Positions 1 through 64,000 of a stretch of 64,000 bases of DNA are shown here, in pieces (position 1 is the stretch's first letter; each line of letters starts with the position of its first letter). A model generated the notes under the pieces. That model had not been told where the DNA came from. It saw only the letters and a list, made by a program, of their open reading frames with translations, and did not search any database. Position numbers and translations under genes: made by a program. Source of the DNA: Oscillospiraceae bacterium (GTDB lineage Bacteria; Bacillota; Clostridia; Oscillospirales; Acutalibacteraceae); the NCBI GenBank assembly GCA_009784445.1, contig WRBQ01000004.1, positions 47,421 through 111,420 on the forward strand. The letters are read 5' to 3'.

Positions 1-501
1 CTCAACGCCGACCTGCAAAACTGGGTGCTGGTGGGCATGCCCGGCTGCGGAAAATCCACTATTGGGCTTGATCTTGCACAGCGCAGCGGCCGCAGTTTTG
101 TAGACATTGACCATGAAATAGCGCAGCGCACCGGCACAACCCCTGCCGATATCATCCGGCAACAAGGCGAACCCGCCTTTCGTGACATCGAAAGCCAGGT
201 GATCACAGACCTCAGCGCGCAAACCGGTTTGGTCATCGCCACCGGCGGCGGTGCCGTGCTGCGTGAAAGCAACCGTCAAGCCCTGCGGCAAAACGCCCGC
301 GTGTTGTGGATTCAACGCGCCAACGCCAATCTCGCCCGTGACGGCCGCCCACTTTCGGTTGACCTAGATGATTTATATCGCACACGCGAGCCCGCCTACC
401 AAGATGCCGCCGACGTGGCAATCACCCACAACGAAGACTGGGACGCCGTCAAACAAGCCGCTTGGGCTGCATTTTTGTCGCCTTGCTGTGCTTTACGATA
501 G
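1..501 (+). CDS. aroK: Shikimate kinase, 5'-truncated by the window edge
   Basis: Walker A GMPGCGKSTIG, DIDHEI, ATGGGAVLR, RxRPL-like motif. Frame is open from base 1, so the true start lies upstream (possible fusion). Confidence 0.88.
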   Translation, partial: LNADLQNWVLVGMPGCGKSTIGLDLAQRSGRSFVDIDHEIAQRTGTTPADIIRQQGEPAFRDIESQVITDLSAQTGLVIATGGGAVLRESNRQALRQNARVLWIQRANANLARDGRPLSVDLDDLYRTREPAYQDAADVAITHNEDWDAVKQAAWAAFLSPCCALR

Positions 502-520
502 GCACTGCAAACTAACAAAA

Positions 521-551
521 AGCAACCCCCAATTCACTGAGGGTTGTTTTT
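521..551. terminator. Bidirectional intrinsic terminator between aroK and the abrB-like gene
   Basis: AGCAACCCCCAATTCACTGAGGGTTGTTTTT stem with A/T runs on both sides. Confidence 0.7.
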
Positions 552-564
552 ATTTGCGGTTTCG

Positions 565-834
565 TTACTCGCCTTCCACCTGCTGGCCAACAATGCGATC
601 CAGATTTTCCACACAGTTGCGGCAGATTTTGTAGCCGTTGTACTCAATCATGCCATCTGCGTTGTCGCAAAACGTGCAGGCAGGAATGTGCTTGCGCAGC
701 ACAATGCGGTCGCCTTCCATCGAAATTTCGAGGGAGTCTTCTTTGTCGTTCACTTTCAGCATGCGGCGGTATTCTTTGGGGATAACAATGCGCCCCACCT
801 CGTCGATTCCGCGAATAATACCTGTTACTCTCAT
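565..834 (-). CDS. AbrB/SpoVT-type transition-state regulator with C-terminal CxxC pairs
   Basis: MRVTGIIRGIDEVGRIVIPKEYRRML AbrB DNA-binding motif; CTFCDN...CRNC tail. Confidence 0.88.
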   Translation of the reverse strand: MRVTGIIRGIDEVGRIVIPKEYRRMLKVNDKEDSLEISMEGDRIVLRKHIPACTFCDNADGMIEYNGYKICRNCVENLDRIVGQQVEGE

Positions 835-1036
835 GTTTTTTCCTCTTTTCTTGCAGTGGCCCAAAAATTCCCTTGGTTGTTGCACCCATTATATCACATT
901 TTCCGACATTTTTCAAGCCCCTAACTCGCCAAAATTCGACATGATTTTCCATTTCCATTTTGTGCAATTTTCACAAATTGAAGTGTCACGCATTATCTCG
1001 GGAAAGCGATTTGAGAAAAAATTTACACTTTCTCCC

Positions 1037-1065
1037 TTGACAATTTCTTAGAAAAATGGTATACT
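1037..1065 (+). promoter_or_regulatory. Sigma-A promoter of phoH
   Basis: TTGACA-17-TATACT. Confidence 0.75.
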
Positions 1066-1087
1066 TATATAAAATCCATTTGATTTT

Positions 1088-2125
1088 TTGGCAAATATGA
1101 ACGAAATATTTCCAACGGAGGACAAACCCATCGAAGAGCGCGTCATTCCTATTGATCGCATGGAGCACATTGTGCAGCTGTTTGGCAGCTTGGACGAAAA
1201 TGTCAAGCTGCTGCAATCGCATTATGGCGTCAGCATTGTTTATCGCGGCACCGAGGTGAAGCTCAGCGGCGAGCCCGAGGCTTGCGCCCGCGCCGCCCGC
1301 GCCGTTGATGCCCTCCTCGCAGTGCTAAGCCGCGGCGAGCAGCTAAGCGACCACACCCTGCGCTACGTCATCTCCATGATGGACGAAGACGAGGATCTGA
1401 GCAAGAAACTCGCCGCCATGACCGACGGCAGCATTGGCATCACCGCTCGCGGCAAGCCGCTTAAGCCCAAAACGCTCGGCCAGAAGAAGTATATCGACGC
1501 CATCAAGCAAAACACCATCACTTTGGGTGTGGGGCCCGCCGGCACCGGCAAAACGTATCTTGCGGTGGCCATGGCGGTGAGTGCGTTTCGCGCCAAGGAG
1601 GTCAACCGCATCATCCTCACGCGCCCTGCGGTGGAGGCTGGCGAAAAGCTGGGCTTTTTGCCCGGCGACATGCAACAAAAAGTTGACCCCTACTTGCGTC
1701 CGCTATATGACGCACTGTTCGACATGTTTGGTGCGGAGCAATTCGCTCGCCAGCAAGAACGCGGTGCCATCGAAGTTGCTCCCTTGGCCTACATGCGCGG
1801 CCGCACGCTTGACGACAGCTTCATCATCCTAGACGAAGCACAGAACACCACCATTGAACAAATGAAGATGTTCCTCACGCGGCTGGGACAAAACTCAAAG
1901 ATTATCGTCACCGGCGACATCACGCAAATTGACCTGCCGGACGACAAGCCTTCAGGGCTAGTCAACGCCACCACCGTGCTCAAAGGCGTGGAAGACATCG
2001 CCATCGTCAAATTCACCGAACGTGATGTGGTGCGCCACAAGTTGGTGCAATCCATCATCAAGGCATATGAGAAACAGGAGATGCGCAAAAATTCGTCCAA
2101 AAAGAAACCAGGGAGCACATCATGA
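1088..2125 (+). CDS. phoH: PhoH family ATPase
   Basis: GPAGTGKTYLAVAMAV, ILTRPAVEAGEKLGFLPGD, IILDEAQNTT, VTGDITQIDLP. Confidence 0.93.
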   Translation: MANMNEIFPTEDKPIEERVIPIDRMEHIVQLFGSLDENVKLLQSHYGVSIVYRGTEVKLSGEPEACARAARAVDALLAVLSRGEQLSDHTLRYVISMMDEDEDLSKKLAAMTDGSIGITARGKPLKPKTLGQKKYIDAIKQNTITLGVGPAGTGKTYLAVAMAVSAFRAKEVNRIILTRPAVEAGEKLGFLPGDMQQKVDPYLRPLYDALFDMFGAEQFARQQERGAIEVAPLAYMRGRTLDDSFIILDEAQNTTIEQMKMFLTRLGQNSKIIVTGDITQIDLPDDKPSGLVNATTVLKGVEDIAIVKFTERDVVRHKLVQSIIKAYEKQEMRKNSSKKKPGSTS

Positions 2126-2721
2126 ACGACACCGGCGCTTTGCTGTGCGAAGAATTGATCTGCCACGGCGCAGACTTAGTGGGCTTTGCTGACCTCACCA
2201 CCCTGCCTGCCGAAGTGCGCGAAAACTTGCCGGTGGGCGTTTGTGTGGCGGTGGTTTACCCGAAAGAAGAATTTGCAACGCGTAGCAATCATGACTGCGA
2301 CAAAGCACTGCGCGACCGTTTAGATATGCTGGTGACGCTTGGCGCAGAGCTGCTACAATGCTTGGGCTACCAAGCCGTGGCGAAGACGAAAGCACAAGTT
2401 TCGCGCACCAAGCTTTCGCATCATGTCACACTGCTGCCGCACAAAACCGTGGCCACCCTTGCGGGAATCGGCTGGGTTGGCAAAAGCAAACTGCTGGTGA
2501 ATGAGCAATACGGCTCTATGCTTCGCCTGTCGAACATTCTCACAGACGCACCGCTGAAATGTGCCGCGCCGATTGAATCACGCTGCGAAAACTGCATGGC
2601 ATGCATCACGGCTTGCCCCGCAAACGGAGACATCACAAAATGCTACTCAACGCCTGAAATGATATGCAGCAAATGCATTGAAGCCTGCCCTTACACACAA
2701 CGATATGTCGTAAGGCAATAA
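2122..2721 (+). CDS. QueG-like double 4Fe-4S cluster protein, short form
   Basis: GWVGKSKLLVNEQYGSMLRLSNILTDAPL, CENCMACITACP, CSKCIEACPYTQ; overlaps the phoH stop. Confidence 0.75.
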   Translation: MNDTGALLCEELICHGADLVGFADLTTLPAEVRENLPVGVCVAVVYPKEEFATRSNHDCDKALRDRLDMLVTLGAELLQCLGYQAVAKTKAQVSRTKLSHHVTLLPHKTVATLAGIGWVGKSKLLVNEQYGSMLRLSNILTDAPLKCAAPIESRCENCMACITACPANGDITKCYSTPEMICSKCIEACPYTQRYVVRQ

Positions 2722-2742
2722 CGACAGAAAGAAGGAAAAATC

Positions 2743-3243
2743 ATGGCAAATAAAGTGAAAGTAATCATCACCGACGACCAACAGCAAGTGAAGGTACCCA
2801 CCGGCATTCGCATGCTGGTGCGCCGCGCCTGCGTGGCCGTGCTGGTTAACGATGAATTCCCTCATGCAGCTGAAATCAGCGTGCGCTTTGTGGACAACGA
2901 AGAAATCCAACGCCTTAACCGCGAACACCGCAGCAAAGATGACATCACCGACGTACTTTCCTTCCCCTTGGGCGAAAACGGCAAGTACGACATCAACCAC
3001 GCCACCGGCTCCGCGTTGCTGGGCGACATCGTCATCTGCCTGCCCCGCGCGCAAGAGCAATCGCGGCTATACGGCCACACCTTCCAGCGCGAAATGGCCT
3101 ATCTCACCGTGCACTCCATGCTGCATTTGTTGGGTTACGATCACACTGCCGGCGGCCTAGACAGCGTGCGCATGCGCGAAAAAGAAGAGCAAGTGCTGGT
3201 ACAGCTCGGCCTGCCGCGCGGCTATCAATATATGCAAGAGTGA
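2743..3243 (+). CDS. ybeY: Endoribonuclease YbeY
   Basis: DDITDVLSFPLG, MAYLTVHSMLHLLGYDH metal site. Confidence 0.93.
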   Translation: MANKVKVIITDDQQQVKVPTGIRMLVRRACVAVLVNDEFPHAAEISVRFVDNEEIQRLNREHRSKDDITDVLSFPLGENGKYDINHATGSALLGDIVICLPRAQEQSRLYGHTFQREMAYLTVHSMLHLLGYDHTAGGLDSVRMREKEEQVLVQLGLPRGYQYMQE

Positions 3244-3267
3244 GACAACAACATCATTATACACTAA

Positions 3268-3301
3268 GGCGGCAGGGTTCTCCACCCCGCCGCTTGTTTT
3301 T
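3268..3301 (+). terminator. Intrinsic terminator after ybeY
   Basis: AGGCGGCAGGGttctccaCCCCGCCGCTTGTTTTTA. Confidence 0.65.
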
Positions 3302-3518
3302 ACTTCCTCTTTGTTCGCAGCCGCACACCGTGTTCCCGGCAGGCTGTGGCCTTCACCTTGCCCAGCGGTGTTTTCAACGCAAGACTGGCTTCATCTAAAC
3401 TTAGGTTAAGCACCAGCTGCGATGCCCGCAGGCTTTCTTGCGCAGTGGCAAGCTTGCGTTGCAGTTTGGCTACTTTCTTCGCTCTGCAGCCCACCGCGAT
3501 TTCACGCAAATTTCTCAT
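3300..3518 (-). CDS. Small basic hypothetical protein at the distal end of the phage-like block
   Basis: 72-aa ORF with upstream GGAGGAGAATT RBS. Confidence 0.5.
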   Translation of the reverse strand: MRNLREIAVGCRAKKVAKLQRKLATAQESLRASQLVLNLSLDEASLALKTPLGKVKATACREHGVRLRTKRK

Positions 3519-3540
3519 GTAATTCTCCTCCCATCATTGA

Positions 3541-4383
3541 TTAAACAAACGCTAAATACATATACATCCGCCCGCCCTCGTTCATCGACGGAATCATGTT
3601 GCCGCTTACGAAACCCCCGCCGTTGCGCACCAAAAAACCACTGGCCGAGATCTCCACGCCCATGCTGCCGAAATCACCCGCCGCAAAGCCAAACCACGAT
3701 TGCAGCGTGCCAACCTGTATGGCCGCCGACTGAATGCTGCTGGCAAACACAGCCCGCGGGCGAAAGCCAATGTTGATGACCCGGCTGGCTGCGCTGTTGC
3801 CTGCGTAAGTGCCTGCGCGAATGGGACTGTCAATCCATGCGCGGTCGCGTTCGTCCAGGTGCAAGTCGCGGTTATTGATGTGGCTGCCGCACAGCAAGTC
3901 TTTGTACATGAAAGACTTAAAGTCAATGCCCGTGCTTTCGGCGGGGCAAAACTGCGCATGCACATCCGTCCAAGCTTCCAGCACAAAGGCGTCGGTGTCG
4001 CGCTGGCTGCGGATTTCCCGGCAGCCGCTTGCGCGAATTTCCAAGTTGCTTGCGAATGTCATCACGTCCACCACACGGGTGAAGATTTCGTGACAGCGTT
4101 CGCCGCCCTCACTAAACGGCACGTGTATGTCAAGCCGCAGGCGTAGGCTGGCCGTGCGGCAATACTCTTGGCGTTCCAGCACGCCATTGTCGTTTTCCTC
4201 AAACTTGTCGGTAATATTCACCGAACTCATGCCCACCGCCACAATCGGGCGGCGCAGCGGCACGGCCTTGTTTCGCGCCGGAAACTCCGTCAGAAACTCT
4301 AGGCCCATCGCCACCAAGTGATCTTGTTCACTCAGCCACTGGCAAACGGCCCCTGGCAGCGCACTGATTGCACTATTGTTCAT
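3541..4383 (-). CDS. Putative phage structural protein (tail-terminator/connector-like N-half)
   Basis: MNNSAISALPGAVCQWL...; ATGA overlap with upstream ORF; position distal to the head genes. Confidence 0.5.
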   Translation of the reverse strand: MNNSAISALPGAVCQWLSEQDHLVAMGLEFLTEFPARNKAVPLRRPIVAVGMSSVNITDKFEENDNGVLERQEYCRTASLRLRLDIHVPFSEGGERCHEIFTRVVDVMTFASNLEIRASGCREIRSQRDTDAFVLEAWTDVHAQFCPAESTGIDFKSFMYKDLLCGSHINNRDLHLDERDRAWIDSPIRAGTYAGNSAASRVINIGFRPRAVFASSIQSAAIQVGTLQSWFGFAAGDFGSMGVEISASGFLVRNGGGFVSGNMIPSMNEGGRMYMYLAFV

Positions 4384-4730
4384 TCCACAATACTCCTCAC
4401 TACTGCCCAAATGTGGCTGGGTTTGTTGCCAAAGTGCACCATCTCCGCGCGGTCCACGGTGAATTTCTCTTCCCCGGTTTGAATCCACGCTTCGCGGCCC
4501 AGCTGAGTCAAGTCATGCTCAGGCGGCCCCAGATAAAGATAGTGCCCCTCGCGGTTAAAGCCGATTCGCGTGTTGATTCCGCCCAAATACATGCGGTTGC
4601 GGTGGCGCAGCGGCTGGATAAACGCGCCGAAGTTTTCGCTTTGCCAGCCGTCGGGCAGGCACACGCGCGCCTGCCGCCCATATCGCTGCATAATGTGCTT
4701 AATGTCACGCGTGACATTCATGTTATTCAT
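4380..4730 (-). CDS. Phage-like hypothetical protein
   Basis: MNNMNVTRDIKHIMQRYGRQARVCLPDGW...; overlaps the downstream gene by 4 nt. Confidence 0.5.
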   Translation of the reverse strand: MNNMNVTRDIKHIMQRYGRQARVCLPDGWQSENFGAFIQPLRHRNRMYLGGINTRIGFNREGHYLYLGPPEHDLTQLGREAWIQTGEEKFTVDRAEMVHFGNKPSHIWAVVRSIVE

Positions 4731-4738
4731 AATTTCTC

Positions 4739-4829
4739 CTAGTGATTAGTGATTAGTGCTTAGTGGTTAGTTCCAAGCAGCGGCTAAGTTAACAGCCACT
4801 AACCACTACTCACTAACCACTATTCACTG
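4739..4829. repeat. TTAGTGA-type heptamer repeats in inverted orientation
   Basis: TAGTGATTAGTGATTAGTGCTTAGTGGTTAGT ... ACTAACCACTACTCACTAACCACTATTCACT; 11-bp perfect inverted repeat TAGTGGTTAGT/ACTAACCACTA. Confidence 0.8.
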
Positions 4830-5231
4830 CGCAACGCGCACTGCCTCAAACGCCCAGCGATTATCCCGCAACAGTTCGCTGATATCCGCCATGGCGGCAT
4901 CACGTTCTGTGATGGCAATGCGCAGGCGGTCACGCGCAGCTTGGCCGCGTTTGTTCACGGTAATGTCGCCGGCCTTGAAGCTTTCCACGCCGTCGCCCTC
5001 GCTGTTTTCGCGGCGGTTGAGCAGCATCACCAGTGCTGCACAGGCCGCCGCACGGCTCAGGCGCGGGTCAGTGCGGTTAAACCACTGGCCGTCTTCGTCA
5101 CGTTTGAGTTTTGGCAGCAGTTGTTCAGTCGCTGCCGCGCAAAACGGCAGGGCCTCGTGTGCCTCATCGTCGGTCAATTCCACCAGCAGCCGCAGCTGCC
5201 CCAGCACCGTGTGTTGGTTCATATTTTCTCC
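4824..5231 (-). CDS. Phage head-tail connector-like protein
   Basis: MNQHTVLGQLRLLVELTDDEAHEAL...; immediately downstream of the capsid gene. Confidence 0.5.
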   Translation of the reverse strand, partial: GENMNQHTVLGQLRLLVELTDDEAHEALPFCAAATEQLLPKLKRDEDGQWFNRTDPRLSRAAACAALVMLLNRRENSEGDGVESFKAGDITVNKRGQAARDRLRIAITERDAAMADISELLRDNRWAFEAVRVAQ

Positions 5232-5236
5232 TTTCC

Positions 5237-5322
5237 GTTCTTTTTTGAAAAAAAGAACCAAAAAACTTTAGTCGCTTCGCGATGAATTTTTATGGGGTGT
5301 GAATAGAACACAGCGAAGCGAC
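5237..5322. repeat. Dispersed palindromic repeat, copy A
   Basis: GTTCTTTTTTGAAAAAAAGAACCAAAAAACTTTAGTCGCTTCGC...ACAGCGAAGCGAC; shared with copies at 6363 and 17815. Confidence 0.8.
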
Positions 5323-5341
5323 CAAGCCCCACCGCAGGTGG

Positions 5342-6331
5342 CTAAGCCAGCACACGCACTGCGTCTGGGAAAATTTTTGCAAAGCCCACCGTGGTGCTAA
5401 TGCCCGCGCGATGGAATTGGCGGTCAATCAAGCGGTCATAGTCGGTGATTACACCACCGGCTTGCACCATTTCAAGGGCACTCTTGTTGTCCACACCAAT
5501 GATTTGGTTGCCGCTCACTGCGGAATTCACCAACAATACCGCACCCAAGGGTGTCACAAGGTGGCCGCTGCCGTGGAAGTCTAGGCCAGCCGCGCCGTCG
5601 CGCAGTTCGGGCAATGCAAGAATTTCTTGTGCCGTGGTTTGGTTGGTTATCATTGCGCCCATGCTAAAGCCCGAGAACGAACCCCACAAGCTCACCAAGT
5701 CAGCATAAGTGAGTGTTGAGCCGCTGCGGTTAACCACGGGGGCCGCTTCCGCAACCGAGCCATCACCGTGCAGCAACGCATCAATGGCACGCTCCATTAA
5801 GTTGTAAGCAAAGCTCACGCCAATTTTGCGCAGCATCACTGCAAGCAGTTCAATGCGATGCAAGCGCAGTGTTTCGTAGGTCACGTTCAGCACGCTGCCA
5901 AACTTGTTCATTTCCACCAAATTGTCTCTGCTGCGCACCATGGTGGATGCCATTTCTTCGCCTTCTGCAGTGATGGACGCGCCTTCGCCTGCCACGCGCA
6001 CGCTACGGTAGTCGTTGCCGTCAATTTGGGTGGTGGCCGCCACGATGCTTTCTAGCTGGCTGGCTTCGGTCAGGCCTTTTTTCACTGTGCGCGAAACAAA
6101 TTCCGGGAACAATGTAGCGGTGTTTGCGTTTTGAAAGAATTTTTCCACGCGATCGCTGCTTGCGCCGCTTACGCGGATGCCAAAGCGCTTGAGCTGGCGT
6201 TCATAGGAATCCAAGCCCTCCATTGCTGTGCCGTGGTAGTTTTCGCTGGGGTCCAGCTCCTCCAGAGCTTGGGTGAAGCTTTTGCCTACGCAATACAGTC
6301 CTTTGTCCAGTTTGATGTTGTCGAATGCCAT
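5342..6331 (-). CDS. Phage major capsid protein
   Basis: 329 aa; AFDNIKLDKGLY...LTEASQLESIVAATTQIDGNDYRSV...; follows the protease gene in canonical head order. Confidence 0.75.
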   Translation of the reverse strand: MAFDNIKLDKGLYCVGKSFTQALEELDPSENYHGTAMEGLDSYERQLKRFGIRVSGASSDRVEKFFQNANTATLFPEFVSRTVKKGLTEASQLESIVAATTQIDGNDYRSVRVAGEGASITAEGEEMASTMVRSRDNLVEMNKFGSVLNVTYETLRLHRIELLAVMLRKIGVSFAYNLMERAIDALLHGDGSVAEAAPVVNRSGSTLTYADLVSLWGSFSGFSMGAMITNQTTAQEILALPELRDGAAGLDFHGSGHLVTPLGAVLLVNSAVSGNQIIGVDNKSALEMVQAGGVITDYDRLIDRQFHRAGISTTVGFAKIFPDAVRVLA

Positions 6332-6362
6332 GTGTTCGTTCTCCTTTTTAATTTTATTTCTT

Positions 6363-6410
6363 GTTCTTTTTTTGCAAAAAAAGAACCAAAAAACTTTTTC
6401 GTCGCTTCGC
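6363..6410. repeat. Dispersed palindromic repeat, copy B (truncated)
   Basis: GTTCTTTTTTTGCAAAAAAAGAACCAAAAAACTTTTTCGTCGCTTCGC. Confidence 0.8.
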
Positions 6411-6451
6411 TGTGCCCGCAGATAGGCGCAGCAAACCTCCAAACAACGGAG

Positions 6452-7318
6452 CTACACCCGAAAGCCCTCGTTATCCCCGGTGTCCGCGCGTTCACGGTTC
6501 ACCAGCTGACCGCACAGCGGCAGTGCTGCTTTGGCTTTTGCGCGCAATGTGTCACAAGCCAGCTTTAGCTGTTGTGTTGGCAATGGCTGCACCATCGCCG
6601 CCAGCAGCGCCCGGTCCATTTCCGGCATGGCCGCCGCACCCGCTTGCAGCGTTTTCTCTAGCAGCTGTGCACGATAGGCTCGTCCATCTTCCGCAAGGCG
6701 TTCAAGTTCTGCGATGTATGCCGCTTCGCGCTTAGCGGCTTTTTTGCGCACTCCGGCTGCCGGTTGCGCGGGCACCGCCACAAACGAAAACTCGTAAGCA
6801 TCCGTGGGTTCTTCCAGCACGGCGTGGCACACCGCACCGCCATAGCTTTGCCCGCGCTTGTGTGTGCATTGGTGCATGCCTTTGCCGCAAACGCTGCAGG
6901 TGATGTTCTTCACCGCGCAGGCCACGCTCACTTCTTTTTTAATGCCCGCGTCAATGTCGGCAATCAAGGTGGCGTTGCCGGCGTTACGCGGCAGATACAC
7001 CTTTGCGCACAGGCAAGCGTATTCACCATGTTCTTCCACTTGCGTGTGATAGATGCGCATGGTTTGGTCGCCGCTTTTGCCGCTGTGGTCAAACATGCCC
7101 GTTTTGCCCACGAACATGGGCGCAAGCGCATGCAAGCACTGTGTGGTGAATCGCTCGCCGTCGCGGTCCACGCGGTTGTCACATAAGGTGACGTTGAAGA
7201 CGTAAAGCTCTTCGGCCGGCAAGTTTTTGCGTGTGTGCTTGTGAATGAGCGCTAGGTCTTCCGCACTGGGTGTACCGGTGGCCTGGGTTGCGTGTTTGCC
7301 TGATTTCAAAATATCCAT
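6452..7318 (-). CDS. Phage prohead protease/scaffold-like protein
   Basis: Position between portal and capsid; coiled C-terminal part; CSVCGKGMHQCTH zinc-like motif. Confidence 0.55.
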   Translation of the reverse strand: MDILKSGKHATQATGTPSAEDLALIHKHTRKNLPAEELYVFNVTLCDNRVDRDGERFTTQCLHALAPMFVGKTGMFDHSGKSGDQTMRIYHTQVEEHGEYACLCAKVYLPRNAGNATLIADIDAGIKKEVSVACAVKNITCSVCGKGMHQCTHKRGQSYGGAVCHAVLEEPTDAYEFSFVAVPAQPAAGVRKKAAKREAAYIAELERLAEDGRAYRAQLLEKTLQAGAAAMPEMDRALLAAMVQPLPTQQLKLACDTLRAKAKAALPLCGQLVNRERADTGDNEGFRV

Positions 7319-8550
7319 TACTCTCCTCCTATCTCAATGTCGTGTTCAATGCGTGCTGCCTGCGCCCGTGCCAGCCGTGCGCGTGACAAATCAATTTCGT
7401 CCGCTAGGGTAATGTCATTCCACTCTAACGTGCAGTGCGGACTTTCACCCCAAAGGCGCAAAATTGTTTTGCACAGCTGTACAATCACCGGCGTGAGCGT
7501 GCGGCGGTAGCTTTCCAGCTCGCTGGTGAGCAGGTCGGCCTGCACGCTGCTCATGCGCTCGGTAGAACTCCACGTCAACCCCAGCAAGAACGGCGGCAAC
7601 CCGGTTTTCGCCACCACTTGCTCCAGCAGCTGGCGCACCGGCGTTTGACTGTCGGGCAGTGGCACGTCGCCACCGATGACGCTGATACGCACATCGCCCG
7701 CGGCAATGAAATCTCGCACGGCGGCACCCTCGCGCATGGCTTTTTCCCATTCCTCAGCGATGATCTTGGTGCGTTCGCCCGCTCGCGCCTGTTCGGTGGG
7801 GTCGTTACCGGGGTGATAGGTCACCGCAAAGCGCACGTTGCCCAAGCGCTCCCAGTTCAGGCCAATGGTGTCCATAATTTGCAATAGCACGCCCGCCACA
7901 AAGGGCAGTCCCTTCAGCAGCGAATTGCCCGTGAGCGCACCCGGCGCGGGGTTAAGCACGCTGCAACACAGCAGCTCGGGATGCGGCGCGGGGCGCAGCT
8001 TGCCTTGTTCTCCCGTGCAGATTTCCACGGTGATGCCGTCATTCGCCCGCCGAAAGGTGATACCCTCTAGGGGTACGTTCCACAGGGCGGCGGGTTCGCC
8101 GTCTTCGCGCAGCACCAGCTCGCCAATTGCCGTGCCGTAGGTCAACAGCTGCTCAAAGTAGCTATTGACAAAGGCCGCAATGCCGCGCTGTGTGCCCCCC
8201 ACGCTAATCATCTCCAGCATGTCGTTGAGCCGTTGCTGCACAGCTTCATCTTCGCAAATCACCGTGAAGCCGCCTACTAGGCGCACCAGACGCATGATGG
8301 CCGCGTCGATAATCGGCACCGATTCACGCAACCCACGATACAATGCAGCATGTGTGGCGGGCATGCGTGTTTCGCCTGCCCAAACGGCTTGTTCGCTGCC
8401 AAAGCCGCCGTCTGCACTGCTGCGCGCCAGTGAACCCATCAGCCCATCATAGGCCTTGCGCAATGGCCGAACCGCCCCTCTAGCCCACCTTCCGTCGTTT
8501 CGCTGTGTTCTATCCACAGCCCTGCGACGCGTTTGTTTTTCTTTCGCCAT
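7318..8550 (-). CDS. Phage portal protein
   Basis: LRESVPIIDAAIMRLVRLVGG, NPAPGALTGNSLLKGLPF, LPPFLLGLTWSSTERMSSVQADLL; overlaps the protease start. Confidence 0.78.
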   Translation of the reverse strand: MAKEKQTRRRAVDRTQRNDGRWARGAVRPLRKAYDGLMGSLARSSADGGFGSEQAVWAGETRMPATHAALYRGLRESVPIIDAAIMRLVRLVGGFTVICEDEAVQQRLNDMLEMISVGGTQRGIAAFVNSYFEQLLTYGTAIGELVLREDGEPAALWNVPLEGITFRRANDGITVEICTGEQGKLRPAPHPELLCCSVLNPAPGALTGNSLLKGLPFVAGVLLQIMDTIGLNWERLGNVRFAVTYHPGNDPTEQARAGERTKIIAEEWEKAMREGAAVRDFIAAGDVRISVIGGDVPLPDSQTPVRQLLEQVVAKTGLPPFLLGLTWSSTERMSSVQADLLTSELESYRRTLTPVIVQLCKTILRLWGESPHCTLEWNDITLADEIDLSRARLARAQAARIEHDIEIGGE

Positions 8551-8560
8551 AATTTCCTCC

Positions 8561-9808
8561 TCATCGTTTGATTGAACCCGCAAAAAATCCATCTTCGCTG
8601 CCGCGCAGCCCAAATTCCGTGGCCACAAAGTAGCGCACATCGTCCATGGCGTGATCGTATTCCTTGCGCGGTGCGTCGCGGCCACCACCGCTTTCCCAAG
8701 TGTAGGCCCCGAACTCGCGGATGCAATCGCCACAGCTTGCGTGGACTTTTAGCCTGTCCTCCCTGAGCTTATCCGCCACGAGTCGAATACCTGTCACTAC
8801 GTCGTTTTTGCCTGCGATCACCGTGAACCGCCCATGCCGCCGAATGCACTCGATGAAACTTGCCGCGCTGGGGTCACACACCACATAGCTGATTTGCCGC
8901 TCACCCGCAAGCTGTTCCAATGCACGATAGTGTTCTTCGTCTGTGCGCTGCATGGCGTTGGCGCGTGAGTCCCAGTAATACTCTGCCAGCCGCACCCAAG
9001 TGCCGTCGTCGGCCTCGCCCCACAGGCCAAAACTGCTTGGATTAACCGTGCCGTAGTCGCAGCTGATGACATGTTTGCCGCAGCGTGGCATATCGTGGAT
9101 CACATGCCTGCCGGATTCAAACATCGGGTAAACCAAGCCCTCGCTGCCCGCCCAAATGCCCTCCACAAAGCGCTTGTAAAACGCCCCGCTGTACAACACT
9201 TTGTAGCGATTGCGGATGGCGGGGTCCAAGCTTGGGTTGTCGTCCATGGTAAAGTGCATGTGCAGCGCGTTTTTCTCCTGCGCCTTGAGCACCCATTCGC
9301 GATAAAACCAGTGCTGCGGATACTCCGGGTTGCAGTTGAACCACAGCTTGCTGCCCTGCACCGAGCAACGCGCAATGGCTTGCTCCACAAAGCTGCGCGG
9401 CATCAGCGCCACTTCGTCAAACAGCACCCCGGCCAAGGTCATGCCTTGAATAAGCGCGGCCGAGCCTTCGTCTTTGCCGCCGAATAAGTACACGCGGTTT
9501 TTTTGCCGCCCAAAGCTAATGTCCAGGTAGTTTTTGCTAATTTTCTCCTCGCATTCAAACCCCAACCCGCGCAGCGTTGGCAACATGGGCGAAACGATAT
9601 TTCTTCTCAATGAGGTCATCGTTTTGCCGCAGATTGCGAAGGCCTGCCCGTTGAACTCGTGCGAAAACCAGCCAAAGAACCCCACGCACATGCTCAGCGT
9701 TTTGCCAGAGCGCACCGCGCCATCACAAACGAGTGCGTCACGCCCGGCATGCGGACTGCGCCTGTGCCACCAGTTCATTGCTGTTGCCTGATTTTTTGAA
9801 AATTGCAC
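8561..9808 (-). CDS. Phage terminase large subunit (GTG start)
   Basis: VCDGAVRSGKTLSMCVGFF Walker A-like, GVLFDEVALMP Walker B, DYGTVNPSSFGLWG nuclease motif. Confidence 0.9.
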   Translation of the reverse strand: MQFSKNQATAMNWWHRRSPHAGRDALVCDGAVRSGKTLSMCVGFFGWFSHEFNGQAFAICGKTMTSLRRNIVSPMLPTLRGLGFECEEKISKNYLDISFGRQKNRVYLFGGKDEGSAALIQGMTLAGVLFDEVALMPRSFVEQAIARCSVQGSKLWFNCNPEYPQHWFYREWVLKAQEKNALHMHFTMDDNPSLDPAIRNRYKVLYSGAFYKRFVEGIWAGSEGLVYPMFESGRHVIHDMPRCGKHVISCDYGTVNPSSFGLWGEADDGTWVRLAEYYWDSRANAMQRTDEEHYRALEQLAGERQISYVVCDPSAASFIECIRRHGRFTVIAGKNDVVTGIRLVADKLREDRLKVHASCGDCIREFGAYTWESGGGRDAPRKEYDHAMDDVRYFVATEFGLRGSEDGFFAGSIKR

Positions 9809-9850
9809 AAATTTTATGATACTTTTTCACCTCCTTACTGACCACTGCTA

Positions 9851-10156
9851 TTAATCACTCGCCACTGACCGTTCAATCGCGTCGTAGAACAGTTTCACTC
9901 CCTGCGGCACCTGCGCCAGCCCGCCCACCTCCACCAAATGCCGCATTGCCTCAAAGCGGTTGTAGAATTTGATGGTGATGTTTCCCCCCTGCTTTGCACG
10001 GGTGATTTCGCTGATGTTGAACACATCCAATTCTTCCAGTTCATGCCAGCTCACGTCTTCGTCCATAAAGAGCAATTTCAGGGCGTCATTACCTTGCCCA
10101 AACGCCAGTTTTCGGTAGCCTTTCAGCACGTCTTCCAGCTGAGATTTTTCCTGCAC
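9851..10156 (-). CDS. Putative terminase small subunit
   Basis: Upstream of terL on the same strand; MQEKSQLEDVLKGYRKLAFGQGNDALKLLF. Confidence 0.5.
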   Translation of the reverse strand: MQEKSQLEDVLKGYRKLAFGQGNDALKLLFMDEDVSWHELEELDVFNISEITRAKQGGNITIKFYNRFEAMRHLVEVGGLAQVPQGVKLFYDAIERSVASD

Positions 10157-10334
10157 TCGCTATCACCCCCCTCCATATAATCTTACAAAACCCCATTTTC
10201 TGCGCACTTTTTTGCGCAGAATTGCCGTTTTTGGAAAAAAAACATTTTTTTTTTTGATTTTTCTTGATTTTCCAAAAAAAACGCCTTGCATTTTTGTGCG
10301 ATTTGTGTTACCATATACGGTGAGGTATGCGCTG

Positions 10335-11153
10335 ATGAACGTGTTGTTTTTGTGCACAGGAAATACGTGCAGAAGTCCCCTTGCGGCCGCGCTGTTTTGT
10401 GCACCATTTTCGGTGCAATCCGCAGGGATTTGCGCCGCCGTCGGCAGCCCCGCCAGCACGCACAGCATTGCCATCGCAGCCGAACTCGGTTGCGATATTT
10501 CGACGCACGCGGCACAGCAGTTGACCTATGAACTGCTGCATTGGGCGGATGCCATCGTTTGCCTAGCGCGAAACCATGCCTTGGCCGTCGCCGATCATGT
10601 GCCGCACAGCAAGTTGCACCTTCTAGGCGGCGGAATCGCTGACCCCTTTGGCGGCACGCTTGAAGATTACCGCGCTTGTGCAGCGCAAATGCAGGCGGCG
10701 ATGCCCGCGCTGCTGCGAAATCTGCAGTGCATGGCGCAGATTGTGCCAACGCAAGCGACCCATCTGCCTGCGCTTGCGCAGCTTGAGCTCGTGGCCGAAT
10801 CTGTGCTGCGCGAAAAGCTTGCGCTAGAAACCTGCCACATGCTCACCGCGCTAATTGATGGCGAAATCGCAGGCAATATTTATGTGGATGAAATTGCAGG
10901 TGTGGCAGACATCAACAACTTGGCGGTGTTTGCCGGCTATCAACGGCAGGGCATTGCCAACCGGCTGCTTGCCCAAGCGGAACTCGGTGCCGCACTGCGC
11001 GGCTGCACGCATGTACACTTAGACGTGCGCGAAAGCAATGCCGCAGCTCGCGCGCTATATGCTTCTCGCGGATATCAAGAAGTGGGCAGCCGCCCAAGCT
11101 ACTACAGCAAGCCCACAGAGGATGCTATACTCATGACGTTGGAGATACAATGA
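10335..11153 (+). CDS. Low-molecular-weight protein phosphatase-like domain fused to RimI-type GNAT acetyltransferase
   Basis: N-term MNVLFLCTGNTCRSPLAAAL (CX5R P-loop) with C-term EIAGVADINNLAVFAGYQRQGIANRLL...LDVRESNAAARALYASRGYQEVGSRPSYY. Confidence 0.88.
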   Translation: MNVLFLCTGNTCRSPLAAALFCAPFSVQSAGICAAVGSPASTHSIAIAAELGCDISTHAAQQLTYELLHWADAIVCLARNHALAVADHVPHSKLHLLGGGIADPFGGTLEDYRACAAQMQAAMPALLRNLQCMAQIVPTQATHLPALAQLELVAESVLREKLALETCHMLTALIDGEIAGNIYVDEIAGVADINNLAVFAGYQRQGIANRLLAQAELGAALRGCTHVHLDVRESNAAARALYASRGYQEVGSRPSYYSKPTEDAILMTLEIQ

Positions 11154-12136
11154 CTATATTGGGATTTGAGACGTCGTGCGACGAAACCGCTGCCGCCATT
11201 GTGCAAGATGGCCGCAAGGTGCTAAGCAGCGTGGTGGCCAGCCAAATTGACGCCCACGCAGTATTTGGCGGCGTGGTGCCCGAAATTGCCGGGCGCATGC
11301 ACATCCAGGCCATCGCCGGAGTGTATCACGAAACCTTGGTGCAGGCGAACCTCACGCTTGACGACATTGACGCCATTGCCGTGACCCACGCACCGGGGCT
11401 AGTTGGCGCGCTGCTAGTTGGGCTGAACTTTGCCAAAGGCTTGGCTTACGCCACAGGCAAGCCGCTAATTGCCGTGCACCACCTGCGTGCACATGTGGCG
11501 GCGAATTATCTCAGCCACGCCACGTTAGAGCCGCCATTCCTATGCTTGATTGCCAGCGGCGGACACACGCACATTGTGCATGTGCAGGATTACACGTCCT
11601 TCGCCGTCATCGGCAAAACCCGCGACGACGCCGCTGGTGAGGCACTTGATAAAACCGCCCGCATGCTCGGCCTGCCTTACCCCGGCGGCATGCACTTGGA
11701 TAAACTGGGCGAAAACGGAAACCCCAATGCGTTCACCTTCCCCCGCCCAAAAGTAGATGGCGTTGACTTTAGCTTTAGCGGCTTGAAAACCGCAGCACGC
11801 AATGTGATTGTCAATTCGCAATCGTCAATGTGCAATGAAGATTTCGCCGCAAGTTTTCAGCTGGCCGTGGCGAACTATCTTTGCGACAATACCCTGCGAG
11901 CCGCCGCCGAACTCAACTGCAACCGCATAGTTCTAGCAGGTGGAGTTTGTGCCAACAGCGTGCTGCGTGCCGAAATGCAACGCCGCTGCGCTGCAAAACA
12001 AATCGAACTTTTCATGCCCGAACTGCGCTGGTGCGGCGACAACGCCGCCATGGTTGGCGCACAGGCTTTTTATGAACACCGCGCCGGCAATGTGGCCGGC
12101 AAGACGTTGAACGCACTGCCCAATTGTCCAATGTAA
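11150..12136 (+). CDS. tsaD: tRNA N6-adenosine threonylcarbamoyltransferase TsaD
   Basis: MTILGFETSCDETAAAI, GGVVPEIAGRMH, ASGGHTHI, LAGGVCANSVLR. Confidence 0.96.
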   Translation: MTILGFETSCDETAAAIVQDGRKVLSSVVASQIDAHAVFGGVVPEIAGRMHIQAIAGVYHETLVQANLTLDDIDAIAVTHAPGLVGALLVGLNFAKGLAYATGKPLIAVHHLRAHVAANYLSHATLEPPFLCLIASGGHTHIVHVQDYTSFAVIGKTRDDAAGEALDKTARMLGLPYPGGMHLDKLGENGNPNAFTFPRPKVDGVDFSFSGLKTAARNVIVNSQSSMCNEDFAASFQLAVANYLCDNTLRAAAELNCNRIVLAGGVCANSVLRAEMQRRCAAKQIELFMPELRWCGDNAAMVGAQAFYEHRAGNVAGKTLNALPNCPM

Positions 12137-12188
12137 CCATTGGAGGGATATAAAAAACAGGGAACGTAAAAACAAAAGGAGAATAACC

Positions 12189-13211
12189 ATGAAAAAATTC
12201 GTCGCGTTAGCTTGCATGCTCATTTTCACCTGCACCGCAGCCATTGTGCTGTTGGCATGGCCCGCCCAAGCATCTCCGCAAAACGATCTTGCCGCCGAAC
12301 TGTTTGCGCTAACCAACGCACACCGCGTGAGTGCCGGTTTGCCCGCACTGCTGCATGGTGGTGCCACCGTGCAAGCCGCCGCACACAGCCGTGCAGCCGA
12401 ACTGCGCCACCTAACTGACCAACAGTTTAGAAACCACGAGCGCCCAAACGGCGATGATTTCATCTGGTTGCTATTTGAATACGGCATTCCCTTCACAGAC
12501 ATTCCCAACGAGAATATTTTGCGTGGGCACGCCACCCCACAAGCTGCCATGAACCAATTTTCTAGCTCAGCGGCGCACAACAACACCATGCTGCGCGCTA
12601 GCTACACCCACTTGGCCATCGGCGTGTATGAACACAACGGTCGGCTATATTGGGCGCAGATTTTTGTGCAGTTTACGCCGACGAACTTCCCCCCAAGCAC
12701 GGCACCGAGCGGCACAACCACTACGACCACAACAACTTCAACTACGTCAACCACGACAACCACTGCTGCTGCGCCGGTAACGACGACCACAACCACCGCG
12801 CCTACTACAACTACTACCACAACCACAACGACAGGCGCAACAACGACGACTACTGCACCAACCACAACAACTACCACCACAACCACAACCGCCGCTGGTG
12901 CAACAACCACAACAACTGCTGCGCCAACGACCACAACGACGACCAGGCCAGTTACAACCACTACAGCTGCTGGTGCCACTACAACAACTACCAGACCAAC
13001 CACAACAACTGCAACAACCGCTGCAACCACGACAACCGCCGGTGGTGGTGCCGGTGGTGCTACGACAACGACCACCGCGACCACAACAACAGTGGCGACA
13101 ACGCCCCCCCCCAGTACACCTAGCTCACCACTAGCTTCAATCACCGAATTCTTCCTGTCGCTGCTTTCTGTTGTGTTTGCTTCAATTTTAAACTTTAGTC
13201 TACTCAGGTAA
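12189..13211 (+). CDS. Secreted CAP-domain protein with long Thr-rich region and hydrophobic C-terminus
   Basis: Signal peptide; ALTNAHRVSAGLPALL, NENILRGHATPQAAMNQF, THLAIGVYEHNGRLYWAQIF; poly-Thr tract. Confidence 0.85.
   Translation: MKKFVALACMLIFTCTAAIVLLAWPAQASPQNDLAAELFALTNAHRVSAGLPALLHGGATVQAAAHSRAAELRHLTDQQFRNHERPNGDDFIWLLFEYGIPFTDIPNENILRGHATPQAAMNQFSSSAAHNNTMLRASYTHLAIGVYEHNGRLYWAQIFVQFTPTNFPPSTAPSGTTTTTTTTSTTSTTTTTAAAPVTTTTTTAPTTTTTTTTTTGATTTTTAPTTTTTTTTTTAAGATTTTTAAPTTTTTTRPVTTTTAAGATTTTTRPTTTTATTAATTTTAGGGAGGATTTTTATTTTVATTPPPSTPSSPLASITEFFLSLLSVVFASILNFSLLR
12712..13108 (+). repeat. ACN triplet low-complexity tract coding poly-Thr with A/P/G/R interruptions
   Basis: Direct reading of translated TTTTTTSTTSTTTTTAAAPVTTTTTT... 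Confidence 0.9.
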
Positions 13212-13231
13212 CCCCTTTAAGGAGGCTTTGC

Positions 13232-13858
13232 ATGAAGAAAATTTTCGCTTTATTACTAACCGCTGGCATGTTGGTGGCCTTTGCGCTGCCTGCTGCCGCC
13301 AGCACTACGGTAGCCCGCGATGTGCTGTATGCGGCGGAGCGCGCAATGCCAGGCGTGGCAACTTCCACCAACACCAACGCGCAAATCCGCGATGTGCTTC
13401 GTTTAACAAACAATGAGCGCCGCATGAATTTTCGCCCTGCAGTGCAGGAAAATTCTGCACTAAACGCCGCCGCCGCTGTGCGTGCACGTGAAGCTGCACA
13501 AAGATGGAGCCACACGCGACCAAACGGACAGATTTGGCACACGGTGCTTGCGCCACATGGTGTTACTGGTTTTGCGCACGCCAGCGAAAACCTTGCAAGC
13601 ATCAGTGGCGGCGCCAACCCCGCAGACGCCGCCCGCGCAGTGGCCAGCTGGATGAGCTCCCCCGCACATCGCGAGGCGCTGCTGGGCAACCATACCCATG
13701 TGGGGCATGGGGTGTATCGTCACGTAGCGGCCAACGGCACAGTCACCTATTTTTGGGCGCAAATTTTCATGCACGACAACATCACTAGCAACACCCTTGG
13801 CATTTGGGACTTGATTGTAGGTGTCACGCTCACCCTGATGCGCGCGGTTGGATTGTAA
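13232..13858 (+). CDS. Secreted CAP-domain protein, paralog without Thr tract
   Basis: Signal peptide; LTNNERRMNFRPAVQENSALNAAAAVRAREAAQRWSHTRPNG, YFWAQIF. Confidence 0.85.
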   Translation: MKKIFALLLTAGMLVAFALPAAASTTVARDVLYAAERAMPGVATSTNTNAQIRDVLRLTNNERRMNFRPAVQENSALNAAAAVRAREAAQRWSHTRPNGQIWHTVLAPHGVTGFAHASENLASISGGANPADAARAVASWMSSPAHREALLGNHTHVGHGVYRHVAANGTVTYFWAQIFMHDNITSNTLGIWDLIVGVTLTLMRAVGL

Positions 13859-13890
13859 TTACCAACATTAAATCTCGCAAAACTGCAAAC

Positions 13891-13926
13891 ACTACCTCTT
13901 GAAACACATTCAGGAGGTAGTTTTTT
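13891..13926 (+). promoter_or_regulatory. Stem-loop with T-run overlapping the Shine-Dalgarno sequence of the deacetylase gene
   Basis: ACTACCTCTTGAA-ACACA-TTCAGGAGGTAGT-TTTTT; 13-bp stem, AGGAGG in 3' arm. Confidence 0.65.
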
Positions 13927-13929
13927 ATC

Positions 13930-14850
13930 ATGAAGAATTTAGCAAAAATCGGCGTGGCTGGCTTGGCCGCCTTGGCGCTCACCGTGCCCGCGGGTGCAAA
14001 GGCCCAGCGTCCGCCGCTACCCAAGCGCAGCATTGAATCCCCCGGCAAGCACGGCCTGCCCACCAAGAAAATTGAGCATGCCTACGGCGTGCCAAAAGAT
14101 GGCAACCCGCACCAGATTTCTATCGACAACCAGCGTTTTTTTGACCAGCATCCCGAATACAAGGCCGTGGCATTTGACAGCCGCGCCATGCAGCCCGATG
14201 CTGAAAAATCGCTGTATCTGACGTTTGACTGCGGCTACGAGAACGGCTACACAGCCAAAATCCTCGACGTACTGCAAGAAAAAGAAGTGCCGGCGGCGTT
14301 TTTCTGCACCTTAGATCACTTCAAAACCGCACCGGACATCGTGGAGCGCATGATTGACGAAGGCCACATTGTGGGCAATCACAGCACCACCCATGCCTCG
14401 TTTGCCGCGCTCACGCCCGAACGCATGGCCGAAGAAGTGCTGACCGCCGACAATTATCTGCGCGAAACCTTTGGCTATACCTCGCCGTATTTCCGCTACC
14501 CCAGCGGGGAGTACAACGAAACTGCGCTACGCACCGTGGCCGACCTAGGCTTTGCCAACGTGTTTTGGTCCTCCAGCTATGCCGATTGGGACGTGAAAAG
14601 CCAAAAAGGTGGCGCATATGCCCGCGACACCATGCTCAGCCGCCTGCACCCGGGCGCGATTATTCTGCTGCACAGCGTGAGCGCGGACAACGCAGCCGCT
14701 ATGGCGGAGATTATCGACCAAGCACGCGCACAGGGCTATGTATTCAGAGATTTAAGTAACTTGCCCATTGCCCCGCAGTCTCTCAATAGGCACCTTGCTC
14801 ACCGCAGGTGTCGGGATTTGACAAACTTGCCGCTTGTTTTTTCCTCATAA
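13930..14850 (+). CDS. Polysaccharide deacetylase, PdaA-like
   Basis: LYLTFDCGYENGYTAKILDVL, GHIVGNHSTTH, PYFRYPSGEYN, HPGAIILLHSV. Confidence 0.88.
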   Translation: MKNLAKIGVAGLAALALTVPAGAKAQRPPLPKRSIESPGKHGLPTKKIEHAYGVPKDGNPHQISIDNQRFFDQHPEYKAVAFDSRAMQPDAEKSLYLTFDCGYENGYTAKILDVLQEKEVPAAFFCTLDHFKTAPDIVERMIDEGHIVGNHSTTHASFAALTPERMAEEVLTADNYLRETFGYTSPYFRYPSGEYNETALRTVADLGFANVFWSSSYADWDVKSQKGGAYARDTMLSRLHPGAIILLHSVSADNAAAMAEIIDQARAQGYVFRDLSNLPIAPQSLNRHLAHRRCRDLTNLPLVFSS

Positions 14851-14903
14851 TGGAAGTCGTTTGGTTTAGTCTGTAAAATTGCGCACTTTGTCACTTTCTT
14901 GCG

Positions 14904-14932
14904 TTGACAAGCGAAAGTGTTTGGTGTATCAT
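14904..14932 (+). promoter_or_regulatory. Sigma-A promoter
   Basis: TTGACA-17-TATCAT. Confidence 0.6.
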
Positions 14933-14964
14933 AGTGATAAAGCAAACACCGAAGGGAGTCCGCA

Positions 14965-15546
14965 ATGTCTGACGAGAAAAAAGAAAAAAAAGAGCAACTG
15001 CGCTCAAAAGTGCAGGCCCTTGTGACTTATTATGAAGAAGAAAAACGCCGAAATGAGGAACTGGAAATGGAAATTGAACGCCTAAGAGCCGAGCAACGCG
15101 CCAACGAATATAATCAACCCCCGATGCCGCAAGCTCCCAGTTTCGCACCTGTGCAGCAGCCGTCTTATCAAATGCAGCATTTTGCATCGCCCCCGCCCGC
15201 ACCGGCACCACAACCCGCAGCTTACCGCTACACACCGCCTGCACCTGCATACCCCGCACAAGGCGCAGCAAGCTGCCAACGCGTTGTGCAATGCGTGGAA
15301 CAACTGCGCGCGCGCCTGCAACAAGCGGCCTATGACTACAACTCGCCCTACGGGGATTACGAAACCATGGGACTGATGGATCGCCTGCAAGAGCAATTGG
15401 GCGAACTATGCCGCGAACTGGGCGTGCCCGCACCTGCTGCAGCTGCGCCTCCAGCTCCTGCACCTCAACCAGTACCGGTTTATGCGCCACCTGCACCCGC
15501 AGCACCGGCCATGCACTATCCTCCCCCACCCCCGCGCTATTATTAA
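14965..15546 (+). CDS. Hypothetical protein: charged coiled coil plus Pro/Ala/Tyr-rich C-terminus
   Basis: EEEKRRNEELEMEIERLRAEQ then P/A-rich tract ending HYPPPPPRYY. Confidence 0.7.
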   Translation: MSDEKKEKKEQLRSKVQALVTYYEEEKRRNEELEMEIERLRAEQRANEYNQPPMPQAPSFAPVQQPSYQMQHFASPPPAPAPQPAAYRYTPPAPAYPAQGAASCQRVVQCVEQLRARLQQAAYDYNSPYGDYETMGLMDRLQEQLGELCRELGVPAPAAAAPPAPAPQPVPVYAPPAPAAPAMHYPPPPPRYY

Positions 15547-15623
15547 CATCTCCCCCTCTTCAAACTATAATAATCAACCGCTCACAGCTTGGCCGCTGGT
15601 GGGCGGTTGGTTACAACTTTAGC

Positions 15624-15652
15624 TTGACTTTCGTGCTCTGTTGTGGTAGAAT
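15624..15652 (+). promoter_or_regulatory. Sigma-A promoter of thiN
   Basis: TTGACT-17-TAGAAT. Confidence 0.6.
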
Positions 15653-15679
15653 AAACTGTATACAAAAGGGAGTGAAGGC

Positions 15680-16294
15680 ATGCACACATGCTACATTGTT
15701 GGTGCGGCACCGCAGGCTGTGCGCATTGCACCGCAGACAGGCGATTTCATCATTGCTGCCGACGGCGGCTTGCATCACCTACAGGCTTGGGGCGTGCAGG
15801 TTGATCGTCTTGTAGGCGACATGGATTCGCTTGGCGAGTTGCCACTGGGTATACCATTCAAAAGATACCCTGCCGAGAAAGACGACACCGATTTAGCGCT
15901 AGCCCTTGAGTTAGGGCTGCAAGCAGGCTACACTCGCTTTATATTCAGCGGCTGCACCGGCGGTCGAGCCGACCACATGTTTGCGAATGTGCAACTGCTG
16001 GTGCAGGCGGCCAAACACGGCGTGCAGGCTACTATGCTAGACGAAGACTACACATTGACAGCACTTGCGGGGCCGGGCGAACTCAAGCTAGAAGGCCATG
16101 GCACGGTGTCTGTGTTTGCCTATGGCGACTGCGCCCAGAGCGTGACCATTACCGGCATGAAGTACAACATCGCAGGCGAAACACTGCAAGGCGATGTGCC
16201 GCGTGGCATCTCGAATGAACTGAACGGCCAAGGCACTGTCGCACTAGAGCATGGGGTGCTATTGGTTTATCAATACAAGGAGCAACAATCATGA
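15680..16294 (+). CDS. thiN: Thiamine pyrophosphokinase
   Basis: IAADGGLHHL, LVGDMDSLG, YPAEKDDTDLALAL, GGRADHMFANVQLL. Confidence 0.9.
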   Translation: MHTCYIVGAAPQAVRIAPQTGDFIIAADGGLHHLQAWGVQVDRLVGDMDSLGELPLGIPFKRYPAEKDDTDLALALELGLQAGYTRFIFSGCTGGRADHMFANVQLLVQAAKHGVQATMLDEDYTLTALAGPGELKLEGHGTVSVFAYGDCAQSVTITGMKYNIAGETLQGDVPRGISNELNGQGTVALEHGVLLVYQYKEQQS

Positions 16295-16812
16295 ACGATC
16301 TGCGCTTAGCTATCCCCGCGCCTGAACACGCCGCTGCTGTTGCGGACTACCGCGACGAAATGCTGGCGCACGGCAGTGACTTCGATGGCTGCGGCGGGTT
16401 GAAAGATTACGACGATGCTGCAGAATGGATCACGTGGATGCGGCTGTTTGAGCGCGAAGAAACCAAGCCTATGTCTGATCTAGTGCCCGCGCAGCAATAT
16501 CTGCTGATGCAGGACGAGCGCGTGCTGGGTATGATACAAGTGCGCTTGCGTATCAACACCGAATTTTTGGCGGAGTATTTCGGGCACATTGGTTATTCAG
16601 TGCGGCCGACTGAGCGCAGCAAAGGCTATGCCAAGGCCATGCTTGCCCTTGCCCTGCGCGAGTGCCCACAACTTGGCGTGCCGCGCGTGCTGGTGACAGC
16701 CTATGCCGACAACGTTGCCAGCCGCAAAACCATTGAGGCTAACGGCGGGCAGTTTGAGCGCCTGACCCAACTGGACGACAAAACCTACGCACGATATTGG
16801 ATTCAAGTATAG
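16291..16812 (+). CDS. GNAT family N-acetyltransferase
   Basis: GHIGYSVRPTERSKGYAKAMLALAL, VASRKTIEANGG. Confidence 0.88.
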   Translation: MNDLRLAIPAPEHAAAVADYRDEMLAHGSDFDGCGGLKDYDDAAEWITWMRLFEREETKPMSDLVPAQQYLLMQDERVLGMIQVRLRINTEFLAEYFGHIGYSVRPTERSKGYAKAMLALALRECPQLGVPRVLVTAYADNVASRKTIEANGGQFERLTQLDDKTYARYWIQV

Positions 16813-16820
16813 AGGTATTT

Positions 16821-17804
16821 ATGCGATACGCATTAATCGGCTGCGGCCGCGTGGCACCCAGCCACATCACCGCCGCACGCAATAACAACCTGCACATCGC
16901 CGCGCTGTGCGACACTGACCCACAGCCGCATTTGCAGCTAGACGACGTGCCCATGTTCGCGAATTATCGGGACATGCTAAGGGAAGTGCAGCCGCAACTG
17001 GTGGCCATCGCCACGCCCAGCGGTCTGCATGCACAAATGGCACTGGACTGCTTAGACGCCGCTGCACATGTGATCATTGAAAAACCCATGGCCATGAACT
17101 TGGCTGACGCGGCGAAAATTGCCGAAAAAGCACAAGCAACCGGCCTAGTGGTCGGCGTGAACCTGCAAAATCGCTTTAACCCCGCCGTGCAGCGGCTGAA
17201 ACAAGCCATGGATACAGGCCGCTTTGGTCGCATCTTCAACGCCAGCATGCAGCTGCAATGGCACCGCGGTGATGACTACTACAACTCCGCTGCATGGCGC
17301 GGCACGCACGCCCAAGACGGCGGCGTGATGATGAACCAAAGCATTCATGGCATTGATTTGCTCAACTGGATGATGGGCGCAGACCCCGTGCAGGTGAAGG
17401 CCTTTCGCTCAACCTTGGTGCGCAACATTGAGGCCGAAGACCTAGGCTTGGCTGTATTGAGCTACCCCTGCGGTGCGCTTGCCAGCCTGCAATGCAGCAC
17501 CCTGCGCTACCCCGCAATACAGGAACAAGTTCTTGAATTCAACGGCGAGCGCGGCTTTGTGCGCCTTGGCGGCAGCTGCGCGCAGGTGATTGAAGCCTGG
17601 CGATTCGACGATAACTCCCCCGACGAAGAGGCACGCATGTGCCGTGAATTTGGCCAAAGCCCCGCGCATGTTTATGGCCATGGCCACAGCTTGCATTATG
17701 CCGATGTGCTGCGCGCCATTGCAACCGGCACGCAGCCGCTAATCAACGCAGAAGAAGGCATGCGTGCGCTGAAAATCATCCTGGCGGCATACAAAGACGC
17801 GTGA
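16821..17804 (+). CDS. Gfo/Idh/MocA family oxidoreductase
   Basis: YALIGCGRVAPSHITAA, HVIIEKPMAMNLADA, QNRFNPAVQRLK. Confidence 0.92.
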   Translation: MRYALIGCGRVAPSHITAARNNNLHIAALCDTDPQPHLQLDDVPMFANYRDMLREVQPQLVAIATPSGLHAQMALDCLDAAAHVIIEKPMAMNLADAAKIAEKAQATGLVVGVNLQNRFNPAVQRLKQAMDTGRFGRIFNASMQLQWHRGDDYYNSAAWRGTHAQDGGVMMNQSIHGIDLLNWMMGADPVQVKAFRSTLVRNIEAEDLGLAVLSYPCGALASLQCSTLRYPAIQEQVLEFNGERGFVRLGGSCAQVIEAWRFDDNSPDEEARMCREFGQSPAHVYGHGHSLHYADVLRAIATGTQPLINAEEGMRALKIILAAYKDA

Positions 17805-17814
17805 CGCGAAGTGT

Positions 17815-17904
17815 ATTACTTTTTTTGCAAAAAAAGTAATCAAAAAACCTATGCCGCTTCGCGGTGGATTTTTATGGGACTTGCGTAGGACAAAGCGAAG
17901 CGAC
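17815..17904. repeat. Dispersed palindromic repeat, copy C
   Basis: ATTACTTTTTTTGCAAAAAAAGTAATCAAAAAACCTATGCCGCTTCGCGGTGGATTTTTATGGG...ACAAAGCGAAGCGAC; compensatory changes in the stem relative to copies A and B. Confidence 0.8.
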
Positions 17905-17920
17905 AGTAAAGGTACTCAAT

Positions 17921-20116
17921 ATGAAAAAAAACCATATGATAATAATATCATTGCTGCTGGTGCTTGCGCTGGCGTTTTCGGCATGTGGCACAGGCGGTGC
18001 GGCCATCATCAGCCTGCAAGTGCAGGGTAGCGCACCCGACGTTGCAAGCGCCGACCGCGGCCCGCACTTTGCTGCTCCCCTGACTGCCGACAGCGACGTG
18101 CTCGCGCAATCCGGCTTTCTAGAGCTGATTCTTGACCAACGCAGCATGACGGCAAACATCCGTGGTTTTGCCGAGGCCGAATGGTTCACCTTGCCACAGG
18201 TGAGCGCAACGCCGCGTGCAAACCTCGGCGCCGCCGCCGTGACGCTTGACATCATCGTCAACGGCAGGCCAATCACCCTAAACTCGCAAGACCATGCGGT
18301 GTATTGGGAAAACGTGACCACCGAGGAAATCCCCGATGGTGTGCAGGTGAATTATCTTATCACCCCCAACGCCGAAACCGCCGCACGCGCAGATGAACTG
18401 ACCAAAGACGACGTGGCCTTCACCGTGATGGTGCGCTACTTTTTGCAAAACGGTGTGTTCTTTGTGGAAGCCGACTGGGAAAACACCAGCGGCAACCCCA
18501 ACGCCTTCATCCAAACGCTAAGTTTGATGGATCGCTTTGGCACGCTACGCAACCCCGGCGCAGATGATTTTCTGCTGCTGCCGGACGGCGGTGGAGCGTT
18601 ACTATTCCCCGCACGGGCAACGCATGAGAATGACTTTTACGACGGCGCAGACCTGTACTTCAGCGTGTTTGGCGAGGATTTGGCAAGCCCCATCACCCGG
18701 CAACACGACGAACAGCGCATCAACGCTGACCATCGCGGCAACGTGCTTGCGGCCAACGTTGGCGTGTTCGGTGCTCAGCAAGGCGCTCAAAGCTTTGCGG
18801 CAGTTATCGAGCGCGGTGCCGCGGCAGCGACCATCGTCGCGCGGCAAAACATTCCCGGCGAGGCCAATGTGCGGCAAAGCAGCGTGGGCGCACAGTTCAC
18901 CATCACCCCAACGCTCATCAGCGGCAACACGGTGCATCGCGCAGCCAATAGCCTAGGCGGCCAAGGCAGCGAAACCTTTCCCCTGCGCATTAGTTACCGC
19001 TTTTTCTTTGGTGCAACTGCGCAGTTTAGCGACATGGCCACTGCCATGCGCACCCAGCTCATCAACGCCGGCATTCTGCCCTCTATTATCAGAACTGTGC
19101 CCAACCCCAGCTGGCCGCTGCCTTTGAACCTCACCGTGCTGGGCACACAGCCGCAGGGGCGCACTCGCCAAACTCTCACCACATTTGATCAAGCTTTGGA
19201 TATGCTCACCCGATTGCAAGCGCGCGGGGTTGGCAATGTGAATGTGCGCTATGTTGGTGCGCTCACCGCAAACCCGCAGCGCATGCGGCCATTGTATCGC
19301 CTAGGCGGGCAAAGCGACTTGGCTGCCTTGCAAGCCTATTGCCTAGCGACGAATTTTTCGCTGTTTTTGGATGCCGACATGCTGCCCGGCCGCGGTGCCG
19401 TTGACCTTGCAGGCAATAATATACCACTGCGCAACACCGACGGCATGACGCAATCTGTGCGAGGCTTCATCAACCGCTTGGATAACCTCAACGTGAATGT
19501 TTCACTTGGCGACGGTGCGGCAATGCTTTATGCCGACCATGCCCATGGCTACACCCGCTGCGACGTTGCAGCACACCTGAAGGATATCCTGCCCTCCCTT
19601 GCCGCGCAAGGCGCACAGGTGATGGTAGACACCGGTTTTTTCTATGCCATCAGTGCTGCCAACGTGGTGGTGAACCTGCCCATGGCACCGCAGTTACGCA
19701 CTAGTCCCCGCCGCGAAGCCAGCCCGCGCTATCAAAGCGTGCCGCTGCTTGCCATGCTGCTGGGCAACAGCGTGGACTTCAGCTTCCCGTCCATCAATCT
19801 GCAAAGCAACGAAGAAGAACATTTTCTGCGCAGCGTAGCCTTTGGCGCATCGCCGGCTTTCACTTGGGCGGCCGACGGCCACGAGCGCTACCGCTTTGAA
19901 GAGCAAGTGGAGCTTGTGGTGGAGTATTACACCCGCGCCAACGCTGTGCTGGGTGACCTGCGCCAACACCACATTGTGTTTTATGAGTTCGACAGTGAGT
20001 CACAAGTTTCTACCACACGGTTTAGCAACGGTGCAGTCATTCACGTCAACTTTAGCAACAGCGACGTTGCTATGCATGAATTTTCTATTCCCGCACGAGA
20101 TTTTATTCGCAGATAG
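17921..20116 (+). CDS. Lipoprotein, DUF5696-like
   Basis: MKKNHMIIISLLLVLALAFSAC lipobox; ~730 aa secreted architecture. Confidence 0.7.
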   Translation: MKKNHMIIISLLLVLALAFSACGTGGAAIISLQVQGSAPDVASADRGPHFAAPLTADSDVLAQSGFLELILDQRSMTANIRGFAEAEWFTLPQVSATPRANLGAAAVTLDIIVNGRPITLNSQDHAVYWENVTTEEIPDGVQVNYLITPNAETAARADELTKDDVAFTVMVRYFLQNGVFFVEADWENTSGNPNAFIQTLSLMDRFGTLRNPGADDFLLLPDGGGALLFPARATHENDFYDGADLYFSVFGEDLASPITRQHDEQRINADHRGNVLAANVGVFGAQQGAQSFAAVIERGAAAATIVARQNIPGEANVRQSSVGAQFTITPTLISGNTVHRAANSLGGQGSETFPLRISYRFFFGATAQFSDMATAMRTQLINAGILPSIIRTVPNPSWPLPLNLTVLGTQPQGRTRQTLTTFDQALDMLTRLQARGVGNVNVRYVGALTANPQRMRPLYRLGGQSDLAALQAYCLATNFSLFLDADMLPGRGAVDLAGNNIPLRNTDGMTQSVRGFINRLDNLNVNVSLGDGAAMLYADHAHGYTRCDVAAHLKDILPSLAAQGAQVMVDTGFFYAISAANVVVNLPMAPQLRTSPRREASPRYQSVPLLAMLLGNSVDFSFPSINLQSNEEEHFLRSVAFGASPAFTWAADGHERYRFEEQVELVVEYYTRANAVLGDLRQHHIVFYEFDSESQVSTTRFSNGAVIHVNFSNSDVAMHEFSIPARDFIRR

Positions 20117-20128
20117 AGAGGGTACTCC

Positions 20129-21223
20129 ATGGATTTTCAAGACATTTTACAGCAATTTAATTTGGAAGACAACGACTGGCAGTTCATTGCCCAGCAAGAA
20201 CTGCTGGGCGGCCACATCAACAATACCTATCAACTAGAAACGCAGCAGGGCGAGCAAGTGCGCCGCTATGTGTTGCAGCGCATCAACGTCAACGTGTTCA
20301 AACAACCCGTGCAACTGATGGAAAATATCCGTCACGTGACTAATTTTGTGCGCGTTAAGCTCGACGAAGGCGCAGCGCCCGGGCAAAGCACGCTCACGGT
20401 TTATCCCACGCATGACGGGCAGGATTATCACATTGATGCCGACGGCGGCTTTTGGCGTTGCTATCAGTATGTAGAAAACAGCTACTCGCCGCAAGAGCCC
20501 ACCGAAACTGACGCCTACCGCGCCGGGCATGCCTTTGGCACCTTCATGAGCCTGCTCAACGACTTCCCCGCTGAGCAATTGCACGAGACCATTCCGGGTT
20601 TCCACAACACCGCAGCGCGCTACGAGCATTTGCAGCAGGCCATTGCCAACAATGCAGCAGGCCGTTTGCATGAAGTGACCGAGGAAATCGCATTTGCGCA
20701 AGCACGCAAAGAAGATTGCAGCAAGCTGCTTGACCTGTGCGCGGCAGGGGAAATTCCCACACGTGTGACGCACAACGACACCAAGCTCAACAATGTGCTG
20801 TTTGACAAAACCACCCAGCAGGCCAAATGCGTGATCGACCTCGACACCATCATGCCGGGGCTAGCACTGTATGATTACGGCGATGCACTGCGCTTTTTGG
20901 GCAACACCGCCCGTGAAGACGAACGCGACATCAACAACGTGCAGTTTTCCATGCCGTTGTTCGAGGCCTACACCAAAGGCTATCTCGCCGCCGCCCGCGA
21001 TGCCCTCACCCCCGCCGAGCTCGCCATGCTGCCGTTTTCCATCAAGCTGATGACCTTGGAGTGCGGTATGCGCTTTTTGACCGACTATCTTAACGGCGAC
21101 ACCTACTTCCGCATCCACTATCCCGACCACAACCTAGTGCGCTGCCGTACACAGTTCAAGCTGGTGCGCGAAATTGAGGCACGGCTGGGCGACATGGAGG
21201 CGTTTATCGCAAGTTTGGCGTAA
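20129..21223 (+). CDS. APH-fold sugar kinase, N-acetylhexosamine 1-kinase-like
   Basis: GGHINNTYQL, TRVTHNDTKLNNVLFD, CVIDLDTIMPGLALYDYGDALR. Confidence 0.75.
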   Translation: MDFQDILQQFNLEDNDWQFIAQQELLGGHINNTYQLETQQGEQVRRYVLQRINVNVFKQPVQLMENIRHVTNFVRVKLDEGAAPGQSTLTVYPTHDGQDYHIDADGGFWRCYQYVENSYSPQEPTETDAYRAGHAFGTFMSLLNDFPAEQLHETIPGFHNTAARYEHLQQAIANNAAGRLHEVTEEIAFAQARKEDCSKLLDLCAAGEIPTRVTHNDTKLNNVLFDKTTQQAKCVIDLDTIMPGLALYDYGDALRFLGNTAREDERDINNVQFSMPLFEAYTKGYLAAARDALTPAELAMLPFSIKLMTLECGMRFLTDYLNGDTYFRIHYPDHNLVRCRTQFKLVREIEARLGDMEAFIASLA

Positions 21224-21235
21224 TACAAAAAATTT

Positions 21236-21265
21236 AACAGCCCTCCAATGTGGGGCTGTTTTTTG
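21236..21265 (+). terminator. Intrinsic terminator
   Basis: AACAGCCCTCCAATGTGGGGCTGTTTTTTG. Confidence 0.75.
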
Positions 21266-21285
21266 TATGTTATTGGAAAAACCTG

Positions 21286-21314
21286 TTGACAAACACGAAA
21301 ATATGTGCTAAAAT
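21286..21314 (+). promoter_or_regulatory. Sigma-A promoter of small-peptide locus 1
   Basis: TTGACA-17-TAAAAT. Confidence 0.75.
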
Positions 21315-21393
21315 AGGTTTGGCGTTGTGCGCTGTGGCGTGATTAGTTCCCACGGAAGTTGGTTTCATTTGCCGACGGAAGGGGGTGAGGTCT

Positions 21394-21468
21394 ATGGAAT
21401 ATTTGGTGATGCTTGTGCTGATTTTGTACATGTTCGCTGAACTCAAAAGAACCGATAAAAAGAACTAA
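21394..21468 (+). CDS. 24-aa hydrophobic peptide, holin-like toxin type
   Basis: GGGGGTGAGGTCT ATG; MEYLVMLVLILYMFAELKRTDKKN; followed directly by TAACCGC...GCGGTTA hairpin. Confidence 0.6.
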   Translation: MEYLVMLVLILYMFAELKRTDKKN

Positions 21469-21600
21469 CCGCTCCCCAGCCAAAGGATAGCGGTTAGTAA
21501 GTCCGTTAAGGAGGAGCTGCCGCGCCGCGGCGCTAAGCCCTCTTGACATCTCTTATTATACCATGAATGTGGGAGAATGTCAAGGGGGATTTTTTGTTGC

Positions 21601-23595
21601 CTAATGTGCTTGAGCAAAAAACTTTTCACAAGCGCGGCGCATAGGCTGGTGCTCCTCTAGAATGAGCGTGGGATCTTTGGCGAAGATGCTCTCGGCGGCG
21701 GCGCGACTTTGCGCAAGCAGGTCGTGGTCGGTGGCGATGTCGGCAATTTTAAAGGGCGGCAAGCCGTGCTGCCGCTGCCCAAAGAACTCACCGGGGCCGC
21801 GCAGTTCGAGGTCTCGGCGGGCAATTTCAAAGCCGTCACCGGTTTCCTTCATGATGGCAAAGCGGGCCTGCGCCTCTTCATTTTCGGCGTTGGAGATGAG
21901 AATGCAAGTGCTTTGGCCGCCGCCGCGCCCTACCCTGCCCCGCAGCTGGTGCAGCTGCGAAAGCCCAAAACGCTCGGCGTTTTCGATGACCATGATCACC
22001 GCGTTGAGCACGTCGATGCCCACTTCAACCACGGTTGTGGCAACCAGCAGCTGCACGTCACCAGCCGCAAAGTCGCGCATCACTGCATCTTTTTGCTTGG
22101 CAGGCAACTTGCCGTGCAGCAGCCCCAGCCGATAGCCAGCAAATTTCCCCTGCGCCAGCTGTTCGTAGAATTTCTTGGCGCTGGCGAGGTCGCGGCTGTC
22201 GCTTTCCTCCACGCGCGGGCAAACGATGTAGCCCTGCTGCCCAGCGTCGAGGTGCTTCTTCACGTAGCTATACGCCCGCTCGCGCAGGCTTTCGTGCACG
22301 GCGTAGGTTTCGATTGCAGTTCGCCCCGGAGGCAGCTCGTCCAGCACAGTGATGTCCATGTCGCCGAAGATCATCATGGCAAGGCTGCGCGGGATGGGTG
22401 TGGCGGACATCACTAGCGTGTGCGGGTGAAGTTGGGTGAGTTTTTCGCGTTGGTTCACGCCAAAGCGGTGCTGTTCGTCCACCACCAGCAGGGCAAGTTT
22501 GGCGAAGTTGACATCGTGCTGCAGCAGCGCGTGTGTGCCCACGACGAGCAACTGCGAGCCGTCTTCTAGTGCGCTTTTTAGTTTTTTCTTTTGGGCAGCA
22601 GGGGTGCTGCCAATCAGCAACGCACAATCTAGGCCCAGTTTTTGCAGAGTAGCATAGTGCTGGCGAGCGAGCAATTCCGTGGGCGCGAGCATGGCTGCCT
22701 GTGTGCCGGCTTGCGTTGCCTGGTGCATCAGCGCCGCGGCAACCGCCGTTTTGCCGCTGCCAACATCGCCTTGCAACAGGCGGTGCATGGGCTGCGTGGT
22801 GGCCATATCCGCTGCGGCTTGGGCAACAGCACGTGATTGCGCACCCGTTGGCGTAAACGGCAGCGTAGATAGAAAATCTGTGGGCGGCAGGGCAATGGCC
22901 TGCGTTTGCGCCCGTCCAAGTTTGAGCAATCGCAGGCCCAGTTGCAGTGTAAATAGTTCATTGAAGGCCAGGCGGCGGCGCGCCTGCTGCGCCTGGTCAA
23001 GTGTTTCAGGGCGGTGGATGGCTTGCAGTGCTGCCAGCCGCGGCATAAGATCATGCTCCGCCAGCAGGTCATCGGGCAAAAATTCTTTGACCTGTGCGCC
23101 AACTTGCGTCAACGCCATAGCTACAAGGCCCTCCAGCACGCGCGAACTCATGCCCTCCGTCAGCGGATAAACCGGGCGCAGGCGGGCTTCATCCGGCGGC
23201 GCAATTTGCGGGCTGCTCATTTCGCAGGCAAGCAGGTTATCACTCAGCTTGCCATAGAACAGATACTCCTGCCCTTCCTTGAGCTGCCCAGCCAAGTAGC
23301 CCGTGTTGAACATCGTGATAGCCATCACGCCGCTGCCATCAGTCACGCGGGTTTTATATAACGTCAGCCCACCACGAATGCGATGCTCGCTGGGCGCGTG
23401 GTCAACAAAGGCGCGCACGCAACAAAGCTGCCCCGGCTGCGCATCGGCAATCGGGGTGATGGTTTGCCAGTCTTCGTAGGCTCGCGGCACGTGCGCCAGC
23501 AGCTCGCCCAAGGTGGTGATGCCCAAGCGACGCAAGGTGGCGGCGCGTTTTTCGCCCACGCCTTTCAGGTACTGAATGGAGGTGGCTAGGTTCAT
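21601..23595 (-). CDS. recG: ATP-dependent DNA helicase RecG
   Basis: LLQGDVGSGKTAVAAAL, VVDEQHRFGVNQR, MSATPIPRSLAM, QLRGRVGRGGGQS; start uncertain (23595 or 23613). Confidence 0.95.
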   Translation of the reverse strand: MNLATSIQYLKGVGEKRAATLRRLGITTLGELLAHVPRAYEDWQTITPIADAQPGQLCCVRAFVDHAPSEHRIRGGLTLYKTRVTDGSGVMAITMFNTGYLAGQLKEGQEYLFYGKLSDNLLACEMSSPQIAPPDEARLRPVYPLTEGMSSRVLEGLVAMALTQVGAQVKEFLPDDLLAEHDLMPRLAALQAIHRPETLDQAQQARRRLAFNELFTLQLGLRLLKLGRAQTQAIALPPTDFLSTLPFTPTGAQSRAVAQAAADMATTQPMHRLLQGDVGSGKTAVAAALMHQATQAGTQAAMLAPTELLARQHYATLQKLGLDCALLIGSTPAAQKKKLKSALEDGSQLLVVGTHALLQHDVNFAKLALLVVDEQHRFGVNQREKLTQLHPHTLVMSATPIPRSLAMMIFGDMDITVLDELPPGRTAIETYAVHESLRERAYSYVKKHLDAGQQGYIVCPRVEESDSRDLASAKKFYEQLAQGKFAGYRLGLLHGKLPAKQKDAVMRDFAAGDVQLLVATTVVEVGIDVLNAVIMVIENAERFGLSQLHQLRGRVGRGGGQSTCILISNAENEEAQARFAIMKETGDGFEIARRDLELRGPGEFFGQRQHGLPPFKIADIATDHDLLAQSRAAAESIFAKDPTLILEEHQPMRRACEKFFAQAH

Positions 23596-24434
23596 GTGAA
23601 ACGTTTCGCCCATTCCTCTATATGATAGTATCGCTTGATTTCGTCGTCAATGTGCACAAACGGCAGTTCGAGCCATTCAGGCAGCGCGGCCATGTCATCT
23701 TCGCCCAGCAAAAAAATATTATGCGGGTGATAAAAATCTGCCAGCTTGATGGCCGCATTGTTGGTGATGAGCTTGCAGCCAAAGAATACATGCTCCATCA
23801 CCCGCAGCGAAAAGCCCGTTTGCCCAACTTGATATAAATCCAACAGGCAGCGGCTTTGGCGCACTAGCTTGAGATAGTCAGGGTAGCTTAGCCAGTCCCG
23901 CGTGAGCTGCCAGCCGGGTTTTTCCTCTGGCTGAACGCGATCATGTTGCGTGAGCGCCACGCGAAACTGCGTGCGCAAACCCATGGCTTGCAGCTGCCCG
24001 TGCAAGCTGCGCAACTGCGGCAGCCTGTCTTTAGGTACGCCCAAAAACAGCACATCGAGTGCATTCCCGGCAGACGGCAATCGCGGCGGCGGGGCATACA
24101 TCGTGGAGTTGAAGCGCAGGCCAAAGTCGCGGCAGTCTTCATGCTGAAAGCTGTAGCATTTGTGCAGCGTGTTCAGCCGTTGCAACAGCGCGGGCGACGG
24201 TGCATAGTGCGGGCAGCGTGCGATGTCCCACAGGAAGAAAAAGCTGTTGTGCGCCGCCAGATTGGGATGCAACAACCAATGGTCGCCAATGCCATTGAGC
24301 GCGATGATTTTGTCAAATCGCTTCAGAGTATTGGGTTCGTCAAGCACGGTTGGCGGCAAAATACTCAAGCTTTGGCTTTGCGCCCAAGGGAAGAAATACG
24401 CGCCCCAGTTTGAGGCCAAGATACATGTTTTCAT
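23592..24434 (-). CDS. CgeB/glycosyltransferase-like protein
   Basis: LSYPDYLKLVRQSRCLLDLYQVGQTGFSLRVMEHVFFGCKLITNN. Confidence 0.6.
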   Translation of the reverse strand: MKTCILASNWGAYFFPWAQSQSLSILPPTVLDEPNTLKRFDKIIALNGIGDHWLLHPNLAAHNSFFFLWDIARCPHYAPSPALLQRLNTLHKCYSFQHEDCRDFGLRFNSTMYAPPPRLPSAGNALDVLFLGVPKDRLPQLRSLHGQLQAMGLRTQFRVALTQHDRVQPEEKPGWQLTRDWLSYPDYLKLVRQSRCLLDLYQVGQTGFSLRVMEHVFFGCKLITNNAAIKLADFYHPHNIFLLGEDDMAALPEWLELPFVHIDDEIKRYYHIEEWAKRFT

Positions 24435-24443
24435 GCAGCATGT

Positions 24444-26021
24444 CTATGAAAAAGTCCAAGCAGATATACCAGCGAAGAGGTTCCCGCGTTGCAGGGCAGC
24501 AGACATGTTCAACCCGTGTGCCGCAACCACCATGCCCATGCGATAACCCAGCGGCACAAAGGGAGCGTCATCCCAGAAGGCTTCGTGAAATTCTGCGGGG
24601 GTCAGTTCGCCCAAACGCAGTTGTGTGTAGGCCGTTGCAGCGTCACCCCAAACGTTGACACCAGCGGTGGCTGCACCGCCATAGCTCAACAATGGCGCAA
24701 GCGAAAGCCCCGGGGTCAGGCGAATTTGCCCAAGATATAAATCAAAGTTGCCGTTGCGCACCGCGCTCTCATAAGCCGCGCGCTCGAGCACAACCAAGTT
24801 AATTTCCACGCCAAAGGCCTGCAACTGTGCGCGAATGCTGCCTGCGGCGTTGACCATGGCGGGATTGTAACGATACACCACCAAGTCAAAGCTGGGATTG
24901 ACCAAACCAGCTGCATCAATGGCTTGGCGCGCTTGCGCAGCATTGAATCCGCGCGTAAATTCCTCGCCCTGCAAGGCATGCCAGTTGTGTGGAAACGGCG
25001 ACTGTGTTGCTTGCGCAAAGGCGGCAAAGCCATCATGCATCACACGCGGCACATCCAATGCTGCGGCAATGGCCGCGCGGGCATCTGCCTGTTGCAGTGC
25101 GCCACGGCGGGAGTTCATGCCCAAAAACACCAGATTAGTCGTGCTCACCCGGTGCGAAGCTGCAGCCACTGCGGGCAGATTGCCAGCGGTTAAGTCATCA
25201 TAGGCAAGATGGTAACTACCAACCTCCACGCCATGCAGCAGCGCGGCTGTTTGGCTTACGCCTTGCAGACGGATGGTGGTGAGCGCGGAAGTTTGCGCAG
25301 GATGCCCTGTGTGATGCGCCAAATAAAACGCGCCATCGTCGTCTTGCACAAGATAGTATGGCCCCGTGCCAGGCGGAGTGTTGTCTAGGGTGAAGTGATG
25401 GCCCGCCACGGCTTGACGCAGCGGCGCAGCACCTGCGCTATTGGCAGGCACAATGGGAAAATCCAAGTTTGCGGCAGCGAACACATCGCCATGGCGCAAG
25501 TTAACTTCCACCTGTCCGTCGCGCACACGCATGCTGGTAATATTCGCAAGCCGTGCGGAGAAATTCGTGCTTGCCTGTGCCCGCCCAAAGGAGTACACCA
25601 CGTCTGCAGCAGTCACTGCGTTGCCGTTGTGGAATTCCCGCTCGCGCAGGGTAATCACCAGCTGCGTGGGCGTGGGTTGTTCAAAGCTTTCGGCCAACAC
25701 TGGTTGCGGATAGTGCGTGTCGTCCGCGGCAAACAGGCCTTCCCACACCAGCGATGCGAGGCTAAGATTGACCTCGGTGGCAGCAAAAAACGGGTTGAGT
25801 ACATCGCGCTGTGCAAAAGGCAGCACAAGGGTGTCAAGCTGCTCGTGCGCAGGTGGAGTGAAATATGGCTCGGTGGGTTCAGGCTCAATGACAGCGGATG
25901 TGCAGGCAAAGAGGAGCAATGCCAACGCCAACGCGCAGGCAAATATTTTGTAGGGGCGCGCATCGCGCGTCCATTTTTGATGGTGCGGACGGCTGATGGC
26001 CGCCCCTACATGGTTTATCAT
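24444..26021 (-). CDS. ABC transporter substrate-binding lipoprotein (family 5)
   Basis: LLLFAC lipobox; ANLDFPIVPAN, VVYSFGRAQ, FHNGNAVTAADVVYSF. Confidence 0.85.
   Translation of the reverse strand: MINHVGAAISRPHHQKWTRDARPYKIFACALALALLLFACTSAVIEPEPTEPYFTPPAHEQLDTLVLPFAQRDVLNPFFAATEVNLSLASLVWEGLFAADDTHYPQPVLAESFEQPTPTQLVITLREREFHNGNAVTAADVVYSFGRAQASTNFSARLANITSMRVRDGQVEVNLRHGDVFAAANLDFPIVPANSAGAAPLRQAVAGHHFTLDNTPPGTGPYYLVQDDDGAFYLAHHTGHPAQTSALTTIRLQGVSQTAALLHGVEVGSYHLAYDDLTAGNLPAVAAASHRVSTTNLVFLGMNSRRGALQQADARAAIAAALDVPRVMHDGFAAFAQATQSPFPHNWHALQGEEFTRGFNAAQARQAIDAAGLVNPSFDLVVYRYNPAMVNAAGSIRAQLQAFGVEINLVVLERAAYESAVRNGNFDLYLGQIRLTPGLSLAPLLSYGGAATAGVNVWGDAATAYTQLRLGELTPAEFHEAFWDDAPFVPLGYRMGMVVAAHGLNMSAALQRGNLFAGISAWTFS
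25949..26010. repeat. 62-bp palindromic repeat inside the SBP N-terminal codons
   Basis: TGTAGGGGCGCGCATCGCGCGTCC...GGACGGCTGATGGCCGCCCCTACA. Confidence 0.85.
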
Positions 26022-27271
26022 TTCTTGTTCCCCTTAACCAGTTTGCCCACATCTTTATATTTCAGCCGGCTGCCATAGTGCAGCACCGATGCCGAGTAAA
26101 CTTTGCCCGCAAGCCAGCTAAGCAGCACCACGCTACCAACCAAAATGAGTATTGATGGTAGAACCACGCTAGGGTCAAAGTCATTGTTCAGCAGCACCGT
26201 GGGCGCAGCAAATGGAGCGGTGAAGGGGAACAGCATGACTGCGCGGCCAACTTGCCCGCCACCGGTAATCATGGGGCCAAGGCCGCCAGCGTAAAACGAA
26301 ATCATGGTAATGATTGCTGCAGGTGCGAGTGCGGAGTTAAGATCCTCCAGCTTGCTGACCATTGCGCCAAGCATGGCGTTGATGAGCGCATACAGCGCAT
26401 AACCAGCCAAGAAATATAGCAGCAACAACGGCGCAACCCACAGATTGATGTCGCCCATGCTCATTTCAACGGGTGCATCGGCGCCAGACGTTAGGGCACT
26501 GAGTAGCCCGGCAATGATAATCAGCCCCAGCATTTGCACTAGGCCAACTGAGCCCATTCCAATGACCTTGCCGACCAAAATGCGCGGCGGCTTGGCGCTC
26601 ACAATCAACGTTTCCATCACGCGGGTAGATTTTTCGGTGGCCACGCTCATGGCAACCGATGTGCCGTAACTGTGCACCGACATGAACATAATCATCATCA
26701 AAACAAGCGATGCACCCATGGCCGCAAAACCTGCCTGCCAAACTGGCTCAATCATTACCTCAGACTGTAGAATACTTATGGATACTTCATGATCCACGCC
26801 GGCTTCAACCAGCTGCGCATGCCGAAACTCCATGTTGATTAACGCACCCACACCGTTTGCGGGGAAGCGGCTCATCATGTCGCGCATGATAATTTCAGCG
26901 TGCAAGGTATCATACTCGTTAGCGGTGATGTGCACCACTGCCGCGCCAGCATCTTCGCTGATGGCAACAAGGCTATCCTCCAGCTGTGCGGGCGTGATTT
27001 CCACCACGGTCATGCCCAGATTCTCCAAGCTGTGCCGCACAGGCGCAAGATAATGGCTGCCGCTTTCGTCCAGCAAATAAGCGGTAGCGTTGCTAAACCC
27101 GCCTTCGCCAAAATTCAAATTCATGTCGCCACCGTCCATGCCGCCCACTAGGGGCATGATAATCATCATGCCCAGCAGCATAATCAGGTAAATAATGTTC
27201 GTAATCCAAAACGCGCGTTTGCGCACGGCCTCACGAAAGGTGAAGCGTGCCACTAACCAAGATTGTCTCAT
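26018..27271 (-). CDS. ABC-2 type permease, NatB-like
   Basis: FTFREAVRKRAFWITNIIYLIMLLG, SVATEKSTRVMETLIVSAKPPRILVGKVIGMG. Confidence 0.88.
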   Translation of the reverse strand: MRQSWLVARFTFREAVRKRAFWITNIIYLIMLLGMMIIMPLVGGMDGGDMNLNFGEGGFSNATAYLLDESGSHYLAPVRHSLENLGMTVVEITPAQLEDSLVAISEDAGAAVVHITANEYDTLHAEIIMRDMMSRFPANGVGALINMEFRHAQLVEAGVDHEVSISILQSEVMIEPVWQAGFAAMGASLVLMMIMFMSVHSYGTSVAMSVATEKSTRVMETLIVSAKPPRILVGKVIGMGSVGLVQMLGLIIIAGLLSALTSGADAPVEMSMGDINLWVAPLLLLYFLAGYALYALINAMLGAMVSKLEDLNSALAPAAIITMISFYAGGLGPMITGGGQVGRAVMLFPFTAPFAAPTVLLNNDFDPSVVLPSILILVGSVVLLSWLAGKVYSASVLHYGSRLKYKDVGKLVKGNKK

Positions 27272-28188
27272 TACGCAACGCCTCCTTCCACTTTGCCCAC
27301 TTTGTCAATGAAGATTTCGTGCAGGGTGGGTTCGCTCAGCACAAATTTTTCGGGGATGATATCTGCCGCCAGCAGGTCGCGCAGCAGTTGTGCGCAAATG
27401 GCGTCGCCATCTTTTTCCGGCAAACTGAACACGCACTCGGCGGGCAGTTGTTCCAGCAAGGTGAGACCCGCTTGGTGCGCCATGTTGTAGGCCTGTACGT
27501 CAGCACTAAGCACGAGTTTGGTGTGACCGTAGCCGCGCTTGATGTCTGCCAAATTGCCCTGCACCAAAGCATGTCCGCGGTGCAGCAACGTGATTTCGCG
27601 GCAATATTGCTCCACGGTGGCCATTTGGTGCGACGACATGATAATCGTTTTGCCGTTGGCTGCCATGTCGCTAATGAGCTCGTGGAACAACTGCGAATTC
27701 AGTGGGTCAAGCCCGCTGAAGGGTTCATCCAAAAAGATCAGCTGTGGGTCGTGAATGAGCGTGCTGATCAGCTGAATCTTTTGCTGGTTGCCCTTGCTGA
27801 GTTTCTCCGCAGGCATGCGCTCATATTCCGTCACGCCAAGGCGTTGCATCCACTGCTTGGCAGCTGCGATGCTTTCGCTTTTGCTTAGGCCACGCAAGCG
27901 GCCGAAATACACCAGTTGATCCAACACGCGAGTTTTGGCATAAATACCACGCTCCTCAGGCATATAGCCATAGCGCAGACCACTTTTCTTCACGGTTTTG
28001 CCATTCCACAGGGCACTGCCGTGGTCGATGGGCAGCATGTCCAATATCATGCGAATGGTGGTGGTTTTGCCCGCGCCGTTGGTGCCAATAAGCCCATACA
28101 CCCCCGGCTGGGTGATGTTGAAGTTCAGTTGGTCCACAGCGGTTTTTGGGCCAAAACGCTTGGTGAGATTGTTAACGATGAGTGACAT
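27271..28188 (-). CDS. ABC transporter ATP-binding protein, NatA-like
   Basis: GTNGAGKTTTIRMIL, LSKGNQQKIQLISTLIHDPQLIFLDEPFSGLDP. Confidence 0.94.
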   Translation of the reverse strand: MSLIVNNLTKRFGPKTAVDQLNFNITQPGVYGLIGTNGAGKTTTIRMILDMLPIDHGSALWNGKTVKKSGLRYGYMPEERGIYAKTRVLDQLVYFGRLRGLSKSESIAAAKQWMQRLGVTEYERMPAEKLSKGNQQKIQLISTLIHDPQLIFLDEPFSGLDPLNSQLFHELISDMAANGKTIIMSSHQMATVEQYCREITLLHRGHALVQGNLADIKRGYGHTKLVLSADVQAYNMAHQAGLTLLEQLPAECVFSLPEKDGDAICAQLLRDLLAADIIPEKFVLSEPTLHEIFIDKVGKVEGGVA

Positions 28189-28306
28189 GGTTGTCCTCCT
28201 TATTGTACTGCTATCTATTATAACACAAAAAGCAAGGCTTGACAAGACATTGCGGCAATAAAATGCGGGGCAGCCGCAAAGCCGCCCTGCAGGTTGCAGA
28301 TATTCG

Positions 28307-28885
28307 TCACTGTCGGGTCTGGCTCAAAAACTCACTGCTCATGTAGCCCACATCATTGCCGCGCCGCACACGAAACCAGTTGGCATTGTAATAGTGAACA
28401 ACATTTACTCGCGTGCCTGCCGCAACCACAACAATGGACTGCGCCTGTGTGCTGGGCGCGGCACGCAAGTGCAGATTAGCCGTGGTGTAGAACATGGCAG
28501 GCGTGGGGGGCAGGCCAAGCTGGTTTTGCAAAGTACTGTCGTTAGATTGAATTTCATCTGCGGGCAACGTGGTTTCGTCGTTGTTGTTTTCTTGTGTCAC
28601 GGCAGGTTGGCGCTCACCAAACATGCCGATGAACGCAAACTCTTGCTCCAGCACCAAAAAGCCAACCACCAACACCAGCGTGGCCAACACGGCAATCGCC
28701 GCAATCAATATCATCGTGCTTTTGCTTTTGGCGGGCGGTGCAGCAGGCGGCGAAACGAACTCGGGTTCTGGCAGCATTTCGGGCTGAGGTTCGGACACAG
28801 GCATGGCGTGGTCAGCACCGGCACCGCAGGCGCGGCAAAAGGTATAGTCTTCGCGCAGCATTGCGCCACAGCTTGAGCATTGCAT
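28307..28885 (-). CDS. Zinc-ribbon/TM/SH3-like protein
   Basis: MQCSSCGAMLREDYTFCRACG; one TM; LHLRAAPSTQAQSIVVVAAGTRVNVVHYYNANWFRVRRGNDVGYMSSEFL. Confidence 0.85.
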   Translation of the reverse strand: MQCSSCGAMLREDYTFCRACGAGADHAMPVSEPQPEMLPEPEFVSPPAAPPAKSKSTMILIAAIAVLATLVLVVGFLVLEQEFAFIGMFGERQPAVTQENNNDETTLPADEIQSNDSTLQNQLGLPPTPAMFYTTANLHLRAAPSTQAQSIVVVAAGTRVNVVHYYNANWFRVRRGNDVGYMSSEFLSQTRQ

Positions 28886-28914
28886 AGGCTTACCTCCCAA
28901 TGATTCATTACATC

Positions 28915-29865
28915 TTAATGTCCCCAGTAGTAATTGTAATATTGCGGCTCAGGCTCCCAAAAATGGTGATCCGCAAAGTCAACACGAATAGACATGTGGT
29001 GCACGCGATCGTTGCCAAAGCTCACCGACATATGCGTGTCTCCACCACGAAAATCAAACCTGTGGTGCCATGCGTTCACGGTTTCGCCCAGGGCCTCCAA
29101 AATGCCGTCACGCCTGGTGGTATTATCCACGCCATGCAGGTGAAAAGGCTGGCGTTCGGTATTTCTAAAATTCACACTAATGCTGTGCACACGGAACATA
29201 TCTTGCCCATTCTCGCGCCAAGTGACCACACGAACCGTCACGTTCTCGTAAAGAATGTCGTGCGAGCTTGTGCCGTCACCGTTATCTCGTGCCTCGGCGG
29301 CGGCGCCGCGGCCAAACACGTGGTCAAGCGTGGCACGGTCAGCGTTAAGAATCACAGGCGAGGCAATGTTCACACGCTGCGTTGTGCTTAAAAAACCCGC
29401 AGCCATGTAGCCCACTTCATCGCCATATTGCACGCGGAACCAATCTTCGCTGTAGTAGAAGAGCACACGCACTTGCGTGGCAATGTTCACCAGCACAAGG
29501 GACTGCGCCTGTGCATCCGGTTGTGCGCGCAAGTGCAGGTTGGCCGTGGTGTAAAACCGCGCGGGCGTAAACGGCAAGCCCAACTGCCGCCGCAGGTCAT
29601 CGTCTTCGGATTGCCGCAGCGTGAATGCCACGGTGGTTTCGGTGGTGGTTTGGTACACAATAACAGGCTGACGCGGTGCAAACCAGTCGAACCATAGCCC
29701 CAGCAAAAAGAGAAGAGCCATCAATGCCAGCACGGTGATTGCGGCAATGACGATGAGCGCTATCTTCTTGCTTTTGCGTTTGGCAGGTGGTGCAGTAACA
29801 CCGCAGGTGCCACAAACGGCTTGATTTTCACGCAGCGTTGCGCCACAGCTTGAACATTGCATCAT
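28915..29865 (-). CDS. Zinc-ribbon/TM/SH3-like protein, paralog with extra C-terminal domain
   Basis: MQCSSCGATLRENQAVCGTCG; LHLRAQPDAQAQSLVLVNIATQVRVLFYYSEDWFRVQYGDEVGYMAAGFL. Confidence 0.85.
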   Translation of the reverse strand: MMQCSSCGATLRENQAVCGTCGVTAPPAKRKSKKIALIVIAAITVLALMALLFLLGLWFDWFAPRQPVIVYQTTTETTVAFTLRQSEDDDLRRQLGLPFTPARFYTTANLHLRAQPDAQAQSLVLVNIATQVRVLFYYSEDWFRVQYGDEVGYMAAGFLSTTQRVNIASPVILNADRATLDHVFGRGAAAEARDNGDGTSSHDILYENVTVRVVTWRENGQDMFRVHSISVNFRNTERQPFHLHGVDNTTRRDGILEALGETVNAWHHRFDFRGGDTHMSVSFGNDRVHHMSIRVDFADHHFWEPEPQYYNYYWGH

Positions 29866-29947
29866 TCATCCTCCCGCGACTTAATTAAACATAGTATAAC
29901 ACACTTTGCACAACATGTAAAGTTACAATGTTGTAACTTTTTTGCAC

Positions 29948-29976
29948 TTGACAGCCCGTCAAAACCATGCTATAAT
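29948..29976 (+). promoter_or_regulatory. Sigma-A promoter
   Basis: TTGACA-17-TATAAT. Confidence 0.75.
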
Positions 29977-30032
29977 AGATAAGTTAATGCATAGCAAGGG
30001 GGAAGACACCCATCACAAAAAACGTAACTGTT

Positions 30033-30767
30033 GTGGATGAACACGGCACAGAATATGAGGCTACCTACCCAAAACGAGCCCGTGGGCTTGTGAAACAAGG
30101 CCGGGCACGCTTCATAGAAGAAAACCGAATATGTCTTGCGTGTCCGCCCAGCGGCGAGCCAGTGGCTCTTGGGAGTAACCTCAACAAATTTATTTTTTTG
30201 GAGGAAACTCACATGCATCCCAAACCCAGCAAGTTTTTGACATTTTGTTTTTCGCTGTTGCCCGGCGCCGGGCACATGTACTTGGGCTTAATGAAACGCG
30301 GCTTGTCGTTCATGATTTTGTTTTTCGCAACAATCGCCGCAACATTCTTAAGCAGCAGTCTAAGACTGGAACCATTCATGTTTGCCTTTGCCTTGGCAAT
30401 CCCCATTGTTTGGTTTGCCGCTTTCTTCGACCTTTGGCGCTACCCGCGCATGACAGCCGAAGAAAAAGCCGCACAGCAAGATGAGTTCTTGTTTATGCAA
30501 GAACCCACCGTGCAGTGGAAACCCATTGCCCGCAAGCTTTGCGTGCTCGGCGGCGTGTTGCTGATTTTGGCAGCCGTGCAGCAAGTGATTCAGCACTACA
30601 TCATGCGCCTTTTTACCCAATGGCACTGGTGGAATATCCAGCCCGCCATCGGCGCAGCGATTATGCTGGCACTGGGCATTGCAGCCATTGTCATCTTCAC
30701 ACGCAAACCCAAACAACTACCGCAACAGCAAAACGAAGTACACATCGAAAGCGAAACTGAACACTAA
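30033..30767 (+). CDS. Leader-type conserved domain in frame with a multi-pass membrane protein; translation may also begin at 30012 (ATC) or 30213 (ATG)
   Basis: DEHGTEYEATYPKRARGLVKQGRARFIEENRICLACPPS then ATG 30213 with TTGGAGGAAACTCAC RBS. Confidence 0.75.
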   Translation: MDEHGTEYEATYPKRARGLVKQGRARFIEENRICLACPPSGEPVALGSNLNKFIFLEETHMHPKPSKFLTFCFSLLPGAGHMYLGLMKRGLSFMILFFATIAATFLSSSLRLEPFMFAFALAIPIVWFAAFFDLWRYPRMTAEEKAAQQDEFLFMQEPTVQWKPIARKLCVLGGVLLILAAVQQVIQHYIMRLFTQWHWWNIQPAIGAAIMLALGIAAIVIFTRKPKQLPQQQNEVHIESETEH

Positions 30768-30775
30768 CCGGCCAA

Positions 30776-30811
30776 AACGCCCCTGCCATGTGCGGGGGCG
30801 TGAGTTTTTTG
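30776..30811 (+). terminator. Intrinsic terminator
   Basis: AACGCCCCTGCCATGTGCGGGGGCGTGAGTTTTTT. Confidence 0.75.
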
Positions 30812-30886
30812 AAAAACTCGCCATATTTCGTGAGGATTTTACCTGCCACGTGCGACAAAATAGTATAGCATTTACGGAGGTTTGCC

Positions 30887-31834
30887 ATGAACAAGATTAT
30901 TGGAGCAATCACAACGGTAGTGATGTTCTTCACCAGCCTGTTTGGCTTGGGCGGCGCAGGTCCCACTTCTGCGGTGCTCAACCAGCGCGATCATTGGACT
31001 CGTCGTGGCTGGCCTGCTGACATCGGCGGGGTCTACATTGACCAAACCATCGATGGCGACGAATGGGGGCTGCTGTTGGTTAACCCCACGCCGCAGCGTA
31101 TGCGGGAACTGCGCAGACAAATCCACCGAGACCTGCGCATTACTCCGGCTGATTTTTCCTACCGCGAGCTACGCGCTATTGCAGACGAAATTGCCGCCGA
31201 AGCCATACCCGGCAGCATGATTTACGCTGTGGACGTGGATTGCATGGTTAACGGACACGTTTGCCCATGCGTCATTCGCGCAGGCTTAAGTGGCAGCCAC
31301 GTGCGCGTGATTGTTAATGTGGATGCACGCATGCTGGAACACTATCGCGTTGAATTTGCAATTCGGTTTGGTGAACGTGTGCATGTGAAAAGTATCGCCC
31401 ACACCCCCACAAGCTATTGGCGTGTGCATTGGTATGACCATGGCTGGCCGGACGATATTCACGAAGTCCACACCAATTATATCCTTGTGGTCAACCCTAC
31501 GCCACAACGCGAGCAAGAACTACGCAACCTGCTGGGCGACCATATGGAAATTATCCCGGCGGCCTATTCGCGTAATGCGCTGTACCATGCACATCGTGAA
31601 ATCGTCGAACGAATTATGGCAGCAAACGGCTCGTCACAGATTTTCAGCGTGGGCATCGGTGTGAGGGTAGATAGCGATAGCAATTTGGTCTGGTTTGGGC
31701 AAAGCGGCCGTGAAGTGCGTGTGATAGTGACCGTTGACGAAGCGGTATACGAGCACTACAGCGCATTGTTTGCAGAACTTTACGGCGGCATAGTCATTGT
31801 AGAGATCGGCCAACCAATTCGCATTGGATTTTAG
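30887..31834 (+). CDS. Secreted hypothetical protein with two tandem copies of the same domain
   Basis: N-terminal signal; VNPTPQRMRELR and VNPTPQREQELR; VRVIVNVDARMLEHYRVEFA and VRVIVTVDEAVYEHYSALFA. Confidence 0.8.
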   Translation: MNKIIGAITTVVMFFTSLFGLGGAGPTSAVLNQRDHWTRRGWPADIGGVYIDQTIDGDEWGLLLVNPTPQRMRELRRQIHRDLRITPADFSYRELRAIADEIAAEAIPGSMIYAVDVDCMVNGHVCPCVIRAGLSGSHVRVIVNVDARMLEHYRVEFAIRFGERVHVKSIAHTPTSYWRVHWYDHGWPDDIHEVHTNYILVVNPTPQREQELRNLLGDHMEIIPAAYSRNALYHAHREIVERIMAANGSSQIFSVGIGVRVDSDSNLVWFGQSGREVRVIVTVDEAVYEHYSALFAELYGGIVIVEIGQPIRIGF

Positions 31835-31873
31835 CAAATAAACAACAAAAGACAGAAATTGGAGGACAAACAC

Positions 31874-31987
31874 ATGATGAAGAAGATCTGGAAAGCTACG
31901 CTGCTGGCAATGGTCGCCGTGGGATTTATTACCACTGTGCGCAGCAAAAAACAGCCCAAAAAAGAAGAACTAGCCGTAGCGGCATAA
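31874..31987 (+). CDS. 37-aa hypothetical peptide with N-terminal hydrophobic segment
   Basis: TTGGAGGACAAACAC ATG; MMKKIWKATLLAMVAVGFITTVRSKKQPKKEELAVAA. Confidence 0.6.
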   Translation: MMKKIWKATLLAMVAVGFITTVRSKKQPKKEELAVAA

Positions 31988-31993
31988 TCCCCC

Positions 31994-32022
31994 TTGACAT
32001 TTTGCAAACTTTCGGCTATACT
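31994..32022 (+). promoter_or_regulatory. Sigma-A promoter of ssrA
   Basis: TTGACA-17-TATACT. Confidence 0.75.
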
Positions 32023-32049
32023 AGTAATGGAGCAACCCTGCCCCCTTGC

Positions 32050-32409
32050 GGGGATGAAAGGATTTCGACGGGGATTTTGCACCATGGCAAGCGAGCAGTG
32101 GGGTGGCACCACTTTAATCCGCCGCACGTTTATAAATTAAACAACAACAATTATCAACTCCAAGCTGCTTAACCCCTAACGGGTTAGCAGTCGTCGCCCT
32201 GGGAATCCTGCGACCCGGTACGCGGCGTCATTAGCAGGGCACGTGCATCAGTCGGACGCCTTGCCGCTGATCATGAACACACACGGCTACCGTAGCGCGC
32301 GGCCTGATGGCCGGCGGCGCGTGAGGGGAATCTTATAGACCAGATACGCTCGTAGAAACCCATGGGAATTGATTTTCGGACGTGGTTTCGATTACCACCA
32401 TCTCCACCA
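32050..32409 (+). ncRNA. ssrA: Transfer-messenger RNA
   Basis: GGGGATG pairs with CATCTCC before ACCA; GGATTTCGACGGGG 5' domain; GTGGTTTCGATTACCAC T-arm; tag reading frame AACAACAACAATTATCAACTCCAAGCTGCTTAA. Confidence 0.93.
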
Positions 32410-32444
32410 ATGCCCCTCCTTATAGGTATAAGGGGGGCATTTTA
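32410..32444 (+). terminator. ssrA terminator
   Basis: ATGCCCCTCCTTATAGGTATAAGGGGGGCATTTT. Confidence 0.8.
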
Positions 32445-33342
32445 ATCAAAATCTGCAAATTTCAATTGCTTATGGCGTGCATCGTGCTGAACGCCATTAT
32501 GTACTTTAGTTATAATATACCGTGCCGTTTTATGCTGCGCCATTCCTGTACCATCAAATTCCGTTGTTACTTGGAAGTCGGCGTTAATGTAATCGTTAGG
32601 TTTTAACGGGTATTGTCCGTCGCTGAACGCATCTAAAAAATCATCATCATCGATAGTCGCCCAAAACTTGCGATTTCCACTATCGAATTGCCACTTTGCT
32701 CGCCCTGAAAAATTTGCAGAGCATATAATCAAATCCCCATTGTGTGTTGCTGTTACTGGGGCAGGAACTCCATCAACCGGAAATTGTTTTGCTATCTCAA
32801 CAATATCATTGGGTTCAAAAACAGCGTTTTCGTTACCAGTGCCGAGCGTAAAACCAACACTAGGATTATGCTCACTCAGCCTTTGCGCAATACCGCTTGC
32901 TAACTCATCTACGCGAATGTTAGTGCATGCAACATTCGCGCCACGGTCACCTATATACACGTTACCATCATTATTGAAATAATATCTATTCCCGTCTTGC
33001 CTATCCTCTGTTCGCGCAGGTCTTTGCCCTTGCAAGTGTTTTTTCAGTTCAAAACATTGTACCAATAGTTTCATTATGTAACTAGCGAAGTGGATAGCAT
33101 AATCTGGGTTTGCAATTAAAGTTGCCGCCGCAACAGCGATTGCAGAAAAGCAAACCTCAAAACTTCCTTCGTTGAACGCCTTAACATTCATTTTAGCATA
33201 ATTTTGAGGGTCTTGGTCTCTTGAGATTTCTTGGGTAAGCTCCGCAACATTCGATAAGATATCGGCTAGCAAATTTGCATCCACTTCGCTATCGCCATGA
33301 ATGCGAAACGACAGTTCTGCACGACTCTCCATAAGATTTCCT
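32442..33342 (-). CDS. Hypothetical protein, AT-richer than its surroundings, abutting ssrA; start approximate
   Basis: MESRAELSFRIHGDSEVDANLLADILSNVAELTQEISRDQDPQNYAKM... Confidence 0.75.
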
Positions 33343-33463
33343 CCCATATACATCCCTCCTGTTTCCAACATTATACAACAGATGAAAAATAAATGCAAGC
33401 ATTATTTCCCACGCACGTTGCCAAGCCGCCCGCGCATATGATACACCAAAGGGGGAGTATCGT

Positions 33464-34534
33464 ATGGCTATCGCCCAGGCAGAACATTGTTGTTTTTTGC
33501 GCACCAACACCGCGCAGGGTGCGGTGACCCAATTGGCTCAGCTGGCCACGCGTGAGAATCTGCGCACACTTTACATCAAAGGCGGACACGGTGGAGCTGC
33601 CGCAGCATTACTGGCCGCACTGGATAATCTGGCGAAAGAAAAAGGCACGCCCGTGCAACCCTATTGGGATGCCCCCGGGCGCGAACGTCGTTGTGCGGTG
33701 GTGCTGCCCGAGCATCATCTTGCGGCGATTGATGCCGAAGTTCCCTGGCCGCTTGAACCTAAGCTGCCCGGCGCAGGCGAGGAACTACTGTCGCTCGACA
33801 GCTGCCGCGACAATGGCAAACTGCGCGAACAACGCGATGAACTGCTGCAACTTTCTGCTCAGTGGGAACAACAGCTTGCCCGCGTGGCACAGTTCATGCG
33901 CTCGGCACGGGCAATCAAGAGCGACATGACCCACGTGGCCAGCGAAACACTTGACCTAACCAAAATTGAACGCTATGCCAGCCGCTTTGCGCAAAAGCAT
34001 TTTGCCTCGCCCAGCGGAAAAGTGGGCCTAGAGCAACGGCGCTTCCTCACTGCAGTCACCGGCAAGGGACTGCTGTTGCGCAGCAGCGTGCTGGCCGAAA
34101 CCTGCAGTCAAACGATTATTCTTGATGATGAAAACGGCGTGGCCGCTCCCCTGCTGTGGAACTTAGTGCGCAGCTACGCGCTGGGCAATGGCGTGGATTG
34201 CATCAGCTGCCCATGCCTGCTTGACCCAAGCGGCCCACCCGAGCATCTCATCTTCCCGCAGCTAGAGCTTGTGTGTATCACCAGCAACCTGCGGCACCCC
34301 ATCAAACTGGAAAACGCGCAGCATATTTCAGCCACGCGTTTCATTGAAAAATCTGCGTTGCAGGCGCACAAAAACCGCCTGCGATTCTGCCGCCGTGCCA
34401 TGCGCGAGCTGCTCGCCGAGGCCTATGAAGCACAGGCCGCCGCCGATGCGTTTCGTGCGGAAATTGATGCGATTTACGCGAGCGCGCTAATCCCCGGGGC
34501 CGTGGAGGATGTGGCGCGTAAATTGATTGCATAA
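33464..34534 (+). CDS. PRK06851-like double-ATPase family protein with apparently lost P-loops
   Basis: CFLRTNTAQGAVTQL...LYIKGGHGGAAAALLAAL...LPGAGEELLSLDSCRDNGKLREQRDELLQL overall pattern. Confidence 0.55.
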   Translation: MAIAQAEHCCFLRTNTAQGAVTQLAQLATRENLRTLYIKGGHGGAAAALLAALDNLAKEKGTPVQPYWDAPGRERRCAVVLPEHHLAAIDAEVPWPLEPKLPGAGEELLSLDSCRDNGKLREQRDELLQLSAQWEQQLARVAQFMRSARAIKSDMTHVASETLDLTKIERYASRFAQKHFASPSGKVGLEQRRFLTAVTGKGLLLRSSVLAETCSQTIILDDENGVAAPLLWNLVRSYALGNGVDCISCPCLLDPSGPPEHLIFPQLELVCITSNLRHPIKLENAQHISATRFIEKSALQAHKNRLRFCRRAMRELLAEAYEAQAAADAFRAEIDAIYASALIPGAVEDVARKLIA

Positions 34535-34551
34535 AAGTTTGTGCGACAGCA

Positions 34552-34580
34552 TTGACAATTGTCGAACAATGGTTTATAAT
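34552..34580 (+). promoter_or_regulatory. Sigma-A promoter of small-peptide locus 2
   Basis: TTGACA-17-TATAAT. Confidence 0.8.
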
Positions 34581-34588
34581 GGAAGCAA

Positions 34589-34866
34589 CCTGCCGGGTGG
34601 CGGCGCAGCCCTTTCCTCTTTTCGTATCAGAGCGAAAAAGAAAGGAGTGATGCCTTTGTGAATTGTTTTATACAGTTGTTGTGGATAGTGGCAGATATGT
34701 AACAGCGTTGGCGGCAGATACAACATACGCCATCGCAGTCGCGCAAGCGACTTCACAGCTTGCGCGCAGCATAAGCGAGCGCATAAAGAAGTAACCGCCC
34801 TCGAGCGTCAGAAACTCGGGCGGTCGCTTCTTTTCCCATAAGGAAAGGGCTGCCGCACTCGGCAGG
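34589..34866 (+). other. Structured small-peptide locus 2: outer long inverted repeat enclosing short ORFs and a terminator-like hairpin
   Basis: CCTGCCGGGTGGCGGCGCAGCCCTTTCCT / AGGAAAGGGCTGCCGCACTCGGCAGG; inner AAGAAGTAACCGCCCTCGAG...ACTCGGGCGGTCGCTTCTTTT. Confidence 0.65.
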
Positions 34867-34906
34867 CCACTTTTCAATATCATTATAGCACAATCCGGCG
34901 CAAATG

Positions 34907-35509
34907 TCAATCCCCTGTGTGGATTTTACGTAAATTTTCTTGCGCATCTCCTGCCAGTGCCCGCAACACTTCCTCGCGGCTTTCGCGCGCATGAGGGAGT
35001 GTTTTTGCTAGCGCCTGCGCCCGCTCGGGCTTCCCCGCCATGTGATAAATAAAACACAACGCCGCCCGCGTGCTGCCGCACAACTTTACGCTGCTGCTTT
35101 GCGCCAGCACTTGCTCGCACAACGCAATGGCCCGCGAGAAATCGCTCTGCAGGGCAAGCACCATGGCTAGTTCGCTCAGCAACCCAAGCTCGTTTGGCCA
35201 GAGCACAAGCGCTTGTTCCAGCACTTGCGCAGCTTGAGCATAGTCCCCCTGCCGAGCCAGTTGTTGCTCTCGCACAAACACGTCGTGCAGTTTTTCGCGG
35301 CTGCGTAGTTCATCCACGCCCAACAGTTGATCGATCGTTGTGCCGAACAAGCCGGCCAATCCCGGCAGCAGCGAGATATCCGGGCAGCATTCGCCGCGCT
35401 CCCAGCGGCTGACGGCCTGTGCGGTGACACCCAGCCGCAGGGCAAGTTCTTCCTGCGTGAGATTTTGCTGCAAACGAAATTGGCGGATATTTTTAGCTAA
35501 TGGTTGCAT
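34907..35509 (-). CDS. XRE-family HTH regulator with TPR-like C-terminus
   Basis: IRQFRLQQNLTQEELALRLGVTAQAVSRWERGECCPDISLLPGLAGLFGTTIDQLLG. Confidence 0.93.
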   Translation of the reverse strand: MQPLAKNIRQFRLQQNLTQEELALRLGVTAQAVSRWERGECCPDISLLPGLAGLFGTTIDQLLGVDELRSREKLHDVFVREQQLARQGDYAQAAQVLEQALVLWPNELGLLSELAMVLALQSDFSRAIALCEQVLAQSSSVKLCGSTRAALCFIYHMAGKPERAQALAKTLPHARESREEVLRALAGDAQENLRKIHTGD

Positions 35510-35574
35510 GGTATACCCCCTGTTTTTTCATCCAGTATAGCATGCCCAACGCATATTCACCAGCGCACAATGCG

Positions 35575-36402
35575 CTATTGCAACTCAATCCACAGTTGTG
35601 CGTATTGCTCTAGGGTGATATTTTCGGCCCGCGCGGTTTCGCCCAGCCCGGCGCGCTGCATCGCTGCCACCACGCGTGATTTCTCCAACCCCAGGCCTGC
35701 GGAAATGGCATTCACCGCTGTTTTTCGCCGCTGACCAAAGGCCGCACGCACCAGCCGCAGCACTGCCACGTCCATGGTGATTTCCTCACGCGGAACAAGC
35801 TGCAGCACTGCGCTATCTACATTTGGCGGTGGCAAAAAGCTGCCCCGACTAACTTTAAACAGCAACTTGGCCTCGCTGCAATAGTACTCCACCGCCGCGG
35901 TGATTGCCCCGCAGGCACGGCTGCCCATGGGCGCACACAGCCGCTGCGCAGCCTCCAGCTGCACCATGATGGTGAGCTTAGTGAATAGCCTGCTTTCCAG
36001 CAAGTGCATGACCACAGGCGACGTGATATAATACGGCAAATTCGCGCACACCACCACAGGCATGTCGCCGAAGCGTTCGCGCAGCAGGGCAGGCAAGTCA
36101 AGCTGCAAGATATCACCCTGCACCACGGTCACGTTGCCCAACCCGGCGAGAGTTTCGTCCAGCACGGGCAGCAAGCGCTCGTCGAGTTCGATGGCCACGA
36201 CTTTCGCCGCCACCTGCGCAAGTTCGCGGGTGAGCGTGCCCGCCCCGGGGCCGATTTCCAGCACGCCGGTGTGCTCATTTGCACCGCAAAGCGCGGCCAT
36301 GCGCGGGCACACAGCCGGGTTGATGAGAAAATTCTGCCCCATGGCTTTGCTGAAGGTGAAGCCGTGTCGGCGCAGCACGGCGCGTTCGTCAATGTTGTTC
36401 AT
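35575..36402 (-). CDS. rsmA: 16S rRNA dimethyladenosine transferase RsmA/KsgA
   Basis: MGQNFLINPAV, VLEIGPGAGTLTRELA, CANLPYYITSPVVMHLLES. Confidence 0.95.
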   Translation of the reverse strand: MNNIDERAVLRRHGFTFSKAMGQNFLINPAVCPRMAALCGANEHTGVLEIGPGAGTLTRELAQVAAKVVAIELDERLLPVLDETLAGLGNVTVVQGDILQLDLPALLRERFGDMPVVVCANLPYYITSPVVMHLLESRLFTKLTIMVQLEAAQRLCAPMGSRACGAITAAVEYYCSEAKLLFKVSRGSFLPPPNVDSAVLQLVPREEITMDVAVLRLVRAAFGQRRKTAVNAISAGLGLEKSRVVAAMQRAGLGETARAENITLEQYAQLWIELQ

Positions 36403-36450
36403 AGCTATAGTATAACATATTTTTTAGAGGAGTGCAAGAGCACTCGTCAG

Positions 36451-37308
36451 TTATTCAACCGTGAAGTAGCTTCGCATTCTTCCCATATCCGCAAACCCTG
36501 TTTTCAGATAGTACCCTTGTGCGCGAGTGTTGCTGTCCGGGGTATCGGTATCCAATCGCGCCACGCCTTTTTGTTTCAATTCGTGGAACAGCTTGTGCAT
36601 GCACTTGGTTCCCAGCCCTTGATGCACATATTTTTCGTCAATATAAATCCACTTCAAAAAGCAAATTGCACCCTGCGGCAAGAAATTCAATGCACAACCG
36701 CCGATCTTTTCGCTGCCTCGCTCGAACGATATGCACTGCCCATTGTCCTCATAAATAAACTTTATTTCTGCCACATCCGAAGTGTTTGCGTGCTGCAAGT
36801 CTTTTGTGTAGTATACGTTTTCGTGTTCCTTAACATAGCCATATTTACTGAGCAATTTTTCGATATAAAATTCGCTCTCGTGAAGCTTGCCTTGCCCGGC
36901 GTAACATCGCATGCCGAAATAGTGAAAATATGCGTATCGTTTGCCGAGACCTAGCGCATCAAAATATGCAGTTGCTTTATCCAACAGCAAGTGCGCATTT
37001 GCAGTGTTTTCAATAAAATGAACATTGCGAATCACCGCATACTGCTTGGTGTAGTCTTTTTCGCCATGCTCACCAAACACAAAGCTTGTCAATCCGTACT
37101 GGATAAAACCATTAATTTCATCGTTATCCATCAGCAAGAAAGTTTCTAAATGTGAAAATAACGGCTTGCCATCTTCGTCGCAGTCATTGAACATGCTTTC
37201 GCGCCATGCTTCAAAACTCACGCGAAAATAATAGGGCACGCTTGCCCTTAACGCTGTGAAATAGTCATATAACTTTAATTCATTTTCTTTGTTTATCTCG
37301 CAAAGCAT
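36451..37308 (-). CDS. GNAT family N-acetyltransferase, two-domain
   Basis: CFLKWIYIDEKYVHQGLGTKCMHKLFHELKQKGVARLDTDTPDSNTRAQGYYLKTGF. Confidence 0.85.
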   Translation of the reverse strand: MLCEINKENELKLYDYFTALRASVPYYFRVSFEAWRESMFNDCDEDGKPLFSHLETFLLMDNDEINGFIQYGLTSFVFGEHGEKDYTKQYAVIRNVHFIENTANAHLLLDKATAYFDALGLGKRYAYFHYFGMRCYAGQGKLHESEFYIEKLLSKYGYVKEHENVYYTKDLQHANTSDVAEIKFIYEDNGQCISFERGSEKIGGCALNFLPQGAICFLKWIYIDEKYVHQGLGTKCMHKLFHELKQKGVARLDTDTPDSNTRAQGYYLKTGFADMGRMRSYFTVE

Positions 37309-37416
37309 TGCGAATACCTCCCCAGTTTATTGCTCTTAGTATAGCACACCCGCCGCGAGATTGCAAGCATCACACCCACTCCCACGCCGCTTGAGTTTTT
37401 CTCGCGCAACGCGATA

Positions 37417-37445
37417 TTGCCTTTGCGCCCGCCATGGGGTATAAT
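37417..37445 (+). promoter_or_regulatory. Sigma-A promoter
   Basis: TTGCCT-17-TATAAT. Confidence 0.6.
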
Positions 37446-37483
37446 AGGGTTACAGCGCTGAATTCAACAAACGAGGTGACCCC

Positions 37484-38674
37484 ATGAAACTTTACTTTGG
37501 CGAAACCGTGCGCCGCCTGCGCCTTGCCGCGGGCCTCACGCAAGAGCAACTTGCCCAACGCCTGCATGTGTCTTTCCAAACCATCAGCAACTGGGAGCGC
37601 AACGAAAGCTACCCGGACATCACCATGCTGCCGGTGCTCGCGCAGCTGTTCGGCGTGAAGGTTGACGACCTGTTGGGCATCAACCAAGCCGAAAACGAGC
37701 GGCTCGTGCAGGAAATTATTGATACTTATGAATTGGAAACCAACCATCACCGCCGCTGGGCCGAACAAAGAGATATCCTCAAGGCGGCACTCAAGCACTT
37801 TCCCGATGAATATCGCCTGTGGGTGCGCTATTTGCGTTGCATGCTGCGCACCAACAATGTCGGCACAGTGGAAGAACGCCGCGCATTTTTACCCGAACTC
37901 GAACCCATTTACGAAAACATCCTAGCAAACTGCACCAACGACGGCATTCGCGTGGAAGCTAAGCAGCTCATGTGCTGTATCTATCACTCTATTTCTGCCA
38001 TGGACCCCGAAAACAGCGCAGCCGAACAAGCTGCCGCCGAGCGCATCATCGCTGAAATGCCTTCTATGCGCAACAGCCGCGAACACACTAGCACTTACCT
38101 GCTTTATTCTCCGCCGGGAAAAAGTGATGCGGCCTGCCGTGAAGCAATTATGGAAACGCTATTTTTGATGCAATGCGCCGTGCACCATCTCACGCATGCG
38201 CTGAAATTGGAATACCAGAAAATTTGCGGCAATCCTCAAGAGCGCAGTCAACTGGCTCTTGATACAAACACGCGCGAGCACATGAAAATGATGCGCTCAA
38301 TGAATTGCATTTATGACGCGGTATGTCCCGACGGTGACTATGGCAAAAACTATGCCCAAGTCATTTATAACTGGAACAATATCGCCCTTTGGCATGCCTT
38401 GGCAGGCGAAACCGGCGAGGCCTTTGAGGCGATAAACCGCGCGCTAGAAATCGCCCAACGTTTTGATGCTTTGCCGCGCGAGAGCACACACACTTCGCCG
38501 TTGTTATCAGGACAAAATTTCGATAAATTCACACAACACACCAGCGGCTCCGTGGATGGCGAGAGTGGTATGCTAGAGCGTCAACGCGTTTTATTGGTTG
38601 ACCGCTACCCCTGGCCCGAAGCTTTTCGCGATGACCCCCGCTTTGCCGAAATGGTGGCGCAATTGAGCAAATAA
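37484..38674 (+). CDS. XRE-family HTH regulator with large C-terminal helical domain
   Basis: VRRLRLAAGLTQEQLAQRLHVSFQTISNWERNESYPDITMLPVLAQLFGVKVDDLLG. Confidence 0.92.
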   Translation: MKLYFGETVRRLRLAAGLTQEQLAQRLHVSFQTISNWERNESYPDITMLPVLAQLFGVKVDDLLGINQAENERLVQEIIDTYELETNHHRRWAEQRDILKAALKHFPDEYRLWVRYLRCMLRTNNVGTVEERRAFLPELEPIYENILANCTNDGIRVEAKQLMCCIYHSISAMDPENSAAEQAAAERIIAEMPSMRNSREHTSTYLLYSPPGKSDAACREAIMETLFLMQCAVHHLTHALKLEYQKICGNPQERSQLALDTNTREHMKMMRSMNCIYDAVCPDGDYGKNYAQVIYNWNNIALWHALAGETGEAFEAINRALEIAQRFDALPRESTHTSPLLSGQNFDKFTQHTSGSVDGESGMLERQRVLLVDRYPWPEAFRDDPRFAEMVAQLSK

Positions 38675-38703
38675 ACTTTTGCAAGAAAATTTTCGCAAAC
38701 CCC

Positions 38704-38732
38704 TTGCAATGCCCGCCAAGATGTGGTATAAT
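38704..38732 (+). promoter_or_regulatory. Sigma-A promoter of the rimP-nusA operon
   Basis: TTGCAA-17-TATAAT. Confidence 0.7.
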
Positions 38733-38766
38733 AGAAGTAATGAAACTTGATTTGATATGAAGACTT

Positions 38767-38796
38767 GACAGTGAGCCGTGGCTCGCTGTCTTTCTT
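38767..38796 (+). promoter_or_regulatory. Leader terminator-like hairpin upstream of rimP
   Basis: GACAGTGAGCCGTGGCTCGCTGTCTTTCTT. Confidence 0.65.
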
Positions 38797-38816
38797 ACAG
38801 GAACACGGAGGAACCT

Positions 38817-39281
38817 ATGGACATCGCCGCGCGCGCAAAACAGCTTGCGCAACCCCACGCCGAGCAACTCGGCCTAACACTGTGGGATGTGCGCTTTCTC
38901 AAAGAAGGCGCGCACTGGTATTTGCGCTTTTGGATTGACAAGCCCGGCGGCATTGGCCTAGATGACTGCGAAGCACTCAGCCGCGCCATTGATAAGCCGC
39001 TTGATGACGCAAACTTCATCCAGCAGCAGTATAGCTTAGAGGTTTGCTCGCCCGGCATTGAGCGCGAGCTCACGCGTGACGAACACTTCGCGCAGTTCAT
39101 CGGCAGCAAATTGCGGATTAAAATTACCCACCCTGCGCGTGAACTGGTCGGCGAACTAACTGGCTACGCTGATAAACAGCTGACTATTGCACTTGACGAT
39201 GGCGCGAGCGAAATATTAACGCGCAAACAGTGCGCATGGGTAAAGCTTTACGACGACTTTGATAATATGGAAAAGGAGTGA
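38817..39281 (+). CDS. rimP: Ribosome maturation factor RimP
   Basis: LGLTLWDVRFLKEGAHWYLRFWIDKPGGIGLDDCEALSRAID, YSLEVCSPGIERELTRDEHF. Confidence 0.95.
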   Translation: MDIAARAKQLAQPHAEQLGLTLWDVRFLKEGAHWYLRFWIDKPGGIGLDDCEALSRAIDKPLDDANFIQQQYSLEVCSPGIERELTRDEHFAQFIGSKLRIKITHPARELVGELTGYADKQLTIALDDGASEILTRKQCAWVKLYDDFDNMEKE

Positions 39282-39289
39282 TTCCCGAC

Positions 39290-40360
39290 ATGCATAACCC
39301 CGAATTTTTCACCGTGCTGCGCATGCTGGCCAAAGACAAAGGCGTGGAGCTCGAAGCCCTGTGCGACGGCATTCAACGCGCGATTGTCACCGCCATCAAA
39401 AGCGACTATAACAACAAAGACATCGCCTATTGCGAAATTTTGCCCGACACCGAAGAAATGAAAGTGTATGTGCGCAAACAAGTGGTGAGTGAAATTCTTG
39501 ACGAAGACACCGACCTGCTGCCCGAGCAAGCCGCACAATATAAACCCGGCGCACAACCTGGCGACATCATTGAAATTCAGCTAGACACCAAGGCTGTGAG
39601 CCGCATTGCTGCCGAAAAAGGCAAGCACGTGCTGCGCCAAGGCATTCGCGAGGCCGAGCACGGCCGCCTGCGCGAAGAGTTCCAAAGCCGCGAGCAAGAA
39701 ATTGTGACCGTGAAAGTGCAGCGCGTGGAGCCCAATGGCGACTTGGTTGTGGAAATCGGCCGCGTGACGGAAATTCTGCCGGTAGCCGAACAAGTGCCCG
39801 GCGAAAGCTTCGACGTTGGTGATTTGATTAAAGTATATGTGGTAGACATCAGCGGCCTAGATCGCCGCCACCCGCATGCCACGCTGTCCCGCGCGCACGC
39901 AGGCCTAGTAAAGCGCCTGTTTGAGCTGGAAATCCCCGAGGTGAAAGATGGCCTAGTTGAAGTGAAAGCCGTGGCGCGCGAAGCCGGCAGCCGCAGCAAA
40001 GTGGCCGTTTGGAGCCGTGACGAAGACATTGATCCCGTGGGCACCTGCATTGGCGCACGCGGCGCGCGCATTGAGCGCATTGTAGATATGCTGGGCGGCG
40101 AAAAAATCGACGTGGTGCGCTACAGCGAAGACGTGGCCGAATTCGTGGCCGCAGCCCTCGCGCCCGCCGAAGTGCTGCACGTGCAAGTGGTAGACAACGA
40201 TGAGCACATCTGTCACATCACCGTGCCCGAAAGCAAGTTGAGCCTGGCCATCGGCAACAAAGGGCAAAACGCCCGCTTGGCCGCCAAGCTCACCACCTGG
40301 AAGATTGACATCAAAAGCGATGCCGCCGGCGATGATGAAGTCATCTCAATAGAGGAGTAG
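39290..40360 (+). CDS. nusA: Transcription termination/antitermination factor NusA
   Basis: S1/KH architecture; [68 protein letters not shown]. Confidence 0.97.
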
Positions 40361-40363
40361 CCC

Positions 40364-40624
40364 ATGAGCAACGCTCCCCTCACCCGCCGCTGTTGCGGCT
40401 GTTATGAAATGAAACCCAAGCGCGAGTTAATTCGCGTGGTGCGCAGCCCCGAAGGCAACTTTATGCTCGATAAAACAGGCAAGCAAAACGGTCGCGGCGC
40501 ATATCTATGCCAAGATGCCACATGCCTACAAACGCTGCGCAAAAAACGCGGACTTGACCGCTCCTTCAAGTGCAGCGTGCCCAGCGAAGTTTATGACGCA
40601 CTGGAGGCACAACTGCATGAATGA
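40364..40624 (+). CDS. ylxR: YlxR/RnpM family RNA-binding protein
   Basis: [38 protein letters not shown]. Confidence 0.93.
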
Positions 40625-40919
40625 AAAATTGCTATCTTATCTCGGCCTTGCGCGCGCAGCCAACCTGTGCAGCTTTGGTCATGATGCCGCAAAAAGCGCA
40701 TTGCGTAGCGGCAAAGCTCGCCTTTGCCTGCTGTGTGAGGATGCCTCGCCGCGCTTGGCAGAGGAATTCATCTATCAGACCCAGCAAGCGCGTGTGCCCC
40801 TGCACCGCATTGCCCTCACCTCACAAGACATCAAAGGCGCCACGCAATACAAAGCCGCGGTCATTACGGTGAATGACAAAGGCTTTGCCGCAAAAATCGT
40901 ATCATTACTAAGCACTTAG
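40617..40919 (+). CDS. ylxQ: L7Ae-family (YlxQ-like) RNA-binding protein
   Basis: [44 protein letters not shown]; overlaps ylxR. Confidence 0.88.
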   Translation: MNEKLLSYLGLARAANLCSFGHDAAKSALRSGKARLCLLCEDASPRLAEEFIYQTQQARVPLHRIALTSQDIKGATQYKAAVITVNDKGFAAKIVSLLST

Positions 40920-40940
40920 CACTAAACACTGGAGGATTAC

Positions 40941-43340
40941 ATGCTAGAAAAAATCAGAATTAAGGACATTTCCACGGCACTTGGCGTGGCCAACAAGGAA
41001 GTTGTGCAGCTGCTTGCTGCGCATTTCTCCGAGACAAAAACGCTCAATTCTGTGCTGGGCGAAACCGAGCTGGATGTAATCTTCGAACATTACACCATTG
41101 CACGTGGCGTGGAGAACTTTGAGGAGTTCTACAAGCTGGCGGAGCTCAAACCCAAGGCACCGGCCAAAAAGCCCGCCGAGGTGAAAAAGCCCTCCACTGC
41201 GGCCAAAAAGCCGCCCACCAAAGAAGAACGCGCCGCCAGCGAAACCCTCGCTAAGGCGGCTGCGCAGCATAAATCCAGCACACCCACTGCGCCGCCTAAA
41301 GTCAACAAGCCCAAGAAAGAAGGCGCCGCGCCGCAGTCACGCACTAAAGCCGAGGCCAAAACCATCGACACCCGCAGCGGCAGCGTGAACCTTGATAAAT
41401 ACAACGAACGTTACGAAACCATTGCGCCGGCGACCCATGCAGCGCAGAATAATCGCCGCCCAGACACCCAAACCAACAAGCAAAAGCTCAACCAACGCAG
41501 CAAGCAATATCGCAGGCAGGGCATGCGCAGCTCACGCCGCGAGACTGAAGCCCAGCGCCTGCAACGCATTGCCGCAGACCGCGCAAAAAAGCCCCAGCTA
41601 ATCATCAAAGTTGGCGAGGAAATTCAAATTGGCGAGCTAGCTTTGCGTCTCAAGCGCACCGCCGCCGAGGTCATCAAAGAACTAATGAAGCTGGGTCAAA
41701 TGTCCAGCATCAATGATGTGATTGACTTTGACACTGCCGAACTTGTTGCCAATGAGCTGGGCGCAAAAGTGCAACGCGAAGTGGTCGTGACCATTGAAGA
41801 ACGCATCATCGACGACCGCGAGGACAGCGACGATGAACTCGTTGTGCGCGACCCAGTTGTGGTGGTGATGGGTCACGTTGACCACGGCAAAACCTCACTG
41901 CTGGATGCCATTCGCTCCACCGCCGTGACCGAAACCGAAGCTGGCGGCATTACCCAGCACATTGGTGCCTACCGCGTGCAAGTGGGCGACCGCCACGCCA
42001 CTTTCCTTGATACTCCCGGCCACGCAGCCTTCACCGCCATGCGCGCGCGGGGCGCCAAAGCCACAGACATCGCTATCCTCGTGGTAGCCGCCAACGATGG
42101 CATTATGCCACAAACGGTTGAGGCTATCTCCCATGCCAAAGCGGCAGGGGTGAACATCGTCGTGGCCATTAACAAAATTGACCTGCACGACATCAACGTG
42201 GATAAAATCATGCAGCAGCTCACCGAATATGAGCTTGTGCCCGAAGAATGGGGCGGCGAAACCATTTGCGTGCCGGTATCCGCCAAAACCGGGCAAGGCA
42301 TGGATAATCTCCTCGAAAGCCTGCTGCTGGTGGCCGAGATGCAACAATTGCGTGCCAACCCCAACCGCGCTGGCAAAGGCGTGGTCATTGAAGCTCGCCT
42401 AGACAAAACCCGCGGGCCAATCGCCACTCTGCTGGTGCAAAACGGCACGCTGAAAAGCGGCGATGTCATCGTGGCGGGGCAGGCCGTTGGCCGCGTGCGC
42501 GTGATGACCGACCATAATGGCGTGGTGCTTGAACAAGCTGGCCCAAGTGTGCCAGTGGAAATCATGGGCTTGGCCGAAGCACCTGCAGCAGGCGAAAGCT
42601 TCGATGCCGTAAGCGACGAACGCCTAGCGCGTGAGCTGGTGGAGCAACGCAAGTATGCCGCCCGCGAAGAAATCTTCAACCTTAACCAACAAGTGACGCT
42701 CGAAACCCTGTTCGACACCCTCAAAGAGGGCGAGCTGAAGGATTTGAATATTATCGTAAAAGCTGACGTGCAAGGCACAGCCGAAGCCGTTAAGCAAAAC
42801 CTGCTCAAGCTCAGCAATGAAGAAGTGCGCGTGCGCGTGATTCACGCAGGCGTGGGCGCGGTGAGCGAAAGCGACGTAATGCTGGCCAGCGCAAGCGGAG
42901 CACTCGTGGTGGCGTTTAACGTCACCGCTGACCCCATTGCGTCAAACAATGCCGACCGCGAAGGCGTGCAACTGCGTCGCTACAGCATTATCTACGACAT
43001 GATGAACGACGTGGAACAAGCCGTGAAAGGCATGCTTGCGCCGAAATATCGCGAAGTTTCCATGGGTCGTGTAGAAGTGCGCCAGGTGATGAAATTCAGC
43101 AGCGCTACGGTGTGTGGTAGTTATGTGCAAGAGGGCAAGGTGCAGCGCGGCGCGTTGTGCCGTGTGACCCGCGACGGCGTTGTGGTGGCCGAGGATACCG
43201 TTGCCTCGCTGCGCCGCTTTAAAGACGACGTGAAAGAAGTCGGCCGCAACTACGAGTGCGGCATCACCCTAGAAAGCTTCGCCGACGCGAAAGATGGCGA
43301 CATTCTGGAAGTGTATATCATGGAAGAATACCGCGATTAA
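40941..43340 (+). CDS. infB: Translation initiation factor IF-2
   Basis: [50 protein letters not shown]. Confidence 0.98.
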
Positions 43341-43368
43341 AATAAGAATGCAGAAATGAGAAATAATT

Positions 43369-43737
43369 ATGCCTTCACATCATATTAATCGCAACGCCGA
43401 GGACATCAAACGTGAACTTAGCGTGCTGCTGCGCGACCTCAAAGACCCCCGTGTGGCGGGCAAGCTGCTCACCATCATGCGGGTGCAGCTTTCGGGCGAT
43501 GGCTCCACGGCGAAGATTTATGTTTCGGCCATGGAGGGCTTTGCTGCTGCACAAGAGGCCACCAAGGGCCTCAAAAGTGCCGCGGGATTCCTGCGCGGCG
43601 AGCTGGGGCGACAGCTTGGGCTGCGCAAATCGCCAGAGCTGCGCTTTATTGCCGATAACTCCATTGAAGAAGGCACGCAAATTTTGCAAAAGCTAGACGA
43701 GCTTACCGTGAAGGGTAACGATGATGAAGCAAGTTAG
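43369..43737 (+). CDS. rbfA: Ribosome-binding factor A
   Basis: REDLSVLLRDLKDPRV-type N-term; LGLRKSPELRFIADNSIEEG. Confidence 0.93.
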   Translation: MPSHHINRNAEDIKRELSVLLRDLKDPRVAGKLLTIMRVQLSGDGSTAKIYVSAMEGFAAAQEATKGLKSAAGFLRGELGRQLGLRKSPELRFIADNSIEEGTQILQKLDELTVKGNDDEAS

Positions 43738-44701
43738 CATTGAACAAGCAGCCAAACGGTTGCGCGATTGCCACGCAGCCGCTATTTTCATGCACGCACA
43801 CCCCGATGGCGACTGCTTGGGCAGCGGTTTTGCTCTAGCACACGCGTTGCGTAGCTTGGGCAAAGAAGTGTTTTTGCTGTGCAAGGACCCCATGCCGGCT
43901 ATGTTCGCTTTCATGCGTGACGGCTTTGTGCTGCACGGCGCAGACGCTGAATTGCCCGACGATTGCCTGCTGGTGACCGTGGATGTTGCCGTATCGCATC
44001 TGCTGGGCGAAACGCTCAACACGCGTTTTGGCAACCGTATTGACCTGTGCATCGATCACCACCCCACCAACGATTTTTTTGCCACCGAAACTTTGCTCGA
44101 CACCACCGCAGCCGCCTGCGCGGAAATTATCAGCGATGTGATTGACGCCATAGATGTGCCCATGACCACCAACATCGCCGCCTGCCTTTATGCCGGCGTG
44201 AGCACCGATACTCTTGGTTTTCGCAACGCCAACACCACCGCACGCAGCCACCGTTATGTCGCGCGCTACATGGACTTGGGCGTAGAGACACAGCCACTCA
44301 TTCGCGCGTTTTTTGAAACGCAAAGCAAAGCCTACCTAGAGTTGGAACGCCTAGCGTTTCGCGGGCTAAAATATTACTGTGATGGCGGCGTGGCACTCAT
44401 TGCGGTGTCGCAAAGAATGTTTCGGCAAAGCGGCAGCAACGAAGACGAGTTCGCGCAGCTAGTAACTCGCACCCGGCAAATCGAAGGCGTGCAGGTGGGG
44501 GTGGCCATCCGCGAGCGCCCGGACGGTACATATAAAATTTCACTGCGCAGCCATGCGCCGGCAGATGTTTCGGCCGTTGCAACCAAGCTGGGCGGCGGCG
44601 GGCACGTGCGCGCGGCGGCCTATGCCAGCGACCTGCCGCTGAAAGAAACCATCGCCACACTAATCAAATGCATTGAGGATGAGCTCGCATGTGCGGACTA
44701 A
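43721..44701 (+). CDS. nrnA: DHH/DHHA1 phosphoesterase (NrnA-like)
   Basis: HAHPDGDCLGSGFAL, CIDHHPTNDFFA, YAGVSTDTLGFR, GGGGHVRAAAY. Confidence 0.92.
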   Translation: MMKQVSIEQAAKRLRDCHAAAIFMHAHPDGDCLGSGFALAHALRSLGKEVFLLCKDPMPAMFAFMRDGFVLHGADAELPDDCLLVTVDVAVSHLLGETLNTRFGNRIDLCIDHHPTNDFFATETLLDTTAAACAEIISDVIDAIDVPMTTNIAACLYAGVSTDTLGFRNANTTARSHRYVARYMDLGVETQPLIRAFFETQSKAYLELERLAFRGLKYYCDGGVALIAVSQRMFRQSGSNEDEFAQLVTRTRQIEGVQVGVAIRERPDGTYKISLRSHAPADVSAVATKLGGGGHVRAAAYASDLPLKETIATLIKCIEDELACAD

Positions 44702-45531
44702 TTCTGCTGGATAAACCCGAAGGCATCACGTCGTTCACCACTGTCAACCGCGTGCGGCGTGCGCTAAACTACAAAAAAGCCGGCCACACCGGCACCCTTG
44801 ACCCCCTTGCCACCGGCGTTCTGCCGGTTTTGCTTGGGGGCGCAACGCGTTTTGCACAGTTTCTGCCCAGCAGCCGCAAAGCCTATCTGGCAGGATTCCA
44901 GCTGGGCACCACCACCACCACCCTAGATATCACCGGCGAGGTGCTGCAAAAGCGCACCGTTCAGGCCACCCGTGAGGATATTCTCACCGCACTTGCGCCT
45001 TTCCGCGGCAAGATCCTGCAAGTGCCACCGATGGTCAGCGCACTGAAAAAAGACGGCCAGCGACTGTACGAACTCGCACGCCAAGGCATTGAAATTGAGC
45101 GCGAGCCACGTCCCGTGGAGATTTTCGCCCTCGAATTGCGCAGCGATGAACTGTATATCGAATGCTCAGCGGGCACTTATGTCCGCAGCCTCATTGACGA
45201 CCTCGGCCGTGCGCTGGGCTGCGGCGCCTGCATGACTACCCTGCGGCGCGTGGCGGCCAACGGCTTTGATATCGCGCAGTGCACGCCCCTTGACGACATC
45301 GCCCAAGCGCCAATTTTTGCGATAGAAGATGTGTTTTCGTGCTATCCAGCGGTGCAGGTTAGCGCAGCGCAGGCAACAAGATTTCGCAACGGCGGAGCGT
45401 TAGATTTGAGCCGAACGAATATAACAAACCCGATAGAGGATGAACTCTACCGGGTAATGGGTGAAGATTTTCTTGGCCTAGGACGTGTGCAGGGCGAAGA
45501 ACTCACCATTGCGCGGTTACTGATTACTTAG
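44689..45531 (+). CDS. truB: tRNA pseudouridine(55) synthase TruB
   Basis: LLDKPEGITSF, AGHTGTLDPLATGVLPV, CSAGTYVRSLIDDLG. Confidence 0.96.
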   Translation: MCGLILLDKPEGITSFTTVNRVRRALNYKKAGHTGTLDPLATGVLPVLLGGATRFAQFLPSSRKAYLAGFQLGTTTTTLDITGEVLQKRTVQATREDILTALAPFRGKILQVPPMVSALKKDGQRLYELARQGIEIEREPRPVEIFALELRSDELYIECSAGTYVRSLIDDLGRALGCGACMTTLRRVAANGFDIAQCTPLDDIAQAPIFAIEDVFSCYPAVQVSAAQATRFRNGGALDLSRTNITNPIEDELYRVMGEDFLGLGRVQGEELTIARLLIT

Positions 45532-46321
45532 CAAAACCGCCAACCGTCAGCATAAACGCGCCCAGTTGTGCGCCAAATTCGGGTGCGCCATCCATGATCA
45601 AGCGTCCAGCTTTGGTGGCATCCATCATGTCGTCGGTGCTCATGAGAATGCCCAACGCACTGTCCAAGCTGTCAAAGCGCAGGGTGAAAAAGGGCATGGC
45701 ACGCTTGTATTCCCCGCGGCCGGCGCGGCTGTTGCCCGCCTTGATGCGCAAGTAGGCCGACACTTCGGGGTGACCATTCACAGCCCAGCTATACACACGA
45801 TCGGGGCTTTTGCTGGTCCAGTCTTTGATTTCCTCGTGGCCATTTTTGTTCAGCGCGCTAATGCCGCTGCTAAGCAAATAGAAAAATGCCTTAACCAGCA
45901 GCACTTTGGTCTCCTGGTCTTCGGGGGCTTTTTTTGCGCCCAGCAGCCCGCTCATTTTCATCAGCACGCCCATGAATGCCGTGAACATGCCAAAGTTTTT
46001 GCCCACGCCTTTCATCTTCGGCAATGCCATCATGTTGCCCTTGAAAAAGTCCACGAACTTCTCAATGGAGCTAAATTGCAGCTCCACGTCGGGTTTTGCG
46101 TGCACTTTGTCGGCAGCCACTGTCCACTCGCCGTTTTCAAGCAAAAAGTGCGTAGCCACCTTGCCGTCGGGCATGGTGGGGGCCAGTGCGCTCACTTGAA
46201 ACACGCAGCTTTTGCCCTCGAATTTCGCCTTGAGGTTGGGGATATCCGTGGCAATGACTTTCACCAACGGCAACGCTGCATTGAGAAAGATCTTATACGC
46301 AAATAGGGTAGATTGTTCCAT
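45524..46321 (-). CDS. SCP2-like domain protein, paralog 1
   Basis: LENGEWTVAADKVHAKPDVELQFSSIEKFVDFFKGNMMALPKMKGVGK; similar organization to the 51329 product. Confidence 0.55.
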   Translation of the reverse strand: MEQSTLFAYKIFLNAALPLVKVIATDIPNLKAKFEGKSCVFQVSALAPTMPDGKVATHFLLENGEWTVAADKVHAKPDVELQFSSIEKFVDFFKGNMMALPKMKGVGKNFGMFTAFMGVLMKMSGLLGAKKAPEDQETKVLLVKAFFYLLSSGISALNKNGHEEIKDWTSKSPDRVYSWAVNGHPEVSAYLRIKAGNSRAGRGEYKRAMPFFTLRFDSLDSALGILMSTDDMMDATKAGRLIMDGAPEFGAQLGAFMLTVGGFAK

Positions 46322-46350
46322 TCATTCTCTCCTTAATCTAACCGGAATAA

Positions 46351-46366
46351 TGCACAGCGAAGCGAC
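46351..46366. repeat. Fragment of the GCGAAGCGAC repeat abutting the transketolase stop
   Basis: GCACAGCGAAGCGACT. Confidence 0.5.
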
Positions 46367-47376
46367 TAAACTTCATCGTCCCAGTTGTCGTCGGCTTCAA
46401 AGTCTTTGTTCATCACTTCACGCACAGCGGCAGCAAGGCCGTTTTGGTCAATGCCAGCGATGTTCATCAAGTCTTCGTGCAGACCAATGGTGCTGAAGCT
46501 ATCTTGCCAGCCAAGGCGCTTGACCGCACAGCCTTTGCCGTACTCAGCAACAACTTCGCACACAGCGCTGCCCAAACCGCCGTTGATGGTGTGGTCTTCT
46601 GCCACGATGATACGGCGCGTGTCGTCCACTGCTTTGCGAATGGCTTCCACGTCAAGTGGCTTGATAGTGTGCATGTTAATCACGCGCACGCTCAGGCCAT
46701 CGGCGTTTTTCAGGAAGTCTGCTGCCTGCGTGGCCGTGAACACACAGCTGCCGCAAGCGATGATGGTGATGTCGGTGCCTTCGCGCATGGTTTGCGCTTT
46801 GCCCAGCTCAAAGCCATAGTCGGTGCTGTCATATACCACCCTGTCAAAGCCACGGTTAATGCGGATATAGAACGGGCCGGGAGTTTCATAGGCCGCACGC
46901 ACGGCGTTCACGGTTTCCATGCCGTCGGCCGGGCAAACCAAAGTCATGTTGGGGAATGCACGTTGCAGCGCGAAGTCCACAATGGCGTGGTGCGTGCTGC
47001 CCGCTTGGCCAAACGAAGTGCCGCCGTGGGTGGCGATGATCTTCACGTTGGCGTTTTGGTAGCAAACATTGGCGTGCACTTGGTCTGCTGCACGCAGCGA
47101 GGTGAACACACTAAAGGCGCTCACAAAGGGCACCAAACCGGCTTTTGCCATGCCTGCTGCCATGCTGATGAGGTTTTGCTCAGCAATGCCCACGTTGAAG
47201 AAACGCTCGGGAAATTTATCGCCGAACATGCCGATTTTGGTTGATTTCGCCAAATCTGCGGTCAGTGCCACGATTTCGGGATGATGTTCGCCCAGCTCAC
47301 ACAGGGCTTTGCCGTAATATTCAGCGGTTGCCAATTTGGTTGAATCCGCTGCGGTAAAAGTCAATCCAGCTGCCAT
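46366..47376 (-). CDS. Transketolase-like C-terminal subunit
   Basis: YGKALCELGEHHPEIVALTADLAKSTKIGMFGDKFPERFFNVGIAEQNLISMAAGMAKAGLVPFVSAFSVF. Confidence 0.92.
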   Translation of the reverse strand: MAAGLTFTAADSTKLATAEYYGKALCELGEHHPEIVALTADLAKSTKIGMFGDKFPERFFNVGIAEQNLISMAAGMAKAGLVPFVSAFSVFTSLRAADQVHANVCYQNANVKIIATHGGTSFGQAGSTHHAIVDFALQRAFPNMTLVCPADGMETVNAVRAAYETPGPFYIRINRGFDRVVYDSTDYGFELGKAQTMREGTDITIIACGSCVFTATQAADFLKNADGLSVRVINMHTIKPLDVEAIRKAVDDTRRIIVAEDHTINGGLGSAVCEVVAEYGKGCAVKRLGWQDSFSTIGLHEDLMNIAGIDQNGLAAAVREVMNKDFEADDNWDDEV

Positions 47377-48246
47377 CTATTTGCCCTCCTTTTCTGCACG
47401 CGCCAAACGTGCTTGATGATATGCTTCCAATTCAGCCTTAGACTGTTCATACATATCTTCATTCATCGCGCCATAGTGCCACAGATAGTTATCTTCAATG
47501 TTGGCGATGCCTGCGCCTTTTTTGGTGTTGCACAAAATCAACACGGGTTTGTTGGTGGTGTTGGCTTTGGCAAATTCAATGGCGTCGTCAAGTTCGTTGA
47601 GGTTTTGGCCGTCAACTTCTTTCACAATGAAGCCAAAGGCGGTCCATTTGTCGGCCATGGGCTCAAGCGCCATGATATCTTCGGTGCGGCCGTCGATCAT
47701 GCAGTTGTTGCGGTCCACAAAGGTGATGAGATTAGTGCAGCCAAAATGCGAAGCAGCCATGGCAGCTTCCCACACTTGGCCTTCGTTGAGCTCGCCGTCG
47801 CCGGTCACACAATAAGTCAGCCAGTTTTTGTTTTGCACGCGGGCGGCCAATGCCGTGCCCACAGCGATGGAAATCCCGTGCCCCAAGCTGCCGGTGCTTG
47901 CGTCCACGCCGTCAACTTTGTTGCTGTCCAAGTGAATACCCATCTTGGAGTTGGTGAGATTGAAGGTTTTCAGCTGTTCAACGTCGTTGTAGCCACGGCT
48001 GATGAGCGCGGGTGCATAGGCGATGCCTGCATGCCCTTTGCTCAGGATGAAACGATCGCGATCTTCCCAGTTGGGGTCATCACTAAGATTGAGGTGCTTG
48101 TGATAGAGAATGGCCAGAATGTCCATGCAGCTCATGCCGCCGCCGATGTGCCCGCTGCCCGCCCAGTGGGTGGTGTCTAGGCACAGTGTGCGCAGCTCGT
48201 GAGCTTTTTTCTCAAGAGCTACCCATTCCTGTTTGGTTAGTGCCAT
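47377..48246 (-). CDS. Transketolase-like N-terminal subunit
   Basis: HWAGSGHIGGGMSCMDILAILYH, DRFILSKGHAGIAYAPAL, VTGDGELNEGQVWEAAMAA. Confidence 0.94.
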   Translation of the reverse strand: MALTKQEWVALEKKAHELRTLCLDTTHWAGSGHIGGGMSCMDILAILYHKHLNLSDDPNWEDRDRFILSKGHAGIAYAPALISRGYNDVEQLKTFNLTNSKMGIHLDSNKVDGVDASTGSLGHGISIAVGTALAARVQNKNWLTYCVTGDGELNEGQVWEAAMAASHFGCTNLITFVDRNNCMIDGRTEDIMALEPMADKWTAFGFIVKEVDGQNLNELDDAIEFAKANTTNKPVLILCNTKKGAGIANIEDNYLWHYGAMNEDMYEQSKAELEAYHQARLARAEKEGK

Positions 48247-48291
48247 GTTGGTCCTCCTAGATATGTTAGATTTTTTAGATTGTAAATTTAT

Positions 48292-48870
48292 TTAGATGAT
48301 TCGATTGTACAGCCAGTCAAAAGCATTGGCGAATATACCTAAAGTATTGATGAACATACTCACCGGCACGAAAACCACAGTAAAGAACAAGGCAATCATA
48401 AACCTAATCGGCCACTGCCACCAAGGATAATACACAAAGTTGTATGTCCACACTTCGCGCACAAAATCCCATGTGCGTGCCATTGCTGTAATGCGCACAG
48501 TCAGACTTCTCACGCTTGCGGTTTGGCCATCACCATCGGTATTAGTTACTACTGCATAAATTTCAACGCTATACGTCAGGTCCCAAGCGGGTGTCGTATA
48601 GGTCGCCGTGGCTCCATGGGCAAAAGGGAAACTCCTGTCGGCAAAAACCCGAAACCAAACAATGCTTAGCTCACCTTCCGCATCGGGTGGTAATTCTGCA
48701 GCAATATTTAAATCAACTGAATCACCCGGACGCACATTGAAAAAAGTACGTGGTTGCTGCGTGATAATCGGCGCGTTGGGACTAACTTGTGTTTGTTCGG
48801 CCGCAAACGCAGGCACAAACAGCACGAGCGCAAGCACCATGGCAAGAACAACGCTAAGCATTTTTTTCAT
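48292..48870 (-). CDS. Secreted hypothetical protein, Ig-like domain and C-terminal TM
   Basis: Signal peptide MKKMLSVVLAMVLALVLFVPAFAA; PIITQQPRTFFNVRPGDSVDLNI. Confidence 0.65.
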   Translation of the reverse strand: MKKMLSVVLAMVLALVLFVPAFAAEQTQVSPNAPIITQQPRTFFNVRPGDSVDLNIAAELPPDAEGELSIVWFRVFADRSFPFAHGATATYTTPAWDLTYSVEIYAVVTNTDGDGQTASVRSLTVRITAMARTWDFVREVWTYNFVYYPWWQWPIRFMIALFFTVVFVPVSMFINTLGIFANAFDWLYNRII

Positions 48871-48895
48871 AACGATTCTCCTTTTCAACTGTTAC

Positions 48896-49960
48896 TCACG
48901 GAATCAAGTATAAAAACCCACCATTGCGGCGCACAAGGGGCCACAAGTCGCTGCCCACACCAAACGGTCCACGCCCGGTGCGTGCAGTCACCACGCCAGT
49001 GTCGGGATAAATGGTGATCAACTGCCCCGCAAAACCCGTTGCCCGCACACTGCGGCCAGCAGAGCGCGTGTTTCCACCGCCCCACCAAAGCATGTTGTAG
49101 CGAATCAACCCGCCCAACACGGGATAGTTTTGCATGTTCACCAGCACGCCTTCTAGCATTTCATCCGGCAGCACTTGCACGCCGTCAATCAAACCGCCCT
49201 GCAGCATAAACACACCAAAGCGCAGCATGTCGTGTATGGTCATGTAGAGCCCCGCGCCGCCTTTGGGTCGGCCATCGGCGGTGAATAGACGTTGCTCAGT
49301 ATTGTACATCCCCAGTGGTTGCAACAGCATTTCTTGCAGTAATATGTAGTAACATTGCCCGGTGGCGCGTTCAATCACCGCCACGAGAATCTGCATGGCC
49401 GCCCCGCCGTCATAGCGAAAACCGGCGCCGGGCGCTGCACGCTGTGGGGTGAGAAACGCCGCCAAGCCGCTGTCTTGCTCGCAATTGATGAAGTCCAGCG
49501 ACCCACGCTGCAACAGCCACGGCAAGCCCGCTTGCATCGTCAGCAAATGATGCAACGTCATGTCGCGCTTGCTGGAGTTCACACACAAGCGTGCCTCGGG
49601 AAAGAAAGGATATATCAGCTGATGCATGCCATCAAATGTGCCATCATGCAGCAGCATGCCCACCATCACACCCAGTATAGATTTATTGATGGAGTTAACC
49701 GGGTGCATGGTGTCGGCATTGGTGCCATGGCGATATTCTTCATACACAATTTCGCCGTCGTACCACACCAGCAGACTAGTTTCCTGCGAACCCACAGTAA
49801 ATACCGTGCTCGCCAAAGCATAGTGTCCACGCAGTTCAGCTAGGTCTAGCCACTGCGGCAGATTGTCCACCAGCGGCTCTTGGGCCGAAAACAGCCCGCC
49901 CATCACCGACGTGACCGCAATGATCATGCTCATGAACACACCACCCAAAAAGCTTAGCAT
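48896..49960 (-). CDS. Serine hydrolase (beta-lactamase/PBP-like)
   Basis: NSINKSILGVMVGML (SxxK), RYDGGAAMQILVAVIERATGQ, LHHLLTMQAGLPWL. Confidence 0.88.
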   Translation of the reverse strand: MLSFLGGVFMSMIIAVTSVMGGLFSAQEPLVDNLPQWLDLAELRGHYALASTVFTVGSQETSLLVWYDGEIVYEEYRHGTNADTMHPVNSINKSILGVMVGMLLHDGTFDGMHQLIYPFFPEARLCVNSSKRDMTLHHLLTMQAGLPWLLQRGSLDFINCEQDSGLAAFLTPQRAAPGAGFRYDGGAAMQILVAVIERATGQCYYILLQEMLLQPLGMYNTEQRLFTADGRPKGGAGLYMTIHDMLRFGVFMLQGGLIDGVQVLPDEMLEGVLVNMQNYPVLGGLIRYNMLWWGGGNTRSAGRSVRATGFAGQLITIYPDTGVVTARTGRGPFGVGSDLWPLVRRNGGFLYLIP

Positions 49961-49980
49961 GACTTTCCTCTTTCGTGGCA

Positions 49981-50006
49981 GGGGCTAGAGCGTAAACTCT
50001 AGCCCC
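49981..50006 (-). terminator. Hairpin downstream of the aminotransferase gene
   Basis: GGGGCTAGAGCGTAAACTCTAGCCCC. Confidence 0.5.
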
Positions 50007-50020
50007 GTCTATGTTAGTGA

Positions 50021-51286
50021 TTAGTTGCTGTATTGCAGCTGCGGGTTGTTCTTGCGCACAATTTTGAAGGCTTCATCAGCCACTTCGGCGGTCACTTTGA
50101 TGTCGTCATCACTGAGCGCGGCGCAGGTGAAGTGGTTGTGGTGCCCGGTGAGGAACACGCCGCGAATCATCATTTCGGCAATCCATTGTTGGTGCGCGAA
50201 CATGTTCTCATCGTTGGCAATGCGGAAATAGAACAACTGCGGCTCACCGCTGATGACTAGGTCAAAGCCATTGTTTTTGGCGGCGGCGTCAAAGGCGTTG
50301 CACAACTTGGTGCTGTTGTCTTTAAGCACCTTGACGATGTCGATTTTCTTCATTTTTTCAATGGCCGCAATGCCCGCTGCAAAGGGCACCGAGCTTTGCC
50401 AGTAGCTGCCCGTGAAACTCAAGGAACTGATGGCAGGCTTAAATTCATCTTTGCCGCAAACTGCGCTCACCGGCCAGCCGTTGGCCAATGCTTTGCAGAA
50501 GCAGATGATGTCTGCCTCAAAGCCGTAGTAGTGGTCGCTACCAGCCATGTCAAGGCGGAAGCCGCAGCGCACGTCGTCCAAAATCAGCACGATGCCGTGC
50601 TTGGTACACAGTTCGCGCACTTTTTGCCAATAGCCTGCTTCCGGCAGCACGTTGTCTTTGAAGATACCGTGCATGTAGGGCGTGCCGATGAAGGCAGCGA
50701 TTTCGCCTTCATTTTCTGCCAAGACTTTTTCCAGCGCAGGAATATCGTTGAAGGGAATATACAGGTTACCGGCCACATCGCCGGGTTGAATACCGGGATA
50801 GTCAATTTTTTGCGTCCACATGCCCACGCCGTGATAAAAGCCGTTAACAAAGATAACTTTTGATTTGCGGGTGTGATGGCGTGCGGTGAGAATCGCGCCG
50901 GTGGTGGCGTCGCCGCCGTTTTTGCAAAAGAATGCCCAGTCGGCACTTTTCACGGTGTCGGTCAGCAGTTCGGCGTATTCAATAATCTTATGGGTGGGGG
51001 TCGTCAAGCAGTCGCCCACGCCCATTTGCTTGATGGCGGCGTTGTTCACGTCTTCATCGCAGTAGCCCAGAATGTTCACGCCAAAGCCGCACATGTAGTC
51101 GATAAACTTGTTGCCGTCCACATCCCACATATAGGTGCCTTGGGCTTTTGCGCTTACGAGGGGCCAGTTTTCCACGGGAATAAAGTTGCCGTGCGCAGGG
51201 CCTTTATGGCCATAAATGCCGCTGGGAATCACTTTCAGCGCACGTTGGAACCACTCTTGTGATTTTGGGTAGGTGTATGTTTGCAT
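50021..51286 (-). CDS. Class III PLP aminotransferase (glutamate-1-semialdehyde aminomutase-like)
   Basis: GTYMWDVDGNKFIDYMCGFGVNILGY, FCKNGGDATTGAI, LILDDVRCGFRLD, FCKALANGWPVSAVCG. Confidence 0.9.
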   Translation of the reverse strand: MQTYTYPKSQEWFQRALKVIPSGIYGHKGPAHGNFIPVENWPLVSAKAQGTYMWDVDGNKFIDYMCGFGVNILGYCDEDVNNAAIKQMGVGDCLTTPTHKIIEYAELLTDTVKSADWAFFCKNGGDATTGAILTARHHTRKSKVIFVNGFYHGVGMWTQKIDYPGIQPGDVAGNLYIPFNDIPALEKVLAENEGEIAAFIGTPYMHGIFKDNVLPEAGYWQKVRELCTKHGIVLILDDVRCGFRLDMAGSDHYYGFEADIICFCKALANGWPVSAVCGKDEFKPAISSLSFTGSYWQSSVPFAAGIAAIEKMKKIDIVKVLKDNSTKLCNAFDAAAKNNGFDLVISGEPQLFYFRIANDENMFAHQQWIAEMMIRGVFLTGHHNHFTCAALSDDDIKVTAEVADEAFKIVRKNNPQLQYSN

Positions 51287-51328
51287 AGGAATTCTCCTTT
51301 AATATGTTTTTGAATGGAGTGTTGAACC

Positions 51329-52099
51329 TTACGCTGCCAAGTATAGCGGCACGCGATCCAGAATACGGTTGACGTTATCGAGCATGTTGATTTTGCCGCC
51401 CATGATAATTTGGCCTTGACCAATGCAGCTCATTGCGTTCACTTTGCCGTCAAACAAAGCACGGGCAAGCTCAAGGGATTCAAATTCCATGATTGCGCTG
51501 GGGGTTTCGGGGCGTTGTTTGATGGTGGTGAGGAAATGATCCTTCACGCGAATGGTCACACCAAGGTCGCCTTTAATCGAAATTTGCACGTCGCCGTCGG
51601 TAATATACTTGGCGCTAAATTTCCCAACGGGATCATAGTCGCCAATTTGGCTAATTGCCACGCCGATGACATTGAGCATCAGTTTGGTGCTAATGGTTGA
51701 AATAACGGGATCAGCTAGGTCTTCTTCTGTTGCACGCAGGAATTTCTCCAGCCGTCCGGTGAGTTTTGTGAAGTCATTGAGCATGAATTTCAGTGCCGCA
51801 ACGCCGCCGCCTTTTGGCACGGGCGTGGGGTTGGCTTTGCCGCCCACCACTTGGTTAAATTGCGCGCAGCTGGACACTTTCATCTTCAGGTTGTGCTTGG
51901 GCAGAATGCCCGTGTCTAGACGCATGCGGCCTTTGGCAAAGGTCATGGTGGCCTTGGGGCCGCCCGCCACATCCCAGGCGATAACTAGGGGCTTTTCGTT
52001 GGCCACCATTGCGCTGGCCTCGGGGTCAAGCTCGCAGAGATTTTCCAGCGCGCCAATGATGGCATGCATGTTGATATACGCCAAAGTTTTCTGATCCAT
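51329..52099 (-). CDS. SCP2-like domain protein, paralog 2
   Basis: IMEFESLELARALFDGKVNAMSCIGQGQIIMGGKINMLDNVNRILDRV. Confidence 0.65.
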   Translation of the reverse strand: MDQKTLAYINMHAIIGALENLCELDPEASAMVANEKPLVIAWDVAGGPKATMTFAKGRMRLDTGILPKHNLKMKVSSCAQFNQVVGGKANPTPVPKGGGVAALKFMLNDFTKLTGRLEKFLRATEEDLADPVISTISTKLMLNVIGVAISQIGDYDPVGKFSAKYITDGDVQISIKGDLGVTIRVKDHFLTTIKQRPETPSAIMEFESLELARALFDGKVNAMSCIGQGQIIMGGKINMLDNVNRILDRVPLYLAA

Positions 52100-52217
52100 G
52101 GGATATCCTCCTAATTTTCTTATTATATATAGTGTAACAGAAAGGGCGAGGCTTGTCAATTGATTTTGGCGAAATCATGCGAAAATTTTGCACATATTTT
52201 GCACATATAAAAATAGC

Positions 52218-52237
52218 GGGCGGATTTACATCCGCCC
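52218..52237 (-). terminator. Terminator of the germination-protein gene
   Basis: Minus strand GGGCGGATGTAAATCCGCCCGCTATTTTTA. Confidence 0.65.
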
Positions 52238-52260
52238 CCACAAAAATCACGTGTCATCCC

Positions 52261-53673
52261 TCACGAGTTGTCATGCTTAATCGGCACACGAAAGAACAGG
52301 CGCCCCAGCGCGCGGCCATTGAACGGAATCAGCGGATACCAATAACTTGTGCCGCTGACGGTTTTGGTGACGCTGATGAGTAGTAGCATAATGGCCATGC
52401 CCGCCACAAAGCCCCAAAAGCTGAACAACCACACCAGCACCAAGGTAATCATGCGCACAAAGGTAAGTGCGTAGCCAAGCTCGTGGCTGGGCTGCGCAAA
52501 GTTGCCCAGTGCCACAAAACCCATCATCAGCACGGTTTCGGGAATCAACAGCTCACTGATGACAGCGACCTCGCCCAGCAGCAGCGCGCCCACAATGCCA
52601 AACGAACCAATCAGTGCCGCCGGTGTGTTCAGCGAGGCCATGCGTAGCGCAGCAAGCACAATCTCAATCACCACAAGCTGTGCAAACACGGGGATTGTCG
52701 GCGTTTCCTCCAACGCAAGAAAACTCAGGAACTCCGGCAGACGGTCGTTGTACTTCACGGCCATCATCCACAGCGGTGTGAGCACCGTCATCAGCACGGT
52801 AATCAACAATCGAAGCCAGCGCAAATACACACCAGTAACAGGCAAAAAGCTATAGTCATTGGTGTCCTGCAAAAAGTCAAAAATGCCAGTGGGCAAAATC
52901 ATCGCAGCGGGCGAATTGTCCATCATCAGGATGATTTGCCCTTCAGCCACACAGGCAGCCGCGGTGTCGGGCCGTTCGGTGTAACGCGCCCGCGGAAAGG
53001 GATTCCACCATTGCTTGCGGGTAAGGCATTCAGTCAGGCTTTCCACGCCCATGGTCAGCGTGTTGATGCCAATGCCGTTGAGCCTAGCACGCAGTTTCTC
53101 CACGAGCTTTTGGTCTGCCTTGCCCTGCATATAACACAGCACTACGTCACTGCGTGAACTACGACCCACACGAACCGCTTCCATGGTCAACGCAGGGTCA
53201 CGCAGGTGGCGGCGAAGCAGCGCGGTGTTCACCACTAGGGTTTCCACAAAGCCCTCACGCGGGCCGCGCAGCACGCGGTCGTTTTCGGGCTCCATCACGG
53301 GGCGAGCTGGATGGCTGCGCACGTCAATCACAACGCCCTCGTCAAAGCCCTCCACAATCAAGCCCACGCAGCCCGACAGCACCCACACAGCGAAATCCCG
53401 TTCATTGTCCACTAGGTCAACTTCGCCATAGGGCACGGTTTTGTCGGCTAGCTCACGGGTGGTTTTCAGCTCGTTTAACTGCGCTTCTTCCAGCTTGAAC
53501 AACGTTTCCACGATTTTATTTACCACGTTGTCTTCGTTCATGCCGTCGATGGTATACATGCGCGCCTGGCGGCCTCCAAACTCCAGCGTGCGCGGCAAAA
53601 TATCAAAACTGTTGTCAATGCGCAGCGTTTGGTCAAGCAGTGCCACGTTGCGCGAGTGATCTTGTGTAAGCAT
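52261..53673 (-). CDS. Spore germination protein, GerAA/SpoVAF family
   Basis: SDVVLCYMQGKADQKLVEKLRARL, GRQARMYTIDGMNEDNVV, multi-TM C-terminal half. Confidence 0.93.
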   Translation of the reverse strand: MLTQDHSRNVALLDQTLRIDNSFDILPRTLEFGGRQARMYTIDGMNEDNVVNKIVETLFKLEEAQLNELKTTRELADKTVPYGEVDLVDNERDFAVWVLSGCVGLIVEGFDEGVVIDVRSHPARPVMEPENDRVLRGPREGFVETLVVNTALLRRHLRDPALTMEAVRVGRSSRSDVVLCYMQGKADQKLVEKLRARLNGIGINTLTMGVESLTECLTRKQWWNPFPRARYTERPDTAAACVAEGQIILMMDNSPAAMILPTGIFDFLQDTNDYSFLPVTGVYLRWLRLLITVLMTVLTPLWMMAVKYNDRLPEFLSFLALEETPTIPVFAQLVVIEIVLAALRMASLNTPAALIGSFGIVGALLLGEVAVISELLIPETVLMMGFVALGNFAQPSHELGYALTFVRMITLVLVWLFSFWGFVAGMAIMLLLISVTKTVSGTSYWYPLIPFNGRALGRLFFRVPIKHDNS

Positions 53674-53791
53674 AAAATCCCCTCCTCCCGCTTAGTATGG
53701 GATAGGAAAGAGAAAACATGCAAAAAATGCTTGTAATCGCACACATCGTGTGTTATTATAGTAACAACAATTATGAGATGGGGGATTTCAC

Positions 53792-54484
53792 ATGTACGAG
53801 CAAAACCAAACTTACACTAGGCTTTCGCGCGCGCAAATCAAAGCCAATTCCAAACAGGCCATGGGTCAACAACGCGGCATCACCATCGGCATCACCGCAC
53901 TGTATATGCTCATTGCAGGGGCAGGATCCATTTTCGCGGGCATTCCCATGCTTGGCGCAATCATCGTCATGGCCTTGCCATGGTTTATCACCATGCCCCT
54001 CGCAGTGGGAATGTCGGGTTCGTTCCTGAATGTTTACGGCGGCCAACAAATCGGCGTTGGTGATATGTTCACCACCACTTTCACCGTCAACTACATTCGC
54101 AAAGTGGGCGGCATGGCGTGGATGGCCCTTTGGGTTACGCTGTGGTCGCTGCTGTTTGTCATTCCGGGCATCATCAAAGCCATCGCTTATTCGATGACCG
54201 GCTACATCTTGGCAGCACATCCCAATGTCACCGCCACCGACGCACTCAAGCTTTCCATGCGCATGACCCAAGGCCACAAAGGCGAGCTGTTCATGTTCTA
54301 TCTCAGCTTTATTGGCTGGCTACTGCTGAGCGGACTGACCTTCGGCATTCTGTATATCGTGCATGTGGGTCCCTACATGCAAACGGCCATGGCAGGCTAC
54401 TTCGTTGAACTGCGCAACCGCGCCGTTGCCTCCGGTGCAATCCAACCGCACGAGCTTGACCCACAATCGGTTGCAGCACAATAA
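53792..54484 (+). CDS. DUF975-like membrane protein
   Basis: TRLSRAQIKANSKQAM..., multi-TM, YSMTGYILAAHPNVTATDALKLSMRMTQGHKGELF. Confidence 0.85.
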   Translation: MYEQNQTYTRLSRAQIKANSKQAMGQQRGITIGITALYMLIAGAGSIFAGIPMLGAIIVMALPWFITMPLAVGMSGSFLNVYGGQQIGVGDMFTTTFTVNYIRKVGGMAWMALWVTLWSLLFVIPGIIKAIAYSMTGYILAAHPNVTATDALKLSMRMTQGHKGELFMFYLSFIGWLLLSGLTFGILYIVHVGPYMQTAMAGYFVELRNRAVASGAIQPHELDPQSVAAQ

Positions 54485-54489
54485 CAACA

Positions 54490-54522
54490 CAAAAAGCCCC
54501 CTGTGAAGGGGGTTCTTTTTTA
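54490..54522. terminator. Bidirectional terminator between convergent genes
   Basis: AAAAAGCCCCCTGTGAAGGGGGTTCTTTTT. Confidence 0.8.
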
Positions 54523-55695
54523 TGCGATGTTGCGGCGCGCAAGAAAATTGGAACATACCAGCCAGATGATGCAAATCACCGCCAGAGGCAAAAAGCCTGC
54601 AAAAATCGACCATTGCGTGCTCACCCAGCCAAACAACAAACCCACCAGCATGGAAAGAATCTGCAAGCCCAGCGACGCAAAAGATTCCACCGTGGCTCGA
54701 ATGCTGCTGTCGGTTTCATGGTGCAGATAACCCAGCACAAGAGGTTCGGTAATCCCCGCAGCAAAGGAAATCACCGCAATCGGAATAACCGCCCACACGC
54801 TACGCACTACAAACAGCGCTAGATAACCTGCAATGTTCAGCACAAAAATAGCATTGAGCACGCTGCGGTAGCGCAAGCGCTGCTTAAGCTTGTGTGCCAG
54901 CAAATTACCGGGTATTCGGCTGGCCACCAGCACGGCACCCACAATGCCGAAAAACACCACCGGCAGCTCTGCGCCATATAAAATCAATTGATAGAACTCG
55001 TCCATTTGCGTCAAGGCCGCGCCAAGCACCATGCCAGACACGCAAAGCATCAGCACAACCGGTTTTTGGCGCAACAGCACCAAGGCCTGCTTTGCTTGCT
55101 TCACTGCGCCAAGCACTTCGCTTTCGCTTTTGGTCACCAGCGGCGGTTCTTTCAGCCCAAGCGAAAGCACTGCCGCAATCATCATGCTAACAAACGAGAT
55201 ATAGTAGTTGAGCGAAAAGCCCAACTGCGCCGCCAATACGCCGCCAAACAACATCGCAATCATAGAACCTGCGAGATCCAGTGCGTTCACGTTGCCCAGC
55301 AGTTTTTCAAAGCCATCTTGCTTTTGCTCGGCCAGCAGGGAATCATACAACAGCGCATTTTGGCTGCCATTATACAGCGCGTCACCAATGCCCGCCGAAA
55401 CCATTGCCAAAGCGAACATGCCAAAGCTGCGAGCAAACACAGTGAATATGAACTCACCTGCCGCAAATGCGTAGCCCAGAAAAATCATTGGCTTGCGCCC
55501 AATGCGGTCAGCCAGAATGCCACCGGGCACGTCCAGCAAAATCACGGTGAGCGAATAAATCACGCCACAAAGCACCATCATCTGCACAGTCATGCCTTGT
55601 GCCTGCCAAAACAGTCGCTCAATTACATAGGCTGGCAACAGCGCCCGCATGAAGCTAATGACATACTGCAATTTAATATTACTCGAATAACCCAT
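54520..55695 (-). CDS. MFS transporter
   Basis: DVPGGILADRIGRKPMIFLGY, 12 TM-like pattern. Confidence 0.92.
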   Translation of the reverse strand: MGYSSNIKLQYVISFMRALLPAYVIERLFWQAQGMTVQMMVLCGVIYSLTVILLDVPGGILADRIGRKPMIFLGYAFAAGEFIFTVFARSFGMFALAMVSAGIGDALYNGSQNALLYDSLLAEQKQDGFEKLLGNVNALDLAGSMIAMLFGGVLAAQLGFSLNYYISFVSMMIAAVLSLGLKEPPLVTKSESEVLGAVKQAKQALVLLRQKPVVLMLCVSGMVLGAALTQMDEFYQLILYGAELPVVFFGIVGAVLVASRIPGNLLAHKLKQRLRYRSVLNAIFVLNIAGYLALFVVRSVWAVIPIAVISFAAGITEPLVLGYLHHETDSSIRATVESFASLGLQILSMLVGLLFGWVSTQWSIFAGFLPLAVICIIWLVCSNFLARRNIA

Positions 55696-55820
55696 TCTAT
55701 TTTCCTTTCAAATTTCGATCAATTTCAAGAAAAATAGAATAGGTGGCGCACGTATTCGGTTGTGCCTTCGGGCTTAACAGGGGGGACGAATATTGTTCAT
55801 CAGAGTATTCCTCATTTTAT

Positions 55821-56513
55821 TTACTGCTCAGTCGCAAATTTGTAGCCCACGCTCCACACAGTTTGCAGGCTCCACTGGTCGCTCACACCCTCAAGTTTTT
55901 CGCGCAGGCGCTTCACGTGCACGTCAATGGTGCGGCTGTCGCCATAGTAGTCAAAGCCCCACACCTCATCAAGGAGTTGTGTGCGGGTGAACACGCGATT
56001 GGGGTTGGCAGCTAGGTAATACAGCAGCTCCATTTCCTTGGGCGGAGCGTCCACTTTTTTGCCGTCGATGCGCAGTTCATAATTCGTCAGATTCACGCTG
56101 AGTTTTTCAAAGCGCACTTCTTTTATCGCAGGCTCAGCAGCAGAGCTTTCGCCCGTGCGGCGCAGCACAGCTTTCACACGCGCAACAATTTCCTTGGCAT
56201 CAAAAGGCTTGGTCACGTAGTCATCCGCGCCAAGTTCAAGGCCCAGCACTTTGTCAAACACCTCACCTTTGGCGGTGAGCATGATGATCGGCACAGCGGA
56301 GCTTTTGCGGATTTCGCGGCACACATCGTGGCCGCTCATTTCGGGCAGCATGATGTCTAGCAGCACCAGCGCGGGGCTGTGCTTGGCAAAAGCCTCCACG
56401 GCCGCGCGGCCATCGTGCGCCAGCACAGGCGTGTAGCCCTCTTTCTCCAAGTAAATACGCAGCAGTTCACAGATGTTCATGTCGTCATCAACGACCAATA
56501 TTTTTGTGGACAT
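55821..56513 (-). CDS. OmpR-family response regulator
   Basis: KILVVDDDMNICELLRIYLEKEGY, LVLLDIMLPEMSG, YVTKPFDAKE, winged helix GDSRTIDVHVKRLREKL. Confidence 0.95.
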   Translation of the reverse strand: MSTKILVVDDDMNICELLRIYLEKEGYTPVLAHDGRAAVEAFAKHSPALVLLDIMLPEMSGHDVCREIRKSSAVPIIMLTAKGEVFDKVLGLELGADDYVTKPFDAKEIVARVKAVLRRTGESSAAEPAIKEVRFEKLSVNLTNYELRIDGKKVDAPPKEMELLYYLAANPNRVFTRTQLLDEVWGFDYYGDSRTIDVHVKRLREKLEGVSDQWSLQTVWSVGYKFATEQ

Positions 56514-56543
56514 AGCACGCCCTCCTTATAGATATTTCCTCTT

Positions 56544-56590
56544 AGGCGCCCCTGGGGGAGCTGGCGCGTCGCAGCGTGCCTGAGGGGGTT
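56544..56590. repeat. Palindromic intergenic repeat of the type common in Clostridia
   Basis: AGGCGCCCCTGGGGGAGCTGGCGCGTCGCAGCGTGCCTGAGGGGGTT: two consecutive stems. Confidence 0.6.
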
Positions 56591-56699
56591 ACCTTATTAT
56601 AACAGCTTTTCCGGCGCATTGTCAAGGGAAATTATGAACAGCGCAAAAGAGTTTGCGGTTTCGTCATGGTTGGTTAATAATCGCGCGGCGAAGTTTTGC

Positions 56700-56728
56700 T
56701 TGCAATTGCGAAAAAAATTTGTTATAAT
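56700..56728 (+). promoter_or_regulatory. Sigma-A promoter
   Basis: TTGCAA-17-TATAAT. Confidence 0.65.
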
Positions 56729-56759
56729 GGTATCTGTAGTATTATATCAAGGGGGTGGC

Positions 56760-57413
56760 ATGCTGAAATTCACACGCAAGCAGTGGATGCTGGCGGGCCT
56801 TGTTGGGTTGTTGGTTATCAATCAACTCTCCTTGTTGTTCACGCGCAGTTACGCGCTAACGTTTTGGAACATTTTCGGCTTGGCCTCCGTATTAATTCAT
56901 GCAGCGTTTTATCTCAAGCTGTTGCTGCCCTTCCCTGCGCTGTCGCACCGCAAGTGGCTGAGTATTTTGTTGAGCATTTCACTTGTCAGCGCGTTAACGC
57001 TTTCCGTCAGTTGGCGTGTTGAAGCATTCCCTTCGCTGGCCATAGATTACGCTGCGAATGACTTGCTTTTCGTGCAGGCTGGTTTTCTCACCGCTTCCCT
57101 GTGGGCACTGCTGACCCTCACCGTGTTGAGTGCCTATTTTTGGCTGTTCATTGGAGCCATTCGCAGAAAAACCACCCACAAAATTGCGACAGTCATGGCG
57201 TTTATTGGTTTCGCTTTATTTGTCCTTGATATTCCGGCTATTGCCCTCACACCCTTGATTTATCCCGATTTTCAGATGCCGCGACTCATTTGGGTGATTA
57301 TCCCGACAGTGCAAGCACTCATCTTCGCCATTGTGCTGCTCAAACACCCCGTGTTGCGCTTCCCCATTCTTGCGCCCGAACCCACGCCTGAAGAAGACGA
57401 GGTGCCCGCATGA
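56760..57413 (+). CDS. Multi-pass membrane protein, paralog of the N-terminal part of the next ORF
   Basis: MLKFTRKQWMLAGLVGLL ... VLLKHPVLRFPIL. Confidence 0.8.
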   Translation: MLKFTRKQWMLAGLVGLLVINQLSLLFTRSYALTFWNIFGLASVLIHAAFYLKLLLPFPALSHRKWLSILLSISLVSALTLSVSWRVEAFPSLAIDYAANDLLFVQAGFLTASLWALLTLTVLSAYFWLFIGAIRRKTTHKIATVMAFIGFALFVLDIPAIALTPLIYPDFQMPRLIWVIIPTVQALIFAIVLLKHPVLRFPILAPEPTPEEDEVPA

Positions 57414-59116
57414 AATTCACACGCAAGCAGTGGGTGCTGGCGGGTCTGGCTTTGCTTGCACTTTCCTACACCCTAGCAGGCATGATAACTTCCCTTGATG
57501 CATTCGCGTTCACTATGCTTAACGCACTTCGCTGGATAAACGGACTGGTATACATTGCAGTTTGCTTGAAGTTTTTGCTGCCAGCATGGAAACCACACCG
57601 CCTTTGGCTAGGTATTTTACTCGGCCTACACATGTTGTTTATTTTGCTTGTCCTCGTTGTGGCATTTGTCCGATACGGCTACGGCCATGAACTTTGGCTC
57701 TTTTTGTTTGACTTTATCGTATTTAACCCATTCTTTTGGCTGCTCATTGGCGTGCTGCGCAACCAACGCACACATCGGCTCACCACTTACCTCATTTTTA
57801 TCAGCATTGTTTTTCGCATCATAAACATCCCACTGCAAATCGTGTTGCATGCACAAGACTACGAATGGTATCAAAGGCTATATTCATTTTACACGTCTAA
57901 CCCCGAATCATTCCCCGCACCCGTTGCGCCCGTTCATCCCATTTCTGTATTCACTATATTAGAAATCATCGCGCTGATTGCATTATTTATTGTCCTGCTC
58001 AAACACCCCGTGCTCAAGTTTCCCATTCTATCCAAGGAGAATACCTATCGCATGCAAATTTCAATCAAAGAGTACAACGGCCCATACAAAAAAAGACCCG
58101 ACCCCAATAACTTGGGCTTCGGCAATTATTTCACCGACCACATGTTCATCATGAACTACGCCGACGGCAAGGGCTGGCACAATCCGCGCATCGAGCCCTA
58201 TGCTCCCTTCCAACTCGACCCCGCCGCCATGTGCCTGCACTACGGCCAAGAGGTCTTCGAGGGCATGAAGGCCTACCACGGCAGCGACAAAAAAGTGCGG
58301 CTATTCCGCCCGCTCGAGAACATCCGGCGGCTCAACGCATCCAGCGATCGTCTGTGCATTCCCCTGTTAGACGAAGACTTCACGCTGCACGCCATTGAAG
58401 AATTGGTGCAGCTGGATCGTGACTGGATCCCCACCACAGACGGCACCTCGCTGTACATCCGCCCATTCATCATCGCCGCCGACCCCTTCTTGGGCGTGCG
58501 CCCAGCCAGTGAGTACATCTTCGCCGTGATTCTCAGCCCCGTGGGTGCATATTACCCCGAGGGCCTCGCGCCAGTGAAAATCTTCGTGGAAAAAGACCAC
58601 GTGCGTGCAGTGCGCGGCGGCACAGGCGCTGCCAAAGCCGGCGGGAACTACGCCGCCACGCTTAAGGCGCAGCAAATGGCCAAAGCTAGCGGCTGCGCAC
58701 AGGTGATGTGGCTGGACGGCATTGAGCGCAAGTACATCGAAGAAGTGGGTACGTCTAACGCGTTTTTTGTCATCGGCGATGAAGTGATTACCCCCGCGCT
58801 GTCGGGCAGCATTTTGCCGGGCATCACGCGCAAAAGCTGCATTGAGCTGCTGCGCGCCAATGGCCACGCTGTGGTTGAGCGCGCCATCACACTCGAAGAA
58901 GTGCTTGCCGCCACCCGCTCGGGCAACTTGAAAGAAGCCTTCGCCACCGGCACCGCCGCCGTGATTTCCCCCATGGGCACGCTGCTATGCGACGACGAGG
59001 AAATCATCATCAACCGCAACGAAACCGGCGAAATCGCCCAGTGGCTGTATAACGAGCTAACCGGCATTCAATGGGGCCGTGTGAAAGACAACTTTGACTG
59101 GACGAAGGTGATTTAA
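57410..59116 (+). CDS. ilvE: Membrane domain in frame with branched-chain aminotransferase; IlvE start likely at 58052
   Basis: MKFTRKQWVLAGLALLAL ... VLLKHPVLKFPILSKENTYRMQISIKEYNGPYKKRPDPNNLGFGNYFTDHMF; BCAT motifs GQEVFEGMKAY, GNYAATLKAQQMAKASG, EEVGTSNAFFV; AAGGAGAATACCTATCGC ATG at 58052. Confidence 0.9.
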   Translation: MKFTRKQWVLAGLALLALSYTLAGMITSLDAFAFTMLNALRWINGLVYIAVCLKFLLPAWKPHRLWLGILLGLHMLFILLVLVVAFVRYGYGHELWLFLFDFIVFNPFFWLLIGVLRNQRTHRLTTYLIFISIVFRIINIPLQIVLHAQDYEWYQRLYSFYTSNPESFPAPVAPVHPISVFTILEIIALIALFIVLLKHPVLKFPILSKENTYRMQISIKEYNGPYKKRPDPNNLGFGNYFTDHMFIMNYADGKGWHNPRIEPYAPFQLDPAAMCLHYGQEVFEGMKAYHGSDKKVRLFRPLENIRRLNASSDRLCIPLLDEDFTLHAIEELVQLDRDWIPTTDGTSLYIRPFIIAADPFLGVRPASEYIFAVILSPVGAYYPEGLAPVKIFVEKDHVRAVRGGTGAAKAGGNYAATLKAQQMAKASGCAQVMWLDGIERKYIEEVGTSNAFFVIGDEVITPALSGSILPGITRKSCIELLRANGHAVVERAITLEEVLAATRSGNLKEAFATGTAAVISPMGTLLCDDEEIIINRNETGEIAQWLYNELTGIQWGRVKDNFDWTKVI

Positions 59117-59928
59117 TGCTCACCAACAATGCAGAGCTTCAGCGCTACGGCAGCTCTTCTATACCAACTCTCAACGCCTTTACGCTTAAATGGGTCGCCA
59201 TCATCGGCATGGTATGCAACCACATTTCCATCGCATTTGATGGCCTCATCCCCCTGTGGATTGATATCCCCCTGTTTGCCGTTGGCGGGCTGACCTTTCC
59301 CATCATGGCCTACTTCGCCGTGCAGGGCTATCGCCACACCCGCAGCTTGGAAAACTACACCGGCCGTTTGGCCCTGTTCGGCGCAATTGCCATTCCCTTT
59401 CACGCGCTGGTGTTTGGCAGCTGGGGACTCAACATCATGTTCACCATCATCGTTGGCCTGCTTTGCCTGTGGCTACACGACAAAATGATCAACAAGCGTT
59501 TGCAGTGGCAGTTTTGGCTGATATTCGCGGGCATTTGTGGGGTCATAACTTGGTTGCCCTTGCACGTTGACTGGTCTGCCATTGGCGTGATTGTGCTTGT
59601 GCTGGCGCATGTCATCCCGCACGAAACCGCACGCCGTGTGGTGCCGCCATTGGTGGCAGCTGGCGCTTGGCTACTGCCCAGCGCAACGGCTGCGCTAAGT
59701 GGCGACTTCTCTTCAATTTCCATCTTCAGCGTTGTGTTTTCGCTAGGCAGCGTGCTTGCTGCGGGGCTGTTGTATGGCTACAACGGCCAGCGCGGCCCCC
59801 GCATGAAGTGGACGTTTTACATCGCTTATCCCGCGCATTTGGCCGCCATTGGTTTGGCTGCCTTGGCACTTGGACTCACCCATTTCCCACCGCCACCGAA
59901 TATCCACGCCTTCTTCCCTTGGTTGTGA
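59116..59928 (+). CDS. TraX family membrane protein, copy 1
   Basis: LNAFTLKWVAIIGMVCNHISIAF...AVGGLTFPIMAYFAVQGYRHTRSLENYTGRLALFGAIAIPFH. Confidence 0.88.
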   Translation: MLTNNAELQRYGSSSIPTLNAFTLKWVAIIGMVCNHISIAFDGLIPLWIDIPLFAVGGLTFPIMAYFAVQGYRHTRSLENYTGRLALFGAIAIPFHALVFGSWGLNIMFTIIVGLLCLWLHDKMINKRLQWQFWLIFAGICGVITWLPLHVDWSAIGVIVLVLAHVIPHETARRVVPPLVAAGAWLLPSATAALSGDFSSISIFSVVFSLGSVLAAGLLYGYNGQRGPRMKWTFYIAYPAHLAAIGLAALALGLTHFPPPPNIHAFFPWL

Positions 59929-59947
59929 CGCATAAAAGGAGACGCCC

Positions 59948-60712
59948 ATGCCAAAGCTCAACGCCTTCCAGCTCAAATGGATTGCCATTGTTGGCATGGT
60001 GCTTAACCACATGGTACTCGGTTGGTGGGATATCATCCCCACATGGCTGGCTGTTCCGATGTATGCCGCAGGCGGGCTAACCTTCCCCATCATGGCCTAC
60101 TTCGTGGTGGAGGGATACCGCCACACCCGCTCATTGGGCAAATACATGCTTCGCCTTGCGCTGTTTGGATTAATTGCCCTGCCGTTTCACTTTTTGGTGT
60201 TCGGCGCGTTGATGCTCAACATCCTGTTCACCATTGTGGTCAGCCTGTTCTGCCTGTGGTTGTATGACAAACTCGCGCACAAGCGCTGGTTATTCTGGCT
60301 GCTGTTTGCGGGCATTTGCGTCCTCACGGCGTTTCCCCTGTCTTTTGACTGGGCAATCATCGGCCCCATTGTGGTGATGATGACCCAAATCATCAAGGAC
60401 GAACAACGCCGCCGCACCTGGCCTGCCATTACCGCTGGCGCAGTGTTCTTGTTCTCGTCACTGGGCATGCTGAAGATGAGCCTCGTGGCCGAACTCGACG
60501 CAATCACCCAAGCCGACAGCACCATGATGTGGGTATCTTCCACGTTCATGCTCGGCTGCTTGGCTGCCGCCCTGCTGCTGCGCCACTATAACGGCCAGCG
60601 CGGTCCCTGCATGAAGTGGGCGTTCTACATCGCCTACCCCGTGCACTTGGCCGCCATCGCTTTGCTGGCGCTTGCATTCGGCCTCACCCAACTGCCGGAT
60701 ATTTTTGCTTAA
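59948..60712 (+). CDS. TraX family membrane protein, copy 2
   Basis: LNAFQLKWIAIVGMVLNHMVLGWW...AAGGLTFPIMAYFVVEGYRHTRSLGKY. Confidence 0.88.
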   Translation: MPKLNAFQLKWIAIVGMVLNHMVLGWWDIIPTWLAVPMYAAGGLTFPIMAYFVVEGYRHTRSLGKYMLRLALFGLIALPFHFLVFGALMLNILFTIVVSLFCLWLYDKLAHKRWLFWLLFAGICVLTAFPLSFDWAIIGPIVVMMTQIIKDEQRRRTWPAITAGAVFLFSSLGMLKMSLVAELDAITQADSTMMWVSSTFMLGCLAAALLLRHYNGQRGPCMKWAFYIAYPVHLAAIALLALAFGLTQLPDIFA

Positions 60713-60739
60713 TTTAAACCAATATAAAGGAGAACCCCA

Positions 60740-61519
60740 ATGCCAAAACTCAACGCCTTTCAACTCAAGTGGATTGCCATCATCGGCATGATCCTCAACC
60801 ACATCGTCATCGGCCTGTGGAGCGACAGCTTCCCCACATGGCTGGCCATTCCCCTGTATGCCGCCGGTGGGCTGACTTTCCCCATCATGGCCTACTTCGT
60901 CGTCGAAGGCTACAAACACACCCGCTCACTCGGCAAATACATCGGTCGGCTTGCTATTTTCGGTCTCATCGCCATTCCCTTCCACATGTTGACCATGGGT
61001 GCGCTCATGCTCAACATCATGTTCACCATCATCGTTGGCCTGTTCTGCCTGCGGCTGTATGACAAGCTGGCCAAAATGCGTTGGTTGTTTTGGATTTTGT
61101 TCGTCATCATCACGATTCTCACCATGCTGCCCATTCCCTTTGACTGGCCAATTATCGGTGTTATCGTGGTCATCCTCACCTATGCAATCAAGAACGAGAA
61201 AGCACGCCGCGTGGTGCCTAGCGTTGTGGCCGGTGCATTCATTTTGCTCAGCTCGCTGTCCAGCGTATGGACGCTGAACAACCCCGAATTTGCAGGTGTC
61301 GTGCTGTATGGTATGGACCTGCGACTGGCTTGGGTATCCATGACATTCTTCGTTGGCTGCGTTGCCGCTGCAATTTTGCTGCATGGCTACAACGGCGACC
61401 GCGGCAAACGTATGAGATGGACTTTCTATGTCATCTATCCCGTGCATCTAGCCGTCATTGGTCTCACTGCACTGGCACTTGGCCTAGTCACTCTGGCGCA
61501 ATTTGGAATCAACATATAA
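60740..61519 (+). CDS. TraX family membrane protein, copy 3
   Basis: LNAFQLKWIAIIGMILNHIVIGLW...AAGGLTFPIMAYFVVEGYKHTRSLGKY. Confidence 0.88.
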   Translation: MPKLNAFQLKWIAIIGMILNHIVIGLWSDSFPTWLAIPLYAAGGLTFPIMAYFVVEGYKHTRSLGKYIGRLAIFGLIAIPFHMLTMGALMLNIMFTIIVGLFCLRLYDKLAKMRWLFWILFVIITILTMLPIPFDWPIIGVIVVILTYAIKNEKARRVVPSVVAGAFILLSSLSSVWTLNNPEFAGVVLYGMDLRLAWVSMTFFVGCVAAAILLHGYNGDRGKRMRWTFYVIYPVHLAVIGLTALALGLVTLAQFGINI

Positions 61520-61535
61520 AGGAACTTTATCTATC

Positions 61536-64000
61536 ATGGAAAAACACGAATTAATCCGCGAAGAACACGACATGCTCAAGTTTTGGGCCGAAAACGATTG
61601 CTTTGGCAAGCTGCGCACGCAAGCCGCCGGCAGGCCGATGTTCCGCTTTCTCGATGGCCCCATCACCGCCAACAACCCCATGGGTGTGCACCACGCCCGT
61701 GGCCGCAGCCTCAAAGACATTTACGTGCGCTACAAATTCCTGCAAGGGCACGATTGCCGCGCCCAAAACGGTTTTGACGCACAGGGTCTGTGGGTAGAAG
61801 TCGGCGTGGAAAAAGAGCTGGGCTTCGCAAGCAAGCGCGACATCGAGGCCTATGGGCTAGACAAATTCACCAATGCCTGCAAAGATCGCGTGGCGAAATT
61901 CGCCGATGTCATCACCGAGCAAAGCAAGCGCTTGGGCATGTGGATGGACTGGGGCAACGACTACTTCACCCACACGGATGAAAACATCGAAGGCATTTGG
62001 CATTTCCTCAAAAAATGCCACACCAGCGGCTGGCTGCGGCAAGAGTACAAACCCATGCCCTGGTGCCCCCGCTGCGGCACCAGCCTCAGCGAGCACGAAA
62101 TGACCGGCTCGTATAAACTCATGACGCACGACAGCGTGTTCTTTCAACTGCCGGTGCATGGCCGCGACTTCAACATCCTCGTGTGGACAACCACGCCCTG
62201 GACACTTTCATCAAACGTAGCTTTAGCGGTTAACCCCGACATTGACTATGCGCTGGTGAAGCTGCATTCGCAAGAAAAGCCCATCGTCCTCGCCAAGCAA
62301 GCCATCAAGCTGCTGGGCGACGACAAAGCCGAAGTCCTAGATATGTTCAAGGGCAGCAGCCTCGTTGGGCTGACTTTTGAAACCTGCTTTGAGGAACTGC
62401 CCAAGCTGCAGTTCGAGCATCGCATTGTTGCTTGGGATGACGTGAGTGCAGAAGACGGCACCGGCGTGGTACACATCGCGCCCGGCTGCGGCGCCGAGGA
62501 CTTCGAGCTCGGCCTGCGTGAAAACCTGCCGCAAGTCATGCCCGTGGACGACGAAGGCATTTTCCTAGAGGGCTTTGGCTTCTACACCGGCAAAAACAGC
62601 GAAACCGTTGCCCCCGAAGTCTTCGCCGAGCTGGAGCGTCGCGGCAAGCTCTATAAAGTCTTGCCCTTTGAGCACAACTACCCCATTTGCTGGCGCTGCA
62701 AAACTCCGGTCATCTTTCGATTAGTTCCTGCGTGGTATATCGCAACAACGGAGCTCAAGCCGCGCCTGCTGGCCGCTACCAAGAAAGTCAAGTGGGAACC
62801 CGAATCCGCAGGCCGCCGCATGGAAGACTGGATCACCAACATGGGCGACTGGAACATCAGCCGCAAGCGTTACTATGGCCTGCCGCTGCCGTTTTACCCC
62901 TGCGATTGCGGGCACCTCACGGTCATCGGCAGCAAAGCCGAGCTTGGCGCAGACGTTGAATTACACCGCCCGTGGATTGACGACATCACCGTCACCTGCG
63001 CCCAATGCGGCAAGCAGGTGCAGCGCATTAGCGACACCGGCGACGTTTGGCTAGACGCCGGCATCGTGCCATTCAGCACCATGGGCTACTTCACAGATAA
63101 AGAAGCTTGGCGCAAAAACTTCCCCGCCGAATGGGTCAGCGAAATGAACGAGCAAGTGCGCCTGTGGTTCTACTCCATGCTGTTCATGTCCGTTGTGCTG
63201 GAAGATTGCCCGCCCTATGAGCGCGTCATGTGCTACGCCATGGTGGCCAAAGAGGACGGCAGCAAGTTCAGCAAAACCGGCACCATGATCCAGTTCGACG
63301 ACGCCGCCGAGGAAATCGGCAGCGACAGTTTGCGCTATCTCTTTGCAGGCACACCCAACGCCAACGACGTGCGCTTTGGCTTTGCCATGGGCGACGAAGC
63401 CCGCCGCAAGCTGCTGGGTTTCCGCAACATCTACACCTTCTTTGACACCTACTATCAAATCGACAAACCCAACTTGGCTGGCTGGCAGCCCAACGAACTC
63501 AATGCGCTTGACAGCTGGCTGCTGCTGCGCACGAATGCCTTCATCTCGTCCGCAACCAAGCTCATGGACGACTACAAAGCCTACGTGCTGGTGAAAGAAT
63601 TCGAGGACTTTGTCGATGACGTCAGCAACTGGTATGTTCGCCTGAACCGCCGCCGCTTTTGGAAAGCCGGTGACGAAGCAGACAAGCGCAATGCTTACGG
63701 CTGCCTGTATTTCGCGCTGAAAAGCGCCTGCCAAGTCATGGCGCCCATCATCCCCTTTGGCACCGAGGCCATCTGGCAAAAGCTTGTGCGCGCTGTTGAG
63801 CCCGATGCCGCGCTGTCCATTCACCTGTCAACTTGGCCAACACCCATTGCAGGCATCGACAACAATGGCCTGTTAGAGCAAACCGCGATTGCACGTGAGG
63901 TGATTGCGACAGCACTTCGCTTAAGAAACGAACAAAACCTCAAGGTGCGCCAGCCGCTGCAAACGCTGTTCATCGCCTGCGACGAAACAGCCAAAACTGC
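61536..64000 (+). CDS. ileS: Isoleucyl-tRNA synthetase, 3'-truncated by the window edge (absent from the supplied ORF track)
   Basis: MEKHELIREEHDMLKFWAENDCFGKLR...LDGPITANNPMGVHHARGRSLKD, FDAQGLWVEVGVEKELG, WTTTPWTLSSNVALAV, AKEDGSKFSKTGT. Confidence 0.93.
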   Translation, partial: MEKHELIREEHDMLKFWAENDCFGKLRTQAAGRPMFRFLDGPITANNPMGVHHARGRSLKDIYVRYKFLQGHDCRAQNGFDAQGLWVEVGVEKELGFASKRDIEAYGLDKFTNACKDRVAKFADVITEQSKRLGMWMDWGNDYFTHTDENIEGIWHFLKKCHTSGWLRQEYKPMPWCPRCGTSLSEHEMTGSYKLMTHDSVFFQLPVHGRDFNILVWTTTPWTLSSNVALAVNPDIDYALVKLHSQEKPIVLAKQAIKLLGDDKAEVLDMFKGSSLVGLTFETCFEELPKLQFEHRIVAWDDVSAEDGTGVVHIAPGCGAEDFELGLRENLPQVMPVDDEGIFLEGFGFYTGKNSETVAPEVFAELERRGKLYKVLPFEHNYPICWRCKTPVIFRLVPAWYIATTELKPRLLAATKKVKWEPESAGRRMEDWITNMGDWNISRKRYYGLPLPFYPCDCGHLTVIGSKAELGADVELHRPWIDDITVTCAQCGKQVQRISDTGDVWLDAGIVPFSTMGYFTDKEAWRKNFPAEWVSEMNEQVRLWFYSMLFMSVVLEDCPPYERVMCYAMVAKEDGSKFSKTGTMIQFDDAAEEIGSDSLRYLFAGTPNANDVRFGFAMGDEARRKLLGFRNIYTFFDTYYQIDKPNLAGWQPNELNALDSWLLLRTNAFISSATKLMDDYKAYVLVKEFEDFVDDVSNWYVRLNRRRFWKAGDEADKRNAYGCLYFALKSACQVMAPIIPFGTEAIWQKLVRAVEPDAALSIHLSTWPTPIAGIDNNGLLEQTAIAREVIATALRLRNEQNLKVRQPLQTLFIACDETAKT

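Follow-up and report, generated by a model that had tools for sequence, protein, structure and literature searches.

A putative gene transfer agent-like block of phage head and packaging genes with a reduced tail in an Oscillospiraceae bacterium

Introduction

Gene transfer agents (GTAs) are particles that host cells make and fill with their own DNA. For the alphaproteobacterial agents RcGTA and CcGTA, structural and packaging genes form a cluster that is inherited vertically and contains no replication or integration genes. Both differ from the block described here in tail type and gene set; the likeness lies in an inherited structural and packaging cluster. Killing particles of phage origin keep their tails and baseplates.

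In Faecalibacterium (Faecalibacterium prausnitzii), the agent FpGTA has been described. Gut Ruminococcaceae, Oscillospiraceae and Christensenellaceae have also been reported to package host DNA in a GTA-like manner, but Faecalibacterium was the only one in which the search of bins identified a GTA operon (PMC12946183). The same paper cites PBSX as GTA-like, with the packaged DNA not being injected by PBSX (PMC12946183). Like PBSX of Bacillus subtilis, the block is a chromosomal phage-like element of a Gram-positive bacterium, and its fuller relatives carry Mu-type baseplate genes. PBSX, however, has a complete contractile tail, whereas in the block the tube and baseplate are gone and a fibre tip appears to sit on the tail terminator. 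The deep-sea thermophilic phage D6E has a large terminase (TerL) that is 46% identical to that of the block, and its gene order (small terminase (TerS), TerL, portal, scaffold, capsid, tape measure, baseplate, fibre) resembles the fuller elements of two families, f12 and f22. Unlike the block, D6E is a complete 49 kb phage with a holin and a lysin, and besides TerL it matched the element only in baseplate J and a short stretch of the fibre.

In this study, the window, i.e., the whole stretch of 64,000 nucleotides from contig WRBQ01000004.1 of an Oscillospiraceae bacterium, was compared with related genomes. Families are given as codes, of which f1 is taken by us to be GTDB Acutalibacteraceae, and the order Oscillospirales, based on the named members.

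Gene content and position of the block

Based on the reading of open reading frames (ORFs), family and PHROG matches and the comparison with relatives, eight conserved minus-strand genes were found to occupy positions 3541-10156 of the window (Table 1). A sequence-only reading of the same DNA had counted nine uninterrupted minus-strand ORFs between ybeY and the phosphatase-rimI/tsaD pair. The lack of interruptions and the flanks were borne out, but the number was lowered to eight, as the ORF at 3300-3518 had a homologue in none of the relatives examined and was left out of the block. The identities proposed for TerL, portal and capsid agreed with the family matches, as did the small terminase, which had been put forward with a question mark. 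The likely true starts are 8565 for the portal, 6331 for the capsid, 5222 for the 131-aa gene and 4383 for the fusion gene, and overlaps of approximately 4 nt were found between the portal and TerL (the portal start lying over the TerL stop) and between the fusion gene and g7. The gene order recurs at approximately 130 related loci, some of which are duplicates of one record, and because of this repetition the arrangement in the window is not a matter of chance.

Table 1. Genes of the block and its flanks in window coordinates
Feature	Position	Strand	Evidence
ybeY (flank)	2743-3243	+	
Fusion gene, ~280 aa: predicted tail-terminator domain and tail-fibre tip domain	3541..4383	-	AlphaFold and Foldseek; alignment with relatives
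g7, small connector, probable stopper	4380..4730	-	Position; homologues at the matching place in relatives
131-aa gene after the capsid, probable head-tail adaptor	4824..5222	-	Position; homologues at the matching place in relatives
Major capsid protein	5342..6331	-	PF25209 2.1e-10; phrog_3922 1.7e-73
Probable prohead protease with helical scaffold-like C-terminus (fused)	6452..7318	-	phrog_16951 2e-78 (unknown function); phrog_4523 head/protease 1.6e-5
Portal protein	7318..8565	-	phrog_30703 1.4e-110; PF04860 2.5e-5 (under the curated cut-off of PF04860)
TerL, large terminase	8561..9808	-	PF03237 7.5e-12; PF04466; phrog_2 1e-47
TerS, small terminase, 101 aa	9851..10156	-	PF03592 E=0.0015, profile 63-128/141 only (C-terminal part)
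Phosphatase-rimI/tsaD (flank)	10212-12136	+	

Family searches, in which three of the eight genes had no match, recognised no integrase, replication, holin or endolysin genes in the block, and neither lysis or regulatory genes nor an uptake system were recognised in or near it. The earlier statement that such phage modules are missing stood in this respect; with regard to the tail it was too broad, as a tail terminator and a fibre tip appear to remain.

Several further features of the window were observed. Near-identical repeats of AAAGAACCAAAAAACTTT are present within the block at 5241-5269 and 6369-6397 and nowhere else in the window, and those of GTCGCTTCGCTGTG at 5309-5322, 6401-6414 and 8494-8507 as well as at 46353 and, with one mismatch, at 17891; both are possibly a dispersed repeat. 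An intergenic inverted repeat with 31-nt arms of AGTGATTAGTG-like units lies at 4741-4828 of the block. Beside tsaD, a low-molecular-weight phosphatase and a RimI acetyltransferase are read as a single ORF (10212-11153), followed at 12189-13211 and 13232-13858 by adjacent CAP-domain-like secreted proteins, the first of which has a long threonine-rich tract; these functions were assigned by eye.

Packaging and head proteins

The Walker A motif (G30-K36), the Walker B residues D131 and E132 and the acidic residues D251, D312 and D389 of TerL were conserved in 97% or more of 47 relatives, and among solved structures the protein matched the terminase 5oe8/5oea in the PDB (E=1e-124). The three acidic residues are of the nuclease type, which indicates that the catalytic residues are retained. 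The TerS of the window is without the HTH-like N-terminal part that is present in many relatives of the family. This part is likewise absent in G003, G006 and G015, in seven f1 genomes that form a clade and in the six f12 genomes, i.e., its loss falls in several separate clades. No HTH match was found among the ORFs of at least 60 aa in the 900 bp upstream of TerL, a survey that a separate shorter HTH ORF could escape. The intact catalytic residues of TerL and the TerS without the HTH part are both observations that bear on a putative packaging motor of relaxed specificity. In two relatives, G008 (L028) and G137 (L077), the block begins at the portal with no terminase gene upstream at the locus, and the portal of G007 is split.

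In the protease gene, H78 and S131, as well as E176 and a Cys/His cluster, were invariant in 37 sequences, and its AlphaFold model (pLDDT 88) gave weak Foldseek matches (E ~0.1), several of which were herpesvirus assembly proteases. Because the call is based on the conservation of H78, S131 and E176 and on these weak, partly herpesviral matches, the product is considered to be a probable prohead protease with a scaffold-like C-terminus. Pfam and PHROG-type searches yielded no family match for the 131-aa gene (dN/dS 0.10), nor was one found for g7, whose relatives in the genus are 49-92% identical (dN/dS 0.06 against G003). Their position makes the former a probable head-tail adaptor and the latter a probable stopper.

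Distribution of the block and its surroundings

Portal matches were found in 12 of the 14 genomes of the genus (all nine of good quality), some of them split into two pieces, in 112 of the 200 genomes of the family (79 of 135 genera) and in 101 of the 395 genomes of the order, which were searched using profile A1 built from 35 portals. Each matching genome of the family and order samples had exactly one match. When 393 genomes from across the class were sampled, all nine matches lay inside the order, with no homologues found outside it. A match was absent from 44% of the sampled family genomes and most of the order genomes, which signifies frequent loss. Among the named GTDB genomes there were at least 564 relatives, and the best 80 of these were metagenome-assembled genomes and isolates under titles such as Oscillospiraceae, Ruminococcaceae and Clostridia. 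Cultured carriers are, for example, Caproicibacter fermentans EA1, Clostridium sporosphaeroides DSM 1294, Anaeromassilibacillus sp. An172 and Pseudoruminococcus massiliensis.

In IMG/VR, an alignment query yielded 386 relatives, while the viral-contig search with a single protein query gave no match. The best 80 of the 386 contigs were mostly 4-14 kb, and the three longest of these have host genes around the block. In a phage collection, the portal matched six records, namely one Microcystis phage (27% identity) and five unannotated human faecal contigs (MT838993, MT835508, MT835952, MT835769 and MT836604), and the capsid matched five unannotated faecal contigs only. The context was read for three of the five portal-matching contigs; MT835508 (L018), MT835769 (L359) and MT835952 (L360), all labelled Mexico, hold block genes and adjoining host chromosomal genes. 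Host chromosome joined to the block in faecal virome records could result from packaging and just as well from contamination. The sequence-only reading had held that the same block within a complete prophage of close relatives would speak against its retention; the three longest IMG/VR contigs among the best 80 and the three virome contigs showed host genes instead. One phage-like faecal contig, MT835552 (L358), was found via TerL only (55% identical to that of the window), and the remaining head genes showed no match.

Other phage regions are present in the genome of the window. The search for Baseplate_J yielded one gene there, in a contractile-tail set near a contig end (C13, L193), and a match in one of the other 13 genomes of the genus. 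This set was rejected as a second operon of the block, as it carries a serine recombinase and looks like a separate mobile prophage. Similarly, a second TerL that is approximately 40% identical (C16, L030) was not assigned to the element, since it belongs to an unrelated prophage with its own replication-type genes.

Inheritance of the block and selection on its genes

For 46 genomes, the rpoB tree was set against those of four block genes, namely TerL, portal, capsid and protease; no rpoB was found for the genome that the window comes from. The portal and rpoB trees had 23 of 43 splits in common (label shuffles: mean 0.22, maximum 3); the portal tree recovered 18 of the 25 strong rpoB splits with none strongly contradicted, and the Mantel r was 0.72. 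The splits in common with rpoB were 17 of 41 for TerL, 18 of 42 for the capsid and 19 of 42 for the protease. A concatenated tree also had 23 of 43 in common, with seven strong rpoB splits contradicted, and G393 (L212, f22) was clearly misplaced in it, beside the genus of the window. This suggests possible occasional transfer, e.g., of the G393 element between families. Moreover, different genera have flanking genes in common (mgtE was present in five genomes and degV and hflX in seven each, one of those with degV being from f22), and the tsaD/rimI flank is common to the loci within the genus of the window; this is the synteny that had been proposed as a check. Together, the congruence with rpoB, the single copy and the common flanks indicate that the block is vertically inherited in the host chromosome.

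The dN/dS was 0.05-0.13 in all eight genes compared with 0.13-0.14 in tsaD and 0.16-0.18 in phosphatase-rimI, as computed from comparisons with G003 and G005, which are the closest relatives and for which dS is unsaturated and of the same order as that of tsaD. These values are far below 1, near which the sequence-only reading had placed a refuting dN/dS, and they indicate that the genes are under purifying selection and are not decaying. The preference for retention over decay that had been drawn from the absence of frameshifts was thus upheld by the single copy per genome, the agreement with rpoB, the low dN/dS and the common flanks.

Fusion gene and reduction of the tail

The AlphaFold model of the fusion gene product had a pLDDT of 86, and its N-terminal domain matched the pyocin R2 collar, lambda gpU and phage neck proteins with a Foldseek probability of 1.0, which identifies it, as modelled, as a tail terminator. 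The C-terminal part aligns to a separate fibre gene of relatives, in which the terminator and the fibre tip are separate genes approximately 4.5 kb apart with tube and baseplate genes between them. As read from a table of approximately 130 loci that includes some duplicate records, the relatives fall into three grades: those with a contractile tail, those with a tail without the sheath, and those, including the window, in which the stretch from tube to baseplate is deleted and the terminator is fused to the fibre. Many loci of f12 and f22 have space for a tail sheath, followed by the tube, a further gap, a LysM protein, the hub and baseplate genes; the sheath gene is present in three inspected loci, L207 (by family match) and L198 and L196 (by reading frames), and other f22 loci are shorter. 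The sheath and the further gap are absent from many f1 genomes, and the baseplate genes of one f1 locus (L066) include the Baseplate_J and Mu gp48 families. The genus of the window and several other f1 genera have no tube-to-baseplate genes, the fusion being the last gene, and the loci G110/L072 and L018 stop at the tail terminator with no fibre. The genomes counted as having the fused gene, including G001, G007 and G009, whose contigs end before or within the last gene, form a clade in the rpoB tree with a support of only 0.77, which the element trees recover inexactly. This comparison indicates a stepwise reduction of the tail that ends in a gene fusion.

Comparison with FpGTA

FpGTA and the block are found in the same bacterial order. 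The baseplate, fibre and lysis genes of FpGTA lie in a second operon, and no such operon was found for the block. Genus g217 is likely Faecalibacterium, as judged by a 16S probe site and a 248-nt amplicon with primer FPR-2F in the 16S loci of eight g217 genomes. The first 16S probe search in f22 gave only the two-genome genus g290 and the second g217; the same amplicon was also found in G578 of g290, i.e., the assay is not fully specific. The TerL profile A4 had no match in 16 of the 17 g217 genomes; the single match was in G1090 (C1:19663-20556, L389; E 2.9e-88, profile positions 105-400), and the profile also matched one g359 genome (G1138:C42:49981-51168, L388) and one g343 genome. The portal search of the order sample matched no g217 genome, and nothing FpGTA-like was seen when the CP030777 coordinates of FpGTA were applied to seven complete g217 genomes. 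By this comparison, in which profiles of the block were run against g217 genomes, the block is probably distinct from the published FpGTA.

Discussion

We consider the block to be, most likely, a domesticated phage head-and-packaging element that is inherited vertically within one order and works like a GTA; among the options named by the sequence-only reading (GTA-like, satellite-like, domesticated or decayed), the GTA-like one fits the comparisons best. The features that are in line with it are a fixed phage structural and packaging cluster whose trees agree with rpoB and that has a single copy and common flanks, structural genes with a low dN/dS against G003 and G005, and a cluster in which no replication or integration genes of its own were recognised, three of its eight genes being without a family match. 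Host cells would express the portal, protease/scaffold and capsid proteins and assemble a head, into which TerL and a TerS without its DNA-binding part would load host DNA with no sequence preference. The adaptor, stopper and tail terminator would then close the neck. In the lineage of the window, the tube and baseplate genes of the ancestral contractile tail are gone and the tail terminator is fused to the domain of the fibre tip, so that the neck ring itself would bear receptor-binding tips; the loss is best read as derived. Lysis and regulation would have to be supplied from elsewhere. Particle formation, the packaging of host DNA and binding or delivery to other cells are what we infer from these genes.

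The same deficits can be read as decay, i.e., as a head module left from an old insertion that is not under selection. The lack of tail, lysis, replication and integration genes would fit such a remnant, as would the split portal of G007 and the loci of G008 and G137 without a terminase, which also count against the GTA reading and signify that packaging is not retained everywhere. The low dN/dS in all eight genes already contradicts decay, however, and the retention in a single copy with rpoB-like trees across the order, the conserved gene order and the conserved catalytic residues of TerL make it very unlikely. It is also very unlikely that the block is a phage satellite, or a minimal prophage that is still mobile, with a helper providing tail and lysis, and the satellite-like option found no support. 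Although the block is small, consists of head genes only and shares its genome with the unrelated prophage on C16 and the contractile-tail prophage end on C13, neither the integrase nor the regulatory genes by which PICI-type satellites are defined were recognised in it; its chromosomal flanks are common across genera, its trees appear vertical and no genome of the family and order samples had it at a second locus.

A capsid that was domesticated for a role other than transfer, e.g., PBSX-like bacteriocin-like killing, a decoy or storage, is a less remote alternative, though we still regard it as rather unlikely. The tail is lost or reduced and the loci G110/L072 and L018 end at the terminator, which makes the delivery of DNA doubtful. 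On the other hand, nearly all relatives have retained the terminase, with its catalytic residues, and the portal, neither of which a storage shell would need. Killing particles, moreover, retain the tails and baseplates that are deleted in the block of the window; the complete tail with sheath, tube and baseplate that is characteristic of PBSX and tailocins is absent from it, and such genes were found in other relatives only.

The GTA-like reading can be extended, more tentatively, to an ancient, Oscillospirales-wide GTA that would be independent of FpGTA and would have descended, by stepwise trimming, from a phage with a contractile tail to a particle that has no tail and bears its receptor tips on the neck ring, with a recurrent loss of the DNA-binding part of TerS; such a history is conceivable, and we do not hold it with confidence. 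If true, this would be a GTA that delivers DNA, if at all, without a tail, and the block would be the sign of a new type of GTA that lacks a tail. As a concrete gene set that is selected and inherited vertically, the element could explain some of the other cases of GTA-like packaging in the gut. Additionally, its graded tail reduction would show how a particle made by the host can arise from a phage, and if a tail is necessary at all.
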